Shown one piece after another: positions 1-64,000 of a stretch of 64,000 bases of DNA (its first letter is position 1; each line of letters opens with the position of its first letter). The DNA is taken from positions 62,001 to 126,000 of the forward strand of contig NZ_FNIR01000004.1 of NCBI RefSeq assembly GCF_900103975.1, in the 5' to 3' direction. The stretch is from Klenkia soli. Its GTDB lineage: Bacteria > Actinomycetota > Actinomycetes > Mycobacteriales > Geodermatophilaceae. Below the pieces are notes generated by a model. That model made no database searches. It saw only the letters and a program-made list of their open reading frames with translations, and was not told the DNA's origin. The position numbers and the translations under genes were made by a program.

Positions 1-162
1 ACGGCGGCGACCCAGGCCCGCGACGACGGCGCCGACGTCGACGAGGCGTTCCCGCCGGTCCCCGGCCAGCAGTGCGGCTGGTGCGACTTCCGCCGGTCCT
101 GCCCGACCGGGCAGGCCGCCACCCCGGCACGCGAACCGTGGAGCTTCCTGCCGGTGACGTGA
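1..162 (+). CDS. RecB-type PD-(D/E)XK nuclease, C-terminal fragment
   Basis: Only the last 53 codons are in the window, and the frame is open from base 1 to the TGA. The tail contains a CGWCDFRRSC cluster, i.e. CxxC followed five residues later by another Cys. This spacing is typical of the Fe-S-cluster-bearing C-terminus of RecB/AddB-family exonucleases, and AdnA in this window ends with the same pattern (CERCSFRRSC). The catalytic core would lie upstream, outside the window. The assignment rests on the cysteine pattern alone. The 35 bases after the stop separate it from the convergent MpaB-family gene. Confidence 0.7.
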   Translation, partial: TAATQARDDGADVDEAFPPVPGQQCGWCDFRRSCPTGQAATPAREPWSFLPVT

Positions 163-197
163 TGGAACGGCCCTGGTGCAGGGGCCCGCGCCGAGCG

Positions 198-1064
198 TCA
201 GCGAGGGGTGGGGGGCACCAGGGTCCTTCTCCGTGCCGCGCGCAGGGTCGGGTTCTCCCGCACCCGGGGCGGCACGGCCAGGGTGGTCGCCCGGAAGGCG
301 CGCAGCGAGGCGGTGGTCGCCGGTTCGGTGATCGCCAGCCCCGGCAGCCCGTACATCGACCGGGCCCACCGCGGCAGGGTGGCCAGACCCAGCGAGGCCA
401 GCCCGGCCCAGGCCGGCCGGGCCGGGGTGAGCAGCTGCACCCACCCGGGCATCGGGGGGACGACGACGAAGCGTGCGGCCTCGCGCGCCGGTCCGGTCAT
501 CGCCAGCTCGGGCATGACCCGGTCGAAGTAGTCGGCCAGGTCGGTCACCGAGCGCGGCACGTCGGCGGGCTCGCACCCGATCAGCTCGGCCGCCACGGCC
601 TGCTCGGCCACGTACGCGTCGGCGTCGGCGTCGGTGAGCGGGACCCCGGAGCGGCGGGCCACCGACAGCAGCGAGTCGACCTCGCAGGCGTGCACCCACA
701 GCAGCAGGTCGGGGTCGTCGACGGAGTAGGCGCGCCCGGTGGTCGGCTCGGTGTCGGACTTGCCGCGGTGCATGCCCCGCACCCGGCGGACGGCGCGCAG
801 GGCGTCGCGACGGGTGCCGAAGGTCAGGGTGGCGACGTACTCGGCGGTGCGGGTCAACCGGGCCCAGGGCTCGTGGGTGAACCCCTCGGAGAACCGGTGG
901 ACGCCCCCCATCGCGACCGGGTGCAGGGCCTGCAGCAGGAGGGCCCGGATGCCGCCGACGGAGAAGCTGGGGTCGGCGTGGATGCGCCAGGTCACCGAGT
1001 CGGGCCCGAAGAACCCGGCGAGGTCCTCGGCCGGGGTGAAGTCCCGGGCCGACGTGCCGCTCAT
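198..1064 (-). CDS. Oxygenase MpaB family protein (DUF2236)
   Basis: This 288-residue protein resembles the MpaB/DUF2236 family, which includes the latex-clearing protein Lcp and the mycophenolate oxygenase MpaB. Members are heme-associated oxygenases of mostly unknown substrate. Family-like features include a GPDSVTWRIHADPS start region, an HPVAMGGV segment near residue 50 and the WVHACEVDSLL segment in the middle. The ATG at 1064 was chosen because it forms an ATGA overlap with the stop of the upstream alpha/beta hydrolase, so the two are probably co-transcribed and translationally coupled. The reading frame continues upstream without homology, which argues against a longer start. The substrate cannot be inferred. 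Confidence 0.85.
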   Translation of the reverse strand: MSGTSARDFTPAEDLAGFFGPDSVTWRIHADPSFSVGGIRALLLQALHPVAMGGVHRFSEGFTHEPWARLTRTAEYVATLTFGTRRDALRAVRRVRGMHRGKSDTEPTTGRAYSVDDPDLLLWVHACEVDSLLSVARRSGVPLTDADADAYVAEQAVAAELIGCEPADVPRSVTDLADYFDRVMPELAMTGPAREAARFVVVPPMPGWVQLLTPARPAWAGLASLGLATLPRWARSMYGLPGLAITEPATTASLRAFRATTLAVPPRVRENPTLRAARRRTLVPPTPR

Positions 1065-1966
1065 GCGTCGACCCCGGCCGGGACGCCGGCCCAGAAACCG
1101 GTCAGCAGCTCGACGGTGCGGACGGGCTGCTCGATGGCGGGGGAGTGCACCGAGCCGCCGATCACCTCGTGCTGGGCGCCGAGGCGGTGCGCCATGTCCT
1201 CCTGGGCGGCGGGGGTCCAGGCGTCGTCGTCGACCCCGTGGGCGACCAGCACCGGCACCCCGGTGGCCCGCAGCTCGGCGACCCGGTCGGGCTCGCCGGT
1301 CATGGCCGCGGCCATGCCGGTCAGCCCGGCCGCGTCGTTGGCCAGGAACCGGCGGGCCAGGAACTCCCGCACCGGTGCGGGGACGGCGGCGGCGAGCGGG
1401 TCGGTGAGCGCGAGCTCCTCGAGCGTGCGGTGCACCAGGGGGACGCCACCGGCGGCCAGCAGCGGGGCGAGGTGGTCCAGCAGGTCGGCGCGCGGGCCGG
1501 TCAGCCCGACCGGGCCGCTGCCGAGCAGGGTCAGCGAGGCGAAGGTGCCCGGGTCGGCGAGGACCGCGGCGCGGGCGACGATCCCGCCGAAGCTGTGGCC
1601 CAGCAGGTGCAGCGGGCCGGTGCCGTGCAGCTCGGTGGCCACGGCGAGGACGTCGGCGGCGAGCTGGTCGACGGTGTAGGCGGCCTCGTCGTCGGGCCCG
1701 GGGGACTCGAACTGGCCCCGCTGGTCGATCGCGACGACCCGCCACCCGGCGGCGGCCACCGGATCCAGCAACGGCGCGAAGTCCTCCTTGGACCCGGTGA
1801 ACCCGGCCACCAGCAGGATCGTGCCGCGGGGGCCGGGCCCCGTGTCGAGGGCCGCGAGGGGCCCGGTGCGGCCGGCGAACCGGGTGCGGGTGGCGTGGTG
1901 CGGGGTGAGCTGCCGCAGGTCGTCGGGTGCGCTGCGTTCGGAGCCGCCGGGGAGCATGACCACCAT
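1061..1966 (-). CDS. Alpha/beta-fold hydrolase
   Basis: This is a 301-residue alpha/beta hydrolase. The nucleophile elbow is GHSFGG near residue 125, the acid residue is probably in HGVDDDAW near residue 245, and the catalytic His is in GSVHSPA near residue 273. The oxyanion-hole region is LLVAGFTGS. There is no signal peptide, so it is predicted to be cytosolic. It overlaps the MpaB-family gene by 4 bp (ATGA), suggesting the oxygenase and hydrolase act on related compounds, but the substrate is unknown. An internal ATG three codons downstream (1957) is an alternative start. Confidence 0.85.
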   Translation of the reverse strand: MVVMLPGGSERSAPDDLRQLTPHHATRTRFAGRTGPLAALDTGPGPRGTILLVAGFTGSKEDFAPLLDPVAAAGWRVVAIDQRGQFESPGPDDEAAYTVDQLAADVLAVATELHGTGPLHLLGHSFGGIVARAAVLADPGTFASLTLLGSGPVGLTGPRADLLDHLAPLLAAGGVPLVHRTLEELALTDPLAAAVPAPVREFLARRFLANDAAGLTGMAAAMTGEPDRVAELRATGVPVLVAHGVDDDAWTPAAQEDMAHRLGAQHEVIGGSVHSPAIEQPVRTVELLTGFWAGVPAGVDA

Positions 1967-2036
1967 TAGACGCGCCCGCAGGGCTCCGCGCTGCTGGCCG
2001 CGCCCTCAGGGGGGACGGGTGGTGCTCCCGGCCGGG

Positions 2037-3170
2037 TCAGCGGTAGGCGGCGACCGCGTCGGTCGTCGTCACCACGACGGTGGACCCGACCAGGGCGGTG
2101 CGGCCGCCCGCGGGCACGTCGTCGGCGGTGGTGGACCGGGACACCTCGGCGCCGGTGGCGAGGTCCCGGGTCACGAAGGCGCCCTCCTCGGGCACGACGA
2201 CGGTGCCGGGGTCGGCCTTGTCGTCGGCCGGTGCGGGCAGCCCGAGGCCCGGGACCGACCAGCGGACGGCGCCGGTGGTGGCGTCGAGCGCGGAGGCGGT
2301 GCCGCCGGCCCACACCAGCGCCGTCGTGTCCGCACCGGTCTGCAGCAGCGGTCCGTCCGCGGCGCCCGGAGCCAGCGCGAGGGCCTGCAGCGTCGTCCCG
2401 TCGGCCTGGGACAGCACCTCGAGCTGGTCGCCGACGACGACGTCGACCAGCCGGTCGGCGCCCACCACCCGGGCCGGGTCCCCGCCGAGGTCGCGGCTCC
2501 ACAGCTGCGTGCCGTCGAACCCGTCGAGCAGCACGACCTGGGAGCTGCCGTCGCGGCACTCCTGGACGGCGGCGACGCCGGTGCTGCCGGCCTCGGCGGA
2601 GGTCAGCCGGCAGCCCGCGGGGGCGGCGTGGTGCCAGCGGACGTTGTTGCCGACCGGGTCGACGGTGGCCAGCCCGGTCGGGCTGCTCGCCAGCACGATG
2701 CGGTCGGTGCTGCTCAAGGTCGCGTCGGGGCGGAAGCCGACCGACCGGTACCAGAGGCGCTCGCCGGTCGCGGCGCGCAGGGCGGTGAGCTCGTTGCACC
2801 GCCCGCCGGTGGAGAACAGCACGACCACGACGTCGTCCACCGAGGTGGACCCGCACAGCCGGGCGCCCGTGCGGGTGTAGTGCCAGGCCTCGTCCCCGGT
2901 GGCCGGGTCGAGCACCGACACGCCGTCCGCGGTCGGCACCACGACCCGGCCGGACTGCACGGCCGCGGGCGGTCCGTCCAGCGGGGCGTCCCAGACCTGC
3001 GAGACCTGCGCGGCCGGCGACCCGGCACCCGGCACCGCGGCCTCCGCGGTGGTGCTGGAGGTCGCGGCCGCGTCGGAGCCCCGCCAGGCCAGCACGGCGA
3101 CGGCGACCACCACGAGGGTGGCCGCCGTCCACACCCAGACCCGGGCGGGCGGGCGACGTAGGCGGCTCAC
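2037..3170 (-). CDS. PQQ-type beta-propeller membrane-anchored protein
   Basis: The 377-residue product has an N-terminal transmembrane helix (about residues 10-28, VWVWTAATLVVVAVAVLA) followed by an extracytoplasmic domain. That domain carries repeated blades of the form V.LD..TG...W, e.g. VSVLDPATGDEAW, LTALRAATGERLW and ASALDATTGAVRW, which are typical of PQQ-binding-like (YWTD-like) propellers. The open frame reaches far into the upstream helicase gene. The GTG at 3170 is the only sensible start that leaves a normal gap to the helicase stop and begins just before the membrane anchor. Propeller cysteines (LCGST, RCNEL, AGCRL, QECRD) may form disulfides. M. tuberculosis has a similar gene beside rhlE. 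Confidence 0.8.
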   Translation of the reverse strand: MSRLRRPPARVWVWTAATLVVVAVAVLAWRGSDAAATSSTTAEAAVPGAGSPAAQVSQVWDAPLDGPPAAVQSGRVVVPTADGVSVLDPATGDEAWHYTRTGARLCGSTSVDDVVVVLFSTGGRCNELTALRAATGERLWYRSVGFRPDATLSSTDRIVLASSPTGLATVDPVGNNVRWHHAAPAGCRLTSAEAGSTGVAAVQECRDGSSQVVLLDGFDGTQLWSRDLGGDPARVVGADRLVDVVVGDQLEVLSQADGTTLQALALAPGAADGPLLQTGADTTALVWAGGTASALDATTGAVRWSVPGLGLPAPADDKADPGTVVVPEEGAFVTRDLATGAEVSRSTTADDVPAGGRTALVGSTVVVTTTDAVAAYR

Positions 3171-3204
3171 ACCGAGATGGTGCCCGACCCGTGCCGCGGC
3201 CCCG

Positions 3205-5049
3205 TCACGAGGCGGCGGGCTCGCCGCCCCCGCTGCGGCCGGAGCCGCCGCGCCGACGCCGGCGACGCGGACGCGGGGTGCCGTCGCCCTCGGCGGCTGC
3301 TCCACCGGTCGCGGGCGCGGCGCCCGGACCGTCGGCGGCGGCAGCCGCACCGGCTGCGGCCTCGCCGTTGCCCCGGGTCCGGCGCCGGGGACGGCTCTTG
3401 GGCGGGCCGACGGTGGTCGGCTCGTCCTCGGCGGCGGCCTCCCGGCCCGGGCCCGAACGCCCGCCCCGGTCGGCGCCGCGGTCACGGTCGCCGCGTCCGC
3501 CGTCACGCCCACCGGTCTTCTGGCGCTTGCCGGTCTCGCCGAGGTCCTCGAGGGTCTCGGCGCCCAGGCCCTCGCGGGTGCGCTGGGCGCGGGGCAGCCG
3601 ACCGGTCGCCGTGGTCGGCACGTCCAGGTCGGTGTAGACCCACGGCGAGGTGGAGTAGGTCTCCGGCGGGTCGGCGAAGTCCAGGTCCAGCGCCTTGTTG
3701 ATCAGCTGCCAGCGGGGGATGTCGTCCCAGTCGACCAGGGTGACGGCGACACCGGTGCTGCCCGCACGGCCGGTGCGGCCGATGCGGTGCACGTAGGTCT
3801 TCTCGTCCTCGGGGCACTGGTAGTTCACGACGTGGCTGACGCCGGTGACGTCGATGCCGCGGGCGGCGACGTCGGTGGCGACCAGGACGTCGACCTTGCC
3901 GGCGCGGAAGGCGCGCAGGGCCTGCTCGCGGGCGCCCTGGCCCAGGTCGCCGTGCACCGCGGCCGCGGCGAACCCGCGGTCGACCAGCTCGTCGGCGACC
4001 TTCTGGGCGGTGCGCTTGGTGCGGCAGAAGACCATGACCAGGCCGCGGTCGCGGGACTGCAGCACGCGGGACAGCAGCTCGGGCTTGTCCAGGTTGTGCG
4101 CGCGGTAGATGAACTGGGTGGTCTGCGGGACCGTCGAGCCCTCGTCGTTGCCGTGCGCCCGGATGTGGGTCGGCTGGGTCATGAACGACCGGGACAGGGT
4201 GACGATCGGGCCGGGCATCGTGGCCGAGAACAGCATGGTCTGCCGCTGGTCGGGGACCATCGCCAGGATCCGCTCGATGTCGGGCAGGAAGCCCAGGTCC
4301 AGCATCTCGTCGGCCTCGTCGAGCACCAGGCCGCGCACCTTGCCCAGGATCAGGTGACCCTGCTGGGCGAGGTCGAGCAGCCGGCCCGGCGTGCCGACGA
4401 CGACCTCGACGCCGGTCTGCAGCGCGGACACCTGCGGCTCGAAGGCCCGGCCGCCGTAGATGGCCTGCACGCGGATGCCGCGCTTCGCGCCGGCGGCGGC
4501 GAGGTCGCGGGAGACCTGCACGCACAGCTCGCGGGTGGGGACGACGACCAGCGCCTGCGGGACGCCGTCGGCACCCTCGGAGGGCGGGGTGACCCGCTGC
4601 AGCAGGGGGACGCCGAAGCCCAGCGTCTTGCCGGTGCCGGTGCGCGCCTGGCCGATCAGGTCGTTGCCGGCCAGGGCGAGCGGGAGGGTCAGCTCCTGGA
4701 TGGCGAAGGTGCGGGTGATGCCGTTGTCGGCCAGCGCCGCGACGATGTCGGGGTGCACGTCGAAGTCGCTGAACAGCGGGGCGTCGGGGGGCACCGGGGC
4801 GCCGCCGAGCGCGTCGATCTCCTCGACCACCTGCTCGGGTGCGGGAGCGCCGGTCTCGGCGTGGTCGACCTCGGGGGTCTGCGGATCGGACAGGGGGGTG
4901 TGGCTCGTGGTCAGTGCTCTCGCCTCGGTCTGGAGGGGGGCTGCGGTGCGGTCGGTGTCGCCGACCCGTCGCGGGCCCCGGTCGGGGGTGCTGCGATCAG
5001 TTCCAGCGCCGACGCGGCCAGCAGACCGGGCGTCGTGGGGCAGACTCAC
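3205..5049 (-). CDS. DEAD/DEAH box RNA helicase, RhlE type
   Basis: The protein is a full RNA helicase. It has a Q motif region (FAIQELTLPLAL), Walker A ARTGTGKT, motif Ib TPGRLLD, DEAD-box DEADEMLD, motif III SATM, motif V ARGIDV and motif VI HRIGRTGRAG. A long Arg/Gly-rich basic tail (RRRRRRGGSGRSGGG) presumably binds RNA. It probably remodels rRNA or mRNA in the cytoplasm. The start is uncertain. The longest frame begins with GTG at 5049, but the first 45 residues are low-complexity. A CTG at about 4914 is preceded by GAGG eight bases upstream and gives a product starting (M)TTSHTPLS. The downstream beta-propeller gene follows closely. Confidence 0.93.
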   Translation of the reverse strand: MSLPHDARSAGRVGAGTDRSTPDRGPRRVGDTDRTAAPLQTEARALTTSHTPLSDPQTPEVDHAETGAPAPEQVVEEIDALGGAPVPPDAPLFSDFDVHPDIVAALADNGITRTFAIQELTLPLALAGNDLIGQARTGTGKTLGFGVPLLQRVTPPSEGADGVPQALVVVPTRELCVQVSRDLAAAGAKRGIRVQAIYGGRAFEPQVSALQTGVEVVVGTPGRLLDLAQQGHLILGKVRGLVLDEADEMLDLGFLPDIERILAMVPDQRQTMLFSATMPGPIVTLSRSFMTQPTHIRAHGNDEGSTVPQTTQFIYRAHNLDKPELLSRVLQSRDRGLVMVFCRTKRTAQKVADELVDRGFAAAAVHGDLGQGAREQALRAFRAGKVDVLVATDVAARGIDVTGVSHVVNYQCPEDEKTYVHRIGRTGRAGSTGVAVTLVDWDDIPRWQLINKALDLDFADPPETYSTSPWVYTDLDVPTTATGRLPRAQRTREGLGAETLEDLGETGKRQKTGGRDGGRGDRDRGADRGGRSGPGREAAAEDEPTTVGPPKSRPRRRTRGNGEAAAGAAAAADGPGAAPATGGAAAEGDGTPRPRRRRRRGGSGRSGGGEPAAS

Positions 5050-5261
5050 CCGGGAGACCGACCGTGGTGCCGCTGGAGCAGGTTCGCGTCCAGGGTCCCG
5101 GCGGTCGTCGTCCAGCGGTCATCAGCGCACACGGAGAGCGAGCCGTGCGGCCCGCCGCCGTCATCCTAGCGCGGGATACGGTCCGTGCAGGTCCCGCGGC
5201 AGGTCGCGGGTACCCCCGACCCCCTGCCGGGGTCGGTGACCGCAGTCGAGGAGGTACCCCG

Positions 5262-5918
5262 GTGAGTGCCCCGAACGAGGTCGGCCCGGCCGTCGTCGAC
5301 CTGCTGGGCGTGCTCGCCTACGCCGAGCTGACCGCCTTCGACCGGTTGGCCGAGGACGCCCGGCTGGCCCCCACCCTGGACGGCCGGGCGGCGCTGGCCC
5401 GCATGGCCGCGGCCGAGATCGCCCACCACCAGCGGTTGGACGAGCGGCTGCGCGAGCTGGGGGTCGCCCCGGCCGACGCCATGGCCCCCTTCGTGGCGCC
5501 GCTGGACGCCTTCCACGACTCCACCCGGGCCGGCACCTGGCTCGAGGGGTTGGTCAAGGCCTACGTCGGCGACGGCCTGGCCACCGACTTCTACCGCGAG
5601 GTGGCTGCGTTCCTGCCCGAGCCCGACCGGGGCCTGGTGCTCGAGGTGCTGGCCGACACCGGGCACGCCGACTTCGCCGTGCGCGAGGTGCGGGCGGCGA
5701 TCGCCGAGGACCGACGGGTGGGCGGCCGGCTGGCGCTGTGGGCCCGCCGGCTGGTCGGCGAGGCCATGACCCAGTCGCAGGCGGTCATCGCCGAGCGCGA
5801 CGAGCTGGCCGACCTGCTCATCTCCGGCACCGGCGACCTCAACGGCATCGCCGAGCTCCTGGGCAGACTGACGACGGCGCACTCGGCACGCATGGAAGCG
5901 TTGGGCTTGAACGGGTGA
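5262..5918 (+). CDS. Ferritin-like domain protein (MiaE-like fold)
   Basis: This 218-residue, all-helical protein matches the actinobacterial ferritin-like family related to the tRNA hydroxylase MiaE. Carboxylate/His patterns consistent with a di-iron site include EIAHHQRLDE near residue 50 and the TGHADFAVRE region. The GTG start is supported by a strong GAGGAGGT Shine-Dalgarno sequence 6-7 bases upstream. A candidate -10 (TACGGT, 5177-5182) lies further up. It is divergent from the DEAD-box gene and convergent with DUF3107, the arrangement I recall around Rv3210c. The tRNA substrate activity is not shown; it could simply be a structural ferritin-like protein. Confidence 0.75.
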   Translation: MSAPNEVGPAVVDLLGVLAYAELTAFDRLAEDARLAPTLDGRAALARMAAAEIAHHQRLDERLRELGVAPADAMAPFVAPLDAFHDSTRAGTWLEGLVKAYVGDGLATDFYREVAAFLPEPDRGLVLEVLADTGHADFAVREVRAAIAEDRRVGGRLALWARRLVGEAMTQSQAVIAERDELADLLISGTGDLNGIAELLGRLTTAHSARMEALGLNG

Positions 5919-5947
5919 AGGGCTGAGCCGGGGACGGCACAGGCACG

Positions 5948-5993
5948 GTGGTCGCCCGGGACGGAGGTCGGAGACCTCCTCCCGGACGACCAC
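5948..5993. terminator. Strong hairpin between convergent genes
   Basis: A 22-nt left arm (GTGGTCGCCCGGG...) and a 21-nt right arm pair with few mismatches around a 3-nt loop. The hairpin lies between the ferritin-like gene and the convergent DUF3107 gene and probably ends transcription from both sides. There is no clear U-tract, as is common for actinobacterial terminators. Confidence 0.65.
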
Positions 5994-6056
5994 GGACGCG
6001 CTCGTCGCCCCAGGGGGACGGCCGTTGGCCGCGGTGCGATCCGGAGGATCGCAGTG

Positions 6057-6293
6057 CTACTGCCCGCTGGCGATGAAGCCGACGCGGCGGGTGTCGGCCT
6101 CGGCGATCTCGACGTAGGCGATCCGGTCGGTCGGGACGACGATCCGGCGACCGCGGTCGTCGACCAGGGTCAGCAGCCCGTCCTTCGAGCCGGTCATGGC
6201 CTTGGAGACCTCGGCCGCGATCTCGTCGGGGGTCTTCGGGCTGTCGATGACCAGCTCGCGGGGGGAGTGTTGGACACCGATCTTGACTTCCAC
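6057..6293 (-). CDS. DUF3107 family protein
   Basis: The 78-residue product (begins MEVKIGVQHSPREL, ends VGFIASGQ) is a typical member of DUF3107, a small actinobacteria-specific family (TB9.4/Rv3208A in M. tuberculosis). A GTG start is supported by GAGGAGG ten bases upstream. There are no catalytic motifs or membrane segments, and the family function is unknown. It lies 3' of the TetR gene on the same strand, as in mycobacteria, so a functional link with that regulator is possible. Confidence 0.9.
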   Translation of the reverse strand: MEVKIGVQHSPRELVIDSPKTPDEIAAEVSKAMTGSKDGLLTLVDDRGRRIVVPTDRIAYVEIAEADTRRVGFIASGQ

Positions 6294-6400
6294 GCTGGAG
6301 ATGCCTCCTCAGGTCTGGCGGCCGCTCTGGCTGCTGCGCCACGACGCTAGCCGAGCCGCGGGGCCCGGGTGCGGCGTCGGGGTGCGCCGACAGCGAACGC

Positions 6401-7063
6401 TCAGGAGGGGGAGGGGTGGTCCGCGTCGCCCAGCCGCGGGAAGCCGGAGATGCCGCGCCAGGCCAGCGAGCTCATCAGCGCGACGGCCTCGTCGCGGGTC
6501 ACGGTGCCCTTGCGGGGCAGCCACCACCGGGCGCTGGTCTCGGCCAACCCGGTCATGCCGGAGGCCAGCAGCAGGGCGCGCTCGTGGTCGACCCCGGTGT
6601 CGGCGGCGATGACCTCGGCGATCGCCTCGACGCACCCGCGGGTGCCGGCGTCGACGATGCGGCGGACCTCGTCGTCGTTGCGGAGGTCGGACTCGAACAC
6701 CAGCCGGAACGCCTCGCCGTCGGCGTCGACGAAGTCGAAGTACGCCCCGACGGCGCCGTCCACGCGCGTGCGGTTGTCGTCGGTGCCGCTCATGGCGGCC
6801 CGCATGCGTTCGGTCAGCTCGCCGACCTGCTGCTCCAGCAGGGCCAGGTAGAGCTCGCGCTTGCCCGGGAAGTGCTGGTAGAGCACCGGCTTGCTCACCC
6901 CGGCCGCCACGGCGATGTCGTCCATGGCCGCGGCGTGGAACCCCTGGGCGACGAAGACCTCCTGCGCGGCGCGGAGCAGCTGGAGGCGTCGCGCCCCCCG
7001 GGGCAGGCGGGAGGTGCGACGAGCGGGGTCGTCGGCGGGTGCGGTTCCACGGGAGGGCTGCAT
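6401..7063 (-). CDS. TetR/AcrR family transcriptional regulator
   Basis: This 220-residue protein has an N-terminal TetR helix-turn-helix (MDDIAVAAGVSKPVLYQHF, about residues 47-65) and a C-terminal ligand/dimer domain with the TetR_C segment FRLVFESDLRND. It is divergent from the alpha/beta hydrolase at 7135, with 71 bp between starts. A TAACAT -10 candidate (complement of 7074-7079) lies 10 bases before the ATG. The shared intergenic region would let it control itself and the hydrolase, the standard TetR arrangement. No ligand can be inferred. Confidence 0.92.
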   Translation of the reverse strand: MQPSRGTAPADDPARRTSRLPRGARRLQLLRAAQEVFVAQGFHAAAMDDIAVAAGVSKPVLYQHFPGKRELYLALLEQQVGELTERMRAAMSGTDDNRTRVDGAVGAYFDFVDADGEAFRLVFESDLRNDDEVRRIVDAGTRGCVEAIAEVIAADTGVDHERALLLASGMTGLAETSARWWLPRKGTVTRDEAVALMSSLAWRGISGFPRLGDADHPSPS

Positions 7064-7121
7064 GGCCCGGCAGATGTTACCGACGAGTTCGTCCGGGCGT
7101 GGTCCGGAGGCGGTGGTGGTC

Positions 7122-7137
7122 TACCGTCGCGCGGGTG
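7122..7137 (+). promoter_or_regulatory. Candidate leaderless promoter -10 plus GTG start
   Basis: TACCGT (7122-7127) lies 7 nt before the GTG at 7135 and no Shine-Dalgarno sequence is visible. The expected transcription start falls on or next to the start codon, suggesting a leaderless mRNA for the hydrolase. Confidence 0.5.
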
Positions 7138-8163
7138 CACGACGTCCGCCCGGCCCCTGCGCCCACCCGCACCGGGACCACCACCGGGGACCACCGACCG
7201 GCCGGACGGTCCGCTGCCCGGCTGCCGGCGGACACCGGGCCGTGGTCGCCGTGGCCCGGTGAGCAGGTGCCGGCCGACGGCGGCACCGTCTACCTCCGGC
7301 ACACGCCCTACGCCGGTGCGGGCGACGTCCCGGCCGGGCGGGGCCTCTACGTGCACGGCCTCGGCGGGGCCTCGACCAACTGGACCGACCTCGCCGGCCT
7401 GCTGGCCGTACGGCTCGAGGGCTATGCGCTGGACCTGCCCGGGTTCGGCCGCTCCGAGCCGCCCTCGGACGGCGGCTACTCCATCGCCCGGCACGTGCAG
7501 GCGGTCGAGGCCGTGCTCGCCGACGTCGCCGGCCGGCCCGGTGCCGGCCGCGGCGAACCGGTGCACCTGGTCGGCAACTCCCTCGGGGGCCTGGTCAGCC
7601 TGCTGGTGGCCGTGCGGCGTCCCGACCTGGTGGCCACCCTCACGCTGATCTCCCCGGCCATGCCGGTCTACCGGGTCCCGCCGGCCTTCGACCGGGCGAT
7701 CGCGCTGCTGCTGCTCCCGGGCGTGCCGAGCCTGGCCGAGAAGCGGATCCGCCTCGGGGCCCCCGAGGACCGCGTCCGGATGACGCTGGAGATGTGCTTC
7801 GGCGACCCCGGTCGGGTCCCGGACGAGCGCATGGCCGAGGCGGTCGCCGAGATGCGGCTGCGCGACGAGCAGGCCTGGGCCGGTCGGGCGCTCACCCGCA
7901 GCATGCGGGGCCTGATGACCTCCTACCTCCGGGTCGGCCGCGGCAACGCGTGGCGGGCCGCCCAGGCGGTGCGGGCGCCGGCGCTGGTGGTGTGGGGCGA
8001 CCAGGACAAGCTGGTCGACCCGCGCCTGGCGCCCCGGCTGGCGGGGGCGCTCCCCGACGCGCGGCTGCAGGTGCAGGCCGGCGTCGGGCACGTCGCGATG
8101 ATGGAGGCCCCCGAGGACACCGCCCGGGCCGTCCTGGCGATGCTGGAGGAGGCCGACCGGTGA
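7135..8163 (+). CDS. Alpha/beta-fold hydrolase, lipase V-like
   Basis: This is a 342-residue alpha/beta hydrolase with oxyanion region YVHGLGGAS, nucleophile elbow GNSLGG, acid residue in VWGDQDKLVDP and catalytic His in GVGHVAMMEAP. The GTG at 7135 is preferred because earlier in-frame starts would overlap the divergent TetR gene, and because it sits just downstream of a -10-like TACCGT. It occupies a place similar to lipV in mycobacteria, so an esterase or lipase role is plausible. It may be regulated by the divergent TetR protein. There is no secretion signal. Confidence 0.85.
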   Translation: MHDVRPAPAPTRTGTTTGDHRPAGRSAARLPADTGPWSPWPGEQVPADGGTVYLRHTPYAGAGDVPAGRGLYVHGLGGASTNWTDLAGLLAVRLEGYALDLPGFGRSEPPSDGGYSIARHVQAVEAVLADVAGRPGAGRGEPVHLVGNSLGGLVSLLVAVRRPDLVATLTLISPAMPVYRVPPAFDRAIALLLLPGVPSLAEKRIRLGAPEDRVRMTLEMCFGDPGRVPDERMAEAVAEMRLRDEQAWAGRALTRSMRGLMTSYLRVGRGNAWRAAQAVRAPALVVWGDQDKLVDPRLAPRLAGALPDARLQVQAGVGHVAMMEAPEDTARAVLAMLEEADR

Positions 8164-8255
8164 GGGGCCGGTGGCGGGGGTGACAGCTGCGACGGGACGG
8201 TCCGACACGCCTGCCCGCGGACCCCGCGCGGGGTCGTGCGGCCGGCGGCCCGTGA

Positions 8256-8271
8256 GAACCTGACCGGCGTG
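8256..8271 (+). promoter_or_regulatory. Candidate leaderless promoter -10 plus GTG start
   Basis: GAACCT (8256-8261) fits the minimal NANNNT -10 pattern and lies 7 nt before the GTG at 8269. No Shine-Dalgarno sequence is present. Confidence 0.35.
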
Positions 8272-9327
8272 GATTCCCCGGGCCCCGGTGCCGACGTGCC
8301 CCCGGGCCCGTCCCGACCGGGGTCGACGGGGCGGCCGCCCGCGCTGCCGCCGGTGCCGCCGTTGGTCGGCCCGCGCACCCGGTCGCGGTCCCGCAGCACC
8401 TTCCCGCCCGCCCCCGACCCGCTGCCGCGGCCCGTCCCCGGCACCGGGTTGCGCACCACCTCGGGGCCCCTGGTGGCCCGCCGCGACCCGGTCGGCCGGC
8501 GGTCCTCGGCGGCGCCGTCCGGGGCGGCCCGCTTCGACCGGTTCGCCCGGCGGTGGGGGTGGCGGGCCTACGCGCTGCCCGTGCTCGCCGTCCTGACCGT
8601 GCTGGCCCTGGTCGACGTCGCGGTCACCGGCACCGGGCAGGCCGAGCCGGCCGCCCCGGCCGCGGCGGTCGCGTCGACCTCGGCCCCGACGACGACCGCG
8701 ACCGCGACCGCGACCGCCGAGCCCGCGCCCGCCCAGGGCGACGCCAACCCCACCGACCTGGCCCCCACCACCGGGGCGGCCAGCTACGTGGAGACCGGCG
8801 CCGGCACGGTCACCGTGGTCGACGGCACCTCGGCGGTCTACGGCGCCGGACCGCTCGAACGGTTCGTCGTCGAAGTCGAGGACGGCATCGGCATGGACGG
8901 GCCGACCTTCGCCGCCGCGGTCGAGGCCACCCTCGGCGACCCCCGCTCGTGGGGTCACGACGGGGCGATGAGCTTCCAGCGGGTCGGGGCGGCCGAGGCC
9001 GCGGCCGGCGACTACGACTTCCGCGTCAGCCTGGTGAGCCCGGGCAGCATGGAGACCTACTGCCCCGGGGTGGGCACCGGTGGGTACACCTCTTGCCGGT
9101 ACGGCGAGCGCGCCGTGATCAACCTCGCGCGCTGGGAGACCGCGGTCCCCGACTACGAGGGCGACATCGCCACCTACCGCGAGTACGTCGTCAACCACGA
9201 GGTCGGCCACGCCCTGGGCAACGGCCACCAGCCCTGCCCCGGCCCGGGCGAGCTCGCCCCGGTCATGCAGCAGCAGACCCTGGGGCTCGAGGGCTGCCGG
9301 AAGAACGCCTGGCCCTACCCGGCCTAG
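8269..9327 (+). CDS. DUF3152 domain protein, putative secreted zinc metalloprotease
   Basis: The 352-residue product has a long Pro/Arg-rich cytoplasmic N-terminus, one transmembrane helix (about residues 108-124, ALPVLAVLTVLALVDVA), an Ala/Thr-rich linker and a C-terminal DUF3152 domain outside the cell. The domain contains NHEVGHALGNGH, an HExGHxxGxxH-type zinc motif like that of metzincins, and four cysteines that could form disulfides (YCPG, SCRYG, PCPG, GCRKN). DUF3152 proteins are widespread in actinobacteria with no proven substrate. The GTG start follows a -10-like GAACCT. M. tuberculosis Rv3207c lies beside moeZ in the same way. Confidence 0.85.
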   Translation: MDSPGPGADVPPGPSRPGSTGRPPALPPVPPLVGPRTRSRSRSTFPPAPDPLPRPVPGTGLRTTSGPLVARRDPVGRRSSAAPSGAARFDRFARRWGWRAYALPVLAVLTVLALVDVAVTGTGQAEPAAPAAAVASTSAPTTTATATATAEPAPAQGDANPTDLAPTTGAASYVETGAGTVTVVDGTSAVYGAGPLERFVVEVEDGIGMDGPTFAAAVEATLGDPRSWGHDGAMSFQRVGAAEAAAGDYDFRVSLVSPGSMETYCPGVGTGGYTSCRYGERAVINLARWETAVPDYEGDIATYREYVVNHEVGHALGNGHQPCPGPGELAPVMQQQTLGLEGCRKNAWPYPA

Positions 9328-9328
9328 C

Positions 9329-9356
9329 GGGAAGAGGGGCGGCTGGCAGGCTGTTG
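9329..9356 (+). promoter_or_regulatory. Candidate SigR/SigH-type promoter of moeZ
   Basis: GGGAAG (9329-9334), then exactly 18 bp, then GTTG (9353-9356). This matches the SigR/SigH consensus (GGGAAT-N18-GTTG) except for the last -35 base. moeZ belongs to this regulon in Streptomyces and Mycobacterium as I recall, and a sigR homologue lies at 59.4 kb. The predicted leader is about 50 nt. Confidence 0.6.
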
Positions 9357-9411
9357 GGGCTCGTGAGGACGCCGTACCCAGCTGCTCTACCCCGCACGCA
9401 AGGAGCCCGAC

Positions 9412-10572
9412 GTGTCGTTGCCACCCCTGGTGGAGCCCGCCGCCGACCTGTCCGTCGACGAGGTCCGCCGCTACAGCCGTCACCTGATCATCCCCGACGT
9501 CGGGATGGACGGGCAGAAGCGCCTGAAGAACGCCAAGGTGCTCGCCGTCGGCGCCGGTGGGCTCGGTTCGCCGGTGCTGATGTACCTGGCCGCGGCCGGT
9601 GTCGGCACCCTGGGCATCGTCGAGTTCGACACCGTCGACGAGTCCAACCTGCAGCGCCAGATCATCCACGGCCAGTCCGACGTCGGCCGGTCCAAGGCCG
9701 AGAGCGCGCGCGACTCGATCAAGGAGATCAACCCGCTGATCGACGTCCGGCTGCACGAGACCCGGTTGGACTCCTCGAACGTCGAGGAGATCTTCGCCGA
9801 CTACGACCTCATCGTGGACGGCACCGACAACTTCGCCACCCGGTACCTGGTCAACGACGCCTGCGTGCTGCTGGGCAAGCCCTACGTCTGGGGCTCGATC
9901 TACCGCTTCGACGGCCAGGTGTCGGTGTTCTGGGCCGAGCACGGCCCGAACTACCGCGACCTCTACCCGGTGCCGCCGCCGCCGGGCATGGTGCCCTCCT
10001 GCGCCGAGGGCGGCGTGCTGGGCGTGCTCTGCGCGACCATCGGCGCCATCCAGGCGACCGAGGCGGTCAAGTTGATCACCGGCATCGGCGACACCCTGCT
10101 GGGCCGGCTGATGGTCTACGACGCCCTCGAGATGACCTTCCGCACCATCAAGATCCGCAAGGACCCCGAGGCCGAGCCCATCACCGGTCTGATCGACTAC
10201 GAGGCCTTCTGCGGCGTGGTCAGCGAGGAGGCCCAGGAGGCCGCCGCCGGCTCGACGATCACCGTCGACGAGCTCAAGGACATGATGGACGCCGGCAAGG
10301 ACTTCGAGCTGATCGACGTCCGTGAGCCCAACGAGTACGAGATCGTCTCCATCCCGGGTGCCCGCCTGGTGCCCAAGGACGAGATCCTCTCCGGCCGCGC
10401 GCTGTCCTCGCTGCCCCAGGACAAGCCGATCGTGCTGCACTGCAAGACCGGGGTCCGCTCGGCCGAGGCCCTGGCCGCGGTGAAGGCGGCCGGGTTCAAG
10501 GACGCCGTCCACGTGCAGGGCGGCGTGACCGCCTGGGCCACCCGCATCGACAAGGCCCTGCCCACCTACTAG
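9412..10572 (+). CDS. moeZ: Adenylyltransferase/sulfurtransferase MoeZ
   Basis: The 386-residue protein fuses an E1/ThiF-type adenylation domain with a C-terminal rhodanese domain. The adenylation domain has nucleotide loop GAGGLGSP, FDTVDESNLQRQ and DGTDNFATR. The rhodanese domain has active-site loop HCKTGVRSAE. The active-site Cys of the E1 part is probably in CAEGGVLG. It adenylates and thiocarboxylates sulfur-carrier proteins (MoaD, ThiS, CysO types) for molybdopterin, thiamine or cysteine synthesis. The paired CxxC zinc motifs of E. coli MoeB are absent, as is usual for actinobacterial MoeZ. GTG start with AAGGAG six bases upstream. It is monocistronic, with a SigR-like promoter and a strong terminator. 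Confidence 0.95.
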   Translation: MSLPPLVEPAADLSVDEVRRYSRHLIIPDVGMDGQKRLKNAKVLAVGAGGLGSPVLMYLAAAGVGTLGIVEFDTVDESNLQRQIIHGQSDVGRSKAESARDSIKEINPLIDVRLHETRLDSSNVEEIFADYDLIVDGTDNFATRYLVNDACVLLGKPYVWGSIYRFDGQVSVFWAEHGPNYRDLYPVPPPPGMVPSCAEGGVLGVLCATIGAIQATEAVKLITGIGDTLLGRLMVYDALEMTFRTIKIRKDPEAEPITGLIDYEAFCGVVSEEAQEAAAGSTITVDELKDMMDAGKDFELIDVREPNEYEIVSIPGARLVPKDEILSGRALSSLPQDKPIVLHCKTGVRSAEALAAVKAAGFKDAVHVQGGVTAWATRIDKALPTY

Positions 10573-10574
10573 AA

Positions 10575-10631
10575 GGACCCCCTCGCCCCCCGGGCCACGC
10601 TCCGCGCGGCCCGGGGCCCTGCGAGGGGGCC
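10575..10631 (+). terminator. moeZ terminator hairpin
   Basis: The left arm (10575-10596) begins two bases after the moeZ stop and pairs with the right arm (10608-10631) through GGCCC/GGGCC and CCCCTCGC/GCGAGGGG blocks, around an 11-nt loop. The right arm is also the start of the four-copy tandem repeat that follows. Confidence 0.65.
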
Positions 10632-10788
10632 GTTCCATCCCGTCACCTCCGCGCGGCCCGGGGCCCTGCGACGGGGCCGTTCCATCCCGTCACCTCCGCG
10701 CGGCCCGGAGCCCTGGGAGGGGGCCGTTCCATCCCGTCACCTCCGCGCGGCCCGGGGCCCTGCGAGGGGGCCGTTCCGTCCCGTCACC
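10601..10788 (+). repeat. Four-copy 47-bp tandem repeat
   Basis: Four head-to-tail units of exactly 47 bp lie at 10601-10647, 10648-10694, 10695-10741 and 10742-10788, with only a few substitutions between them. Each unit runs from TCCGCGCGGCCCGGGG to CCGTCACC. Each contains the right arm of the moeZ terminator, so the array looks like repeated duplication of half a terminator. It fills the gap up to 8 bp before the next start codon. Confidence 0.93.
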
Positions 10789-10796
10789 ATGGGCGC

Positions 10797-11360
10797 ATGG
10801 ATGCGCAGGGGGTGGAGCTGTTCCAACGGGCCCAGGCCGGGTTCACCGACCGGGTAGACGCGGTCGAGCGCGAGCAGTGGGACGCCGTGGCGCTGCCGGG
10901 TTGGGACGTCGCCGACCTGGTCGCGCACCTGATCGGCGAGCAGCTGTGGGTGCCCGTGCTGCTGGCCGGCGAGGCCGTCGGCGACCAGGTGCCCACCGAC
11001 ACCGAGCTGCTGGTGGCGGGCGACCCGCTCGGCTCCTGGGAGGCGGCGGCGGACGCCGCGCTCACCGCCTGGGTCCGCCCCGACGCCGTCCGGACGGTCC
11101 TGCTGTCCGCCGGCCCCACCCCGGCCGCCGACTACCTCGCCGAGCTGACCGTCGACCTCACCGTGCACACCTGGGACCTCGCCCGCGCCGTCGGCGCCGA
11201 CCCCCGCCCGGACGACGCGCTCGTCGAGGCGGGGCTGACCTACGCCGCCCGCAGGCTGGGTCCCGACGGCATCCCGGGCCTCGTCGCCCCGCCGCTCGAG
11301 GTCGGCCCGGACGCCGATCCGCTGACCCGGCTGCTGGCCGCGTTCGGCCGCCGAGCGTGA
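10797..11360 (+). CDS. Maleylpyruvate isomerase/TIGR03086-family metal-binding protein
   Basis: This 187-residue protein of the DinB-like mycothiol-dependent superfamily (TIGR03086 type) has the conserved WDVADLVAHLIGEQ segment near residue 38. The later HTWDLARAVG segment (about residues 123-132) supplies His and Asp ligands for a divalent metal. Family members include mycothiol S-transferases and maleylpyruvate isomerases, though most are uncharacterised. The ATG at 10797 starts 8 bp after the tandem repeat and no clear Shine-Dalgarno sequence is visible. The substrate is unknown. Confidence 0.8.
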   Translation: MDAQGVELFQRAQAGFTDRVDAVEREQWDAVALPGWDVADLVAHLIGEQLWVPVLLAGEAVGDQVPTDTELLVAGDPLGSWEAAADAALTAWVRPDAVRTVLLSAGPTPAADYLAELTVDLTVHTWDLARAVGADPRPDDALVEAGLTYAARRLGPDGIPGLVAPPLEVGPDADPLTRLLAAFGRRA

Positions 11361-11450
11361 TCGTTCCGTGACCTGCTCGGTGCGCCCGTCCCCGTTCCGC
11401 GCCCTACGATCCGGTGCGGCACAGTCCGCAGTCAGCTGGAGGTCGTACCC

Positions 11451-12479
11451 ATGAGTCAGCCCCCCCAGGGCCAGCCGCCCTACGGCAACCCTCCGTCGGG
11501 CGGGCAGCCGCCGTACGGCCAGCAGCCCCCGGCGGGCGAGCAGCCGACCGAGGTCCTCGGCCAGCAGGGCCCGGGCCAGCAGGGCGGGTGGGGCGGCCAG
11601 CAGCCGACCCAGCAGTACGGGCAGCCCGGTCAGCCGGGTCAGCCGGGTCCCGGTCAGCAGGGTCCGCCGCCCACCCAGCAGTTCGGTGCCCCCGGCTACG
11701 GTCAGCCCCAGGGCCCCGGAGGCTTCGGCGCACCCTCCTACGGCGGGCCGGGCGGCCCCGGGGGACCGAGCGGCCCCGGGGGACCGGGCGGACCGTACGG
11801 CGGGCCGCCGCAGGGGTCCGGCGGGGGCAACAAGAACCTCATCATCGCCGGGGTGGCCGCGCTGGTCGTCGTCATCGCGGTCGGGGTGACCCTGTTCCTC
11901 ACCCTCGGGGGTGACGACTCCGACACCACCGCGGACCCCACGACCACGTCGGCCACCACGACCTCGTCGTCGGCCAGCTCGTCGTCGTCCTCCTCGTCCT
12001 CCAGCAGCTCCTCGTCGTCGTCCACCAGCAGCTCGGGCGGGCTGGACGAGGAGTTCCTGGCCACGCTGCCCAGCGACTTCACCGACTGCGAGTCGACCGA
12101 CCTCGCCGGCGACGGCGACCTCGCCGCGGCCGCGTGCGGCAGCGCCATCACCCAGCCCGGCCCCCAGCAGGCGACGTTCTACGGGTACCCGGACCAGTCG
12201 ACGATGGACCAGGTGTTCGCCGCCGACGTCGCGACCGGCGGGCTGACCGAGCTGGGCCCCGACCAGGACTGCACCACCGCGACCGGTTTCTTCCCGTGGT
12301 CCACCGACGACCAGAGCCAGACCGGGCAGGTGGGCTGCGCGCTGACCACCGACGGGGTGATCATCGTCTGGACCGACGACCAGTACCTGATCGAGGGCTA
12401 CGTCCTGGCCCCCGGCACCACGCAGGCCGACGTCGCCTCGCTGTACCAGTGGTGGCAGGCCAACAGCAACTACAACTGA
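11451..12479 (+). CDS. Pro/Gly/Gln- and Ser-rich single-pass membrane protein with four-Cys outer domain
   Basis: The 342-residue product has a cytoplasmic N-terminus rich in PPYGQQP and PGQPGQ repeats, one transmembrane helix (about residues 128-149), a Thr/Ser linker with a long poly-Ser run and a globular outer domain of about 130 residues with four cysteines. That domain aligns by eye with the C-terminus of the Ser/Thr kinase at 21954. Both show LP.D....C, ACG/DCG, a third Cys, GC.L/SCGLD, TDG, W.DD and a closing L..WW. ATG start with GGAGGT seven bases upstream and a TACGAT -10 candidate at 11405-11410. Function unknown; an envelope sensor is possible. Confidence 0.8.
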   Translation: MSQPPQGQPPYGNPPSGGQPPYGQQPPAGEQPTEVLGQQGPGQQGGWGGQQPTQQYGQPGQPGQPGPGQQGPPPTQQFGAPGYGQPQGPGGFGAPSYGGPGGPGGPSGPGGPGGPYGGPPQGSGGGNKNLIIAGVAALVVVIAVGVTLFLTLGGDDSDTTADPTTTSATTTSSSASSSSSSSSSSSSSSSSTSSSGGLDEEFLATLPSDFTDCESTDLAGDGDLAAAACGSAITQPGPQQATFYGYPDQSTMDQVFAADVATGGLTELGPDQDCTTATGFFPWSTDDQSQTGQVGCALTTDGVIIVWTDDQYLIEGYVLAPGTTQADVASLYQWWQANSNYN

Positions 12480-12489
12480 CCCGCAGCAG

Positions 12490-12789
12490 GTGTCCCGGCC
12501 GGCGGAGGACGTCGACGAGGCGGTGTTCGACGTCGTCGAGTCCATCCCGGTCGGGCGGGTCAGCACGTACGGCGCCGTCGGGCGGCTCGTCGGGGTAGGA
12601 CCCCGACGAGTCGCCCGCGCGCTGTCCCAGGGCGGTGCCGCAGTGCCCTGGTACCGCGTGGTGCGGGCCGACGGCAGCGCCGCCGAACCGGTGCGGGCCC
12701 GCCAGCTCGAGCTGCTGGCCGCCGAGGGCGTGCCGGTCCGCCGGCAGCGCGTCGACCTCGCCGCGGTGCGGTGGCCCGAGGAACCCTGA
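12490..12789 (+). CDS. MGMT-family alkyltransferase-like protein (ATL)
   Basis: This 99-residue protein has the MGMT DNA-binding fold (GRVSTYGAVGRLVG, RRVARAL). The active-site motif PCHRV of O6-alkylguanine transferases is replaced by PWYRV, so it cannot accept alkyl groups. Alkyltransferase-like proteins with Trp at this position bind O6-alkylguanine, flip it out and direct it to nucleotide excision repair. GTG start 10 bp after the preceding stop. It sits 42 bp before adnA, as Rv3204 lies near the adn genes in mycobacteria, fitting a DNA-repair neighbourhood. Confidence 0.85.
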   Translation: MSRPAEDVDEAVFDVVESIPVGRVSTYGAVGRLVGVGPRRVARALSQGGAAVPWYRVVRADGSAAEPVRARQLELLAAEGVPVRRQRVDLAAVRWPEEP

Positions 12790-12831
12790 CCGGCCGCCGT
12801 CCTGTCGGACCCCCGTGGTGTTATCGCAGGC

Positions 12832-15800
12832 ATGAGCTCGTCGGGCACCGCCGAACCCGGGTACCGGCTCCTCCTGCCGTCGGTCGGTGTGGTCGCACCC
12901 CCGGTCCTCGACCCCACCCAGCAGGCGGTGGTCGACCACCCGGGCGGTCCACTGCTGGTGCTCGCCGGCCCCGGCACCGGCAAGACGACCACGATCGTCG
13001 AGGCCGTCGCGCGCCGGATCGAGGCCGGGCTGGACCCCGAGCGCGTCCTGGTGCTCACCTTCAGCCGCAAGGCCGCCGCCGAGCTGCGCACCCGGATCAG
13101 TGCCCGGGTCGGGCGCACGATGCGCGAGCCGGTCGCCCGCACCTTCCACTCCTACGCCTTCGGCGTGCTGCACCGGGCGGCCGCGCTGCGCGGTGACCCG
13201 CCGCCCCGGCTGCTCACCTCGGCCGAGCAGGACAAGGTCGTCCGCGATCTGCTGGACGGCGAGCCGGGCTACGGCGTGGCCTGGCCGGACGACCTCGCGC
13301 AGGCCCTGCCCGTGCCCGGCTTCCGTGCCGAGCTGCGCGAGCTGCTGATGCGGGCGACGGAACGGGGCATCAGCCCGGGGCGGCTGGCGTCCTGGGGTCG
13401 GGAACGTGGCCACGACCACTGGGTCGCAGCCGCCGACTTCATGCGGCAGTACTCCGAGGTGCAGTACTGGTCCACCCTCGCCCGCGGCGACGACTCGGGC
13501 TACGACCCGGCCGAGCTCGTCCGCGAGGCCATCGACGAGCTGCGGGCGGACGACGCGCTGCTGCGGGTCGAGCAGGAGCGGGCCAGCTGGTTGTTCGTCG
13601 ACGAGTACCAGGACACCGACCCCGCCCAGGTCGAGCTGCTGCACCTGCTGTCCGGGGGAGGTCGCGACCTGGTCGCCGTCGGCGACCCCGACCAGGCCAT
13701 CTACGCCTTCCGCGGGTCCGAGCCGCGGGGCATCGTCGAGTTCCCCGAACGGTTCCGGCACGCCGACGGCCGCCGGGCCGAGCGGGTGTCGCTCGGGGTG
13801 TGCCGCCGGTCGGGCACCGAGCTGCTGCGGGTCAGCCGTCGGGTGGCCGAGGGGCTGCCCGGCCCCTGGGAGCACCGGCGGCTGTCGGCCGGGGCAGGCA
13901 CCGCACCGGGGGCTGCCGAGGTGCACGTGTTCGACACCCCGGCGGTGGAGGCGGCGCACGTCGCCGACACCCTGCGACGCGCGCACCTCCAAGACGGGGT
14001 GCCCTGGTCCGAGATGGCCGTGGTGGTCCGCAGCGCACACGCCCTCGGTGCGCTGCGCCGCGCGCTGAGCCAGGCCGCGGTCCCCGTCGTGGTGTCCGCC
14101 GACGACCTGGCGCTGGCCCAGCAGCCCGCCGTCGAGCCGCTGCTGGCCGCGCTGCGTGCCCTGCTGCCCCCGCCCCGCACCCACGACATCCCCCGGGTGG
14201 CGTACGAGCCGACGGGCCAGGTGGGTCCCGCGGCCACCGCAGCGCCGCCCACCGAGGCCGGGCTCACCGAGACGGGAGCGGAGGCACTGCTCGCCTCGCC
14301 GCTCGGCGGAGCCACGGTGCTCGATCTCCGCCGCCTGCGCCGGGCGGTGCGCCGCGAGCTGGTCTCCCGCGGCGTCGACCCCGCCGAGCGCGGTGCCCCC
14401 CTGGCCGACCTGCTCGCCGACGCCGCGCTGCTCGACGCCCTGCCGGCCCCCGTCGCCCGCCCGGCCGCGCGGGTCGCCGGGGTGCTGGCAGCCGGCCGGG
14501 TGGCGCTGCTGCGCGAGGGCAGCGCGGAGGACGTGCTGTGGGCGATGTGGCAGGCCAGCGGTCTGGCCACCCGGTGGGCCACGGCCAGCGCGGCCGGCGG
14601 CCCCGCCGGCGCCGTGGCCGACCGGGACCTCGACGCAGCCGTCGCGCTCTTCGACGCGGCCGCGCGGTTCGTCGATCGGCTGCCCGGGGCTCAGGTCCAG
14701 GACTTCGTCGACCACTTCGGCGCCCAGGAGCTCCCCGGTGACGGCGGTGCGGCGCGCGCCCCGGCCGGCGAGACCGTGCGGCTGCTCACCGCGCACGCCG
14801 CCAAGGGTCTGGAGTGGGACGTCGTCTGCGTGGCCGGGGTGCAGGAGGGGGTGTGGCCCGATCTGCGGACCCGGGCCAGCCTGCTGGGGGCCGAGGAGCT
14901 GGTCGAGGTCGCCGCCGGCACCGACGCGACCGGCCTGGACCGGCGCACGCTGGCGCTGGCAGAGGAACGCCGGTTGTTCTACGTCGCGGTCACCCGCGCC
15001 CGGCGGCGGCTGGTCGTCACCGCCGTCGACGGCGGGCTGGAGGGCGGCGACGTGGGCGCCAACGCCTCGCGCTTCCTCGACCTGGTCGTCCCGCCCCCCG
15101 CCGAGGGCGAGGCCGACGGGGGCGGCGGCCGGCCGCACACCCCGCTGCCCCGGGCCCTGACGCTGCCCGCCCTCGTGGCCGAGCTGCGCCGTGCCCTCAC
15201 CGACCCGCACACGCCGGCCCCGCGGCGGACCAGTGCCGCGGCCGTGCTCCGCCGGCTGGCCGAGGACCGCGTGCCCGGCGCCGACCCGACGTCGTGGTGG
15301 GGCCTGGCGGCGCTGTCCGACGACGCGCCGCTCGTCGACCCGGCCGAGGTGGTCCGGGTGCGCCCGTCGGCGATCGACACCTTCCAGCGGTGCCCGTTGC
15401 GCTGGGTGCTCGGCTCCGTCGGCGCCGAGGCGTCGCCCGAGACCACCCGCACGGTCGGCTCGGCCGTGCACGACGTCGCGCAGCAGGTGGCCGAGGGGCT
15501 CCCACCCGGGGACGCCCCCGACGTGCTGGCCGCCGAGCTGGACCAGCTGGACCTGGGGCCGGGCTGGTTCGACCAGCGCCAGCGCGACCGCGCCCAGGAG
15601 ATGCTGGCCAAGTTCCTGAGCTGGCACGCCCGTGCCGAGCGCGAGCTGCTCGCCGCCGAGGAGGACTTCGACGTGGTGGTCGGGCGGGCCCGGCTGCGGG
15701 GCCAGGTCGACCGGCTCGAGCGCGACGACTCCGGCCGGCTGGTCGTCGTCGACCTCAAGACCGGCAAGACCGCGCCGCGCACGGTCGAGGAGCACGGCCA

Positions 15801-16098
15801 GCTGGCCGCCTACCAGGTGGCCGTCGCCGAGGGCGCCTTCCCCGCCCACGGCACGGTGCCCGGCGGGGCGGCACTGCTGCAGGTGGGCGGCGCCCAGAAG
15901 GCGGCCAAGGAGCACGTGCAGCCCCCGCTCCCCGTCGACCTGCCCGCGCCCTCGACCTGGGCGGGCGAGCTGGTCGCCGCGGTCGGCGACGGCATGGGTG
16001 CGGCCACGTTCGCCGCGCGCACCGACACCGACTGCGAACGCTGCTCGTTCCGCCGCAGCTGCCCCATGCAGGAGTCCGGCCGGCAGGTGACCCGGTGA
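12832..16098 (+). CDS. adnA: AdnA-type UvrD helicase/PD-(D/E)XK nuclease subunit
   Basis: The 1088-residue protein has a UvrD-like motor domain: Walker A AGPGTGKTT with Lys51, motif II VDEYQDTD, motif III GDPDQAIYAFRG, motif VI VAVTRARRR. The C-terminal RecB-type nuclease carries QVDRLE and VVDLKTG. Four cysteines (FQRCPLRW, then CERCSFRRSC) would hold a 4Fe-4S cluster, as in AddB. In mycobacteria AdnA and AdnB form the double-strand-break resection motor-nuclease, the functional counterpart of RecBCD. It overlaps adnB by GTGA. The order (first gene = AdnA) follows mycobacteria and the Fe-S tail. AdnA and AdnB labels are easily swapped, so the symbol is an inference. Confidence 0.88.
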   Translation: MSSSGTAEPGYRLLLPSVGVVAPPVLDPTQQAVVDHPGGPLLVLAGPGTGKTTTIVEAVARRIEAGLDPERVLVLTFSRKAAAELRTRISARVGRTMREPVARTFHSYAFGVLHRAAALRGDPPPRLLTSAEQDKVVRDLLDGEPGYGVAWPDDLAQALPVPGFRAELRELLMRATERGISPGRLASWGRERGHDHWVAAADFMRQYSEVQYWSTLARGDDSGYDPAELVREAIDELRADDALLRVEQERASWLFVDEYQDTDPAQVELLHLLSGGGRDLVAVGDPDQAIYAFRGSEPRGIVEFPERFRHADGRRAERVSLGVCRRSGTELLRVSRRVAEGLPGPWEHRRLSAGAGTAPGAAEVHVFDTPAVEAAHVADTLRRAHLQDGVPWSEMAVVVRSAHALGALRRALSQAAVPVVVSADDLALAQQPAVEPLLAALRALLPPPRTHDIPRVAYEPTGQVGPAATAAPPTEAGLTETGAEALLASPLGGATVLDLRRLRRAVRRELVSRGVDPAERGAPLADLLADAALLDALPAPVARPAARVAGVLAAGRVALLREGSAEDVLWAMWQASGLATRWATASAAGGPAGAVADRDLDAAVALFDAAARFVDRLPGAQVQDFVDHFGAQELPGDGGAARAPAGETVRLLTAHAAKGLEWDVVCVAGVQEGVWPDLRTRASLLGAEELVEVAAGTDATGLDRRTLALAEERRLFYVAVTRARRRLVVTAVDGGLEGGDVGANASRFLDLVVPPPAEGEADGGGGRPHTPLPRALTLPALVAELRRALTDPHTPAPRRTSAAAVLRRLAEDRVPGADPTSWWGLAALSDDAPLVDPAEVVRVRPSAIDTFQRCPLRWVLGSVGAEASPETTRTVGSAVHDVAQQVAEGLPPGDAPDVLAAELDQLDLGPGWFDQRQRDRAQEMLAKFLSWHARAERELLAAEEDFDVVVGRARLRGQVDRLERDDSGRLVVVDLKTGKTAPRTVEEHGQLAAYQVAVAEGAFPAHGTVPGGAALLQVGGAQKAAKEHVQPPLPVDLPAPSTWAGELVAAVGDGMGAATFAARTDTDCERCSFRRSCPMQESGRQVTR

Positions 16099-19000
16099 GC
16101 CGCGGACGACCGTCGGAGGACCAGCTGACCTTCGACCTGCCGGGGTTCGTCGAGCCCCGGGCCGCGGTGGTCCCCGAGCTGCTGACCCCGGCCGAGGTGG
16201 CCCACCGGTGCGGGCTGTCCTACGCCCCCTCGGCCGAGCAGGCCGCCGTGGTGCAGGCCGCCGTCGACCGGCCGATGGTGGTCGTGGCCGGTGCCGGGTC
16301 GGGCAAGACCGAGACCATGGCGGCCCGGGTCGCCTGGTTGGTGGCCAACCAGCTGGTGGCCCCCGAGGCCGTGCTGGGGCTGACGTTCACCCGCAAGGCC
16401 GCCAGCGAGCTCGGTGCGCGCATCCGGCTGCGGTTGGCCGCGCTGGCCGCGCACCCGGACACCGACCCCGTGCTGCGCGAACGACTCGAGGTGGCCTCGC
16501 CCACGGTGGCCACCTACCACGGCTACGCCGCCGGCATCGTCGCCGAGCACGGGCTGCGGATCGGCGTCGAGCCCGGTGCCGGGGTGCTGGGCCCGGCGAT
16601 GTGCTGGGGCCAGGCAGCCACCGCCGTCGCCGCGCACACCGGTGACATGAGCGACGTCGCGCTGGGCCTGGTCACCACCACCGAGGACGTCCTGCAGCTG
16701 GCGGCCGAGCTGGGCGAGCACGACATCAGCCCCGACCGGCTCCGGGCCTGGACCGCGCGGCTCGAGGCGCAGGTGCACGCCTACCCGGTCACCGGCCGCA
16801 CCAAGGGGCCCTACGCCGACGTGCTGAAGATGCTCGCCCGGCAGCGGTCCCGGGTGGCGCTGCTGCCCATGGTCGAGGCCTTCGAGGCCCGCAAGCGCGC
16901 CGCCGGTGCCATCGACTACGCCGACCAGGTCGCGCACGCCGCCCGGGCCGCCACGGGGTCGCCCGAGGTGGGCCGCCGCGAGCGGGCCCGCTGGCGCACC
17001 GTCCTGCTCGACGAGTACCAGGACACCTCGGTCGGCCAGCTGCGCATGCTCGAGGCGCTGTTCGGCGGTGACAGCCACCACCCCGTGCTCGCCGTCGGCG
17101 ACCCCCGGCAGTCGATCTACGGCTGGCGCGGGGCCTCCTCCGGCACGATCGAGCGGTTCCACCGGACCTTCCCGGGTGCGCCCGGCCGGCGGGCCGAGCG
17201 GCTGACGCTGTCCACCAGCTGGCGCAACGACCAGGCGGTGCTCGCCGTCGCCAACCGGGTCGCGGCCGACCTGCCGCTGCCCGAGGGCGCCGCCGCGCTG
17301 CCCGACCTCACCGCGGCCCCCACGGCCGGGCCGGGGGAGGTCCGGGTCGGGTTGTACGAGACGGTGGCCGAGGAGACCGCGGCGCTGGCCGACCGCCTGG
17401 CCGCCGAGTGGCACGGTCCGTCGGCTGCGGAGGCCGCTCCCGGCCACCGGCGGCCCACCATCGCGGTGCTCGCCCGCCGCCGGGCCCAGCTGCCCGGCAT
17501 CGCCGCGGCGCTGCGCGAGCGCGGCCTGCCGGTCGAGGTCGTCGGTCTGGGCGGGCTGCTCGACGTGCCCGAGGTGTCCGACGTCGTCGCCACCCTGACC
17601 GTGCTGGTCGACCCGACCGCCGGCGACGCACTGGGCCGGTTGCTCACCGGTGCCCGGTGGCGCATCGGCCCCCGCGACCTGGCCGCGCTCGAGGCCCGGG
17701 CCCGGCAGCTCGTCCGCGGCCGTACGCCGGGCGGTGACCCGGCCACCGCCCCCGCCGCGGGCCCCGGCGCGGGCCCCGACGAGGCGTCCGCTCCCGTCGT
17801 CGAGCTCGCCCCCGAGCGGGGGAGCATCGTCGAGGCCCTCGACGACCTCGGGGCACCCACCGCGTTCTCCGCCGACGGGCACCGACGCCTCCGTCGGCTG
17901 GGCGCCGAGCTGGCCGGGTTACGGGCACGGCTGGGTGAACCGCTGCCCGACCTGGTCGACGAGGTGGTCCGCACGCTGGGCCTGGAGACCGAGCTGGCCA
18001 GCCACCCCGATGCCAGCCCCGGCGGTGCCCGCACCCACCTCGACGCCCTCCACACGGTGGCCGCGCAGTTCGCCGACCTCGCCGAGCTGCCGTCGCTGCC
18101 GGCGTTCCTCGGCTACCTGTCCGACGCCGAGGTCCGCGAGCGCGGTCTCGAGCCCGGCGAGGTGGCGGTGAACCCCGAGGCGGTGCAGCTGCTGACCGGG
18201 CACTCGGCCAAGGGCCTGGAGTGGGACGTCGTCGCGGTCCCGGGCATGACCGTGGGCCAGTTCCCCAGCAAGGCCGACACGTCCGACTCCTGGATCAACG
18301 ACCCCGGGGCCGTGCCGGCCGAGCTGCGGCTGACCGACCGCGACGACCTGCCCGCCCTCCGGCTGCCCCTGCCCGGGTCCGGCGACCAGTCGGTGGTCCG
18401 CGACGCCCTGGGTGACTACGTGGCGGAGTGGAAGGCGTTCGGGTCCGCCGAGGAGGTCCGGCTGGGCTACGTCGCGGTGACCCGCGCCAAGCGGCTGCTG
18501 CTGTGCTCGGGCAGCTGGTGGCGCGACGGGGTCAAGCCCAACGGCCCCTCGACCCTGCTGCTGGCCGTCCGCGAGGCGGTCGAGGTGCTCGCGGGTGCGG
18601 GCACCGGGGGGGTCGAGGCCTGGGCCGAGCCCCCGGCGGACGACGCGACCAACCCCGCGCTGGCCGAGTGGCCCGTCGGGGTGTGGCCGGCCGACCCGCT
18701 GTCGGCCGGCCGGCGGCGGGCGCTCACCGCCGCGGCCGAGCTCGTCGCGGGCACCCGGGCACACCCCCTGGACCGGTCCGGCCTGGGTGCGGCCGAGGAC
18801 CCGGTGGTCGACGACTGGCTGCGCGACGCCCAGCTGCTGCTCCGCGAGCGGGCCGAGCACGGGCGCAGCGCCACCGAGGTCACCCTCCCGGCGCAGCTGT
18901 CGGTGTCCTCGTTGGTCGCCCTGCGGCGGGACCCCGCTGCCCTGGCCCGCCGGCTGCGCCGCCCGATGCCGGCCGCGCCCGCCCCGCTGGCCCGGCGGGG

Positions 19001-19475
19001 CACGGCGTTCCACCTGTGGCTCGAGCAGCGGTTCGGCGCGACCCGGCTGATCGACCTCGACGAGCTGCCCGGGTCCGGCGACGCCGACGCCGCTCCCGAC
19101 GCCGCGCTGACCGCGCTGCAGGAGGCCTTCCTGGCCGGGGAGTGGGCCGACCGGCAGCCGGCCGAGGTCGAGGCGGCGTTCGAGACGCCGCTGGGGCCGC
19201 TCACCCTGCGGGGCCGCATCGACGCCGTCTACGCCGACGCCGCGGGCGGGTTCGAGGTCATCGACTGGAAGACCGGCCCGGTGCCCGGCGCCGCCGAGCT
19301 CACCGCGGCCGGCGTGCAGCTGGCGGCCTACCGGTTGGGGTGGTCCCGGTTGGCCGGGGTGCCGGTCGAGCGGGTCAGCGCCGGGTTCCACCACGTGCTC
19401 GCCGGGGTCACGGTGCGACCGGTCGACCTGCTGGACGAGGCGGGCCTGCTGGCCTTGGTGACCGGTGGTGGGTAG
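16095..19475 (+). CDS. adnB: AdnB-type UvrD helicase/PD-(D/E)XK nuclease subunit
   Basis: This 1126-residue partner of AdnA has Walker A AGAGSGKTE with Lys71, motif Ia LTFTRKAASE, motif II LDEYQDTS, motif III GDPRQSIYGWRG, motif V TGHSAKGLEW and motif VI VAVTRAKR. The C-terminal nuclease domain has GRIDAVY and VIDWKTG. It lacks the Fe-S cysteine cluster of AdnA. The GTG at 16095 forms a GTGA overlap with adnA, so the subunits are translationally coupled, consistent with a 1:1 heterodimer that resects double-strand breaks. The frame is open far upstream inside adnA, but that stretch is only a shadow of adnA. Confidence 0.9.
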   Translation: MSRGRPSEDQLTFDLPGFVEPRAAVVPELLTPAEVAHRCGLSYAPSAEQAAVVQAAVDRPMVVVAGAGSGKTETMAARVAWLVANQLVAPEAVLGLTFTRKAASELGARIRLRLAALAAHPDTDPVLRERLEVASPTVATYHGYAAGIVAEHGLRIGVEPGAGVLGPAMCWGQAATAVAAHTGDMSDVALGLVTTTEDVLQLAAELGEHDISPDRLRAWTARLEAQVHAYPVTGRTKGPYADVLKMLARQRSRVALLPMVEAFEARKRAAGAIDYADQVAHAARAATGSPEVGRRERARWRTVLLDEYQDTSVGQLRMLEALFGGDSHHPVLAVGDPRQSIYGWRGASSGTIERFHRTFPGAPGRRAERLTLSTSWRNDQAVLAVANRVAADLPLPEGAAALPDLTAAPTAGPGEVRVGLYETVAEETAALADRLAAEWHGPSAAEAAPGHRRPTIAVLARRRAQLPGIAAALRERGLPVEVVGLGGLLDVPEVSDVVATLTVLVDPTAGDALGRLLTGARWRIGPRDLAALEARARQLVRGRTPGGDPATAPAAGPGAGPDEASAPVVELAPERGSIVEALDDLGAPTAFSADGHRRLRRLGAELAGLRARLGEPLPDLVDEVVRTLGLETELASHPDASPGGARTHLDALHTVAAQFADLAELPSLPAFLGYLSDAEVRERGLEPGEVAVNPEAVQLLTGHSAKGLEWDVVAVPGMTVGQFPSKADTSDSWINDPGAVPAELRLTDRDDLPALRLPLPGSGDQSVVRDALGDYVAEWKAFGSAEEVRLGYVAVTRAKRLLLCSGSWWRDGVKPNGPSTLLLAVREAVEVLAGAGTGGVEAWAEPPADDATNPALAEWPVGVWPADPLSAGRRRALTAAAELVAGTRAHPLDRSGLGAAEDPVVDDWLRDAQLLLRERAEHGRSATEVTLPAQLSVSSLVALRRDPAALARRLRRPMPAAPAPLARRGTAFHLWLEQRFGATRLIDLDELPGSGDADAAPDAALTALQEAFLAGEWADRQPAEVEAAFETPLGPLTLRGRIDAVYADAAGGFEVIDWKTGPVPGAAELTAAGVQLAAYRLGWSRLAGVPVERVSAGFHHVLAGVTVRPVDLLDEAGLLALVTGGG

Positions 19476-19491
19476 CCGCCGCCGGGGCCCC

Positions 19492-19527
19492 GGACCGGGT
19501 TCTGGACCGGGCTCTGGACCGGGTCCT
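19492..19527 (+). repeat. Three 12-bp direct repeats between convergent genes
   Basis: Three imperfect units of GGACCGGGTTCT lie head to tail at 19492-19503, 19504-19515 and 19516-19527. They sit in the 67-bp gap between the adnB stop and the convergent hydrolase stop. No hairpin or function is evident. Confidence 0.75.
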
Positions 19528-19542
19528 GGGTCGAGTGCGGGA

Positions 19543-20376
19543 TCAGGCCCCGGCGACGCGGTCCAGGATCGCCGCGGCCAGGGCCTCCGGTGCCCTCTCC
19601 GGGATCCAGTGCGAGACCCCGGCCAGCTCGACGAACCGGTAGTCCCCGGTCACCTGGTCCGCGCAGGCCTCCGCCGCGGTGCGCCCGATGGCCATGTCCT
19701 CGTCGCTCCAGACGTAGGTGGTGGGCACCCCCACCGGGTCCAGCGGCGTGCTCGAGCTCATCGCCCGGTACCAGTCCAGGGCGGCGGTGAGCGCGCCCGG
19801 CGCCGACAGGTGCGCCACGTAGGCGTCCACGGCCTCGGGCGGCACGTCGCCGAGCACGCGCCGCAGCCGGCGGGCGTCGTCCTCGAGCAGCACGCGCTCG
19901 GCCTTGCCGGCCTGCCAGAACAGCTTGATGTAGGCCGAGCGCTCCTTCTGCTCCGGGTCCGCGCGGTAGGCCAGGGTGTACGCGGTCGGGTGCGGCACCG
20001 ACACCGCGGTCAGCGTGCGCACCCTGTCGGGGTGCCACCCGGCCAACGCCCAGGCCACGTTCGCGCCCCAGTCGTGGCCCACCACGTCGGCGGTGGGCAG
20101 GTCCAGCGCGGTCATCAGGTCCGCGGTCACCGCGGCCAGGGCCGGCAGGGCGTAGGCGTCGGTCTCACCGGGGCGGGCGCCGGGGGAGTAGCCCAGCTGG
20201 TCGGGCGCATAGGTGCGCAGGCCGGCCTCGGCCAGCAGCGGGGTGACCGCCGACCACGACAGCGAGGTCTGCGGGAAGCCGTGCAGCAGCAGCACGGGCC
20301 GGCCGTCCTCGGGGCCGTCGGTCCGCACGTCGAGCACGAGGTCGCCGACGTCCACCTGCAGTTGCCCAGCACCCAT
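19543..20376 (-). CDS. Alpha/beta hydrolase, epoxide-hydrolase-like
   Basis: The 277-residue protein has the HGFPQTSLSW oxyanion motif and the nucleophile elbow GHDWGA. There Asp replaces Ser, as in epoxide hydrolases and haloalkane dehalogenases. A late acid region (WSDEDMAIG) and a catalytic His in GVSHWIPE follow. The ATG at 20376 is preferred because TACGTT sits 7 nt upstream, giving a leaderless transcript. A longer version would need a TTG at 20385. It is divergent from the M20 peptidase. The substrate is unknown, with epoxide hydrolysis most likely. Confidence 0.87.
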   Translation of the reverse strand: MGAGQLQVDVGDLVLDVRTDGPEDGRPVLLLHGFPQTSLSWSAVTPLLAEAGLRTYAPDQLGYSPGARPGETDAYALPALAAVTADLMTALDLPTADVVGHDWGANVAWALAGWHPDRVRTLTAVSVPHPTAYTLAYRADPEQKERSAYIKLFWQAGKAERVLLEDDARRLRRVLGDVPPEAVDAYVAHLSAPGALTAALDWYRAMSSSTPLDPVGVPTTYVWSDEDMAIGRTAAEACADQVTGDYRFVELAGVSHWIPERAPEALAAAILDRVAGA

Positions 20377-20389
20377 GCCGGGCAACGTA
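20374..20389 (-). promoter_or_regulatory. Candidate leaderless promoter of the epoxide-hydrolase-like gene
   Basis: On the minus strand TACGTT (complement of 20384-20389) lies 7 nt before the ATG at 20376, with no Shine-Dalgarno sequence. It faces the leaderless promoter of the divergent M20 gene. Confidence 0.5.
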
Positions 20390-20414
20390 GCCCGGGGGCC
20401 CGCGGCCGGCGCGT

Positions 20415-20429
20415 TACGGTCGCCCGGTG
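20415..20429 (+). promoter_or_regulatory. Candidate leaderless promoter of the M20 peptidase
   Basis: TACGGT (20415-20420) lies 6 nt before the GTG at 20427. There is no Shine-Dalgarno sequence. Confidence 0.55.
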
Positions 20430-21938
20430 AGCACGGACAGCCCCGCCCTGCGCCCGGATCCCGCCGGCGACCCCGCCCTGCGCCCGGATCCCGCCGGCGA
20501 CCCCGCCCTGCGCCCGGATCTCGCCGGCAACCCCGAACGCGACTTCGTCACCGCGCACCGCGCCGACCTCGACGCCGACCTGGACGCCTGGCTGCGCATC
20601 CCGTCGATCTCCGCCGACCCGGAGCACGCCGGCGACGTCGCGGCCAGCGCCGAGTGGTTGGCCGCCGCACTGCGGCGGGTCGGGTTCCCGGTGGTCGAGA
20701 TCTGGCCCACCGCCGGTGCGCCGGCGGTCTACGCCGAGTGGCCCTCGGCCGACGCCGGTGCCCCGGTCGCGCTGGTCTACGGCCACCACGACGTGCAGCC
20801 GGTGACGCCGGAGGAGGCCTGGACCCACCCGCCGTTCGAACCCACCCGGGTCGAGACCGAGCTGGGCACCGAGCTGCACGCCCGCGGGGCCATCGACGAC
20901 AAGGGCAATGTCGCCTTCCACCTGCTGGGCATCCGCGCGCACCTGGCCGCCACCGGCCGCGACACCCCGGCGGTGACCGTCAAGCTGCTGGTCGAGGGCG
21001 AGGAGGAGTCGGGCTCACCGAACTTCCCCGCCCTGCTCGCCGAGCGCCGCGAGCGGCTGGCCTGCGACGTGGTCGTGGTCAGCGACACCGGCATGGCCGC
21101 CCCGGACGTCCCCAGCGCGGTCACCGCGATGCGGGGGTTGGCCGACGCCGAGATCACCCTGCGCGGGCCCGGCGTCGACCTGCACTCGGGCTCCTTCGGC
21201 GGCGCGGTGCCCAACCCCCTGCACGCCCTGGCCGCGCTGCTGGCCGCGCTGCACGACGACCACGGGCGGGTCACCCTGCCCGGGTTCTACGACAAGGTCC
21301 GCCCGCTCACCGACCGCGAGCGCGAGCTGATGGGCCGGGTGCCCTTCGACGAGGCGGCCTGGCTGGCCGGGCCGGCGGCGTCCCGCGCGGCGACCGGCGA
21401 GGCCGGGTTCAGCACCCTGGAGCGCATCGGTGCCCGCCCCACCGCCGAGGTCAACGGCATGTGGGGCGGCTACACCGGCCCCGGGCACAAGACGATCATC
21501 CCGGCCGAGGCGCACGCCAAGGTGACGTTCCGGCTGGTCGCCGACCAGGTGCCGGCCGACCTCGGCGAGCAGCTGCGCAGCTGGGTCGCCGACCACGTGC
21601 CGGCCGGCATCGAGGCCGAGGTGCACGTGCCCGAGGGCGGGGTGAGCCCGTGCGCGAGCGACCTCGACCACCCCGCGATGACGGCGCTGCTCACCGCCAT
21701 AGGCCAGGCCTTCGACCGCCCTGCCGACGAGGTGCTGTTCACCCGCGAGGGCGGCAGCGGGCCCGAGGCCGACCTGGTCGCCGTCCTCGGCGCACCGCTG
21801 CTGTTCCTGGGCGCCGGCCTGCCCACCGACCGCATCCACGCCCCCAACGAGCGGGTGCTGCTGCCGATGCTGCACCGGGGCGCCGAGGCGGCCGCGCACC
21901 TGTGGCGCGAGCTCGCCGCGGTCCCCGCCGAGCGCTGA
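20427..21938 (+). CDS. M20-family dipeptidase
   Basis: The 503-residue di-zinc peptidase has metal-binding segments GHHDVQPV, GAIDDKGN (bridging Asp), VEGEEESGS (catalytic Glu and ligand) and VSDTG, and a late His in TGPGHKTIIP. Members hydrolyse dipeptides in the cytoplasm. The N-terminus begins with three PALRPDPAGD-type repeats encoded by a perfect 30-bp array, then joins the family sequence at about residue 37. The start therefore probably includes a non-conserved extension. It is 15 bp upstream of the Ser/Thr kinase and probably co-transcribed with it. Confidence 0.92.
   Translation: MSTDSPALRPDPAGDPALRPDPAGDPALRPDLAGNPERDFVTAHRADLDADLDAWLRIPSISADPEHAGDVAASAEWLAAALRRVGFPVVEIWPTAGAPAVYAEWPSADAGAPVALVYGHHDVQPVTPEEAWTHPPFEPTRVETELGTELHARGAIDDKGNVAFHLLGIRAHLAATGRDTPAVTVKLLVEGEEESGSPNFPALLAERRERLACDVVVVSDTGMAAPDVPSAVTAMRGLADAEITLRGPGVDLHSGSFGGAVPNPLHALAALLAALHDDHGRVTLPGFYDKVRPLTDRERELMGRVPFDEAAWLAGPAASRAATGEAGFSTLERIGARPTAEVNGMWGGYTGPGHKTIIPAEAHAKVTFRLVADQVPADLGEQLRSWVADHVPAGIEAEVHVPEGGVSPCASDLDHPAMTALLTAIGQAFDRPADEVLFTREGGSGPEADLVAVLGAPLLFLGAGLPTDRIHAPNERVLLPMLHRGAEAAAHLWRELAAVPAER
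20441..20530 (+). repeat. Three-copy 30-bp in-frame repeat in the M20 peptidase N-terminus
   Basis: Three 30-bp units (20441-20470, 20471-20500, 20501-20530) encode PALRPDPAGD twice and PALRPDLAGN once. The first two are identical and the third has a few changes. The unit length is a multiple of three, so copy-number changes would keep the frame. Confidence 0.93.
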
Positions 21939-21953
21939 GCCGGGAGGGCGACG

Positions 21954-23675
21954 ATGCACGAGGGCGACCGGTTTGGCCCCTACCGGGTGTTGGGTGTGCT
22001 CGGGCAGGGCGGCATGGGCGAGGTCGTGCGCGCCCTGGACGCCGAGCACGAGCGCGAGGTGGCCCTCAAGGTCCTGCACCCGCAGTGGGCCGGGGACGAG
22101 TCCTACCGGGAGCGGTTCCGCCGCGAGGCACGGGTGGTGGCCCGGCTGCGCGAACCGCACGTCGTCCCCATCCACCGCTACGGGGAGATCGACGGGCGGT
22201 TGTTCCTGGACATGCGCCTGGTCGAGGGCGAGGACCTCGCCTCGCTGCTGCGCCGCACCGGCGCACTGCACCCGGCCCGCGCCGTCGACCTGGTCGGGCA
22301 GGTCGCCCGCGCACTCGACGCCGCGCACGCCGACGGCCTCGTCCACCGCGACGTCAAACCCTCCAACGTGCTGCTGGTCGCCCGACCCGACGGCGGCGAC
22401 CTGGCCGGCTCGTCGGCCGGTGACGACTTCGTCTACCTGGTCGACTTCGGCATCGCCCGACCGGTCGGCGACGAGACCGGGCCGTCCCTCACCGGCACCG
22501 GGCTGACCATCGGCAGCACCGAGTACATGGCCCCCGAGCGGTTCCACGGCCGCGCGCTCTCGGCGGCCACCGACGTGTACTCGCTGGCCTGCGTGCTGTA
22601 CGAGGCGCTCACCGGGCAGCGGCCCTTCCCGCCCGGTGACGCGGTCAGCCAGATGTACTCCCACGTCAACGCCGTGCCGCCGCCGCCGAGCTCGGTCCGG
22701 CCCGGCGGCGTGGGCGGGGTCGACCTGAGCGTGCTGGACGGCGTCGTGCTGCGCGGGTTGGCCAAGGACCCCGGTCAGCGGTGGACGTCGGCCGGCGGCA
22801 TGGCCGCCGCCGCGCGGGCGGCCCTCGGCGTCAGCGGCATCGAGGTGCCCCGCCCGGCCGAGCACCCGCCGGGCCCGAACGGCACCGCGCCCACCACCGT
22901 CGGGGTCGTCGGTGGTGATCCCGGTCGGGCCGGTACGGCGGTGCGGCCGCAGTCGATCCCCACCAGCGTCCAGCCGGCGCCGTCGCAGCAGCGAGGACCC
23001 GGCCAGCTGCCGGGCCCGTCGCCGCGGTCCGCCGTCCCGCCGCCCCCGGGTCCGCCGCCGTGGGTCGGCGACCAGCCGGGCGGGCGGTCCGGGCGTCGGC
23101 GCGGGTCGCTGGCCCTGGTCGTCGTCCTCGCGGTGCTCGCCGTCGGTCTGGGCACCTGGGCCGCGGTCGCGACGGTGCGCCTCGCCGGCGCCCGCGACGC
23201 CGCGGTCGACGCCCAGCAGGCGTTGCTCGCCGACGGACTCCCCGCGGACGTCGTGCCGGCCGACTGCACCCGCACGGGCGCCGAGGGCGACGTCCTCACC
23301 GGCCTGGACTGCGGGGTCAGCCCGTCGTCCGAGGGCCCCAGCGAGCAGACCTACCAGCTGCTGGGGTCCCCGGACGCCGCCGCCGCGGCCTTCGCCGGCG
23401 GTGTGCAGCAGGCGGGGCTGTCCCAGCTGGAGGGCGGCGAGGTCTACGCGTGCTCCAGCTCCGACGGCGACCAGGGCTGGGTGCGGCTGGCCGACTTCGA
23501 CGACCAGCCCGTCGGCCGGCTGTCGTGCGGGCTGGACACCGACGGCGCCCCGGTGCTCACCTGGACCTGGGACGACCGGTCGGGCTACTCGTCGGTCACC
23601 GGCCGCGGCGGCCAGGACGGTCTCACCGATCTGCTCGGCTGGTGGCGGGACAACGCCGACCGCGACGACCTGTGA
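21954..23675 (+). CDS. Membrane Ser/Thr protein kinase (PknB/Hanks type)
   Basis: This is a 573-residue receptor-like kinase. The N-terminal kinase domain has the glycine loop GQGGMGEV, catalytic Lys39 in VALKVL, HRDVKPSN with catalytic Asp133, DFG (Asp164) and the activation segment ending in GSTEYMAPE. A Pro-rich juxtamembrane stretch, one transmembrane helix (about residues 386-405) and an outer domain of about 140 residues follow. Instead of PASTA repeats, the outer domain has four cysteines and matches the outer domain of the membrane protein at 11451. It follows the M20 gene by 15 bp and precedes the DUF2510 gene by 13 bp, an apparent operon. Confidence 0.93.
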   Translation: MHEGDRFGPYRVLGVLGQGGMGEVVRALDAEHEREVALKVLHPQWAGDESYRERFRREARVVARLREPHVVPIHRYGEIDGRLFLDMRLVEGEDLASLLRRTGALHPARAVDLVGQVARALDAAHADGLVHRDVKPSNVLLVARPDGGDLAGSSAGDDFVYLVDFGIARPVGDETGPSLTGTGLTIGSTEYMAPERFHGRALSAATDVYSLACVLYEALTGQRPFPPGDAVSQMYSHVNAVPPPPSSVRPGGVGGVDLSVLDGVVLRGLAKDPGQRWTSAGGMAAAARAALGVSGIEVPRPAEHPPGPNGTAPTTVGVVGGDPGRAGTAVRPQSIPTSVQPAPSQQRGPGQLPGPSPRSAVPPPPGPPPWVGDQPGGRSGRRRGSLALVVVLAVLAVGLGTWAAVATVRLAGARDAAVDAQQALLADGLPADVVPADCTRTGAEGDVLTGLDCGVSPSSEGPSEQTYQLLGSPDAAAAAFAGGVQQAGLSQLEGGEVYACSSSDGDQGWVRLADFDDQPVGRLSCGLDTDGAPVLTWTWDDRSGYSSVTGRGGQDGLTDLLGWWRDNADRDDL

Positions 23676-23688
23676 GGAGGGCGTGGGG

Positions 23689-24546
23689 ATGAGCGGACCG
23701 GGCGCGGCGCCGCCGGGCTACTACCCGGACCCCGACGGCGCCCCCGGCATGGTGCGGTGGTGGGACGGCGGCGGCTGGTCCGACGTCCTGACCCCTGCCG
23801 GGCCCGGGGTCTCCACCGGGCGCGGGGAGACCGCGCACCGGCCGGCGCCGTCCCCGTGGCAGCCGGCCGTCCCCGTCCGGGGCCACGGACGCACGCCGTG
23901 GGTGGTCGGTGCGGTGGTGACCGCGGTCGTCGTCCTCGTGGTCGCCGTCGTGGTCGGGACCACCGGCCGGGGCACCTCGAACCCGAGCCCGACGGTCGTC
24001 GCCGTGCCCACGGGCCCGACCTTCGCGCCCGGCACCGTGCAGATCGTCGACGAGGACGCCGGCATCGCCTACCCCTACCTCGGCGACGGCTGGTACCAGT
24101 ACGCGCTCGGCGCCCCGCTCGAGACGACGTCGGTGCAGGGGCAGTACTTCATCACCCAGGACACCGTCCCCGACGGCGGCGAGTTCATCGCCCAGATCAC
24201 CTCGGGCCCGGTGGCCGAGGGCTACGGCTGGTCCGGTGCCGGCAGCGAGCAGGCCACGATCGAGACCCTCGCCGAGAGCGTGCGCGCCAACTACTACCCC
24301 GGACCCAACGAGCGCGAGGTGCTGCGCGACGAGGCGACCACCGTCGACGGCGCACCGGCCTGGGTCTACGAGTTCGTGCTCAGCTGGGACACCGCCGGCT
24401 ACGACGCGACCGGGGAGCGGGCCGCGCTGGTGGTGATCGACACCGGGCGGGCCGCCCCGGCCCTGCTCTACCTGTCCATCCCCAACACCCACGCCGAGCT
24501 CTACGGCGTCATCGACCGCGTCATCGGTGCCGTCGACGTGCTGTGA
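23689..24546 (+). CDS. DUF2510 domain membrane protein
   Basis: The 285-residue product starts with a DUF2510 motif (PPGYYPDPDG, then VRWWDGGGWSD), a short cytoplasmic domain common in actinobacterial membrane proteins. A Pro-rich linker, one transmembrane helix (about residues 71-90, Val-rich) and an outer domain of about 180 residues follow. The outer domain has no cysteines and resembles PsbP/LpqN-like beta-sandwiches only loosely. The ATG start has GAGGAGGG upstream, overlapping the end of the kinase gene. Being downstream of the kinase, it is a possible substrate or partner; this is inference from position. Confidence 0.75.
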   Translation: MSGPGAAPPGYYPDPDGAPGMVRWWDGGGWSDVLTPAGPGVSTGRGETAHRPAPSPWQPAVPVRGHGRTPWVVGAVVTAVVVLVVAVVVGTTGRGTSNPSPTVVAVPTGPTFAPGTVQIVDEDAGIAYPYLGDGWYQYALGAPLETTSVQGQYFITQDTVPDGGEFIAQITSGPVAEGYGWSGAGSEQATIETLAESVRANYYPGPNEREVLRDEATTVDGAPAWVYEFVLSWDTAGYDATGERAALVVIDTGRAAPALLYLSIPNTHAELYGVIDRVIGAVDVL

Positions 24547-24578
24547 GGCCCCGCGGGGCCGGGGCGCGCGTACCCGCA

Positions 24579-24593
24579 TACCCTCGGGCGGTG
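24579..24593 (+). promoter_or_regulatory. Candidate leaderless promoter of the M16 operon
   Basis: TACCCT (24579-24584) lies 6 nt before the GTG at 24591, with no Shine-Dalgarno sequence. It would start the M16-M16-nudC transcript independently of the kinase operon. Confidence 0.55.
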
Positions 24594-25907
24594 AGCTCAC
24601 CAGCTGCTGATCTGACCCTGCGGCACCCGGTGGAGCGGTTCACCCTCGACAACGGGCTGCGCGTCGTCCTGGCGCCCGACACCAGCGTCCCGGTGGTCGC
24701 CGTGAGCGTGTTCTACGACGTCGGCATGCGCTCCGAGCCCGAGGGCCGCACCGGGTTCGCCCACCTCTTCGAGCACGTGATGTTCCAGGGGTCGGCGAAC
24801 GTGCCGAAGATGGAGCACGCCCGGCTGGTCCAGGCCGCCGGCGGCACCTTCAACGGCTCGACCCACCAGGACTACACCAACTACTTCGAGGCGCTGCCGG
24901 CTGAGGCCCTGGAGCGCGCGCTGTTCCTCGAGGCCGACCGCATGGCCGCCCCGGCCATCACCGAGGAGAACCTCCGCAACCAGATCGACGTGGTCAAGGA
25001 GGAGATCCGGGTCAACGTGCTCAACCGGCCCTACGGCGCGTTCCCCTGGCTGCAGCTGCCGCAGATCGCCTTCGAGTCCTTCGCCAACACCCACGACGGG
25101 TACGGCTCCTTCGTCGACCTCGAGTCCTCCACGGTCGAGGACGCGAAGGACTTCTTCGACCGCTACTACGCCCCGGCCAACGCCGTGCTGTGCCTGGGCG
25201 GCGACCTCGACGTCACCGAGACCGAGAAGCTGGTCCGCCGGTGGTTCGACGCCGTCCCGCACCGGGCCGCCCCGCCCACGCCCTACACCGGCGAGCCCTC
25301 GCCCACGGGTCCGCGGCACGGCGTCGTCGTCGACGCCCTCGCCCCGGCGCCGGCGGTGGCCATCGCCTGGCGGGTGCCCGACCCGGTCGCCGACCTGGAC
25401 ACCTACCTGGGCACCGTGCTGCTCAGCGAGCTGCTCAGCGAGGGCGACGCCTCCCGCCTCGAGCTGCGCCTGGTGCACCGCGACCACCTCGCCGTCGCGC
25501 AGTCGTCCTACGTGGGCCTGTTCGGCGACCCCTTCGACGTCCGCGACGCCACCACGCTGACCACCCAGGTGCACCACCCGGCCGACGTCACCCCCGACCG
25601 GGTGCTCGCCGCCGTGCACGAGGAGATCGAGAAGGTCGCCCAGGACGGCGTGGGCCGCGACGAGCTGACCCGGGTGCAGGCCCGCACCAGCGCACAGCTC
25701 CTCCGCGGCGCCGACTCCGTGCTCGGCCGCACGCTGGGGTTCGCCTCCGCCGAGCTGATCCACGGCCGGGCCGAGCTGGCCGGCGAGCTGGCCGCCCGGC
25801 TGGCCGCCGTCACCCCCGAGGCCGTGCAGCACGCCGCCCGCGGGCTCGTGCCCGACACCGCCGCCGTCCTCGAGCTGCGCACCGCCGAGAAGGGGACCAC
25901 CCGATGA
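24591..25907 (+). CDS. M16-family zinc peptidase, catalytic subunit
   Basis: This is a 438-residue peptidase of the pitrilysin/mitochondrial-processing-peptidase-like family. The inverted zinc motif HLFEH (HxxEH) lies near residue 61 and a downstream Glu ligand in the ENLRNQIDVVKEE region. It overlaps the next gene by ATGA. In bacteria such M16B pairs act as heterodimers, with this gene supplying the active site. No secretion signal is visible. Known relatives degrade peptides or process proteins; the substrate here is unknown. Confidence 0.92.
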   Translation: MSSPAADLTLRHPVERFTLDNGLRVVLAPDTSVPVVAVSVFYDVGMRSEPEGRTGFAHLFEHVMFQGSANVPKMEHARLVQAAGGTFNGSTHQDYTNYFEALPAEALERALFLEADRMAAPAITEENLRNQIDVVKEEIRVNVLNRPYGAFPWLQLPQIAFESFANTHDGYGSFVDLESSTVEDAKDFFDRYYAPANAVLCLGGDLDVTETEKLVRRWFDAVPHRAAPPTPYTGEPSPTGPRHGVVVDALAPAPAVAIAWRVPDPVADLDTYLGTVLLSELLSEGDASRLELRLVHRDHLAVAQSSYVGLFGDPFDVRDATTLTTQVHHPADVTPDRVLAAVHEEIEKVAQDGVGRDELTRVQARTSAQLLRGADSVLGRTLGFASAELIHGRAELAGELAARLAAVTPEAVQHAARGLVPDTAAVLELRTAEKGTTR

Positions 25908-27250
25908 GCGCCCCCGTCCTGGACCTGTCGCTGGTCCCCCCGCTGGGCGAGCCCCGCCCGCAGCCGGTGCCCGAGGTCCACCTCACCACCCTGGACAACG
26001 GGCTGCAGCTGGCCGTCGTCCCGCGGGCCGGTGTGCCGCTGGTCGAGCTGCGGCTGCGGATCCCGTTCGCCGCGGCCACGGCCCGGGCCGCGGCCGCGCA
26101 CGTGGCCCGCACCTCCGTGCTGAGCGGCGCCGTGCTGCTGGGCACCGCCGCGCACGACCAGGTGCAGATCGCCCAGCTCCTGCAGGCCGAGGGCGCCGAG
26201 CTGTCGGTCTCGGCCGATCCCGACCGCCTCCTGCTCGGGACGACGATGCTCCCGTCGGGGCTGCCCGCCGTCCTGGGTGTGCTGGCCGAGCTGCTGGGCC
26301 GGGCCACCTACCCGGCCGACCAGGTCGCCGCGGAGAAGGCCCGGGTGGCCGAGCGGATCGCCATCGCCCGCTCCCAGCCCGGCGTCGTGGCCCGCACCGC
26401 GCTGGCCACCCGTCGGCACGGCAGCCACCCCTACGCCGTGCAGCTGCCCGACCCCGAGCAGGTCGCCGCCATCACCCCCGCCGCGCTGCGCAAGCTGCAC
26501 CGCGAGCGGGTGCTGCCGGCCGGCAGCACGCTGGTCCTGGTCGGCGACGTCGACCCCGCCGCGGCCACCGACGCCGTCGCGACGGCCCTGGCCGGCTGGA
26601 CCGGCAGCGGCACCGCCGTCGACGCCCCCCGGCTGGTCGAGGCCCCGGTCGGCCCGCTGCTGCTGGTCGACCGACCCGGCGCCGTGCAGTCCAACCTGCG
26701 CCTGGGCGGCCCGGCCCCCGGCCGCCGCGACCCCGAGCTGCCCGCCGTGCGGCTGGCCAGCATGGTCTACGGCGGTTACTTCTCCTCCCGCCTGGTCGAG
26801 AACATCCGCGAGCGTCGCGGCTACACCTACAGCCCGCGCAGCTCGGTGGACCACCTGCAGGCCGGGTCGTCGTTCCTGGTCGACGCCGACGTCGCCACCG
26901 AGGTGACCGGCGCGGCGCTGCTGGAGACGCAGTACGAGCTCGGTCGCATCGCGCTGGTCCCGATGAGCGAGGCCGAGCTGGACGCCGCCCGCCGCTACGT
27001 CCTGGGCACCACCGCCCTGGCCACGGCGACCCACGCCGGGCTGGCCAGCACGCTCTCGGCCCTGATCGGCTCGGGGCTGCCCGCCGACTGGCTCGCCGAG
27101 CACCAGGCCGCCCTGGCCGCCGTCACGCTGGACGAGGTCACCGCGGCCGCCCGCCGCTGGCTGCACCCGGCCGGCCTCACGACCGTCGTGGTCGGCGACG
27201 CCGACCGGGTCGCCGACCAGCTCGGCGCGCTGGGCCCGGTGCAGCGATGA
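25904..27250 (+). CDS. M16-family peptidase-like, non-catalytic subunit
   Basis: This 448-residue M16B paralogue lacks the HxxEH zinc motif; the corresponding region reads AAHVARTSVLSG. It keeps the R/Y substrate-binding pair of the second subunit (ENIRERRGYTYSPRS, about residues 302-316). It therefore probably pairs with the upstream active subunit, as MPP-alpha does with MPP-beta. It is coupled on both sides by ATGA overlaps, with the active M16 gene before and nudC after, so all three are probably made in fixed ratio. Confidence 0.9.
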   Translation: MSAPVLDLSLVPPLGEPRPQPVPEVHLTTLDNGLQLAVVPRAGVPLVELRLRIPFAAATARAAAAHVARTSVLSGAVLLGTAAHDQVQIAQLLQAEGAELSVSADPDRLLLGTTMLPSGLPAVLGVLAELLGRATYPADQVAAEKARVAERIAIARSQPGVVARTALATRRHGSHPYAVQLPDPEQVAAITPAALRKLHRERVLPAGSTLVLVGDVDPAAATDAVATALAGWTGSGTAVDAPRLVEAPVGPLLLVDRPGAVQSNLRLGGPAPGRRDPELPAVRLASMVYGGYFSSRLVENIRERRGYTYSPRSSVDHLQAGSSFLVDADVATEVTGAALLETQYELGRIALVPMSEAELDAARRYVLGTTALATATHAGLASTLSALIGSGLPADWLAEHQAALAAVTLDEVTAAARRWLHPAGLTTVVVGDADRVADQLGALGPVQR

Positions 27251-28242
27251 CCGTCCCCCCGGTCGACCCGGCGGCGAACCCGCCCGGCGGCGCGAGCCCG
27301 GCCGACAACCCGCCGCCCACCGAGCTGCCCGTCGACGTCGCGGTGTGGCCCGAGCACAGCGGGCCCACCACCGACGACGTCCCCGTGCTGTCCCGGGTGG
27401 ACCACGACCGCGGTCACCTCGACCGCGACCTCGACGACCCCTCCCGCGGCCGGCCGGTGCGGGTGCTGACCATCGACCCGCAGCGCCAGGTGCCGGTGCG
27501 CGAGGGCGCCCACGGCCCCGAGCTGCTCTGGGACGAGCGGGCCGAGTTCCCCGCCGGCGGCATCTACCTCGGCCACGCCGAGGACGTCGCCTACGCGGTG
27601 GTGCGCGGCGAGCGGTCGCTGACGATCAGCGGCACGCCGGTCGACGGGTGGAGCGGGCTGCGCGAGATCGGCTCCGACCTGGGTGCCCGCGACGCCGGTC
27701 TGCTGGCCCAGGCGGTGGGCATCGTCGAGTGGCACGAGCGCAACCGCTTCAGCCCGTACACCGGCGCGGCCACGACCATCGAGAAGTCCGGGTGGACCCA
27801 GCGCGACCCCACCACCGGCCAGGAGGTCTTCCCGCGCACCGACCCGGCCGTGATCATGCTCGTGCACGACGGCGCCGACCGGGTCGTCCTCGGCCGCCAG
27901 GCGGTCTGGCCGCCCGGGCGGTTCTCCATCCTGGCCGGGTTCGTCGAACCGGGGGAGTCCGCCGAGGCCGCCGTCGTCCGCGAGGTCGCCGAGGAGGTCG
28001 GGCTCGAGGTGACCGACGTCCGCTACGTCTCCAGCCAGCCCTGGCCGTTCCCGCAGTCGCTGATGCTGGGCTTCACCGCCCGCGCCGTGCGGCCCGACCT
28101 GCAGGTCGACCACGACGAGATCGAGGAGGCCCGCTGGTTCAGCCGGGCCGAGCTGCTGGCCGGCGAGGGACCGGCCGCCCTGCCGCCGCCGGTCTCGATC
28201 GCCCGGCACATCATCGACTCCTGGCTGCAGGGCCAGCTCTAG
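27247..28242 (+). CDS. nudC: NAD+/NADH diphosphatase NudC
   Basis: The 331-residue Nudix hydrolase has the complete Nudix box (GFVEPGESAEAAV through REVAEEVG) and the NudC signature SQPWPFPQSLM. It cleaves NAD(H) to NMN(H) and AMP and in some bacteria removes NAD caps from RNA. The zinc ribbon that normally has two CxxC pairs is replaced by RFSPYTGAATT and later residues without cysteine, so this enzyme probably folds without zinc there. It overlaps the second M16 gene (ATGA). A nudC near mycoredoxin and uvrD2 is conserved in actinobacteria. Confidence 0.92.
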   Translation: MTVPPVDPAANPPGGASPADNPPPTELPVDVAVWPEHSGPTTDDVPVLSRVDHDRGHLDRDLDDPSRGRPVRVLTIDPQRQVPVREGAHGPELLWDERAEFPAGGIYLGHAEDVAYAVVRGERSLTISGTPVDGWSGLREIGSDLGARDAGLLAQAVGIVEWHERNRFSPYTGAATTIEKSGWTQRDPTTGQEVFPRTDPAVIMLVHDGADRVVLGRQAVWPPGRFSILAGFVEPGESAEAAVVREVAEEVGLEVTDVRYVSSQPWPFPQSLMLGFTARAVRPDLQVDHDEIEEARWFSRAELLAGEGPAALPPPVSIARHIIDSWLQGQL

Positions 28243-28270
28243 CGGCAGGACCCCGACGAGCTGGCCGGGG

Positions 28271-28918
28271 TCACCGCTGCCATCGACCCTGCAGGACGAG
28301 GGCGGGGCGGTCGGCGTGGTCGGCCAGGACCACCGCGTCGGCCAGGGCGACCGGGTCGACCTCGTCGTCGTAGCGGTCGAAGGCCGGCAGCTCCCAGGCC
28401 TGGTCGGCCGGGGTGCGCCGGCGCCGGGCGGCGGGGGAGACCCGCAGGTGGACGACGACGTCGAAGGCCAGCCCGACCCCCTGCAGCAGCGCGCCGGGCA
28501 CGAGGAGCACCCCGCTGACCGGCACGCGGGCGGCCCGGGTCGCCCGGTCCCGCTCGACGTCCCACAGCTCGGGCAGCACGTCACCGGGGCCACCGGGACC
28601 CACCCGGTCGAGCACCTCGCGGCCCAGGGCCGAGACGTCCAGCCAGTCGGTGTACCGGGCGTCGGCGTCGGTCCGGCCGTGCTCCAGGCGGACCGAGGCC
28701 GGCCGCAGGAAACCACCCGCCGGGACGACGGTGGCCGGGCGGCCGAGCGACGGCAGCAGCGCGGCCACCGCAACGGCGAGCTCCTCGGGGACGGAGACGT
28801 CGGGACCGTCGACCGCGACCCGGAGCGCGGCTGCGCCCGCCGACGGGGCGGTGTCGGCCAGCAGCCCGGCCAGCCGTTGCGCCAGGGCTGCCGGGGACAG
28901 CGGGAGCGGGGAGCTCAG
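28271..28918 (-). CDS. Uridine-kinase-like protein with degenerate P-loop
   Basis: The sequence aligns with the actinobacterial uridine kinase family: VAVDGP at the start of the nucleotide fold, YTDWLD, VLLVPGALLQG, FDVVVHL, and a closing ADHADRPALVLQG. The expected GAGKT/S of the Walker A loop is missing (the stretch reads VDGPDVSVPEEL), so kinase activity is doubtful. No ATG or GTG precedes the P-loop region. A CTG at 28918, with GAGG seven bases upstream and overlapping the previous stop (CTGA), is the only start that includes it. A conservative GTG start at 28768 would remove the first strand. Confidence 0.65.
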   Translation of the reverse strand: MSSPLPLSPAALAQRLAGLLADTAPSAGAAALRVAVDGPDVSVPEELAVAVAALLPSLGRPATVVPAGGFLRPASVRLEHGRTDADARYTDWLDVSALGREVLDRVGPGGPGDVLPELWDVERDRATRAARVPVSGVLLVPGALLQGVGLAFDVVVHLRVSPAARRRRTPADQAWELPAFDRYDDEVDPVALADAVVLADHADRPALVLQGRWQR

Positions 28919-29514
28919 CGCTCACCCTCGACGAGGACCGGCTGCCGGGCCCGGTTGCGCTCGACGCGGCGCCGGGCCGGCCGCTCGGGGCCCGCCAGCG
29001 ACTCGGTCTGCGACGGACCGGCCGGCGGCGGGACCGCGGGACCGGCACCCAGACCGTCCAGGACCTCGCGGGCCAGGTCGTGGACGGGGCGGCCCGAGGA
29101 CCGTGCCCGGTGGCGCAGCTGCTCGAAGGCCTGACGTGGGCAGCAGCCCTGCTGCACCGCCAGCACGCCGATCGCCCGCTCGACCGACACGCGGGCGGCG
29201 AGGGCGTGCTCCAGCTGGGCGACGGAGCGGCGCAGTGCGGCCAGCTCCTCGTCGCGCGGATCGGCGTCGGGTGCGTCCGGGGCGCCGCCGCGGGCGGCCC
29301 GGCGGGCGTCGCGACCGGGCTCGGGGGAGGTGCCGAGGTCCTCGGCGATCAGGTCGGCCAGGCTCATGGCCTCGACCAGGTCGGGGGTGTGCTCGGTGCC
29401 GGCGGGGGTGAGCACGGCCCACCCCCTGGTCGTGCGGGTGATGGCGAACGCCGGTTCGCCGTCCGCGGTCCGCACGACGTCGTCGGGTGTCGCGCCGCTC
29501 ACGGGGATGCCCAC
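28915..29514 (-). CDS. ANTAR domain protein (putative RNA-binding antiterminator)
   Basis: The roughly 199-residue protein has a central ANTAR domain. It is a coiled helix with ALRRSVAQLEHALAARVSVE, then the RNA-binding three-helix motif RAIGVLAVQQGC and RQAFEQLRHRAR, about residues 95-155. ANTAR proteins bind paired hexaloop hairpins and prevent termination. The N-terminal 70 residues (VRTADGEPAFAITRTTRGW...) are not a receiver or GAF domain I recognise. The GTG at 29514 was chosen because GGAGG lies 8 bases upstream. A GTG two codons earlier is too close to it. It may connect with the PdtaS-like kinase at 62 kb. Confidence 0.8.
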   Translation of the reverse strand: MGIPVSGATPDDVVRTADGEPAFAITRTTRGWAVLTPAGTEHTPDLVEAMSLADLIAEDLGTSPEPGRDARRAARGGAPDAPDADPRDEELAALRRSVAQLEHALAARVSVERAIGVLAVQQGCCPRQAFEQLRHRARSSGRPVHDLAREVLDGLGAGPAVPPPAGPSQTESLAGPERPARRRVERNRARQPVLVEGER

Positions 29515-29621
29515 CGCCACGTCCTCCCTCGGCCGCCCGGACCACGGTGGTCCCGGCGTCGCCGGCTCCCCACGGCCGGTGACCCCGTGATCATGGCCCG
29601 AGGAGGACCGCGGCGGGGGGA

Positions 29622-29885
29622 TCACGCGCCGGAGGTCTGCGACAACTGGCTCTTCACCTGCTCGATGCTGGGGTTGGTGAGGGCCGTGCCGTCGGCGAAG
29701 ATCAGCGTGGGGACGGTGCGGTTGCCCCCGTTGGCCTTCATGACCAGGTCGGCGGCACCCTCGTCGGTCTCGATGTTGACCTCGGCCCACTCGATGCCCT
29801 CGCGCTGCATCAGCTTCTTCAGGCGCACGCAGTACCCGCACCAGCTGGTGGTGTACATGGTCACGGGTGCGGTGGCGGCAGTCAT
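29622..29885 (-). CDS. Mycoredoxin (glutaredoxin-like, Mrx1 type)
   Basis: The 87-residue glutaredoxin-fold protein has active site SWCGYCVRL, the cis-Pro loop NRTVPTLIF and a closing DGTALTNPS. Mycoredoxins use mycothiol to reduce mixed disulfides on proteins in actinobacteria. ATG start with GGAGG nine bases upstream. It is divergent from uvrD2, as mrx1 is in M. tuberculosis. A SigR-like promoter (GGGAAG-N18-GTTC on the minus strand) fits regulation by thiol stress. Confidence 0.93.
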   Translation of the reverse strand: MTAATAPVTMYTTSWCGYCVRLKKLMQREGIEWAEVNIETDEGAADLVMKANGGNRTVPTLIFADGTALTNPSIEQVKSQLSQTSGA

Positions 29886-29950
29886 GCAGTCGATCCTCCG
29901 TCGTGGTGACGCCGGCGACCAGTCGGGTCGGTCCGGCTCCTGATCGGTCG

Positions 29951-29977
29951 AACGCCGTCCCCCCGGGGATGCTTCCC
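29951..29977 (-). promoter_or_regulatory. Candidate SigR/SigH-type promoter of the mycoredoxin gene
   Basis: On the minus strand GGGAAG (complement of 29972-29977) is followed after exactly 18 bp by GTT (complement of 29951-29953). The spacing and both elements fit the SigR/SigH consensus. The leader to the ATG at 29885 would be about 55-60 nt with a good Shine-Dalgarno sequence. Confidence 0.55.
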
Positions 29978-29997
29978 CGGGTGTCGTACCCGACTGC

Positions 29998-30012
29998 CAG
30001 ACTCGGGGGGTG
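29998..30012 (+). promoter_or_regulatory. Candidate leaderless promoter of uvrD2
   Basis: CAGACT (29998-30003), a NANNNT -10, lies 6 nt before the GTG at 30010. No Shine-Dalgarno sequence. Confidence 0.4.
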
Positions 30013-32028
30013 ACGGTCGAGGAGCGGGAACGGCCGACCGGCGCCGAGGCGGTGCTCGCCGGGCTGGACGAGCAGCAGCGGGCGGCGGCCGCCGCCGTCC
30101 GGGGTCCGGTGTGCATCCTGGCCGGGGCCGGCACCGGGAAGACCCGCACGATCACCCACCGCATCGCCTACGGGGTGCACACCGGCGTCTACACCCCCGA
30201 GCAGGTCCTGGCGGTCACGTTCACCGCGCGGGCGGCCGGCGAGCTCCGCGGGCGGCTGTCCGGGCTGGGGGTGGGCGGGGTGCAGGCCCGCACCTTCCAC
30301 GCCGCAGCCATGCGTCAGCTGCGCTACTTCGCCCCGCGCGTGCTGGGCGGGCCGATGCCCGAGCTGGTCGAGAACAAGCTCCGCGTGGTCGCCGGGGCGG
30401 CCACCCGGCACCGGCTGACCACCGACCGCAGCAGCCTGCGCGACCTCGCCGGTGAGATCGAGTGGGCCAAGACCACCCTGGCCACGCCCGACGACTACCC
30501 CGCGCGGGCCCGGGCCGCCGGGCGCGAGGCGCCGTTCGAGCCCGCCGCGGTGGCCGCGGTCTACGAGAGCTACGAGCAGCTCAAGCAGCGCGACGGCACG
30601 CTGGACTTCGAGGACCTCCTGCTCGTCACGGCCTACGCGCTCGAGGAGCACCGCGACGTCGCCACCGAGGTGCGTGGGCAGTACCGGCACTTCGTGGTGG
30701 ACGAGTACCAGGACGTGAACCCGCTGCAGCAACGGCTGCTCGACGCCTGGCTGGGCGGGCGGGCCGAGCTGTGCGTGGTCGGCGACCCGCACCAGACGAT
30801 CTACTCCTTCACCGGGGCCGACCCCGACTACCTGCTGGGCTTCGCCGACCGCTACCCCGACGCCGAGGTGGTGAAGCTCGAGCGCGACTACCGGTCCACC
30901 CCCGAGGTCGTCGGGCTGGCCAACAAGCTCATCGGCATGGCGCCCCGCCGCACCGGTCTGCCGGGCCTGCGCCTGATGGGCCAGCGGGCGGCCGGTCCCG
31001 AACCGCGGTTCCTGGAGCACCCCGACGAGCCGGCCGAGGCCGCCGCGGTCGCCGCGGCCTGCCGCGAGCTGGTCGACTCCGGGCTCCCGGCGGCCGAGAT
31101 CGCCGTCCTGTTCCGGATCAACGCCCAGTCCCAGGTCTACGAGTCGGCGCTCACCGACCTCGGGGTGCCCTACGTGCTCAAGGGCGGCGAGCGGTTCTTC
31201 GAGCGGCCCGAGGTGCGCGAGGCCGTGCTGCTGCTCCGCGGCGCCGCCGCCGGCCGGGACGACGGCAGCCCGCTGGTGCCCGCCGTCCGCGACGTGCTGG
31301 CGTCGGTGGGCTGGGTCGAGCACCGACCACCGCCGGGCGGTGCGGCCCGCGACCGCTGGCAGTCGCTGTCGGCCCTGGTCGACCTCGCCGTCGACCTGGT
31401 CGCCGAGCAACCGGCGCTGACCCTCGCCGGGTTCGTCGGCCACCTGGCCGAGCGGGCCAACGCGCAGCACGCACCCACGGTGCAGGGGGTCACGCTGGCC
31501 TCGATGCACGCCGCGAAGGGCCTGGAGTGGGACGCCGTCTTCGTCGTCGGTCTGGTCGACGGCGTGCTCCCGATCGCGCAGTCGCTGGCCCGGCCCGACG
31601 CCGTCGAGGAGGAGCGCCGGTTGCTCTACGTCGCCGTCACCCGGGCCCGTGAGCAGTTGACGCTGTCCTGGTCGCTGTCCCGCCAGCCCGGCGGCAAGCG
31701 GGCCCGGCCGCGCAGCAGGTTCCTCACCGGGGTGGCCCCCGACGCCGCGGTGCCGGTGCGCACCCGGGTGGCCCGGCGGGTCGAGGTCGTGCTCGACGGC
31801 CCGGCCGGTGAGCTGTTCGAGCGGTTGCGGGCCTGGCGGGCGGCGACGGCCGCGCAGGCGTCGATCCCCGCCTACGTGGTGTTCAACGACGCCACCCTGC
31901 AGGCCATCGCCGAGACCCGCCCCGGGTCGCTCACGGAGCTGTCCGCGCTGCCCGGGATCGGGGCGCGCAAGCTGGAGCTGTACGGCACCGACGTGCTGGC
32001 CGCGGTCGACGGCGACGACCCGCATTAA
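30010..32028 (+). CDS. uvrD2: UvrD2-type superfamily I DNA helicase with HRDC domain
   Basis: The 672-residue 3'-5' helicase has Walker A AGAGTGKTRT, motif Ia VTFTARAAGE, motif II VDEYQDVN, motif III GDPHQTIYSFTG, motif V MHAAKGLEWD and motif VI VAVTRAREQ. A C-terminal HRDC domain includes YVVFNDATLQAIA and LPGIGARKLELYG. Mycobacterial UvrD2 has a tetracysteine motif between the motor and HRDC; none is seen here. The enzyme acts in DNA repair or recombination and is essential in mycobacteria. It lies between mycoredoxin and whiB7, as in M. tuberculosis. Confidence 0.93.
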   Translation: MTVEERERPTGAEAVLAGLDEQQRAAAAAVRGPVCILAGAGTGKTRTITHRIAYGVHTGVYTPEQVLAVTFTARAAGELRGRLSGLGVGGVQARTFHAAAMRQLRYFAPRVLGGPMPELVENKLRVVAGAATRHRLTTDRSSLRDLAGEIEWAKTTLATPDDYPARARAAGREAPFEPAAVAAVYESYEQLKQRDGTLDFEDLLLVTAYALEEHRDVATEVRGQYRHFVVDEYQDVNPLQQRLLDAWLGGRAELCVVGDPHQTIYSFTGADPDYLLGFADRYPDAEVVKLERDYRSTPEVVGLANKLIGMAPRRTGLPGLRLMGQRAAGPEPRFLEHPDEPAEAAAVAAACRELVDSGLPAAEIAVLFRINAQSQVYESALTDLGVPYVLKGGERFFERPEVREAVLLLRGAAAGRDDGSPLVPAVRDVLASVGWVEHRPPPGGAARDRWQSLSALVDLAVDLVAEQPALTLAGFVGHLAERANAQHAPTVQGVTLASMHAAKGLEWDAVFVVGLVDGVLPIAQSLARPDAVEEERRLLYVAVTRAREQLTLSWSLSRQPGGKRARPRSRFLTGVAPDAAVPVRTRVARRVEVVLDGPAGELFERLRAWRAATAAQASIPAYVVFNDATLQAIAETRPGSLTELSALPGIGARKLELYGTDVLAAVDGDDPH

Positions 32029-32063
32029 ATGCGTTGACCCCGTTCGGCGGGGTCCCCTAACCT
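32024..32063 (+). promoter_or_regulatory. whiB7 promoter with WhiB7-type AT box
   Basis: ATTAAAT (32024-32030) lies 3 bp before a -35 TTGACC (32034-32039). After 18 bp comes a -10 TAACCT (32058-32063). An AT-rich block just upstream of the -35 is the known signature of WhiB7-activated promoters, so whiB7 is probably autoregulated. The AT run is conspicuous in such GC-rich DNA and overlaps the end of uvrD2. The predicted leader is about 450 nt. Confidence 0.75.
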
Positions 32064-32137
32064 CACCTGCACACGCACCGCCCGCACCGGGAACGGCCCA
32101 CCGGCCGAGTCCCCGAGCCCCGAGAGGAGGGGTCACG

Positions 32138-32380
32138 TTGATCTCCACCACCACCACGAAGGCCCCGACCTACGCCGGGGCCTTCGCCGTGCGCGGCGTC
32201 GATGCCGTCGCCGGCGGCGTCACCGCTGCCGAGCGCACCACCGGCCTGCCCGTCGGCGGTCACCTCCGCCTGCGGCCGGTCGTCGACGTCCCCATGACCG
32301 GCCTGCCGATCGGCGCCACCGCCGTCCAGCTGAACAGCGACACCCCGGGTGACCTGCCTCCGAGAGACCCCCTGAGCTAG
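32138..32380 (+). CDS. Leader ORF in the whiB7 5' region (80 codons)
   Basis: TTG start with AGGAGG and seven-base spacing gives an 80-residue peptide beginning (M)ISTTTTKAPTYAGAF. The frame ends with TAG at 32378, inside the loop of a small hairpin and 21 nt before a strong terminator hairpin. Such an upstream ORF plus terminator resembles the ribosome-dependent attenuation known for whiB7 in other actinobacteria, where slowed translation by antibiotics lets transcription continue. An in-frame ATG at 32294 would give a 28-residue version, but it lacks a Shine-Dalgarno sequence. No homology to known proteins is recognised; the peptide may matter only through its translation. Confidence 0.5.
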   Translation: MISTTTTKAPTYAGAFAVRGVDAVAGGVTAAERTTGLPVGGHLRLRPVVDVPMTGLPIGATAVQLNSDTPGDLPPRDPLS

Positions 32381-32440
32381 CGCTCAGGTCGGTCCCCTCG
32401 AGGCCGCGGAACCCGGACAACCGGGATCCGCGGCCTTTTC
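32371..32440 (+). terminator. whiB7 leader hairpin and intrinsic terminator (attenuator)
   Basis: First hairpin: CCTGAGC (32371-32377) and GCTCAGG (32382-32388), with the leader-ORF stop codon TAG in the loop. Second hairpin: 15-nt arms (32402-32416 and 32421-32435, one mismatch) around loop ACAA, followed directly by TTTT. The U-tract is notable here because most terminators in the window lack one. It lies 82 bp before whiB7. Confidence 0.8.
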
Positions 32441-32521
32441 CGTGCCGTCGATCCCACCGACCCACCCGGGTCGGCGGGGCCACCGTCGACCGGGAGCACG
32501 ACGAGGAAGAGAGGACCGACC

Positions 32522-32815
32522 GTGCAGCACACGATCGAGCGACCGGTGTCCGTCCCGCGCGCCGAGCTCGAGCGGCCCCAGCGGACGGCGCTGCCCTGCC
32601 GGACCGAGGACGCCGACCTCTGGTTCGCCGAGACCCCGGCCCAGCTCGAGCAGGCCAAGGAGTTCTGCGCGTCCTGCCCCCTGCAGGCCGCGTGCCTGGC
32701 CGGCGCCCTGGACCGCGCCGAGCCCTGGGGCGTCTGGGGTGGGCAGATCTTCGACCACGGGGTCGTGATCGCCCGCAAGCGTCCCCGCGGTCGCCCGCGG
32801 AAGGTCGCGGCATGA
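32522..32815 (+). CDS. whiB7: WhiB7 transcription factor
   Basis: The 97-residue WhiB protein has four cysteines for a 4Fe-4S cluster (LPCRTED, then FCASCPLQAAC), the GVWGG turn and a C-terminal AT-hook (KRPRGRPRK) that is diagnostic of WhiB7. WhiB7 binds SigA and the AT box upstream of -35 to induce intrinsic antibiotic resistance. GTG start. Its promoter has an AT box and its leader an attenuator. It is coupled by ATGA to a 76-residue ORF. Neighbours uvrD2 and the ABC1 kinase match the mycobacterial arrangement. Confidence 0.95.
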   Translation: MQHTIERPVSVPRAELERPQRTALPCRTEDADLWFAETPAQLEQAKEFCASCPLQAACLAGALDRAEPWGVWGGQIFDHGVVIARKRPRGRPRKVAA

Positions 32816-33042
32816 CCGACCACACCAGCAGCACCGAGACCACGGGAGGGGGAGAGATGGACCTGCACCGCCACGACTGGCTCGCCGGCGACCTCTACAT
32901 GGCGCGCATGCACCAGGCCGACCTGCTGGCCGACGCCGATGCGGCGGCCCGGGCTCGTCGGATCGCGGCAGCCCGACGGTGGGCCCGCAGGGCCGACCGC
33001 GCCACACGCCGGGCGGCCCGCGCCAGCGCCGCCGTCCGGTAG
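32812..33042 (+). CDS. Small basic protein coupled to whiB7
   Basis: ATG at 32812 overlaps the whiB7 stop (ATGA) and opens a 76-residue frame. The first half has MDLHRHDWLAGDLYMARMHQ; the second is a basic Ala/Arg helix (RRIAAARRWARRADRATRR). No known domain is recognised. The overlap means it is translated with WhiB7 and would be induced together with it. The basic helix could bind nucleic acid or simply stabilise a complex. There is no membrane segment. Confidence 0.65.
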   Translation: MTDHTSSTETTGGGEMDLHRHDWLAGDLYMARMHQADLLADADAAARARRIAAARRWARRADRATRRAARASAAVR

Positions 33043-33070
33043 TGCTGCGCCCGCTGCCGCCGCCCACCCG

Positions 33071-33163
33071 CCCCTCGGTGATCAGGTCACCTGATCACCG
33101 AGGGGCCACCCTCACCACCGTTCGTGTGGTCGGCGACCCGGTGATCAGGTCACCTGATCACCG
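33071..33163. repeat. Two copies of a near-perfect palindrome, CGGTGATCAGGT core
   Basis: The first copy has 17-nt arms (33071-33087 and 33089-33105) around a single C. The second shares a 25-bp core (33139-33163) with 12-nt arms CGGTGATCAGGT around the same central C. The copies are 63 bp apart, between the whiB7 operon and the convergent ABC1-kinase gene. They could be terminators, a cruciform or a binding site for a dimeric protein. Confidence 0.9.
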
Positions 33164-33184
33164 TGGAGCAGACGGCGGGGGGAG

Positions 33185-34507
33185 CTACTCGGCGAAGCCG
33201 GGCAACCAGGTGGTGATGACCGAGCGGAAGTCGGCCTCGGCATCCAGCTGGCAGAGCACCCCGATGGACCCGATCGTCACCCGGTGGATGAGCAGGTAGG
33301 CCGGCGGCAGGTTGAGCTGGCGGCCCAGCCGGCTGGCCTCGCTGCGCGGGTCGCCGACCCGGGTGGCCTGCTCCTGCATCCAGGCGCGGCTGAAGTGGAA
33401 CCGGTCGGTGGCCACGGGGGCCAGCAGCGGGAGCAGGTAGTCCAGCACCGCCTGGGCGTCGACCTCGACGGACTCCCTGACGAAGCCCTCGGCGCGCAGG
33501 TCGGCCAGCACGTCGTCGGCCCGGCCCGCGAGCGCCCAGCGGACCAGACGGCCGATGGGCTCGGGGTAGCCACCGGGCAGCCGCGCGACGGCGCCGAAGT
33601 CGATGACGCCCAGCCGACCGTCGGGCAGCAGCCGGAAGTTCCCGGGGTGCGGGTCGGCGTGCAGCAACCCGGCCCGCCGGGGCCCGGAGAAGTGCAACGT
33701 GGACATCAGCAACCCCGCGCGGTCGCGCTGCTCCCGGGTGCCGTCGGTGATGATGCGGGCGAGCGGTGTGCCCTCCATCCACTCGGACACGATCACCTTG
33801 GGCGCGCTGGCCACGATCCGGGGGACGGCGATGTCCGGGTCGCCGGCGTAGGCGGCGGCGAAGGCCCGCTGCGAGTCGGCCTCCATGGCGTAGTCGAGCT
33901 CCTCGGCGACCCGGGCCTTCAGCTCGGTGATCAACGGCTTGACGTCCATGCCGGGGAAGAGGACGGCGAACATGCGGGCGAAGCGGGCGAGCTGGTTCAG
34001 GTCGGCCATCAGGGCCGGACCCGCGCCCGGGTACTGGATCTTGACGGCGACGTCGCGGCCGTCGCGCCAGACCGCACGGTGCACCTGGCCGATGCTGGCC
34101 GCGGCCGCCGGCTCGTCGTCGAAGGAGGAGAACCGGGTGCGCCAGGTGCCGCCGAGCTGCTGGGCGAGCACCGCGTGCACGGTGCGCACCGGCATGGGCG
34201 GCGCTTCCTCCTGCAGCTTGACCAGCGCCTCGCGGTAGGGCGCGGCCAGCTCCTCGGGGACGGCGGCCTCGAACACCGACAACGTCTGGCCCAGCTTCAT
34301 GGCGCCGCCCTTGAGCTGCCCCAGGACGGCGAACAGCTGCTCGGCGGTGCGCTGCTGCAGGTCTGCCGACACCTGCTCGGCGGACTGGCCGGACAGCCGG
34401 CGTCCGATGCCCAGCGTGGCACGGCCGGCGACCCCCAGCGGGAGCGACGCCAGCTTGGCCGTGCGCGACACGCTTCCGCGTGGGATGTCCCGCCCGCTGT
34501 CCGTCAC
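33185..34507 (-). CDS. ABC1/AarF (UbiB) family atypical kinase
   Basis: The 440-residue UbiB-like protein has the KxGQ motif ([10 protein letters not shown]), the Ala-rich loop [12 protein letters not shown], catalytic Lys in [18 protein letters not shown] catalytic segment and DFGAV metal site. UbiB kinases act on or assist lipid and quinone metabolism. GTG start with GTGA overlap to the upstream ThiF-like gene. This pair next to whiB7 mirrors M. tuberculosis Rv3196-Rv3197. Confidence 0.92.
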
Positions 34508-35640
34508 GCCCCCCAGTGTCCCTGTTCGCGCCCACCCGCGCCGGGACGGCCCTCCGCCGCGGCCGCACCGGCACGGCAGGCGCAGGCCGGGTGCGCCGGC
34601 CACGGGCGCCGACGGGGCAGCAGGTCGGGGGACCGCAGCTCCAGCGTGGCGTCGAGGGCGACGGGGGCCGCCGTCCCGTCGAGGTGGCCCAGGGCCTGGG
34701 TGAGCGCCGTGACCGCGGTCGCCAGGGACACCCCGGTGCCCCCGGTGACCGGTCCGACGGGCGGGCCGGTGCGGGCGGTGGGCGGCTCCCGGAGCTGGCT
34801 GGCCAGCGCAGGCCACTCGGGTGCCGTGTCGGTGCGGGTGACCTCCGCGCAGCGCAGGCACCCGGTGCGGCCCGGCACGACGAGCGGACCGACGACGCCG
34901 ACCTCGCCGCGCACGGTGGCCACCAGGTGCGGGACCCGGGCGCTCTGCAGCCCGGCGAGCAACGGGTCGACCGCGGCCCAGGGCCGGGTCAGGACGAGGA
35001 GGTCCGGCGCGGTGCCCGGGGGCAACGGCCGGAGGTCGACGTCGGGGGCGGCCCGACGGACCGCGTCGGCCGCGGCCAGGGTGCGCGGGCGACCCTCGTC
35101 GGCGGCGGACAGCCCACCGACGACCGTGTCGGCCGCGCCCACGGTGCCGCGGTCGCGGACGTGCACCCGGCCGACCCCGCTGGCGGCGAGCATCGACGCG
35201 AGCGGGACCCCCACCCGGGTGGCCCCGTCGACGACCACCGAGGAGCCCGAGCGCCGGCCCCAGGTGCCGGGACGGCCGTCCCCGAGGGCGGCCGGCAGCT
35301 CGACCTCGGTGCGGGCGCGGGCGGCCGGGGTGTGCGCGGCGGCCAGCAGGTCGGTGGAGGAGACGTCCACCAGCCGCCCGCATGCGCGCAGCGCCGCGAG
35401 CACGTCGGCCACCACGGCACGGTCGAGCCCGGCGGCGACGCCCTCCGCCACCACGGCCGCCGTCGGCCGGTTGCCGTCCAGCCCGCGCAGCAGGACGGCC
35501 AGCGCCCGTGACGAGTCGGCCGGGAGCGGTCCGACCCGCAGTCCCGGGTCGCCGTCCGCCCCGCCGATCTGCAGGGTCCCCGGGGCGAGCCGGAGGACCG
35601 GGACGGCCCGGGGCAGGAACGGGCGGTGGCTGTCGGTCAC
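34504..35640 (-). CDS. ThiF/E1-like protein (TOMM leader-binding-like)
   Basis: This is a 378-residue protein of the actinobacterial family annotated near TOMM cyclodehydratase leader-binding proteins. The N-terminal part (LGDGRPGTW, a winged-helix-like region) precedes a ThiF-like Rossmann domain (GVPLASMLAASGVGRVHVRD). A zinc site is suggested by TGCLRCAEV and HPACACRAG. The glycine-rich ATP loop is degraded, so adenylation is uncertain. No YcaO or precursor peptide lies nearby, so it is probably not a bacteriocin gene. GTG start with CACCCT six bases upstream. Coupled to the ABC1 kinase by GTGA. Confidence 0.75.
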   Translation of the reverse strand: MTDSHRPFLPRAVPVLRLAPGTLQIGGADGDPGLRVGPLPADSSRALAVLLRGLDGNRPTAAVVAEGVAAGLDRAVVADVLAALRACGRLVDVSSTDLLAAAHTPAARARTEVELPAALGDGRPGTWGRRSGSSVVVDGATRVGVPLASMLAASGVGRVHVRDRGTVGAADTVVGGLSAADEGRPRTLAAADAVRRAAPDVDLRPLPPGTAPDLLVLTRPWAAVDPLLAGLQSARVPHLVATVRGEVGVVGPLVVPGRTGCLRCAEVTRTDTAPEWPALASQLREPPTARTGPPVGPVTGGTGVSLATAVTALTQALGHLDGTAAPVALDATLELRSPDLLPRRRPWPAHPACACRAGAAAAEGRPGAGGREQGHWGA

Positions 35641-35652
35641 GGAGCGAGGGTG
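35638..35652 (-). promoter_or_regulatory. Candidate leaderless promoter of the ThiF-like/ABC1 operon
   Basis: On the minus strand CACCCT (complement of 35647-35652) lies 6 nt before the GTG at 35640, with no Shine-Dalgarno sequence. Confidence 0.35.
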
Positions 35653-35691
35653 GCAGTCGGGACGCCGGGGCCCGCCGGTCCACCCACACCC

Positions 35692-35700
35692 TGTGGACAA
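35692..35700 (-). promoter_or_regulatory. DnaA-box-like nonamer
   Basis: The minus strand reads TTGTCCACA, identical to the actinobacterial DnaA-box consensus. Partial matches (TGTGGA cores) follow at about 35704 and 35812 in the same 269-bp intergenic gap. There is no AT-rich unwinding element and no dnaA or dnaN nearby, so this is at most an accessory DnaA site. Confidence 0.3.
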
Positions 35701-35897
35701 GGTTGTGGAGCACGTGGGGAGGGCTCGGCGTGGCGCTGTGCACGGCCGGGGGACGGAGAGCGGACGGCGCGGGCCGCAGCGGTCCTCGGGCCCGGTCGGG
35801 GGCGGGCGTGGCTGTGGATGCGCGCCGGTGTCCACCGACGGTGTGCACCTGCACCCGACCGGGTGTCGGCGGGGTGGGCGCACGGCCCGCTGGTGGT

Positions 35898-35912
35898 TAC
35901 GGTGCGTGCGTG
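35898..35912 (+). promoter_or_regulatory. Candidate leaderless promoter of the YgjP-like metallopeptidase
   Basis: TACGGT (35898-35903) lies 6 nt before the GTG at 35910. No Shine-Dalgarno sequence. Confidence 0.55.
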
Positions 35913-36473
35913 CAGCACCAGCCCCCGCCCCGACCCGGTTCGAGCGACCCCGCGGCCGGCGGCCCGGGCCCGGTCGAGGTGCGGCGCAGCGCGCGGCGCC
36001 GGCGCACCGTGACCGCCTACCGGCAGGACGGCCGCACGGTCGTGCTCATCCCGGCCTCGTTCAGCCGCTCGGAGGAACGGTCCTGGGTCGATCGCATGGT
36101 CGCCAAGCTCGAGACCCGCGAGGACCGCGGGCGGCGCACCCTGGGCAGCGACGACGAGCTGATGGCGCGCGCCCGCGGGTTGTCCGAGTCCTACCTGGGC
36201 GGGGTGCTGCCGGCCAGCGTCCGCTGGGTCGACAACCAGAACCGCCGGTGGGGCTCCTGCACCCCGGCCGACCGCACCATCCGGTTGTCCAGCCGGCTGC
36301 GGGACATGCCCGAGTACGTCGTGGACTACGTGCTGGTGCACGAGCTGGCGCACCTGCTGGAACCGGCCCACGACGCCGCGTTCTGGGCGCTGGTGGGCCG
36401 GTTCCCCCGCGCCGAGCGGGCGCTGGGCTACCTCGAGGGCGTCGAGGCGCGCACCGGCACCGCGGCGGGCTGA
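35910..36473 (+). CDS. YgjP/M48-like zinc metallopeptidase (DUF45)
   Basis: The 187-residue protein has the YgjP/SprT-like signature RWGSCTPADRTIRLSSRL followed by the zinc motif VHELAHLLEPAHDAAFW (HELAH plus third His). YgjP-type proteins are predicted metal-dependent hydrolases of unknown substrate. The upstream frame is open for 175 codons but unrelated, and the GTG at 35910 is fixed by the TACGGT -10. It is convergent with the DUF2342 gene with no gap. Confidence 0.88.
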   Translation: MQHQPPPRPGSSDPAAGGPGPVEVRRSARRRRTVTAYRQDGRTVVLIPASFSRSEERSWVDRMVAKLETREDRGRRTLGSDDELMARARGLSESYLGGVLPASVRWVDNQNRRWGSCTPADRTIRLSSRLRDMPEYVVDYVLVHELAHLLEPAHDAAFWALVGRFPRAERALGYLEGVEARTGTAAG

Positions 36474-37904
36474 TCAGGCCGGGGTCGGGGTGTCGCCGTC
36501 GTCCCGGGTCCCGGTGGTGCCGGTGTCGTCGTCCCCGGTGCTGGTGTCGAGGTCCAGCCCGGCGGTGAGCCGGTCGAACTCGTCCTGCTCGGCGGCGGTG
36601 TCGGCGGCCGACCTCCGGCCCTGCCGGCCGACGAAGTCCAGCGGCTCGTCGAGGTCCTCGGCCGAGGGCAGCAGGTCGGGGTGCGCCCACAGCGCGTCGC
36701 GGGCCTCGGTGCCGTGCTGGGCGGCCATCGCGGCCCACACGTTCGCGGCGTCGCGGAGGCGACGGGGCCGCAGCTGCAGCCCGACCAGCGTGGCGAAGGT
36801 CTGCTCGGCGGGACCCCCCGAGGCGCGCCGACGGCGCATCGTCTCGGCGAGGGCGCCGTACCCGGGGAGCCGCTGGCCGGCCGCCGCGGCCACGACGACG
36901 TCGACCCAGCCCTCGACGAGGGCCAGGAGGGTCTCCAGGCGGCGCAGCGCGTTCTTCTGCTCGGGGGTCTCGGCCGGCTCCAGCACCCCGCTGCCCAGCA
37001 GCTGCTGGAGCTTCTCGGGGTCCTGCGGGTCGAAGCCGCCGTCCATGCCGCCCATGGCGTCCTCGAGGCCGCGCTGGATGGCGTCGGCGTCGACGTGGAT
37101 GCCTCGGGCGTAGGCGTGCACGGCGTCGGCGAGCTGCTGGCGCAACCACGGCACGTGGGCGAACAACCGCTGGTGCGCCGCCTCGCGCAGCGCCAGGAAC
37201 AACCGCACCTCCTCCTCGGGGCGGTCCAGCCCCTCGCGGAAGGCGTCGATGTTCTGCGGCACCAGCGCGGCGGTGCCGGCAGGGGTGAGCGGGAGACCGA
37301 CGTCGGTGCTGGTGACGACCTCGTCGGCGAGCTTGCCCAGCGCCTGGCCGACCTGGGCGCCGAACATGACCCCGCCCATCTGGCCCATGACGCCCGACAG
37401 CGGGCCGGCCATCGCGGCGGCCTCGGCCGGCAGGGCGGAGGTCATCGCGGCGACGACGCGCTCGGCGAGGGGGTCGATGAGGGCGCCCCACGCGGGCAGC
37501 GTCTGCTCCAGCCACTCGACCCGCGACCAGGCCAGGGTGCGCTCGACGCCCGAGGGCAGGTCGGTGGCCTGGTCCAGCCAGAGGTCAGCCAGCCGGATCG
37601 CCTCGGTGACCTCGCTCCGCTCGGCGGCCGAGGTGGGCTGGTGGCCGGCGGCGAGCTGGCTGATCGCCCCCTGCCGGGCGAGGTCCCAGTTGACCGGCCC
37701 GCCGGACCAGGTCATGAGCTTCTGCAGCTCGGCGAACAGCGGCATCTTGCCCAGCAGCTCCTCGGGCGACCCGCCACCGGCCCCGCCGAACAGCGCCCCG
37801 AAGCCGAAGGGGTCGGCGGGGTTGCCGCCGCCGCCGGGACCGTTCTGGTCGCGCCGCTCCGGGTCGCGGTCGGAGGGGCCGAATCCGAAGGGCACGTCGC
37901 TCAT
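36474..37904 (-). CDS. Zinc-dependent metalloprotease, DUF2342 family
   Basis: The 476-residue protein begins with an Asn/Gly/Pro-rich stretch (DPFGFGALFGG) and carries the DUF2342 core. The core includes FGAQVGQALGKLADEVV, the proposed zinc motif REAAHQRLFAH (HxxxxxxH with neighbouring Glu) and EGWVDVVV. The family is actinobacteria-specific and uncharacterised. ATG at 37904 with TACCGT six bases upstream. The C-terminal tail is acidic and Thr-rich. Orthologue of Rv3195 by context. Confidence 0.88.
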   Translation of the reverse strand: MSDVPFGFGPSDRDPERRDQNGPGGGGNPADPFGFGALFGGAGGGSPEELLGKMPLFAELQKLMTWSGGPVNWDLARQGAISQLAAGHQPTSAAERSEVTEAIRLADLWLDQATDLPSGVERTLAWSRVEWLEQTLPAWGALIDPLAERVVAAMTSALPAEAAAMAGPLSGVMGQMGGVMFGAQVGQALGKLADEVVTSTDVGLPLTPAGTAALVPQNIDAFREGLDRPEEEVRLFLALREAAHQRLFAHVPWLRQQLADAVHAYARGIHVDADAIQRGLEDAMGGMDGGFDPQDPEKLQQLLGSGVLEPAETPEQKNALRRLETLLALVEGWVDVVVAAAAGQRLPGYGALAETMRRRRASGGPAEQTFATLVGLQLRPRRLRDAANVWAAMAAQHGTEARDALWAHPDLLPSAEDLDEPLDFVGRQGRRSAADTAAEQDEFDRLTAGLDLDTSTGDDDTGTTGTRDDGDTPTPA

Positions 37905-37916
37905 GTCTCCACGGTA
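37902..37916 (-). promoter_or_regulatory. Candidate leaderless promoter of the DUF2342 gene
   Basis: On the minus strand TACCGT (complement of 37911-37916) lies 6 nt before the ATG at 37904. The GGAGA in the spacer is too close for a normal Shine-Dalgarno sequence. Confidence 0.5.
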
Positions 37917-37998
37917 GCCGCGCAGATGGGGTCCGCGACCACGCTCTGGGCGAACACCCAGGCGGGTGACCAGCACGGGTCCACCCGGCGCGGTCACC

Positions 37999-38015
37999 TA
38001 CTGTCGGCCCCCGTG
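37999..38015 (+). promoter_or_regulatory. Candidate leaderless promoter of the YlbL-like gene
   Basis: TACTGT (37999-38004) lies 8 nt before the GTG at 38013. No Shine-Dalgarno sequence. Confidence 0.5.
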
Positions 38016-39047
38016 AGCCGTCGTGTGACCGTCCTCGTCGCGGGTGTCGTGCTGCTGCTGGGGTTCGGCCTCGTCGGCACGCTGGTGCCGGTGCCCTACG
38101 TCGCCCAGGTGCCGGGACCCACCTACAACACCCTCGGCGACCTCGACGGCGACCCGATCATCACCGTCGACGGGCGCGCGCGCAACGACGTCAGCGGCAA
38201 CCTGAACCTGACCACGGTCGGCGTGCCGCAGCGCCCGCTCACCCTGGTCGGGGCGGTGCAGGGCTGGTTCGACGACGAGGTGTCGGTGGTGCCCCGCGAC
38301 ACGGTCTACCCGCCGGACCAGTCGGTGGAGGAGACCCAGCAGCAGAACCGGCAGGCGTTCCTCACCTCCGAGCAGTCGGCCAACGCCGCCGCGCTGGGCG
38401 AGCTGGGCTACCCGGAGAAGGTCGTCGTCCAGTCGGTCGGCGACGACTCGCCGTCGGCCGGGGAGCTGGAGGCCGGCGACGCGATCGAGGCCGTCGACGG
38501 CACGCCGACCCCCGACACCGACGCGCTGGACGCCGCGCTGACCGCGATCCCCTCCGGCAGCACGGTGACCGTGGACTACACGCGGCAGGGCCGGGCGGGG
38601 TCGGCCTCGATCACCACGGGGTCCGACGACAGCCGCTCGGGCTCGTTCCTGGGGGTCGGCGTGCTGCAGACCCCGTCCGCCCCGTTCACCGTGTCGATCA
38701 GGGTCGACGACGTCGGTGGACCCTCGGCCGGCCTGATGCTGACCCTGGGCATCATCGACCTGGTCGGCGACACCGACCTCACCGACGGTGCGGTCATCGC
38801 CGGCACCGGCACGATCGACGCCGACGGCACGGTCGGCCCGATCGGCGGCATCCCGCTGAAGATGATCGCCGCCCGGGACATCGACGCCCAGCTCTTCCTG
38901 GTCCCGGCCGACAACTGCGCCGAGGCCCTGGCGAACGCGCAGCCCGGTCTGCCGATGGCGCGCGTGGCCACCCTGGAGGACGCGCTGACCGCGCTGCAGA
39001 CCTTCCGGGACGGCGGCACGCCCACCCCCTGCACCGACGGCGACTGA
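38013..39047 (+). CDS. YlbL-family PDZ/Lon-like S16 protease
   Basis: The 344-residue membrane-anchored protease has an N-terminal transmembrane helix (TVLVAGVVLLLGFGLVGTLV), a PDZ domain in the middle (VVVQSVGDDSPSAGELEAGD) and a C-terminal Lon-like S16 domain. The S16 catalytic Ser is in GGPSAGLM and the Lys in GGIPLKMIAAR. It lacks the AAA motor, so it probably cleaves small envelope or membrane substrates from outside. GTG start. It is divergent from DUF2342 and precedes UPF0182, as Rv3194c-Rv3193c. Confidence 0.93.
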   Translation: MSRRVTVLVAGVVLLLGFGLVGTLVPVPYVAQVPGPTYNTLGDLDGDPIITVDGRARNDVSGNLNLTTVGVPQRPLTLVGAVQGWFDDEVSVVPRDTVYPPDQSVEETQQQNRQAFLTSEQSANAAALGELGYPEKVVVQSVGDDSPSAGELEAGDAIEAVDGTPTPDTDALDAALTAIPSGSTVTVDYTRQGRAGSASITTGSDDSRSGSFLGVGVLQTPSAPFTVSIRVDDVGGPSAGLMLTLGIIDLVGDTDLTDGAVIAGTGTIDADGTVGPIGGIPLKMIAARDIDAQLFLVPADNCAEALANAQPGLPMARVATLEDALTALQTFRDGGTPTPCTDGD

Positions 39048-39260
39048 CCGCTCGCGACCGCCCGCTCAGGTGGGCGTGGTCTGCTTGTCGGTGACCGGGA
39101 ACCCGGGGGCGTCCGCGGCAGTTGAGCAGTCGTCCCCAGCCTCCGGTCAGGCTGCCCGCCGCACCTGTCGTGCGGCTGTCGGTCACCGGTCGGGCAGCTG
39201 TGATCCCCGGCGGTCGCCGCAGCAGGACGACGAACTCGAGCAACTGAAGGAGACCGCCCC

Positions 39261-42248
39261 GTGACCATGCGGCCACCCGTGCCGGTGCCGACCCTGTCCC
39301 GGCGCGCCAAGCTGGTCATCGGCGTCATCGCCGTGCTGCTGGTGCTGTTCACCGTGATCGGCACCCTGACCAACGTCTACGTCGACTACCTGTGGTTCGG
39401 CTCCACGGGGTTCACCGAGGTGTTCTGGACCGAGCTCCAGACCCGGGCGCTGCTGTTCGCCGTGGCCGGGGTGGCCACCGGCGGGCTGGTGGCGCTGGCG
39501 GTGTACCTGGCCTACCGGTTCCGGCCCACGTTCCGGCCGATGAGCCTGGAGCAGCAGAACCTCGAGCGGTACCGCCAGTCGATCGAGCCCCGCCGCACCC
39601 TGGTGCTGGTCGCGCTGGCCGTCGTCCTCGGGTTGTTCGCCGGGTTCACCGCGCAGGGCAGCTGGGAGACCTGGCTGACCTTCCGCAACGCCACGCCGTT
39701 CGGCACCGTCGACCCCCAGTTCGGGCTGGACAACGGGTTCTTCGTCTTCGACCTGCCCTTCTACCGCCTGGCGCTGGGCTTCGCGTTCGCCATCGCGATC
39801 CTGGCGCTGATCGGCTCCCTGCTGACCCACTACGTCTTCGGGGGGCTGCGGCTGCAGACCCCCGGGCAGAAGCTCTCGGGCGCGGCCCGGGTGCAGCTCT
39901 CGGTGCTGCTGGGCATCTTCGTCGCCCTCAAGGCCGTGGCCTACTGGCTGGACCGCTACAGCACGGTCTACTCCGACCGCGGCGGGGTGTTCACCGGCGC
40001 CAGCTACACCGACGTCAACGCCCTGCTGCCGGCCAAGACGATCCTGGTGTTCGTCGCCGCCATCTGCGCCGTGGCGTTCTTCGCCAACATCGTGGTGCGC
40101 AACTTCGCGCTGCCGGCGGCGTCCCTGGTGCTGCTCATGCTGTCCTCCCTGGTCATCGGGGTGGCCTACCCGGCGATCGTGCAGCAGTTCGTGGTGCGCC
40201 CGACCCCGGACGAGCGGGAGGCGGCCTACATCTCGCGGGCGATCGACGCCACCCGTGAGGCCTACGACATCAGCGGCGTCGACTACGTCAACTACACCCA
40301 GAACCAGACCACCGACACCGCCACCAGCGCCGATGCCCAGGCCGCGGCCGCCGAGCTGGCCGGGTCGCCCACGGTGGACAACATCCGGCTGCTGGACCCG
40401 AACGTGCTCGCGCCGACGTTCACCGCCCTCCAGCAGATCCGCAACGTCTACGGGTTCCCCGAGCGGCTGGACGTCGACCGGTACACCGTCGACGGCGTCA
40501 CCCAGGACTACGTGGTGGCCGCGCGCGAGCTCGACCAGTCCAACCTGTCGGACAACCAGAGCAGCTGGATCAACCGGCACACCGTCTACACCCACGGCAA
40601 CGGGTTCGTCGCCGCACCGGCCAACCAGGTGAAGACCGGCTCCAGCGACGGCGGCCAGCCGGACTTCAGCGGCGCCAGCGACCTGCCCACGACCGGGACC
40701 ATCGACGTCGAGCAGGCGCGGATCTACTACGGCGAGCTGCTCAACGACAACGGCACCGACGTCTACTCGGTGGTCGGTGCCGCCGACGGCGAGGCCCCGC
40801 GGGAGTTCGACCGCCCCGAGTCCGGCTCCGACGACGGCCAGGTCAACTCGACCTACACCGGGGGTGGCGGCGTCGCGATCGGCAGCTTCTTCCGCCAGCT
40901 GACCTTCGCCATCTACTACCGCGAGCGGAACTTCATCCTCTCGGGGGCCGTCAACGACAACTCGCGGGTGCTCTACGTGCGTGACCCGCTGGACCGCGTG
41001 GAGAAGGCTGCCCCGTTCCTGACCGTGGACGGCGACCCGTACCCGGCGGTCGTCGACGGCCGGGTCACCTGGATCCTCGACGGCTACACCACCTCCGACG
41101 CGTTCCCCTACGCCGAGCAGATGGAGCTGGGCGAGGCCACCACCGACGCGCTCACCGGCACCGGCACCACGGCGCTGCCCAACGAGACGTTCAACTACGT
41201 GCGCAACTCGGTGAAGGCCACGGTCGACGCCGAGACGGGCGCGGTCACGCTCTACGCCTGGGACGACGAGGACCCGGTGCTGGCCACCTACATGGCGGCC
41301 TTCCCGGGCATCGTGCAGCCGAAGTCGGACATGTCCGACGACCTGATCAGCCACGTCCGCTACCCGGAGGACCTGTTCAAGCTGCAGCGTGACGTGCTGA
41401 CCCGCTACCACGTCAGCGACGCCGGCGACTTCTACAACCAGAACGACCGCTGGCAGATCCCGACCGACCCGACCCGGGACACCGACCAGGCCCAGCCGCC
41501 GTACTACATCCTCAGCCAGCGGCCGGGCGACACCGGGGCCACCTTCCAGCTGACCAGCGCGCTCAACGCGTTCAACCGGCAGAACCTGTCGGCGTTCATC
41601 TCGGCGTCGGCGGACCCGGCGACGTACGGCGAGCTGCAGGTGCTCAGGTTGCCGGGCAACACGCCCTACCAGGGCCCCAGCCAGGTGCAGAACGCGATGA
41701 CCTCGAACGAGAGCGTGGCGTCGAACCTGAACATCCTGAGACAGGGGAGCACGGTCCAGTTCGGCAACCTGCTCACGCTGCCCATCGGTGACGCCGGTCT
41801 GCTGTACGTGGAACCGGTGTACGTGCAGAGCCGGTCGGACAACGGCTTCCCGCTGCTGCAGAAGGTGATCGTCAACTACCAGGGCCGCATCGGGTACGGC
41901 GACACCCTGCAGCAGGGGTTGGACCAGGTGTTCGGCTCCGGGGCCGCGACACCGGACACCGGGACGACGCCGGACGACGGCAGCAGCGGCAGCACCAGTC
42001 CGCCGACGACCACGGCGCCCTCGACCACGACCGCACCGCCCTCGGGCGGCGGGGACGTGGTGGTGGACTCGGCGACGGCGCAGGCCATCGCCCAGATCCA
42101 GCAGGCGCTGCAGGACCTCAGCACGGCGACGCAGGCGGGCAACTTCGCCGACATCGGCGCGGCCCAGCAGGCGCTGGCCGAGGCGACGGCGGCCTTCGAG
42201 GCGGCGCAGTCGGCGGCCAGCAGCTCGGCGGCGAGCCCGACCGGCTGA
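39261..42248 (+). CDS. UPF0182 family large membrane protein
   Basis: The 995-residue protein has about seven transmembrane helices in the first 320 residues (e.g. LVIGVIAVLLVLFTVIGTL) and a large outer domain with the UPF0182 landmarks VYGFPERLDVDRY, NRHTVYTHGNGF and YGELL. A disordered Thr/Pro/Ala tail with an Ala-rich helix ends it. Its function is unknown but it is conserved across actinobacteria. GTG start at 39261 with AAGGAG upstream; ATG two codons later is possible. The 213-bp gap before it shows no clear promoter. Confidence 0.93.
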   Translation: MTMRPPVPVPTLSRRAKLVIGVIAVLLVLFTVIGTLTNVYVDYLWFGSTGFTEVFWTELQTRALLFAVAGVATGGLVALAVYLAYRFRPTFRPMSLEQQNLERYRQSIEPRRTLVLVALAVVLGLFAGFTAQGSWETWLTFRNATPFGTVDPQFGLDNGFFVFDLPFYRLALGFAFAIAILALIGSLLTHYVFGGLRLQTPGQKLSGAARVQLSVLLGIFVALKAVAYWLDRYSTVYSDRGGVFTGASYTDVNALLPAKTILVFVAAICAVAFFANIVVRNFALPAASLVLLMLSSLVIGVAYPAIVQQFVVRPTPDEREAAYISRAIDATREAYDISGVDYVNYTQNQTTDTATSADAQAAAAELAGSPTVDNIRLLDPNVLAPTFTALQQIRNVYGFPERLDVDRYTVDGVTQDYVVAARELDQSNLSDNQSSWINRHTVYTHGNGFVAAPANQVKTGSSDGGQPDFSGASDLPTTGTIDVEQARIYYGELLNDNGTDVYSVVGAADGEAPREFDRPESGSDDGQVNSTYTGGGGVAIGSFFRQLTFAIYYRERNFILSGAVNDNSRVLYVRDPLDRVEKAAPFLTVDGDPYPAVVDGRVTWILDGYTTSDAFPYAEQMELGEATTDALTGTGTTALPNETFNYVRNSVKATVDAETGAVTLYAWDDEDPVLATYMAAFPGIVQPKSDMSDDLISHVRYPEDLFKLQRDVLTRYHVSDAGDFYNQNDRWQIPTDPTRDTDQAQPPYYILSQRPGDTGATFQLTSALNAFNRQNLSAFISASADPATYGELQVLRLPGNTPYQGPSQVQNAMTSNESVASNLNILRQGSTVQFGNLLTLPIGDAGLLYVEPVYVQSRSDNGFPLLQKVIVNYQGRIGYGDTLQQGLDQVFGSGAATPDTGTTPDDGSSGSTSPPTTTAPSTTTAPPSGGGDVVVDSATAQAIAQIQQALQDLSTATQAGNFADIGAAQQALAEATAAFEAAQSAASSSAASPTG

Positions 42249-42295
42249 CCCCGGTGGGACCAGCCCGACCCGGTGGGTTAGGCTGGTCCTACCGA

Positions 42296-42372
42296 CGCGG
42301 GGTGGAGCAGCTCGGTAGCTCGCTGGGCTCATAACCCAGAGGTCGCAGGTTCAAATCCTGCCCCCGCTACCA
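42296..42372 (+). tRNA. tRNA-fMet (CAU), copy 1
   Basis: This is a 77-nt cloverleaf with anticodon CAT in GGGCTCATAACCC and the T-loop GGTTCAAATCC, ending in a genome-encoded CCA. Initiator hallmarks are an unpaired C1-U72 end and three consecutive G-C pairs in the anticodon stem. A TAGGCT -10 candidate lies at 42279-42284. It is followed at once by a perfect terminator hairpin. Confidence 0.97.
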
Positions 42373-42374
42373 CC

Positions 42375-42410
42375 ACGAAGGCCCGGACTCCTCGGAGTCC
42401 GGGCCTTCGT
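42375..42410 (+). terminator. Terminator after tRNA-fMet copy 1
   Basis: Perfect 17-bp stem (42375-42391 with 42394-42410) around a TC dinucleotide centre, beginning 3 nt after the tRNA CCA. Confidence 0.8.
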
Positions 42411-42494
42411 CGCGTCCCGGGCCCCCGGGCGAGCGGCGGCGGTCGTCGGGCGGCGGTCGACACGGGGGCGTGCTCGCCGTCACGGTGCCCCGGC

Positions 42495-42523
42495 TCGACC
42501 CCGCCCACCGGGCCGTGTAACCT
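42495..42523 (+). promoter_or_regulatory. Promoter candidate of tRNA-fMet copy 2
   Basis: TCGACC (42495-42500) and TAACCT (42518-42523) are separated by 17 bp. The start of transcription would fall near 42530, a few bases before the mature tRNA end at 42535. Confidence 0.5.
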
Positions 42524-42534
42524 TCTAGGAGCGA

Positions 42535-42611
42535 CGCGGGGTGGAGCAGCTCGGTAGCTCGCTGGGCTCATAACCCAGAGGTCACAGGTTCAAATCCTGT
42601 CCCCGCTACCA
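42535..42611 (+). tRNA. tRNA-fMet (CAU), copy 2
   Basis: This is a 77-nt initiator tRNA identical to copy 1 except for one compensatory pair in the T stem (A-U replaces G-C). It keeps the C1-U72 mismatch, GGG/CCC anticodon stem and encoded CCA. It is transcribed on its own, with promoter and terminator 239 bp from copy 1. Confidence 0.97.
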
Positions 42612-42656
42612 CAACGGAAGGCCCGAACTCCTCGGAGTTCGGGCCTTCTGCGTTGT
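42611..42656 (+). terminator. Terminator after tRNA-fMet copy 2
   Basis: 15-bp perfect stem (42617-42631 with 42634-42648) around TC, extended by ACAACG/CGTTGT pairing at the base. The sequence is a sibling of the copy 1 terminator. Confidence 0.78.
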
Positions 42657-42663
42657 CCGGCCG

Positions 42664-42692
42664 GGGAACAGGTCCCGGCCGCGCGGGCGTTG
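42664..42692 (+). promoter_or_regulatory. Candidate SigR/SigH-type promoter of the DsbA-like gene
   Basis: GGGAAC (42664-42669), 19 bp, GTTG (42689-42692). The start of transcription would fall within a few bases of the ATG at 42702, so the mRNA would be (nearly) leaderless. Confidence 0.45.
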
Positions 42693-42701
42693 CCCTGGTC
42701 C

Positions 42702-43355
42702 ATGACCGGTCCGTTCGCCGTCCGTCCCGTCGACCACGTCTACGGTGCGCCGGACGCACCGGTCACCGTGCTCGAGTACGGCGACTACGAGTGCCCGTAC
42801 TGCGGGGCCGCCGCCCCGGTGCTCAAGGCGCTGGTCGACGGGTCCGACGGCGGCGTCCGACTGGTGTTCCGGCACTGGCCGCTGCCCGACGTGCACCCCT
42901 ACGCGCTGACCGCGGCGCTGGCTGCCGAGGCCGCCGGCGAGCAGGGTGCGTACTGGGAGATGCACGAACTCCTGTTCGGCAACCAGGACCACCTCGCCGA
43001 CGCCGACCTGGCCGCCTACGCGACCGGGCTCGGGCTCGACGGCTCCCGGGTCGTCGGGGACGCGGCGCAGCCCTTCGGTGCCAAGGTCGTCGCCGACTTC
43101 GAGACCGGCGTGGAGCTCGAGGTGCCGGGGACGCCGACGCTGTTCGTGGACGGCCAGCTCTTCAGCGGCCGTCCGGACCTGGCCTCGCTGCGCCGGGCGA
43201 TCGGCGCCGCCGCCCAGGGCTCAGCTGCGGACGCCGGGTTCGACCCAGGGGAACGGGGGAAGCGACGGTGGCTCGTCGGACGCCGGCGAGCACAGCGGGA
43301 ACCGCTCGCCGAGGGTGCGCAGCAGGAGGGTGCCGACCACCGCTGCGGTCAGTGA
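42702..43355 (+). CDS. DsbA-family thiol oxidoreductase
   Basis: The 217-residue thioredoxin-fold protein has active site YECPYCGAAAP, a DsbA helical insertion and cis-Pro loop EVPGTPTLFVDG. There is no signal peptide, so it is predicted cytoplasmic. The family-like part ends near residue 172; the last 45 residues are antisense to the 3' end of nhaA (135-bp convergent overlap). In many actinobacteria NhaA carries a C-terminal DsbA-like domain, so convergent adjacency here is notable. SigR-like promoter upstream. ATG at 42702 chosen over TTG at 42690. Confidence 0.87.
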   Translation: MTGPFAVRPVDHVYGAPDAPVTVLEYGDYECPYCGAAAPVLKALVDGSDGGVRLVFRHWPLPDVHPYALTAALAAEAAGEQGAYWEMHELLFGNQDHLADADLAAYATGLGLDGSRVVGDAAQPFGAKVVADFETGVELEVPGTPTLFVDGQLFSGRPDLASLRRAIGAAAQGSAADAGFDPGERGKRRWLVGRRRAQREPLAEGAQQEGADHRCGQ

Positions 43356-44600
43356 CCCCAGCAGGATCCCGATCTTGGCCTGCTCGCGCAGCAGCTCGTC
43401 GTCGAAGGCGAGGTCGGTGATGAACAGCGAGATGGTGAACCCGATGCCGGCCAGGGTCGCCCCGGCCATCAGGTGCGACCAGCGGACCCCGCCGGGCAGC
43501 ACGCCCCAGCCGGTCCTGAGGGCGACGAACGCACCGGCAGTGATGCCGACGGCGTTGCCCAGGACCAGGGCGACGGCGATGCCCAGGGTGATCGTCGAGG
43601 TGGCCGCTGCCCGCAGCGCCTCGGCGTCCAGCACGACCCCGGCGTTGGCCAGGCCGAAGACGGGGACCACCAGGTAGGACGTGTACCGGTGCAGGGACTC
43701 CTGCAGCCGGGCGTTGGCCGGCACCGTGGAGGCGACGGCGAGCTTGGTGCTGCGCGCCTTGGCGGCGTCCGGGTCCTCCCGCAGGGCTCGGCCGAACGCC
43801 GCCGTCCGCTCGATCTCCCTGCGCGAGGGGGGCCGGGCCGGCAGGACGAGGCCGAGCACCACCCCGGCGAGCGTGGCGTGCACACCGGACTCGTGCACCG
43901 CCAGCCACAGCGCGATGCCGGTGAGCACGTAGGGGGTCAGCTTCCAGACGCCGATCCACCGCAGCACCAGCAGGACGACGACCAGGGCACCGGCGACGGC
44001 GAGGGCCGGCAGCACGATCTCGTCGGAGTAGAACAGCGCCATCACGCTGATCGCGCCGATGTCGTCGACGATCGCCAGGGTGAGCAGGAACATCCGCAGC
44101 CGGTCCGGGCACCGCGGCCCGAACAGCGCCAGCACGCCCAGGACGAACGCGGTGTCGGTGCTCATCACGATGCCCCAGCCCGAGGCCGCCTCGCCGCTGG
44201 GGTTGAACGCCAGGTAGACCAGCGCCGGGACGGCGAGACCGCCCAGCGCGCCGAGGGCCGGGGCGGCGACCGCCCGCCGGTCGCGCAGCTCGCCCGTGGC
44301 GACCTCGCGGGTGATCTCCAGGCCGACGACGAGGAAGAACAGCGCCATCGCGCCGTCGTTGACCCAGTGCCGCAGGTCCATGGACAGCTCGACGCTGCCG
44401 ATGCCCAGCGAGGCCGGCGTCGACCAGAACGACTCGTACCCGGCCGCCCACGGCGAGTTCGCCCAGGCCAGGGCCAGCAGCGTGCCCACCAGCAGCAGGG
44501 CGGAGCCACCGGCCTCGGTGCCCATGTAGAGCTTCGAGGACGGCGACAGGGTCGGTACCGAGACGCGCAGCGCGGGTCCGGGGCGGGGGGCCTGGGTCAT
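43221..44600 (-). CDS. nhaA: Na+/H+ antiporter NhaA
   Basis: The 459-residue antiporter has about twelve transmembrane helices and the NhaA signatures GLEITREVATGEL, MSTDTAFVLGVLALFG and the ion-binding LAIVDDIGAI (paired Asp). GLANAGVVLD follows, then SHLMAGATLAGIGFTISLFI. It exports Na+ in exchange for protons at alkaline pH or high salt. ATG start with GGGAGG seven bases upstream. The C-terminal tail is hydrophilic and lacks a thioredoxin domain. Its 3' end overlaps the convergent DsbA-like gene. Confidence 0.95.
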   Translation of the reverse strand: MTQAPRPGPALRVSVPTLSPSSKLYMGTEAGGSALLLVGTLLALAWANSPWAAGYESFWSTPASLGIGSVELSMDLRHWVNDGAMALFFLVVGLEITREVATGELRDRRAVAAPALGALGGLAVPALVYLAFNPSGEAASGWGIVMSTDTAFVLGVLALFGPRCPDRLRMFLLTLAIVDDIGAISVMALFYSDEIVLPALAVAGALVVVLLVLRWIGVWKLTPYVLTGIALWLAVHESGVHATLAGVVLGLVLPARPPSRREIERTAAFGRALREDPDAAKARSTKLAVASTVPANARLQESLHRYTSYLVVPVFGLANAGVVLDAEALRAAATSTITLGIAVALVLGNAVGITAGAFVALRTGWGVLPGGVRWSHLMAGATLAGIGFTISLFITDLAFDDELLREQAKIGILLGSLTAAVVGTLLLRTLGERFPLCSPASDEPPSLPPFPWVEPGVRS

Positions 44601-44648
44601 GCGGGTGCCTCCCGGGTGGTTCGGCGGGTCAGCGGGCCAACCCGCAGA

Positions 44649-45143
44649 TCACAGCACGTGTTCCCCGTACATCTCACCCAGCGGGTCGGCGATGAGCTCG
44701 ATGCGCGCGCCGTCGGGGTCGCGGAAGTACACCGAGACACCGGAGTGGACGACGTGCTCGACCCCGGCCGACGTCAGCTTCTCGACCAGGGCCTCCCAGC
44801 GGGCCGGCTCGACGCTGATCGCCACGTGGTGCAACCCGCCGAGCACCTCGGCGTAGGGGCCGACGTCCAGGCCCGGGAAGTCGAAGAACGCCAGCAGGTT
44901 GGAGTTGCCGATGTCGAAGAAGAAGTGCGAGCTGCCCGGGTAGTCCCGGTTGTCGATCAGCTCGGTCAGCGGGAAGCCCAGCACGCCCTGGTAGAAGGCG
45001 ATGGTGGCCTCGACGTCGCTGCTGATGAGCGCGGTGTGGTGCAGTCCGCGCGCGGTCGAGGCCGGGCGCTCGCCGGCCGGGGCCAGGTAGGCGTCGCGCA
45101 GACGCCGGCGGGTGGCTTCGACGGCGGCCAGATCGATGGTCAT
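44649..45143 (-). CDS. VOC/glyoxalase-family protein
   Basis: The 164-residue protein has two betaalphabetabetabeta modules. The metal-binding candidates are GLHHTALISSD (His), GLHHVAISV (His) and YFRDPDGARIEL (Glu), and SSHFFFDIG lies between. VOC enzymes include glyoxalases, dioxygenases and resistance proteins; this one has no substrate clue. ATG at 45143. An ATG four codons earlier is possible. Probably transcribed alone, 48 bp before the nhaA start on the same strand. Confidence 0.85.
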   Translation of the reverse strand: MTIDLAAVEATRRRLRDAYLAPAGERPASTARGLHHTALISSDVEATIAFYQGVLGFPLTELIDNRDYPGSSHFFFDIGNSNLLAFFDFPGLDVGPYAEVLGGLHHVAISVEPARWEALVEKLTSAGVEHVVHSGVSVYFRDPDGARIELIADPLGEMYGEHVL

Positions 45144-45188
45144 GCGTTCAACCATCCCACCCCGGGTCAAGCCGCGCCTCCCCTTCCC

Positions 45189-45250
45189 GGTGATCACGGA
45201 CCTGTGTTCGGGACATGCCTCGTCCCGGTGTCCCGGGGTCCGTGATCACC
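45189..45250. repeat. Dyad element, GATCACGGACC type (copy 1)
   Basis: Perfect 14-nt arms GGTGATCACGGACC (45189-45202) and its complement (45237-45250), with an inner CGGGAC/GTCCCG stem. It overlaps the 3' end of the frameshifted ORF on the minus strand and probably works as a terminator. A sister element lies at 45935. Confidence 0.85.
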
Positions 45251-45891
45251 AGGGAGGTCGGCGGGGAGCCGGCGGGGGAGCGGGGCCGGGCGGAGGTGCC
45301 GGACGGCGGCCGGCTCCGGGAGGCCGAGCGCCCGGGCCGCGGTGGACGTCGTGGTCGGTGAGGTGCAGCAGGGCCCAGCGGTGCGCGGTGATCTCGTTGT
45401 GCCGCCGCCGGTCCTCGCGCAGCTGCTCGCGGGTCATGTGGGCGTCGAGGCCGTCGTGCTCGCCGGCGACCGGTTCCTCCTCCCACCCGAGGTCGAGGAA
45501 CCTGGTGCCGACCGGAACCTGGGGCACAGGGGCCGGCAGCCCGCCCTCGATGTACCGCCACCGTGCCCGCGACTCCATCGGGGAGTCCGGGAGGGGGGAC
45601 GCGTGCGGCAGCACCCGCCGGAGGTAGAGCGTCGTCCGCACGACCTCGCAGGCCGTCCGGGCCGGTGGGGTGCACCAGACCCCGGCGACCAGGACGGCGT
45701 CGTAGCGCGGCCGTCGTCCGGCAGGCCACCAGGTCACCGCCCAGCAGCAGGGACGCCGCCCGCACCAGCACGGCCGGGCTCCCGGGCAGGTCGGCGTCGA
45801 CCAGGACGCCGACCTGGCGGACGACGGTGCGGTAGAAGGCCAGGTGCATGCCGGCACCCTCGGCCAGGGAGACCGGTAGCGGGGCGGTCAC
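45246..45891 (-). pseudogene. Frameshifted hypothetical gene
   Basis: Two minus-strand frames join into one plausible protein. The N-terminal frame from GTG 45891 (or ATG 45849) reads APLPVSLAEGAG, HLAFYRTVVRQVG, LLLGGDLVACRTTA. Near 45700-45712 it must shift by one base into RYDAVLVAGVWCTPP, EVVRTTLYLRRV and RWRYIEGGLP, ending in a Pro-rich tail at 45246. Codon bias is normal in both parts. I do not recognise the family. It is either a recent pseudogene or a single-base sequencing error. Confidence 0.6.
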
Positions 45892-45934
45892 GGGCGATCT
45901 GTGGACGCCGGATCGGCCTGTGGACAGCCGGCCC

Positions 45935-46000
45935 CCGACGATCACGGACCCCAGGACACCGTCGGGCGGCGTGTCACGCGCGCAGGTCCGTGATCATCGG
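45935..46000. repeat. Dyad element, GATCACGGACC type (copy 2)
   Basis: 16-nt arms (45935-45950 and 45985-46000, one mismatch) with an inner GACAC/GTGTC stem. It begins 11 bp past the stop of the cystathionine gamma-synthase gene on the minus strand. It shares its arms, spacing and the flanking GGGAGG with copy 1. Confidence 0.85.
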
Positions 46001-46011
46001 GAGGGGTGGGC

Positions 46012-47160
46012 TCAGGGGCGCAGCATCTGGTCCAGGTCGGCGAGGAGGTCCTCGATCTCCTCGATGCCGACGCTCAGGCGGACCAGGTCGGCCGGCACCT
46101 CCAGGGCGCTGCCGGCGACCGAGGCGTGGGTCATGCGGTGCGGGTGCTCGACCAGGGACTCCACGCCGCCCAGCGACTCGGCCAGGGTGAACACCTGCGC
46201 CCGCTCGCAGACCGCCAGCGCGGCCTCCTCGCCGCCGCGCAACCGGAACGACAGCATCCCGCCGAAGCCGGACATCTGCCGCGCCGCGACCTCGTGGCCG
46301 GGGTGCTCGGGCAGCCCGGGGTACAGGACCGACGACACCGCCGGGTGCTCCACCAGGAACTCGGCGACCCGGCCGGCGTTGGCCTGGTGCCGGTCCATGC
46401 GCACGCCCAGGGTCTTGATGCCGCGCAGCACCAGCCAGGCGTCGAAGGGCCCGGCGACGGCACCCATCGCGTTCTGGTGGAAGGCCAGCTGCTCGCCCAG
46501 CTCGGCGGTGCCGGCGACCAAGGCGCCGCCGACGACGTCGGAGTGCCCGCCCAGGTACTTCGTCGTCGAGTGGACGACGACGTCGGCGCCCAGGGTCAGC
46601 GGCTGCTGCAGGTAGGGCGAGGCGAAGGTGTTGTCCACCGCGAGCAGGGCGCCGTGCTCGTGCGCCAGCTGGGCCAGCGCCGCGATGTCGGCGATGCCCA
46701 GCAGCGGGTTGGTCGGGGTCTCGCACCAGACGAGCTTCGTGGTGGGCCGGAACGCGGCCCGCACGGCGTCCAGGTCGCCGAGGTCGACCGGGGTGTGGTC
46801 GACCCCCCAGCGCTGCAGGACCTTGCTGATCAGCCGGAACGTGCCGCCGTAGGCGTCGATCGGGATGACCAGGTGGTCACCGGGGTTCAGCACGGTGCGC
46901 AGCAGCGCGTCCTCGGCGGCCAGCCCGGAGGCGAACGCCAGCCCGGTGGCGCCCTGCTCCAGGGAGGCCAGCGCCTCCTGCAACGCGGTGCGGGTCGGGT
47001 TGGCGCTGCGGCTGTACTCGTAGCCCCCGCGCAGCCCGCCGACGCCGTCCTGCTTGTACGTGCTGGTCAGGTGCAGCGGGACGACGACGGCGCCGGTGGT
47101 CGGGTCGGGCTCCTGGCCGGCGTGGATGGCCCGGGTGGAGAAGCCGTGGGAGTCGCTCAT
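46012..47160 (-). CDS. Cystathionine gamma-synthase/lyase (PLP enzyme)
   Basis: The 382-residue Cys/Met-metabolism PLP enzyme has the motifs YEYSRSANPTR, FASGLAAEDA, WCETPTNPLL, VDNTFASPYL and the PLP Lys in HSTTKYLGGHSDV. Members make cystathionine from acylhomoserine (MetB) or cleave cystathionine (CGL), and mycobacterial enzymes near CBS do the latter two activities. Coupled to the CBS gene by ATGA, so a reverse-transsulfuration role (homocysteine to cysteine) is favoured. A dyad terminator follows. Confidence 0.93.
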   Translation of the reverse strand: MSDSHGFSTRAIHAGQEPDPTTGAVVVPLHLTSTYKQDGVGGLRGGYEYSRSANPTRTALQEALASLEQGATGLAFASGLAAEDALLRTVLNPGDHLVIPIDAYGGTFRLISKVLQRWGVDHTPVDLGDLDAVRAAFRPTTKLVWCETPTNPLLGIADIAALAQLAHEHGALLAVDNTFASPYLQQPLTLGADVVVHSTTKYLGGHSDVVGGALVAGTAELGEQLAFHQNAMGAVAGPFDAWLVLRGIKTLGVRMDRHQANAGRVAEFLVEHPAVSSVLYPGLPEHPGHEVAARQMSGFGGMLSFRLRGGEEAALAVCERAQVFTLAESLGGVESLVEHPHRMTHASVAGSALEVPADLVRLSVGIEEIEDLLADLDQMLRP

Positions 47161-48557
47161 GCCTGCACCGTAGGGATCCCCGCGAGGTGACCGAGCACGT
47201 CCTGCCGGGTGACCACGCCCGCGGGCTTCCCGTCCTCGTGCACCAGCAGCGCGTCGGCCCCGCCCAGCGCGGCGACCGCGGCGGACACCGGCTCGCCCGA
47301 GCCGATGATCGGCAGCGGCGCGCTCATGTGCTTCTCCAGGGTGTCCGACAGCGCCGCGGCGCCGGAGAACAGCGCGTCCAGCAGCGCCTTCTCCTCGACG
47401 GACCCGACCACCTCGCCGGCGGTGACCGGCGGCTCGGCGCGGACGACCGGCATCTGCGAGACGCCGTACTCCCGCAGGATGTCGATCGCCTCGCGGACGG
47501 TCTCGGTGGGGTGCGTGTGCACCAGGGCGGGCAGGGCGTCGCCGTCGCCGGACTTGGCCCGCAGCAGCTCGCCGACGGTCTCGCCGTCGGCGGCCTCGAC
47601 GAAGCCGTAGTCGGCCATCCACTCGTCGTCGAAGATCTTCTTGAGGTAGCCGCGGCCGCCGTCGGGCAGCAGCACGACCAGGACGTCGTCCTTGGTCAGC
47701 TTCTCGGCGACCCGGAGCGCGGCGACCACGGCCATGCCGCAGGAGCCGCCCACCAGCAGGCCCTCCTCGCGGGCCAGCCGGCGGGTCATCGCGAAGGAGT
47801 CGCCGTCGGAGACCGCGACGATCTCGTCGGCGACCGTCTGGTCGTAGGTCGAGGGCCAGAAGTCCTCGCCCACGCCCTCGACCAGGTAGGGCCGCCCGGT
47901 GCCGCCGGAGTAGACCGAGCCCTCGGGGTCGGCGCCGATGACCTGCACGCGGCCCTCGGAGGCCTCCTTCAGGTACCGGCCGACGCCGGAGATGGTGCCG
48001 CCGGTGCCCGCGCCGGTGACGAAGTGGGTGACCCGGCCCTCGGTCTGCGCCCAGATCTCGGGGCCGGTGGTCTCGTAGTGGCTGCGCGGGTTGTTCGGGT
48101 TGGAGTACTGGTCGGGCTTCCAGCCGCCGGGGGTCTCGCGGGCCAGCCGGTCGGAGACCGAGTAGTAGGACCGCGGGTCCGACGGGTCGACCGCGGTGGG
48201 GCAGACGACGACCTGCGCGCCGTAGGCACGCAGCGTGTTGACCTTGTCCGCGCTGACCTTGTCGGGGCAGATGAAGATGCAGCTGTATCCGCGCTGCTGC
48301 GCCACGATGGCCAGCCCGACGCCGGTGTTGCCGCTGGTCGGCTCCACGATCGTGCCGCCGGGCTGCAGCGCACCGGAGGCCTCGGCGGCGTCGATCATGC
48401 GCACGGCGATGCGGTCCTTGACCGATCCGCCCGGGTTCACGTACTCGACCTTCGCCAGCACCAGCGGGGCGTCGGGCCCCAGGTGCTCGGTGACCTTGCG
48501 CAACCGGACCAGCGGGGTGTTCCCGATCAGGTCGACGACGGACTCGGCGTACTGCAC
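47157..48557 (-). CDS. cbs: Cystathionine beta-synthase
   Basis: The 466-residue protein has a PLP-dependent synthase domain with the PLP Lys in PGGSVKDRIA, EPTSGNTGVGLA, GAGTGGTISGVGRYL and GGSCGMAV. Two C-terminal CBS domains (VREAIDILREYGVSQMPVV and ALLVHEDGKPAGVVTRQD) follow. It condenses homocysteine with serine. GTG start with GGAGG seven bases upstream. Operon with the cystathionine gamma-synthase/lyase gene. Confidence 0.94.
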   Translation of the reverse strand: MQYAESVVDLIGNTPLVRLRKVTEHLGPDAPLVLAKVEYVNPGGSVKDRIAVRMIDAAEASGALQPGGTIVEPTSGNTGVGLAIVAQQRGYSCIFICPDKVSADKVNTLRAYGAQVVVCPTAVDPSDPRSYYSVSDRLARETPGGWKPDQYSNPNNPRSHYETTGPEIWAQTEGRVTHFVTGAGTGGTISGVGRYLKEASEGRVQVIGADPEGSVYSGGTGRPYLVEGVGEDFWPSTYDQTVADEIVAVSDGDSFAMTRRLAREEGLLVGGSCGMAVVAALRVAEKLTKDDVLVVLLPDGGRGYLKKIFDDEWMADYGFVEAADGETVGELLRAKSGDGDALPALVHTHPTETVREAIDILREYGVSQMPVVRAEPPVTAGEVVGSVEEKALLDALFSGAAALSDTLEKHMSAPLPIIGSGEPVSAAVAALGGADALLVHEDGKPAGVVTRQDVLGHLAGIPTVQA

Positions 48558-48655
48558 GGGAGGTCCTCCAGCGTGGGGTGACGATCGGCCGGGGTTGCCG
48601 GTCCGTGCCGACGATCCCACGTGTCGGCGACGGCGTGATCGGGCAGGGCGGGTGC

Positions 48656-49429
48656 ATGACGCAACCCACCGCCGCCCTGCCCGGGGGCGGGGCCATGCCC
48701 CTGCTCGGCTTCGGCACCTGGCAGATCACCGGCACCGACTGCACCGACGCCGTCCGGGCCGCCCTGGAGGCCGGGTACCGGCACCTGGACACCGCCACCA
48801 TGTACCGCAACGAGACCGAGGTCGGCCGCGGGCTGGCCGACTCCGGGGTGGCCCGCGACGAGGTCTTCGTGACCACGAAGCTGCCGCCGGAGCGGGCCGA
48901 CGCGGCGCAGGCCACCCTCGACGCCTCGCTCGCCGCGCTCGGGGTCGACACCGTCGACCTGTGGCTCGTGCACTGGTCCACCGGTGGGGACGACGTCGCG
49001 CTGTGGCGGGAGTTCGTCGCCGCCCGGGACGCCGGCCGCGCCCGCGACATCGGGGTCAGCAACTTCTCCCTCGCCCAGCTCGACGAGCTCACCGACGCGA
49101 CCGGCGTCACCCCGGCGGTCAACCAGGTGCGCTGGGCGCCCTCGCTCTTCGACGCCGAGGTGCTCGAGGGCCACCGGCAGCGCGGCGTCGTGCTCGAGGG
49201 CTACAGCCCGTTCAAGAGCACCGACCTCGCCGACCCGGTGCTGGCCGGGATCGCCGACGCGCACGGGGTCACCGCGGCCCAGGTCGTGCTGCGCTGGCAC
49301 CTGGACCACGGCGTCGTCGTCATCCCGAAGTCGGCCACGCCCGAGCGGATCCGGGCCAACGCCGACGTCCTCGGGTTCGCGCTGACCGACGACGAGCGCG
49401 CCCGGGTGGACGGGCTGGCCTCCCGGTGA
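48656..49429 (+). CDS. Aldo/keto reductase (AKR5-like)
   Basis: The 257-residue NADPH-dependent reductase has the AKR motifs [22 protein letters not shown] (catalytic Asp/Tyr), TTKLPP (catalytic Lys) and [11 protein letters not shown]. The usual catalytic His of LVHWP is present in [16 protein letters not shown] binds the cofactor. It probably reduces small aldehydes or ketones. Followed 13 bp later by a second aldo/keto reductase of another subfamily. Confidence 0.9.
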
Positions 49430-49442
49430 GCAGGATCGGGTC

Positions 49443-50444
49443 ATGACCACACCGATCAGCCGGCGCCGGCTCGGCGACCTCGACGTGTCCGCGCAGGGGC
49501 TGGGCTGCATGGGCATGAGCCAGTCCTACGGCGCCGCCGACCGCGACGAGTCCCTCGCCGTCCTCGACCGGGCGCTCGACCTGGGCATCACCTTCTGGGA
49601 CACCTCCGACGTCTACGGCGATGGGCACAACGAGGAGCTGCTCGCGCAGCGGCTGCGCACCCGCCGGGATGACGTCCAGCTGGCCACCAAGTTCTCGATC
49701 TCCCGGGACGACACCGGGACCATGCAGATCGACGGCCGCCCCGAGAACGTGCGGGCCCGCTGCGAGGACAGCCTGCGCCGCCTGGGCGTGGACACCATCG
49801 ACCTCTACTACCAGCACCGGGTCGACGCCACGGTGCCGATCGAGGACACCGTCGGCGCGATGGCCGAGCTCGTGCAGGCCGGCAAGGTCCGGTACCTGGG
49901 CCTGTCCGAGGCGTCGGCGGAGTCGGTCCGCCGGGCTGCCGCGGTGCACCCGATCACCGCGCTGCAGAGCGAGTGGTCGCTGTGGACCCGCGACCTGGAG
50001 TCCTCCGGCGTGCTGGCCGTGGCCCGCGAGCACGGCATCGGCATCGTGCCGTTCTCCCCGCTGGGCCGCGGCTTCCTCACCGGGGCCATCACCAGCCCCG
50101 CCGACTTCGGCGACGACGACTTCCGCAAGGACATGCCGCGCTTCCAGGGCGAGGCGTTCGACGCCAACCTGCGGCTGGTCGACGCGGTGAAGCAGCTGGC
50201 GGGGGAGAAGGGCGCCACCGCCGGGCAGCTGGCGCTGGCCTGGGTGCTCGCCCAGGGCGACGACGTGGTGCCCATCCCGGGCACCAAGCGCCGCACCTAC
50301 CTGTCGGAGAACGCCGGCGCCGACGCCGTCGAGCTGAGCGACGCCGACCTGGCCCGCCTGGAGCAGATCGCCCCGCCCGGGGCGGCCGAGGGTGGCCGTT
50401 ACGCCAACGCCGGCTACGCCTACGGCGACAGCCCCGCGCGGTGA
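49443..50444 (+). CDS. Aldo/keto reductase (YajO/AKR13-like)
   Basis: This 333-residue aldo/keto reductase has the subfamily features LGLGCMGMS-like [27 protein letters not shown] (catalytic Asp/Tyr), LATKF (Lys), [13 protein letters not shown] (His) and [11 protein letters not shown]. It probably acts on aldehydes. It overlaps the XdhC-like gene by GTGA. Preceded by another aldo/keto reductase with 13-bp spacing, suggesting one transcript. Confidence 0.92.
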
Positions 50445-50950
50445 GCACCGACCCGAACTGCGGGGTCGCCCACGGCGACCCCGCAGCACCGGTGACCGAC
50501 CGCGTGCTCGTCGCGGTGTTCGCCTCCCCGGTCGCCGCAGCGCTGCTGCGGCTGGGCGTGGAGTGCGGCTACGCGCCCGTGCTGGTGGAGCCCGGGGACC
50601 GGGAGGTCGAGGGCCTGCCCGTCGGCACGACCCGGCTGGCCGCGGTGCCCGACGAGCCGCACGCCGACGTCGTCGTGTGCGACCACCACCGCCCGGAGCT
50701 GGGCGAGGTCCTCCGCGACGCCCTGGCGACGTCGACCCGGTGGATCGGCCTGATGGGCAACCCCCGGCACGAGGGCCCGCACGTGGCGGCGCTGGCCGCG
50801 CTCGGCGTCCCGGCCGACGAGGTGGCCCGGGTGCACCGGCCGATCGGGCTGGACATCGGCTCCCGGGCGCCGGGCGAGATCGCCGTCTCGACGCTGGCGG
50901 GGCTGCTCGCCGACCGCAACGGCCGGGGAGGCGGACCCTTCGGCTCCTGA
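50441..50950 (+). CDS. XdhC-like Rossmann protein
   Basis: The 169-residue protein corresponds to the C-terminal NAD-binding half of XdhC/CoxI proteins. It has [18 protein letters not shown] at the start, [18 protein letters not shown], then [13 protein letters not shown] and the closing [19 protein letters not shown]. The N-terminal molybdenum-cofactor-binding domain of full XdhC is absent. No molybdenum hydroxylase genes are nearby, so its target is unclear. GTG start by GTGA overlap. Confidence 0.85.
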
Positions 50951-50954
50951 CCTG

Positions 50955-50982
50955 CGGAACGCGGGGCGGCCTGCGACCGTTC
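50955..50982 (+). promoter_or_regulatory. Candidate SigR/SigH-type promoter of the 57-residue protein
   Basis: CGGAAC (50955-50960), 18 bp, GTTC (50979-50982). Weaker than the moeZ and mycoredoxin sites at the first -35 base. The leader would be about 35 nt with a GGAAGG Shine-Dalgarno sequence. Confidence 0.35.
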
Positions 50983-51022
50983 GGTGACCAGACCCGCCCG
51001 CACAGACGGAAGGTGAGCCCCC

Positions 51023-51196
51023 GTGGCATCGCTGTTCGACAAGATCGCCAAGTTCGCGAAGAGCCCGCAGGGTCAGCGCGCGATCCGCACCGCCACCGAC
51101 AAGGCGCAGCAGTTCGCCAAGGACCCGAAGAACCGGGCCAAGATCGAGCAGGTCCGGGCCAAGCTGCAGGGCGGCGGCAAGGGCCGCCGCCCCTGA
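51023..51196 (+). CDS. Small Lys/Ala-rich hypothetical protein
   Basis: The 57-codon frame (starts (M)ASLFDKIAKFAKSPQGQRA, ends GGGKGRRP) has GGAAGG eight bases before the GTG. The sequence is amphipathic and Lys-rich without membrane segment or known domain. Similar small proteins are common in actinobacteria but unnamed. It ends exactly where the convergent hisN gene ends. A SigR-like promoter candidate lies upstream. Confidence 0.7.
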   Translation: MASLFDKIAKFAKSPQGQRAIRTATDKAQQFAKDPKNRAKIEQVRAKLQGGGKGRRP

Positions 51197-51988
51197 TCAG
51201 CGCGGCGCGAGCGCGTCCAGGACGGCGGGGTGCAGGTGGCCGTTGGTGGCCACCGCACTGCCCCCGGCCGGTCCCGGCGTGCCGTCCAGGTCGGTGAACG
51301 TGCCCCCGGCCTCGCGCACGACGACGTCGAGGGCCGCGAGGTCCCAGAGCGACACCTCGGGCTCGCAGGCCACGTCGACGGCGCCCTCGGCCAGCATCGT
51401 GTAGCTCCAGAAGTCGCCGTAGGCCCGGGTGCGCCAGACCGAGCGGGTGAGGTCGAGGAAGCCGTCGAGCCGGTGGCGCTCCTCCCAGCCCGACAGCGAC
51501 GAGTACGACAACGAGGCGTCGGCCAGCGACTCGACCCCCGAGACCCGGCAGCGGGTGGCCGACTCCAGGCGGCGGCCGGTGTAGGCGCCCACGCCCGTGG
51601 CGGCCCACCAGCGGCGGCCCAGCGCCGGGGCGCTGACCATGCCGACGACGGGGGTGTCGCCGTCCAGCAGGGCGATCAGCGTGGCCCACACCGGTACCCC
51701 GCGGACGAAGTTCTTGGTGCCGTCGATGGGGTCGATCACCCAGCGCCGCGAGCCGTGGCCGGTGGTGCCGAACTCCTCGCCCTGGACGGCGTCCCGGGTG
51801 CGGGTGCGGGCCAGCGAGCTGCGCAGCTGCTGCTCGACGGCGCGGTCGGCGTCGGTGACCGGCGTGAGGTCGGGCTTGGTGTCGACCACGAGGTCCTGGG
51901 CCTTGAAGCGCTCCATGCTGATGGAGTCCGCCTGGTCGGCCAGCACGTGCGCCAGCTGCATGTCCTCGGTCCACCCGCGCCCGGTCAT
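51197..51988 (-). CDS. hisN: Inositol-monophosphatase-like histidinol-phosphatase HisN
   Basis: The 263-residue Mg2+-dependent phosphatase has the IMPase motifs GEEFG (metal Glu), WVIDPIDGTKNFVRGVP (metal Asp pair) and the late SLWDLAALDVVVREAGG. Sequence and actinobacterial context favour HisN, which dephosphorylates histidinol phosphate, over a general inositol phosphatase, but this is not certain. ATG at 51988 is preceded by TAGGTT six bases upstream, giving a leaderless transcript. Divergent from the DUF2087 gene. Confidence 0.87.
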   Translation of the reverse strand: MTGRGWTEDMQLAHVLADQADSISMERFKAQDLVVDTKPDLTPVTDADRAVEQQLRSSLARTRTRDAVQGEEFGTTGHGSRRWVIDPIDGTKNFVRGVPVWATLIALLDGDTPVVGMVSAPALGRRWWAATGVGAYTGRRLESATRCRVSGVESLADASLSYSSLSGWEERHRLDGFLDLTRSVWRTRAYGDFWSYTMLAEGAVDVACEPEVSLWDLAALDVVVREAGGTFTDLDGTPGPAGGSAVATNGHLHPAVLDALAPR

Positions 51989-52014
51989 CCTCGCAACCTA
52001 GCCTGGGGTGCGTG
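51986..52014. promoter_or_regulatory. Compact bidirectional leaderless promoter
   Basis: Minus-strand TAGGTT (complement of 51995-52000) serves hisN (ATG 51988, 6-nt spacer). Plus-strand TAGCCT (51999-52004) serves DUF2087 (GTG 52012, 7-nt spacer). The two hexamers share the TA at 51999-52000, and the start codons are only 23 bp apart. Confidence 0.6.
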
Positions 52015-52560
52015 GACCCGGACCCGGACGCCGCCAAGCTGGTCGGCCTGCTCGCCGACGACGCCCGCCTCGCGGTGGTCGCCGCCCTGGTGCTGGGCGC
52101 CACCGACATCGCCTCGGTGGCCGCGGCCACCGGCCGCTCGCAGACCGAGGTGGCCCTCGCCGCCCGCCGCCTGGGCCGGGGCGGTCTGGTCCGCCGCGAC
52201 GGCGCGGGCCTGGAGCTGCGCGCGGAGGTGTTCGCCGCCGCGGCCCGCTCGGCCGGGGAGCACCGCCCCCCGCCCGAGCCGCTCTCGGCCGACCCCGCGG
52301 CCGACGCGGTGCTGCAGGCCTTCGTCCACGAGGGCCGGCTGACCTCGATCCCCGCGCACCGGGCGAAGCGGCTGGTGGTGCTGGACCACCTGGTGCGGGT
52401 GTTCGAGCCCGGGGTGCGCTACCCCGAGCGCGAGGTCAACGCGCTGCTCGCCGTCTGGCACCCCGACACCGCGGCCCTGCGCCGCTACCTGGTCGACGAG
52501 GGCCTGCTGTCCCGCGACGCCGGGGTCTACTGGCGCAGCGGCGGCACCGTCGAGGTCTGA
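52012..52560 (+). CDS. DUF2087 domain protein with N-terminal HTH
   Basis: The 182-residue protein has an N-terminal winged-helix-like part (KLVGLLADDARLAVVAALV, then SQTEVALAARRL). The C-terminal DUF2087 domain carries RLTSIPAHRAKRLVVLDHL and the closing YLVDEGLLSRDAGVYWR. DUF2087 often follows ArsR- or GNAT-like domains and its function is unknown. GTG start from the bidirectional promoter shared with hisN. It ends 8 bp before the convergent rsgA stop. Confidence 0.85.
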   Translation: MDPDPDAAKLVGLLADDARLAVVAALVLGATDIASVAAATGRSQTEVALAARRLGRGGLVRRDGAGLELRAEVFAAAARSAGEHRPPPEPLSADPAADAVLQAFVHEGRLTSIPAHRAKRLVVLDHLVRVFEPGVRYPEREVNALLAVWHPDTAALRRYLVDEGLLSRDAGVYWRSGGTVEV

Positions 52561-52567
52561 GGCCGGC

Positions 52568-53581
52568 TCAGTAGTTGGGCGTGCTGGTCACCGCGGCGAC
52601 CAACCGGCGGAAGCTGGCCAGCCGCTCGCCCCGGGTGGGCGGGCCCTCGGCGGCCCAGTCGTCCAGTGCGCAGTCGGGGTCGTCGGCCGTGTGCGCGCAC
52701 AGCGGTGGGCAGTCGCGCGCCACCTCGGCCAGGTCGTCGAAGGCGGCCAGCACGTCGGCCGGGTCGGTGTCGGCCAGGCCGAAGCTGCGGATGCCGGGGG
52801 TGTCGATCACCATGCCGCCGCCGGGGAGGTCCAGCAGCACCGCCGAGGACGACGTGTGCCGGCCCTTGCCCACCTTGCTGACCCCGCCGGTGGCCCGGTA
52901 GGCGTCGGGCACCAGCCGGTTGACCAGGGTCGACTTGCCGACCCCGGACTGACCCACGAAGACGCTCATGCGGCCGTCCAGCCGGGGCTGCAGCTGCTCG
53001 AGGGTGGTCTGCTGGGACACCGCGATCGCCTCGACCTCCAGCCCGGCGTACCGGGCCAGCAGCGCGTCGGGGCTGCCGAGGTCGGCCTTGGTCAGGCACA
53101 GCAGCGGGGTGAGCCCGCCGGAGAAGGCGGCCACCAGGCAGCGGTCCAGGAAGCCGACGTGCGGTTCGGGGTCGGTGATCGCGCAGACCACCACGAGCTG
53201 CTCGGCGTTGGCCACCACCACCCGCTCGGTGGGGTCGGTGTCGTCGGCGGTGCGCCGCAGCGTGGTCACCCGCGGCTCGATCACCACGATCCGGGCCAGG
53301 GTGTCGGTGCGCCCGCTGGTGTCGCCGACCAGGCGCACCCGGTCGCCGGTCACCACGCCGTGCTTGCCCAGCTCGCGGGCCCGCATCGCGGTCACCTCGA
53401 CGGGCCCCTCGGGTGCCTGGACGCGCACGGTCATCCGCCCGCGGTCCACCCCGACGACCAGCCCGGGGACGGCGTCGTCGTGGCTGGGTCGCGTGCGGGT
53501 GCGCGGTCGGGAGCCCCGGCGACCGGGACGCACCCGGACGTCGTCCTCGTCGCTGCGGCTGTCGAACGTGCGCCCGCTCAG
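52568..53581 (-). CDS. rsgA: Ribosome small-subunit GTPase RsgA
   Basis: The 337-residue circularly permuted GTPase has an OB fold, then G4 LTKADLG, P-loop GQSGVGKSTL, switch KGRHTSS, G3 DTPG and the C-terminal zinc site CPPLCAHTADDPDC. It matures the 30S subunit. The conserved actinobacterial N-terminus (DEDDVRVRPGRRG) begins upstream of the first GTG. The only start that keeps it without running far into aroA is CTG at 53581, which overlaps the aroA stop (CTGA) and has GGGAG seven bases upstream. Confidence 0.93.
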   Translation of the reverse strand: MSGRTFDSRSDEDDVRVRPGRRGSRPRTRTRPSHDDAVPGLVVGVDRGRMTVRVQAPEGPVEVTAMRARELGKHGVVTGDRVRLVGDTSGRTDTLARIVVIEPRVTTLRRTADDTDPTERVVVANAEQLVVVCAITDPEPHVGFLDRCLVAAFSGGLTPLLCLTKADLGSPDALLARYAGLEVEAIAVSQQTTLEQLQPRLDGRMSVFVGQSGVGKSTLVNRLVPDAYRATGGVSKVGKGRHTSSSAVLLDLPGGGMVIDTPGIRSFGLADTDPADVLAAFDDLAEVARDCPPLCAHTADDPDCALDDWAAEGPPTRGERLASFRRLVAAVTSTPNY

Positions 53582-54864
53582 CTGACCGCTCCCACGGGGT
53601 CGCCGAGCAGGCCGGACCAGCGGTCGACGAAGTCCGGCAACGTCTTGGCCACCGTGCCCGGGTCGCGGACGACGACGCCGGGCACCGCGAGACCCAGCAC
53701 CGCGGCGGCCATGACCATGCGGTGGTCGGCGTAGGAGTCGACCTCGGCGGACCGCCGCGGGCCCGGGGTGATCTCGAGCCCGTCGGGCAGCTGGGTGACC
53801 GTGGCGCCCACGGCGGTGAGCACCTCGTCGAGTGCCTGCAGCCGGTCGGTCTCGTGGCCGCGCAGGTGGGCGACCCCGGTCAACCGGGACGGGCCGTCGG
53901 CCAGCGCGCACAGCGCCGCGAGGACCGGCGTCAGCTCGCCCACCTCGGACAGGTCGGCCACCAGCGGCCGCACGGTCTGGCCCCCGGTCACCTGCAGGCC
54001 GGCGTCGGTCCGCTCGACGGCGGCACCCATGACCGGCAGCAGCTGCTCGAGGTGCGCGCCGGGCTGCGTGGTGCGCGACGGCCAGTCCCGCACGGTCACC
54101 CGGCCCCCGGTGACCAGGGCCGCTGCCAGGAACGGTGCGGCGTTGGACAGGTCGGGCTCGACCACCCGGTCGACCGGGGCGATCGGCCCGGGGTGCACCC
54201 GCCAGCCGGTGGCGGTGCGCTCGACCTGCACCCCGTGCTCGGCGAGGGTCTCGACGGTCATCTGCACGTGCGGCATCGACGGCACCCCGCCGGCCAGCGA
54301 CAGGTCCAGGCCCTCGGCGAACCGGGCCGCCGCGAGCAGCAGGCCGCTGACCACCTGGCTGGACTCGCTGGCGTCGACGGTGACCGCACCGCCCCGCACG
54401 GCGCCGGTGCCGTGCACGGTGAACGGCGCCTTGCCGCGGCCGCCGTCGTCGATCCGCACCCCGCACGCGCGCAGCCCGTCCAGCAGGCCGGCGTTGGGGC
54501 GCTCGTGCAGCCGGGGGTCGCCGTCGACGGTCACCGGGCCGTCGGCCAGGGCGGCCACCGGGGGGAGGAAGCGGAGCACGGTGCCGGCCAGCCCGGCGTC
54601 CACGGTGGCCGACCCGTGCAGCCGGCCGGGGGAGACCAGCCAGTCGTCCTCCTCGACCTCGATCCCGACCCCCAGGGCCCGCAGGGCGGCGGCCATGAGG
54701 TCGGTGTCGCGGGCCCGCAGCGGGCGCACCAGCCGGGAGGGGCCCGCGGCCAGCGCGGCCAGGACGAGGGCGCGGGCGGTGATCGACTTCGAGCCGGGCA
54801 GGGTGACGACGGCGTCGACCGGCTGCGACGCGGTGGGGATCGACCAGCTGCTCATGCCGTGCAT
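53578..54864 (-). CDS. aroA: 3-phosphoshikimate 1-carboxyvinyltransferase (EPSP synthase)
   Basis: The 428-residue enzyme has the N-terminal VTLPGSKSITARAL, AGLAGTVLRFLPPVAAL, DGDPRLHERP, SASSQ-like DASESSQVVSGLLLA and the late SYADHRMVMAAAVLG. It transfers enolpyruvate from PEP to shikimate 3-phosphate in aromatic synthesis. ATG at 54864 or three codons later. Co-transcribed with rsgA through a CTGA overlap, as in other actinobacteria. Confidence 0.95.
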   Translation of the reverse strand: MHGMSSWSIPTASQPVDAVVTLPGSKSITARALVLAALAAGPSRLVRPLRARDTDLMAAALRALGVGIEVEEDDWLVSPGRLHGSATVDAGLAGTVLRFLPPVAALADGPVTVDGDPRLHERPNAGLLDGLRACGVRIDDGGRGKAPFTVHGTGAVRGGAVTVDASESSQVVSGLLLAAARFAEGLDLSLAGGVPSMPHVQMTVETLAEHGVQVERTATGWRVHPGPIAPVDRVVEPDLSNAAPFLAAALVTGGRVTVRDWPSRTTQPGAHLEQLLPVMGAAVERTDAGLQVTGGQTVRPLVADLSEVGELTPVLAALCALADGPSRLTGVAHLRGHETDRLQALDEVLTAVGATVTQLPDGLEITPGPRRSAEVDSYADHRMVMAAAVLGLAVPGVVVRDPGTVAKTLPDFVDRWSGLLGDPVGAVS

Positions 54865-54898
54865 CCTGCCCGGTCGGGCCGCCGCCCCTGCCCGGTGC

Positions 54899-56308
54899 TC
54901 ACCTGGTCGCCGGCAGGGTGCGCACCAGGCGCCGGTTCGCGAACTCGAACATGCCCAGCTCGGAGAGCTCGCGGCCGTAGCCCGAGCGCTTGACGCCGCC
55001 GAAGGGCAGCTCGGGGGAGGAGCCCGAGGGCTGGTTGATCCAGACCATGCCCGACTCCAGCCGGTCGGCGACCCCGCGGGCGCGCTCGGCGTCCCCGGAG
55101 TAGACGACGGCCGACAGCCCGTAGCTGCTGTCGTTGGCCAGCGCGACGGCGTCGTCCTCGGTCTGCACCTTGTAGATCACCGCGGCCGGCCCGAAGAGCT
55201 CCTCCGAGTAGGCGCGCATGTCCGGGGTGACGTCGGCGAGCAGGGTGGCCTCGACGAAGGCGCCGGCGTGCTCGGGGCGGCCACCGCCGGCGAGCACCGT
55301 GGCGCCCTTCTCGACGGCGTCCTGGATCTGGGCGTGCAGCTCCTGCGCGGCCTTCTCGGTGGACAGCGGGCCCAGCGTGGTGGCCGGGTCGGCGGGGTCG
55401 CCGGGGGTGAAGCCGGAGAAGGCCTGCTGCATGCCGGCGACGAAGTCGTCGTACACGTCGGCGAGCACGATGATGCGCTTGGCGGCGATGCAGGCCTGGC
55501 CGGTGTTGGCCATGCGGCCCATCGTCGCGGCCTTGACGGTGCGGCCCAGGTCGGGGGTGTCGAGGACGACGAACGGGTCGCTGCCGCCGAGCTCGAGCAC
55601 CGACTTCTTCAGGTGCTTGCCGGCCAGCGAGGCGACCGCCGAACCGGCCTTCTCGCTGCCGGTGAGGGTGACGCCCTGCACCGCCGGGTGCGCGATGACG
55701 GTCTCGACGTCGGAGATGTTCAGGAACAAGTTGGTGTAGACGCCCTCGGGGGCGCCGGCGTCGCGGAAGAGCTCCTCGAGCGCCAGCGCGCACTGCGGGT
55801 TGTTCTCGGCGTGCTTGAGCAGCACGGTGTTGCCCAGGGTCAGGTTCGGGCCGGCCACCCGGACGACCTGGTAGAGCGGGTAGTTCCAGGGCTCGATGGC
55901 CAGCAGCACGCCGGTCGGTTCGTTGACGACGACGGCCTCGCCCTTCATCACCTGGATCGTGCGCTCGGCGAGGAACTCCTCGGCGTGGTCGGCGTAGTAC
56001 CGCAGGATGCTCGCGGCCAGCTGCACCTCGCCCGCCGCCTCCTGGATGCGCTTGCCCATCTCCGTGGTGATGAGCGCGGCGAAGGCGTCGGTGCGCTCGA
56101 GCATGAGGTCCGCGGCCCTGCCGACCACGGCGGCGCGGTCGGCGACGCTGCGGGTGCGCCAGTCCAGGAACGCGGTGTGCGCCCGGTCGACGACCGCGGT
56201 CACCTGGTCGCCGGGGAGGGCGTCGAACTCCCGCTCGGTCTCGCCGGTGAACGGGTTCACGGTGGCGTAGGTGCGGTTCGCGGTGGTGCTGTCCTGCGTG
56301 CTCGTCAC
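54899..56308 (-). CDS. NAD(P)-dependent aldehyde (succinate-semialdehyde) dehydrogenase
   Basis: The 469-residue ALDH has the cofactor fold ([23 protein letters not shown]), catalytic Glu in [11 protein letters not shown] and catalytic Cys in [11 protein letters not shown], plus the C-terminal [13 protein letters not shown]. It is closest in style to GabD/SSDH-type enzymes, oxidising succinate semialdehyde or similar. GTG start at 56308. It lies 34 bp upstream of aroA on the same strand, so read-through is possible. Confidence 0.92.
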
Positions 56309-56368
56309 GTCGATGCGGCCTCTCGTCGCTGATGGGGTCGGGTCACCCCTACCCGGTCGGTCCGACGG

Positions 56369-56404
56369 CACACGGAGCAGCACACGGAGCAGCACGCGGA
56401 CGAG
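56369..56404 (+). repeat. Three 12-bp direct repeats
   Basis: CACACGGAGCAG occurs twice in tandem (56369-56380, 56381-56392), followed by a variant CACGCGGACGAG (56393-56404). They lie in the divergent gap between the aldehyde dehydrogenase and SRAP genes. Confidence 0.8.
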
Positions 56405-56475
56405 CCTCCTGTCGGACCCCGCACCTACAGTTCCGGGCAGCACCACCGCCGATGTCGCAGCAGCTGGAGGCCACC

Positions 56476-57222
56476 GTGTGCGGGCGCTATGCGGCCAGTC
56501 GCCGCCCCGAGGACCTGACCGTCGAGTTCGAGGCGGTGCCGGCACCGGACCAGGCGCCGTTGGCCGCCGACTACAACGTCGCGCCGACGAAGGACGTGTA
56601 CGTCGTCCGGCAGGCGAGGGAGCGGGACGCCGAGGGCGCGCCGACCGGGGCCAGCCACCGCGAGCTGCGCGTCGTCCGGTGGGGTCTGGTGCCCTCGTGG
56701 GCCAAGGACGTCTCGGTCGGCAACCGCATGCTCAACGCCCGGGTCGAGTCGCTGACCAGCAAGCCGGCGTTCGCCAAGGCGGCCCGGGCCCGCCGGTGCC
56801 TGGTTCCCGCCGACGGCTGGTACGAGTGGTCGCCGCGGGAGCACGCGCCGGGCAAGCAGCCCTGGTACGTCACCCCCGAGGACGGTTCCGGGCTGGCCTT
56901 CGCCGGGTTGTGGGAGGTCTGGGGGCGGGGCGACGACCGGGTCTACTCGTGCACCGTGATCACGGCACCGGCCGTCGGTGCGCTGACGCGCATCCACGAC
57001 CGCATGCCGTTGGTGCTGCCCCGCGACCGGTGGGCCGACTGGCTGGACCTGGGCCGCGACGACGTCGAGGCGCTGGTCGAGCCGACCCCGCCGGCGGTCG
57101 TCGAGGGCCTCGAGATCCGCCCCGTCGGCCCAGCCGTGGGCAACGTGGCCAACGGCGGCGAGCAGCTGACCGCCCGGCAGGAGTCGGTGGCCGAGCCGGC
57201 CGACCAACCGGCGCTGTTCTGA
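56476..57222 (+). CDS. SRAP/HMCES-family abasic-site protein (YedK type)
   Basis: The 248-residue protein starts with MCGRY, so Cys2 becomes N-terminal and can form a thiazolidine crosslink with abasic sites. Other SRAP residues are NVAPT (Asn), [27 protein letters not shown] and the catalytic His in IHDRMPLVL. It protects abasic sites in single-stranded DNA. GTG start with GGAGG five bases upstream and TACAGT (56426-56431) as -10. Followed directly by the spermidine-synthase-like gene. Confidence 0.95.
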
Positions 57223-58740
57223 GTGGCCCGCACCGAGGAGCCCGCCGTCGAGCCCGGGTCGCGCGCGCTGCCCGGCTGGGTCGCGGCCGTGGTCACGTTC
57301 CTGGCCTCCGGCGCGGTGCTGGTGCTCGAGATCGCCGGCCTCCGGCTGATCGCCCCCTACGTCGGCATCACGCTGCAGACCAACACCGCCGTGATCGGGT
57401 TCGCGCTGGCCGCGATCGCGGTGGGTGCCTGGGCCGGGGGAGCGGTGGCCGACCGACGCGACCCCCGCGGCCTGCTCGCCCCGCTGCTGGTCGCCGGCGG
57501 GGCGCTGGTGGTCGCCGTCGTGCCGGTGGTCCGGTTCGCCGGGGCACTGCTGTCCGGGGCGGACGCCGGCAGCGTGCTGCTGCTGGCCGCGGTCGCCGTC
57601 GTGCTGCCCGCCGCGCTGCTGTCGGCGGTGCCGCCGATGGTCGTCGCCCTCCAGCTGGGGAGCCTGCGCGAGACCGGTTCGGTGGTCGGCAAGCTGTCGG
57701 GCATCGGCACCCTGGGCGGCATCGCGGCCACCTTCGGCACCGGGTTCGTGCTCGTCGCCGTCCTGCCGACCAGCGTCATCCTGGTCGGCACCGGCCTCGT
57801 GGTGGTCGCCACCGGGATCGGTCTGCAGCTGCTGCTGCGCCGCACGGTGGCCGTGCGGTTGCCCGGCGCCCTGCTCGTGGCCGCGCTCGCGGGCACCGGC
57901 CTGGCCGTCGTCGCCCCCAGCCCGTGCCAGGTCGAGACGACCTACCACTGCGCGCGGGTGGTGGCCGACCCCGCCCGCGAGGGCGGCCGCACCCTGGTGC
58001 TCGACACCCTGCGGCACTCCTACGTCGACCTCGACGACCCGACCCACCTCGAGTTCGGCTACGTGCGCACGATCGCGTCGGTCACCGACACCCTCGCCCG
58101 GCCCGGCGAGGCGATCTCGGCGCTGCACGTCGGCGGGGGCGGGCTGACCCTGCCGCGCTACCTGGCCGACGTCCGCCCGGGCACCACCAGCCGGGTGCTG
58201 GAGGTCGACGCCGGCGTGCTGGCCGTCGACCGCGACGAGCTGGGGCTGGAGACCTCCGCGCAGCTGCGGGTCGACGTCGGCGACGCCCGCACCGGCCTCG
58301 CGCAGGAGCCCGGTGGCACCCGCGACCTGGTCGTCGGCGACGCCTTCGGGGGGTTGGCGGTGCCCTGGCAGCTGGCCACCGTCGAGGCCCTCGAGCTGGT
58401 CGACGGGGCGCTGACCGACGACGGCGTCTACGCGGTGAACCTCATCGACCACGGCCCGCTGTCCTTCCTGCGGGCCGAGCTGGCCACGATGCAGCAGGTC
58501 TTCCCGCACGTCGCCCTGCTCGCCCGCGGTCCGGTGGTCGAGGGGCGGGAGGGCGGCAACGTGGTCGCGGTCGCCTCGCGCAGCCCCCTGGACACCGCGG
58601 CGATCGCGGCGGCGCTGACCGGGCGGGCGCTGCCCTGGGAGATCGTGGCCGGCGCCGACCTCACCGCCTTCGTCGGCAGCGCCCCGGTGCTCACCGACGA
58701 CTTCGCCCCCGTCGACCAGCTGCTCACCCCGTACGGCTGA
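57223..58740 (+). CDS. Fused membrane/spermidine-synthase-like protein
   Basis: The 505-residue protein has about seven transmembrane helices (WVAAVVTFLASGAVLVLEI through LLVAALAGTGLAVV). A spermidine-synthase-like Rossmann domain (HVGGGGLTLPRYLADV, LEVDAGVLAVDRDELG, VVGDAFGG) then takes up the C-terminal half. Such fused proteins are widespread in actinobacteria; polyamine synthesis is unproven because key aminopropyltransferase residues vary. GTG begins immediately after the SRAP stop, so the two are co-transcribed. Confidence 0.87.
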   Translation: MARTEEPAVEPGSRALPGWVAAVVTFLASGAVLVLEIAGLRLIAPYVGITLQTNTAVIGFALAAIAVGAWAGGAVADRRDPRGLLAPLLVAGGALVVAVVPVVRFAGALLSGADAGSVLLLAAVAVVLPAALLSAVPPMVVALQLGSLRETGSVVGKLSGIGTLGGIAATFGTGFVLVAVLPTSVILVGTGLVVVATGIGLQLLLRRTVAVRLPGALLVAALAGTGLAVVAPSPCQVETTYHCARVVADPAREGGRTLVLDTLRHSYVDLDDPTHLEFGYVRTIASVTDTLARPGEAISALHVGGGGLTLPRYLADVRPGTTSRVLEVDAGVLAVDRDELGLETSAQLRVDVGDARTGLAQEPGGTRDLVVGDAFGGLAVPWQLATVEALELVDGALTDDGVYAVNLIDHGPLSFLRAELATMQQVFPHVALLARGPVVEGREGGNVVAVASRSPLDTAAIAAALTGRALPWEIVAGADLTAFVGSAPVLTDDFAPVDQLLTPYG

Positions 58741-58743
58741 CCC

Positions 58744-59220
58744 TCACCGGCCGATCGGCGCGGTGCGGGCCCGGGTCAGCCCTACCAGGTCGGCCGGTGC
58801 CAGCTCCACCTGCAGGCCGCGGCGGCCGCCGCTGACGCACACCGTCGGCAGGCCCAGCGCGCTCGCGTCCACGACGGTGGGCAGCGCCCTCCGCTGGCCC
58901 AGGGGGCTGATGCCGCCGCGCACGTACCCGCTGCTGCGCTCGGCGTCGCCGGGGTCGGCCATCACCGCCCTGCGGCCGCCCACCGCGGCGGCCAGGGCCT
59001 TGAGGTCCAGCTGCCCGCCGACGGGCACCACCGCCACGGTGAGCACGCCGTCGACCCGGGCGACCAGGGTCTTGAACACCCGGGCGGGGTCCTGGCCCAG
59101 GGCGTGCACGGCGGCCTCGCCGTAGCCCTGGCCGGTCTCGTGGTCGTCGGGGTCGTAGCTGCGCACCTCGAAGGCGACACCCGCCTTCTCCAGCACCCGC
59201 AGCGCGGGGGTCGCCGCCAT
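58744..59220 (-). CDS. ybaK: Cys-tRNA(Pro)/Cys-tRNA(Cys) deacylase YbaK
   Basis: The 158-residue YbaK/EbsC-type editing protein has RVFKTLVARVDG with the conserved Lys, VAVVPVGGQLDLKALA and the GYVRGGISPLGQRRALP signature. It hydrolyses mischarged Cys-tRNA(Pro). ATG at 59220 with TAGGGT six bases upstream (leaderless). Divergent from sigR; convergent with the spermidine-synthase-like gene. Confidence 0.93.
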   Translation of the reverse strand: MAATPALRVLEKAGVAFEVRSYDPDDHETGQGYGEAAVHALGQDPARVFKTLVARVDGVLTVAVVPVGGQLDLKALAAAVGGRRAVMADPGDAERSSGYVRGGISPLGQRRALPTVVDASALGLPTVCVSGGRRGLQVELAPADLVGLTRARTAPIGR

Positions 59221-59232
59221 GCCGTGACCCTA
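59218..59232 (-). promoter_or_regulatory. Candidate leaderless promoter of ybaK
   Basis: On the minus strand TAGGGT (complement of 59227-59232) lies 6 nt before the ATG at 59220. Confidence 0.5.
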
Positions 59233-59251
59233 GGGCCGACCCGGGCCGGCG

Positions 59252-59279
59252 GGGAATGCGACGGGGGGCCACGACGCTG
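59252..59279 (+). promoter_or_regulatory. Candidate SigR/SigH autoregulatory promoter
   Basis: GGGAAT (59252-59257), exactly 18 bp, GCTG (59276-59279). This fits the SigR consensus except one -10 base. Transcription would start next to the in-frame GTG at 59288, giving an N-terminally extended SigR. Confidence 0.6.
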
Positions 59280-59287
59280 CAGGGACC

Positions 59288-59431
59288 GTGACCAGTGCAG
59301 CGCTACCGACGAGGGCCCGCCCGGCCGTGGTCCCCTCGGCGACCCGTCGTCCGCCCGGCCGCGCGGTGCCCGCGCGACTAGGATCGTCCGACGTGGTGTC
59401 CCGTCTGCGGGCGCCGCAGAGAGGACGGTCG
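59288..59431 (+). other. N-terminal extension encoding a longer SigR isoform
   Basis: The sigR frame is open upstream to GTG 59288, which lies 8 nt after the SigR-like promoter. Using it adds 48 residues ((M)[16 protein letters not shown]...). A TAGGAT -10 (59379-59384) inside this stretch would instead drive the short form, either leaderless from GTG 59393 or from the Shine-Dalgarno-equipped GTG 59432. S. coelicolor SigR is made as short and extended isoforms in the same way. Confidence 0.5.
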
Positions 59432-60133
59432 GTGCCCGACGACAGCACGGAAGACACCACGGACGACACCGGGTCGACCACCCCCGCGGCGGTCGAGACC
59501 CCCGAGGCCCGGGCCGACGGCAGCCGCAGCGAGCAGACCGAGACCCGCGCCCAGCGCGACGCCCGCTTCGAGCGCGACGCCCTGCCCTTCCTGGACCAGC
59601 TGTACCCGGCGGCGCTGCGGATGACCCGCAACCCGGCCGACGCCGAGGACCTCGTGCAGGAGACGTTCGTCAAGGCCTACTCCGCGTTCCACCAGTTCGC
59701 CGAGGGCACGAACCTCAAGGCCTGGCTGTACCGGATCCTGACCAACACCTACATCAACAACTACCGCAAGAAGCAGCGGCAGCCGCAGCAGTACCCCACC
59801 GACCAGGTGCAGGACTGGCAGCTGTTCGCCGCCGAGGAGCACAGCTCCAGCGGTCTGCGGTCGGCCGAGATGGAGGCGCTGGACCACCTCCCCGACACCG
59901 ACATCAAGGACGCCCTGCAGCAGCTGCCCGAGGACTTCCGGCTCGCGGTCTACCTGGCCGACGTCGAGGGCTTCGCCTACAAGGAGATCGCCGAGATCAT
60001 GGGCACGCCCATCGGCACGGTGATGTCCCGGCTGCACCGCGGGCGGCGCGGGCTGCAGAAGCTGCTGGCCGGCTACGCCCGGGAGCGCGGGTTCGCCCGG
60101 GCGGGTGCCTTCGAGGAGGGATCGGCATCGTGA
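59432..60133 (+). CDS. sigR: SigR/SigH-type ECF RNA polymerase sigma factor
   Basis: The core 233-residue ECF sigma factor has region 2 ([46 protein letters not shown]). Region 4 carries [16 protein letters not shown] and [26 protein letters not shown]. It directs the thiol-oxidative-stress regulon from GGAAT/GTT promoters. The GTG at 59432 has GAGG seven bases upstream; longer isoforms start at 59393 or 59288. It is coupled to the anti-sigma gene by GTGA. Confidence 0.95.
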
Positions 60134-60453
60134 GCGACACGAACACCGGCGACACCCAGATCAACAGCTGCGACGACGTGCTCAGCCACGTCTTCGAGTT
60201 CCTCGACCACGAGACCGGCGACGAGCGTCGTGCCGTCATCGCCGAGCACCTCGAGGACTGCTCCCCGTGCCTGCGGGAGTTCGGCATCGAGCAGGAGTTC
60301 AAGGCCCTGGTGCGCAAGCGCTGCGGTGGCGACCCCACGCCGATGGGGCTCAAGGACCGGATCAAGCTCCAGCTGACCCAGGTCGCCTTCGAGGAGAACG
60401 GCACCACGGTCACCGTCGAGCAGGTCACGGTGGAGCGCACCGCCGAACGCTGA
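60130..60453 (+). CDS. rsrA: Zinc anti-sigma factor RsrA/RshA
   Basis: The 107-residue ZAS-family anti-sigma factor has the zinc site HLEDCSPC (HxxxCxxC) and an upstream Cys in [10 protein letters not shown]. In RsrA, oxidation of the Cys pair ejects zinc and releases SigR. GTG start in a GTGA overlap with sigR ensures matched synthesis. A perfect 16-bp terminator hairpin follows. Confidence 0.95.
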
Positions 60454-60479
60454 GCACGGACGCGCTGAGCACGGACGAC

Positions 60480-60514
60480 GGAGGGCCCGGACGACGACGT
60501 CGTCCGGGCCCTCC
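60480..60514. terminator. sigR-rsrA terminator hairpin
   Basis: Perfect 16-bp arms (60480-60495 and 60499-60514, GGAGGGCCCGGACGAC and complement) around GAC, between rsrA and the convergent bL37 gene. It can serve both directions. Confidence 0.8.
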
Positions 60515-60528
60515 TGCGCTCGCCTGGT

Positions 60529-60603
60529 TCAGGCGTTGGGGCGCTTGCCGTGGTTGGCGCCGCTCTTCTTGCGGGCGCGCCGCTTGCGTCCACGCTTGGA
60601 CAT
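60529..60603 (-). CDS. Ribosomal protein bL37
   Basis: This 24-residue, very basic peptide (MSKRGRKRRARKK..., ending ANHGKRPNA) matches bL37, the short actinobacterial 50S protein found in mycobacterial ribosome structures. ATG at 60603 has AGGAGGG six bases upstream. It is short enough to be missed by most gene finders. Convergent with rsrA, with a shared terminator. Confidence 0.9.
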   Translation of the reverse strand: MSKRGRKRRARKKSGANHGKRPNA

Positions 60604-60789
60604 CGCTGCCCTCCTCTCCTCACGGGGTCCCGAGCTCCTCGGGCACCGGCCGTCCAGGGTCTCACGAGCCCCGGCCCGCGCGCCGGACGTCCTCGACCCG
60701 CCGGGTGGTGGAGGGTGTGCGGGGACGTCATCCGGGCATGGACCGGGGGGAGCGCGGGGGACGAGCTCCGGGCAGGACGGGGGCGGGCA

Positions 60790-61821
60790 GTGGCGGACAC
60801 CGGCGGGACGGGCATCGGGAGCGTCCTGGTGGCGGGGCGCGGGCCCATGGCGTGCGCGGTGATCCGGGCCGCCGAGGTGCTCGGGGTGAAGACGGTCGCC
60901 GTGCACTCGGCCAGCGAGCGCGACGCCCGGCACGTACGGCTGGCCGACGACTCGGTGTGGCTCGGCCCGGCGCCGGCCGCGGAGTCCTACCTGTCGGTGC
61001 CCCGCCTGGTCGAGGCCGCCCGGCGCAGCGGGGTCGACGCGGTCCTGCCGGTGCCCCCGGCGCTGGCCGGGAACGCCGAGCTGGCCGCGGCGGTCGTGGC
61101 GGCCGGGCTGACCTGGGTCGGACCGGCGGCCGGGGTGCTGGAGCGGCTGGGCGGCGACGGCGTCGAGCCGGCCAGCGCGCAGGGTTTCCTCGCCGTCGTC
61201 ACCCCCGACGGACTCCGGCACGTGACCCCGGTCCGGCGGGACCGGGACGCCGGCACCGCGCGGGTCTCCTGGACACCGGCCGGGTGGCCGGCGGGTGGGG
61301 GGCTCGAGCTGCCCCGGGCCGCCCGCCGGCTCGCCGAGGTCGGCTGGCGGGGGCTGGTCACCGTGGGCATCGACCCCGACGGCGAGCTCGCCGAGGTGGC
61401 CGCCGGGTTCTCCCTGGACCTCGCCGTCCTCGAGCGGGCGCACGCGGTCGACGCCGTCGACCTCGCGCTGCGCTGCGCCTCCGGCCGGCTGCGTCCCGAC
61501 CGGCGCACCCCGCCCCGCCCGGCGGTGGTCGCCCAGCTGCGCGCCACGCTGCCGCCCGGCACACCGGGGCGGGTCACCGGCCGGCTGCCCGACCTCGTGG
61601 GCCCGGTCGACGCCGAGGTCGTGGCGGTCGGCGGCTACGCACCCGGCGACCGGCTGGACGGCTGGTACGACGCGCTCCTCGCCACGGTGAGCGCCAGCGG
61701 ACCGGACACCGCCGCGGCGGCCGGCCGGGTGGTCGACGTCCTCTCCGGGCTGCCCGCCACCGGGGTGCCGCACGACGGCGACGCGGTGCGCGAGGTGCTG
61801 CGCCAGCTCGCCGCAGCCTGA
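60790..61821 (+). CDS. Degenerate biotin-carboxylase-like protein
   Basis: The 343-residue protein starts like the biotin-carboxylase N-domain (VLVAGRGPMACAVIRAAEVLG, VAVHSASERDARHVRLADD, GPAPAAESYLSVPRLVEAA, GLTWVGPAAGVLERLGGD). It ends with remnants of the C-domain (RRLAEVGWRGLVTVGID, GYAPGDRLDGWYDALLATV). Most of the ATP-grasp B-domain, including the Gly-rich loop, is missing, and the EMNxRxQVEH catalytic segment is replaced by EVAAGFSLDLAVLERAHAV. It is therefore probably inactive. GTG at 60790. It lies 74 bp before an orphan biotin carrier gene. Confidence 0.75.
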   Translation: MADTGGTGIGSVLVAGRGPMACAVIRAAEVLGVKTVAVHSASERDARHVRLADDSVWLGPAPAAESYLSVPRLVEAARRSGVDAVLPVPPALAGNAELAAAVVAAGLTWVGPAAGVLERLGGDGVEPASAQGFLAVVTPDGLRHVTPVRRDRDAGTARVSWTPAGWPAGGGLELPRAARRLAEVGWRGLVTVGIDPDGELAEVAAGFSLDLAVLERAHAVDAVDLALRCASGRLRPDRRTPPRPAVVAQLRATLPPGTPGRVTGRLPDLVGPVDAEVVAVGGYAPGDRLDGWYDALLATVSASGPDTAAAAGRVVDVLSGLPATGVPHDGDAVREVLRQLAAA

Positions 61822-61895
61822 TCCGGCGCCCGTCGCGGGGTGGTTGGATGGTCCCGACACACCCGAGACACCCACGAGCACGAGGAGGTCCGCCG

Positions 61896-62117
61896 GTGGC
61901 GGTCGAGGAGATCCACGCCGAGATGGTCTCCAGCGTGTGGAAGGTGCTGGTCGCCCCCGGCGCCGAGGTGGCCGCCGGCGACACGCTGGTCATCCTCGAG
62001 TCCATGAAGATGGAGATCCCGGTGCTGACCGAGCGGGCGGGCACCGTCACCGAGCTGCACGTGGTCGAGGGCGAGGTCCTCCAGGAGGGCGACCTCATCG
62101 CGACCGTCACCGCCTAG
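61896..62117 (+). CDS. Small biotin/lipoyl attachment domain protein (TB7.3-like)
   Basis: The 73-residue protein is a lone biotinyl domain with ILESMKMEIPV (biotinylated Lys in MKM), VAPGAEVAAGD and the closing EGDLIATVTA. GTG start with GAGGAGGT six bases upstream. M. tuberculosis TB7.3 (Rv3221c) is a similar orphan near sigH. No transcarboxylase lies nearby except the degenerate biotin carboxylase. It is followed 6 bp later by the PdtaS-like kinase, which suggests one transcript. Confidence 0.92.
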   Translation: MAVEEIHAEMVSSVWKVLVAPGAEVAAGDTLVILESMKMEIPVLTERAGTVTELHVVEGEVLQEGDLIATVTA

Positions 62118-62123
62118 TCGCAG

Positions 62124-63611
62124 GTGACCCAGCGCAGCAGCCTGTCCGAGCGGCTCTCCCGTGCGCCCGCGGTCAGCCCGTCGCAGGCCGACCACGCCCG
62201 CCGCCTGGTCGCCGACTGGCAGCTGCTGGCCGACCTGTCCTTCGCCGACCTGACGCTGTGGGTGCCGCTGCCGGGCGGTGCCTGGTGGTGCGTCGCGCAG
62301 GTGCGCCCGCTGACCGCGTCGACCACCCAGCCCGAGGACCTCGTGGGTGTCGAGGTGGCCGCCGCCGAGGCGGGCTCCTTCGTGCAGGTGCACCAGGAGG
62401 GCGAGCCGGTCGTCGAGGAACCCGACGGCACCGGGTCGGCCCCTCGGCGCCGCGAGGTGCTGCCGGTGCGGCACGAGGGCGCCGTCGTCGCGGTGCTCGC
62501 GCGGGACACCCGCATCTCGGCGACCCGCCCGCCGTCGGAGCTCGAGCTCACCTACCTCGACATCGCCGCGGAGCTCGGCCAGATGGTCTCGGCGGGCACC
62601 TTCCCGCCGCGCATGCTCGAGGACGCCGAGATGAGTCCCCGGGTCGGCGACGGCCTGGTGCGCCTGGACGGCGACGGGCGGGCGGTCTACGCCAGCCCCA
62701 ACGCGCTGTCGGCCTACCGCCGGATGGGGTTGTCCGGCGACGTCGTCGGCGCCGACCTCGCCGAGCTGACCCGTCGCTCGGCGACCGACCGGGTCGTCGG
62801 CGAGGTCGTCGCGGCGCACATCGCGGCCGCGGTCGCCGGGCGGTACCCCGACCCGCTGGACGTCGAGGGCGACGGAGCCACGATGCTGGTCCGCGCCCTG
62901 CCGCTGCAGGCACCCGGCGGTGAGCACGGCGCCCTGGTGCTGGTGCGCGACGTGACCGACGTGCGCCGGCGCGACCGGGCGCTGATGACCAAGGACGCCA
63001 CCATCCGCGAGATCCACCACCGGGTGAAGAACAACCTGCAGACGGTGGCCGCGCTGCTGCGGCTGCAGGCCCGGCGGGTGGCCGAGCCCGCGGCCCGGGA
63101 CGCCCTGCTGGAGGCGGTGCGCCGGGTGGCGTCGATCGCGGTCGTGCACGACACGCTGGCCGGCAGCCGGGAGGACGTCGTCGACGTGGACGAGGTGCTC
63201 GACCAGGTGCTGCCGATGCTGGGCGACGTCGCCTCGGTGGGGCCCGCGGCGAGGATCGGCCGCACGGGCCGGTTCGGCGAGCTGCCGGCGGTGAACGCCA
63301 CCCCGCTGGTGCTGGCGGTCACCGAGCTGATGCACAACGCCGTCGAGCACGCGTTCGTCGGGGCCGCCGCCGGCCGCATCGAGCTCGTCGCCGAGCGGGA
63401 CGGCCACGACCTCGTGGTGCGCATCGCCGACGACGGACGGGGGCTGCCCCCCGGCTTCGACGTCACGGCCAGCAAGGGCCTGGGTCTGCAGATCGTGCGC
63501 ACCCTGGTCACCAGCGAGCTGCACGGCCGGCTGGAGATCACCGCGCCGGCCGAGGGTCCGGGTACGGTCGCCGTCCTCACCCTGCCGGGGGCCGGCCGCT
63601 CCCGCCGCTGA
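62124..63611 (+). CDS. pdtaS: PdtaS-type sensor histidine kinase
   Basis: This 495-residue soluble kinase has a GAF-like domain (about 30-160), a PAS domain (about 170-280, MSPRVGDGLVRLDGDGRAVY), HisKA_2 with the phospho-His in IREIHHRVKNNLQT, and an HATPase (ELMHNAVEHAF, IADDGRGLPPGF, GLGLQIVRTLV). There are no transmembrane segments. In mycobacteria PdtaS phosphorylates PdtaR, an ANTAR regulator. PdtaR itself is not in the window, but another ANTAR protein lies at 28.9 kb. GTG start 6 bp after the biotin-carrier gene. Confidence 0.92.
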   Translation: MTQRSSLSERLSRAPAVSPSQADHARRLVADWQLLADLSFADLTLWVPLPGGAWWCVAQVRPLTASTTQPEDLVGVEVAAAEAGSFVQVHQEGEPVVEEPDGTGSAPRRREVLPVRHEGAVVAVLARDTRISATRPPSELELTYLDIAAELGQMVSAGTFPPRMLEDAEMSPRVGDGLVRLDGDGRAVYASPNALSAYRRMGLSGDVVGADLAELTRRSATDRVVGEVVAAHIAAAVAGRYPDPLDVEGDGATMLVRALPLQAPGGEHGALVLVRDVTDVRRRDRALMTKDATIREIHHRVKNNLQTVAALLRLQARRVAEPAARDALLEAVRRVASIAVVHDTLAGSREDVVDVDEVLDQVLPMLGDVASVGPAARIGRTGRFGELPAVNATPLVLAVTELMHNAVEHAFVGAAAGRIELVAERDGHDLVVRIADDGRGLPPGFDVTASKGLGLQIVRTLVTSELHGRLEITAPAEGPGTVAVLTLPGAGRSRR

Positions 63612-63616
63612 CGACG

Positions 63617-63673
63617 GAGGACCCCGCCCTCGTCGGCCCGGTCCTGCTCGGGGCGACGAGGAGCGGGGTCCTC
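63617..63673. terminator. Bidirectional hairpin between pdtaS and whiB1
   Basis: Arms of about 19-20 nt (63617-63635, GAGGACCCCGCC..., and 63654-63673) pair with one bulged base around an 18-nt loop, between convergent genes. Confidence 0.7.
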
Positions 63674-63701
63674 GAGGTCGTTCGGTGCGTCGGCGGGGAC
63701 G

Positions 63702-63953
63702 TCAGGCGGTGCGGACGCGGGCGCGCTGGGTGCGCCGCTTGAGCGCCCGGCGCTCGTCCTCGGAGAGCCCGCCCCAGACACCGGAGTCCTGGCCGGAGGT
63801 CAGCGCCCACTCGAGGCAGGACTGCACCACCGGACAGTGGTGGCACACAGCCTTGGCCTGGTCGATCTGGGTGACCGCAGGGCCCGTCGTCCCGATGGGG
63901 AAGAAGAGCTCGGGGTCCTCGTCCCGGCAGAGGGCGCGGTGGCGCCAGTCCAT
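63702..63953 (-). CDS. whiB1: WhiB1-type transcription factor
   Basis: The 83-residue WhiB protein has cluster cysteines in ALCRDEDPELFFP and VCHHCPVVQSC, the GVWGGLSEDERR turn and a basic C-terminus (RRTQRARVRTA) without an AT-hook. WhiB1 holds an NO-sensitive 4Fe-4S cluster, contacts SigA and is essential in mycobacteria. ATG with GAGGAG nine bases upstream. Its position beside pdtaS matches Rv3219-Rv3220c. The window ends 47 bp upstream, cutting its promoter region. Confidence 0.94.
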   Translation of the reverse strand: MDWRHRALCRDEDPELFFPIGTTGPAVTQIDQAKAVCHHCPVVQSCLEWALTSGQDSGVWGGLSEDERRALKRRTQRARVRTA

Positions 63954-64000
63954 GTCGGTGTGCTCCTCGGTGTCGTCTACGGTGTGCCCGTACCCCGGGT

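Follow-up and report, generated by a model that had tools for sequence, protein, structure and literature searches.

Organization of the locus

Why would a cell maintain a gene related to biotin carboxylase (BC) that seems to have lost its chemistry, directly before a gene for a lone biotin carrier? The question arises from a locus of Klenkia soli, contained in a stretch of 64,000 nucleotides (the whole stretch analysed, hereafter the window). The window is located in contig C11 (377 kb) of a 4.76-Mb genome, whose nearest named relatives were Klenkia terrae (89%) and K. marina (87%). An earlier note had described frames of 343 and 73 aa, placed between the SigR-RsrA genes and the PdtaS kinase; both were found at those positions, and the order is the same in the window as in those relatives that were sampled. 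The features are as follows.

59288..60133, + strand: SigR/SigH-type sigma factor, upstream (TIGR02947, 354.8 bits)
60130..60453, + strand: RsrA-type mycothiol-system anti-sigma factor, upstream (TIGR03988, 86.7 bits)
60480..60514, no strand: strong hairpin of 16 pairs, lying between rsrA and the genes downstream (the 24-aa frame being the next), a putative terminator
60529..60603, - strand: open reading frame of 24 aa, basic, divergent from pBC, presumably bL37-like
60790..61821, + strand: pseudo-biotin carboxylase (pBC), 343 aa, GTG start, TGA stop; has the N-domain of BC and the C-domain body, lacks the ATP lid
61896..62117, + strand: orphan single-domain biotinyl carrier, 73 aa, GTG start, TAG stop; ESMKMEI, with Lys38 followed by 35 residues
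62124..63611, + strand: PdtaS-type histidine kinase, beginning 6 bp past the carrier

The genes of pBC and the carrier are both on the + strand of the window and are separated by 74 bp.

Domain content and loss of the active site

The N-terminal domain of BC (Biotin_carb_N, PF00289) was identified in pBC with 94.8 bits (Pfam cut-off 25.5), and the C-terminal domain (Biotin_carb_C, PF02785) reached 20.4 bits, below its cut-off of 32.4, in accordance with the earlier description of a kept N-domain and remnants of the C-domain. The ATP-grasp domain PF02786 gave no match in pBC even at E values up to 10. In the alignment to E. coli AccC, from which the truncated row of G008 was left out, the Gly-rich loop was missing. 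Of the 16 positions compared, which are catalytic or bind ATP according to the BC literature, 15 were deleted or replaced. The loss of the Gly-rich ATP loop and of the EMNxRxQVEH segment, also claimed before, is thus confirmed. The only position kept was E288 of AccC, aligned with E202 of pBC, a Glu invariant in all 49 aligned main-type sequences. E288 alone was retained in 11/11 main-type rows, and from 0 to 2 of the 16 positions in the other 10 pseudo rows.

A profile-profile comparison (hhalign) of 49 pBCs (39 after filtering) against eight catalytic BCs gave a probability of 99.9% over 325 columns. The catalytic segment was not restored, and the conserved ATP-grasp residues that would have spoken against the earlier note did not reappear. 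Among the 93 positions invariant in the eight catalytic BCs, the main type keeps 36, deletes 15 and replaces 42; the replaced ones include five of the seven residues of the HPGYGFL loop and every one of N290, R292, Q294, V295 and E296. Novel conserved residues were found at the old active site, namely GGDGxEPxS, RDR, and V, P, P and A at four positions within the HPGYGFL loop. The borders of the deletion are only approximate, since MAFFT, hhalign and a pairwise alignment via the form of family f12 placed the middle residues of main-type pBC differently; the alignment of this region is also unsure in groups g8 and g10.

R16 and R366, which we take to be homodimer contacts of BC, were each replaced in 10/11 main-type rows; in the other pseudo rows R16 was kept in 9/10, and R366 was kept in 2/10 and replaced in 8/10. 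PDB titles mention R16E, E23R and F363A mutants and are silent on dimer contacts.

Predicted structure

Five AlphaFold2 models were obtained. The best was confident; two were poor, with mean pLDDT of 69.7 and 65.5, and were counted against the explanation preferred below. In the predicted model the overall BC fold is kept, with a match that reaches the C-terminal end, and the ATP lid is missing. Sequence and predicted model together strongly support the earlier view of pBC as a catalytically dead carboxylase.

Conservation and selection within the family

Among the 60 relatives examined, pBC was present in 36/36 genomes of Geodermatophilaceae (as which the family code f1 was read). The main type, of 70–100% identity, was found in 28 genomes (the copy of G007 being split across two contigs), the pBC of group g5, of 41–43% identity, in four, and short forms of 284–322 aa, found by locus reading in g8 and g10, in the remaining four. 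An internal TGA was indicated in one of the g5 matches, yet its locus carries an uninterrupted frame of 352 aa. Within-genus median dN/dS of pBC in the main lineage (five genera, 20 sequences) ranged from 0.145 to 0.339, and that of the middle segment from 0.02 to 0.32. Judged from these sequences, pBC is conserved under purifying selection in the main lineage and is not decaying.

In a sample of the class, 27/393 genomes matched pBC at E ≤ 1e-26, two of them Geodermatophilaceae. The other 25 were considered as possible orthologs outside the family and rejected; they matched mainly the N-domain, had frames of at least 462 aa and were read as ordinary BCs. In a sample of the order, 118/397 genomes matched at E ≤ 2e-25, 75 of them listed rows of Geodermatophilaceae, where the G007 match is split over two contigs, that of G752 is fragmentary, its contig stopping 30 bases further along, and the 259 unlisted genomes without a match may include members of the family.

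The carrier and its association with pBC

The carrier matched NCBIfam PRK05889 (NF004547) with 112 bits (cut-off 75) and its ESMKMEI biotinylation motif is intact, in agreement with the lone biotinyl domain reported earlier as the next gene. A biotin ligase and other BCs are encoded in the genome, so the means to biotinylate the carrier exist, and it is perhaps charged by another enzyme. None of the five carboxyltransferase (PF01039) matches and none of the nine PF02786 matches of the genome is on contig C11, so the statement that no carboxyltransferase is nearby holds over 377 kb.

In 75/78 loci the carrier match starts 59–182 bp after the pBC match has ended; co-occurrence in related genomes, whose absence would have spoken against the earlier note, was thus observed. 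All these loci are labelled as Geodermatophilaceae, by genus or by family, apart from L123, labelled "Bacillus" without verification, and L170, from a "Frankiales" MAG; a single MAG supplied both L144 and L180, on separate contigs. In two of the remaining three (L144 and L176) the sequence ends before the carrier. The third, L125 of Geodermatophilus sp. TF02-6, has an open pBC frame without a carrier, and only weak carrier matches, up to 41 bits, were found genome-wide; this case counts against a role of pBC as partner of the carrier. At L125 1600–2380, between pBC and PdtaS, where the carrier is missing, a GNAT-like ORF was recognized by eye on the - strand.

The adjacency in these loci, together with the live BC-carrier pairs described below for the same slot, supports pBC and the carrier as a fixed pair. 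Slower evolution of the carrier beside pBC, relative to SigR, was not seen, which also counts against a carrier partner: the carrier/SigR rate ratio was 2.65 (f1), 2.69 (g5) and 3.42 (g8) with pBC, against 1.04–2.75 in six families without a BC in the slot, two of them represented by one pair each. A close PRK05889-type carrier was found in 99/150 sampled genomes of the order.

The same slot in other families and the origin of pBC

Complete BCs of 447 and 460 aa with 16/16 positions, followed by the carrier, were found in two genomes of family f9. In one genome of f7 a complete BC (15/16, with Tyr at 236) and the carrier share one open frame of 554 aa (L070 4998–6662, - strand), in which an internal ATG is possibly a separate start. 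In two f12 genomes the pBCs, 393 and 319 aa long, are eroded in different ways. A further 29 carrier loci outside Geodermatophilaceae, chosen from 28 genomes, were read: 16 have SigR-RsrA-carrier without a BC, two, which belong to a single f3 genome, carry immediately upstream of the carrier a BC that has the catalytic segment, one has a BC end about 2.5 kb away, and ten show neither arrangement in the stretch read. The persistence of the carrier without any BC in many families counts against the carrier-partner explanation.

One set of that f3 genome is ordered carboxyltransferase-BC-carrier. In an f3 cluster of this order, the BC (L099 620–1963, - strand) has an odd Gly-rich loop, GRGPRGTKI, lacks K116 and keeps EMNTRLQVEHP. 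In two f3 genomes an ORF resembling an LLM oxidoreductase (by eye) is located between RsrA and the carrier (L077 4521–5525; L079 6066–7070, - strand).

In the trees, all 21 pseudo rows were placed on one branch beside the BCs of f9 and f7, with support of 94/89 (N plus C columns) and 72/77 (N alone), which is not enough to establish a single origin of the pseudo forms. The remnants of the ATP-grasp core differ from lineage to lineage; loss of the lid first, with separate erosion afterwards, would be the likeliest course.

Regulatory context

A 65-nt piece with the hairpin 60480–60514 had a folding energy of -44.3 kcal/mol (z -5.1), beating all 200 shuffles; a terminator scan listed another site, 60550–60563, but not this hairpin. 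A promoter scan gave no site. The exact SigR-type pattern GGGAAY-N16-20-GTT was searched in the whole window, with none near the pair and three matches against 0.64 expected, all at 39 to 45 kb. In 67 loci, the distance from the carrier to PdtaS lay anywhere between 12 and 1664 bp. The hairpin, together with the small ORF on the opposite strand, suggests a transcript for pBC separate from that of sigR-rsrA.

Function of pBC

The reading that we prefer, with a probability of about one half, is that pBC is a pseudoenzyme, arisen in place from a former BC-carrier pair, that handles the carrier without turnover. The biotin carboxylase of a pair in the sigR-rsrA/pdtaS region would have become pBC where it stood and would be unable to charge biotin; the carrier, if carboxylated at all, would therefore be charged by the other carboxylases of the cell. 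With the carrier-facing body of BC kept, pBC may bind the biotinylated carrier without turnover, and such binding would store, position or gate it. Since a BC-like fold is predicted and the part for the chemistry is lost, pBC probably does not load the carrier but has a handling or regulatory role towards it, and a holder of the carrier, as first proposed, is plausible. In favour of such a non-catalytic carrier partner are the constant closeness of the two genes, the BC body still kept and the live relatives. A more specific form, put forward tentatively and with considerable doubt, is that the lidless BC body is a standing non-catalytic subunit, kept family-wide, that docks the free carrier and gates its use by carboxylases, a mirror image of plant BADC.

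Among the alternatives, a new function independent of the carrier is possible with an appreciably lower probability than the preferred reading. The BC body would then be reused for another ligand or partner, with the adjacency inherited from the old pair, as the new conserved residues at the old active site, the low dN/dS of the middle segment and the carrier-less TF02-6 would suggest; the constant closeness of the carrier, from which PdtaS strays, argues against it. A role of pBC as regulator of a live carboxylase, in which it would associate with an active BC subunit and either reduce or help assemble the activity, is unlikely. The predicted fold, the R16 kept in most of the other pseudo rows and, as a mirror image, the plant BADC proteins, non-catalytic carrier paralogs with an assembly role in a passage of PMC11926652, speak for such a regulator. 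For the main lineage, where most rows have lost R16 and R366, pairing through the usual dimer is less likely, and R366 is mostly replaced in the other rows too.

A redox or CO2 sensor linked to SigR-RsrA or PdtaS, as the earlier note had suggested, is very improbable: it would fit the location between these genes, and it found no support, given the hairpin after rsrA, the exact SigR-type pattern absent beside the pair and the variable distance to PdtaS. A decaying relic without function is scarcely credible. Different pieces have been eroded in different lineages, and in g8 and g10 the forms are short, as a relic might be; the open frames, the main-lineage dN/dS far below 1 and the confident best model argue against decay.

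Comparison with known systems

pBC resembles AccC and the N-terminal part of AccA (PF00289, PF02786, PF02785) in its N-domain, C-domain body, predicted fold and place directly before a biotinyl carrier, and differs in the absence of the ATP lid and Gly-rich loop and, in the main type, in the loss of 15/16 catalytic positions and mostly of R16 and R366. M. tuberculosis TB7.3 presumably has the same neighbourhood of rsrA-like and pdtaS-like genes. The downstream gene matches the same PRK05889 orphan-carrier family, and other families too have related carriers flanked by rsrA-like and pdtaS-like genes; in most of the loci read there, unlike here, the slot has no BC-like gene. TB7.3 is termed a putative BCCP in a passage of PMC3048393 and is among the biotinylated proteins in a passage of PMC11126594. 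Plant BADC, in the passage of PMC11926652 concerned, was earlier proposed as an inhibitor; the likeness is that one subunit of a biotin-dependent carboxylase has a non-catalytic paralog, which serves assembly or regulation, but there the dead partner is the carrier, whereas here it is the BC, and the carrier has ESMKMEI. A literature search over titles and abstract openings returned no comparable pseudoenzyme derived from BC.

The order is rich in orphan carriers of the PRK05889 type, and in Geodermatophilaceae a dead BC, apparently derived from a live BC-carrier pair, survives beside its carrier. Related families hold live, eroded and absent states of the BC; because of these states and of the surviving dead BC, the role of the lone carrier and the route from a carboxylase subunit to a non-catalytic partner would be directly testable.
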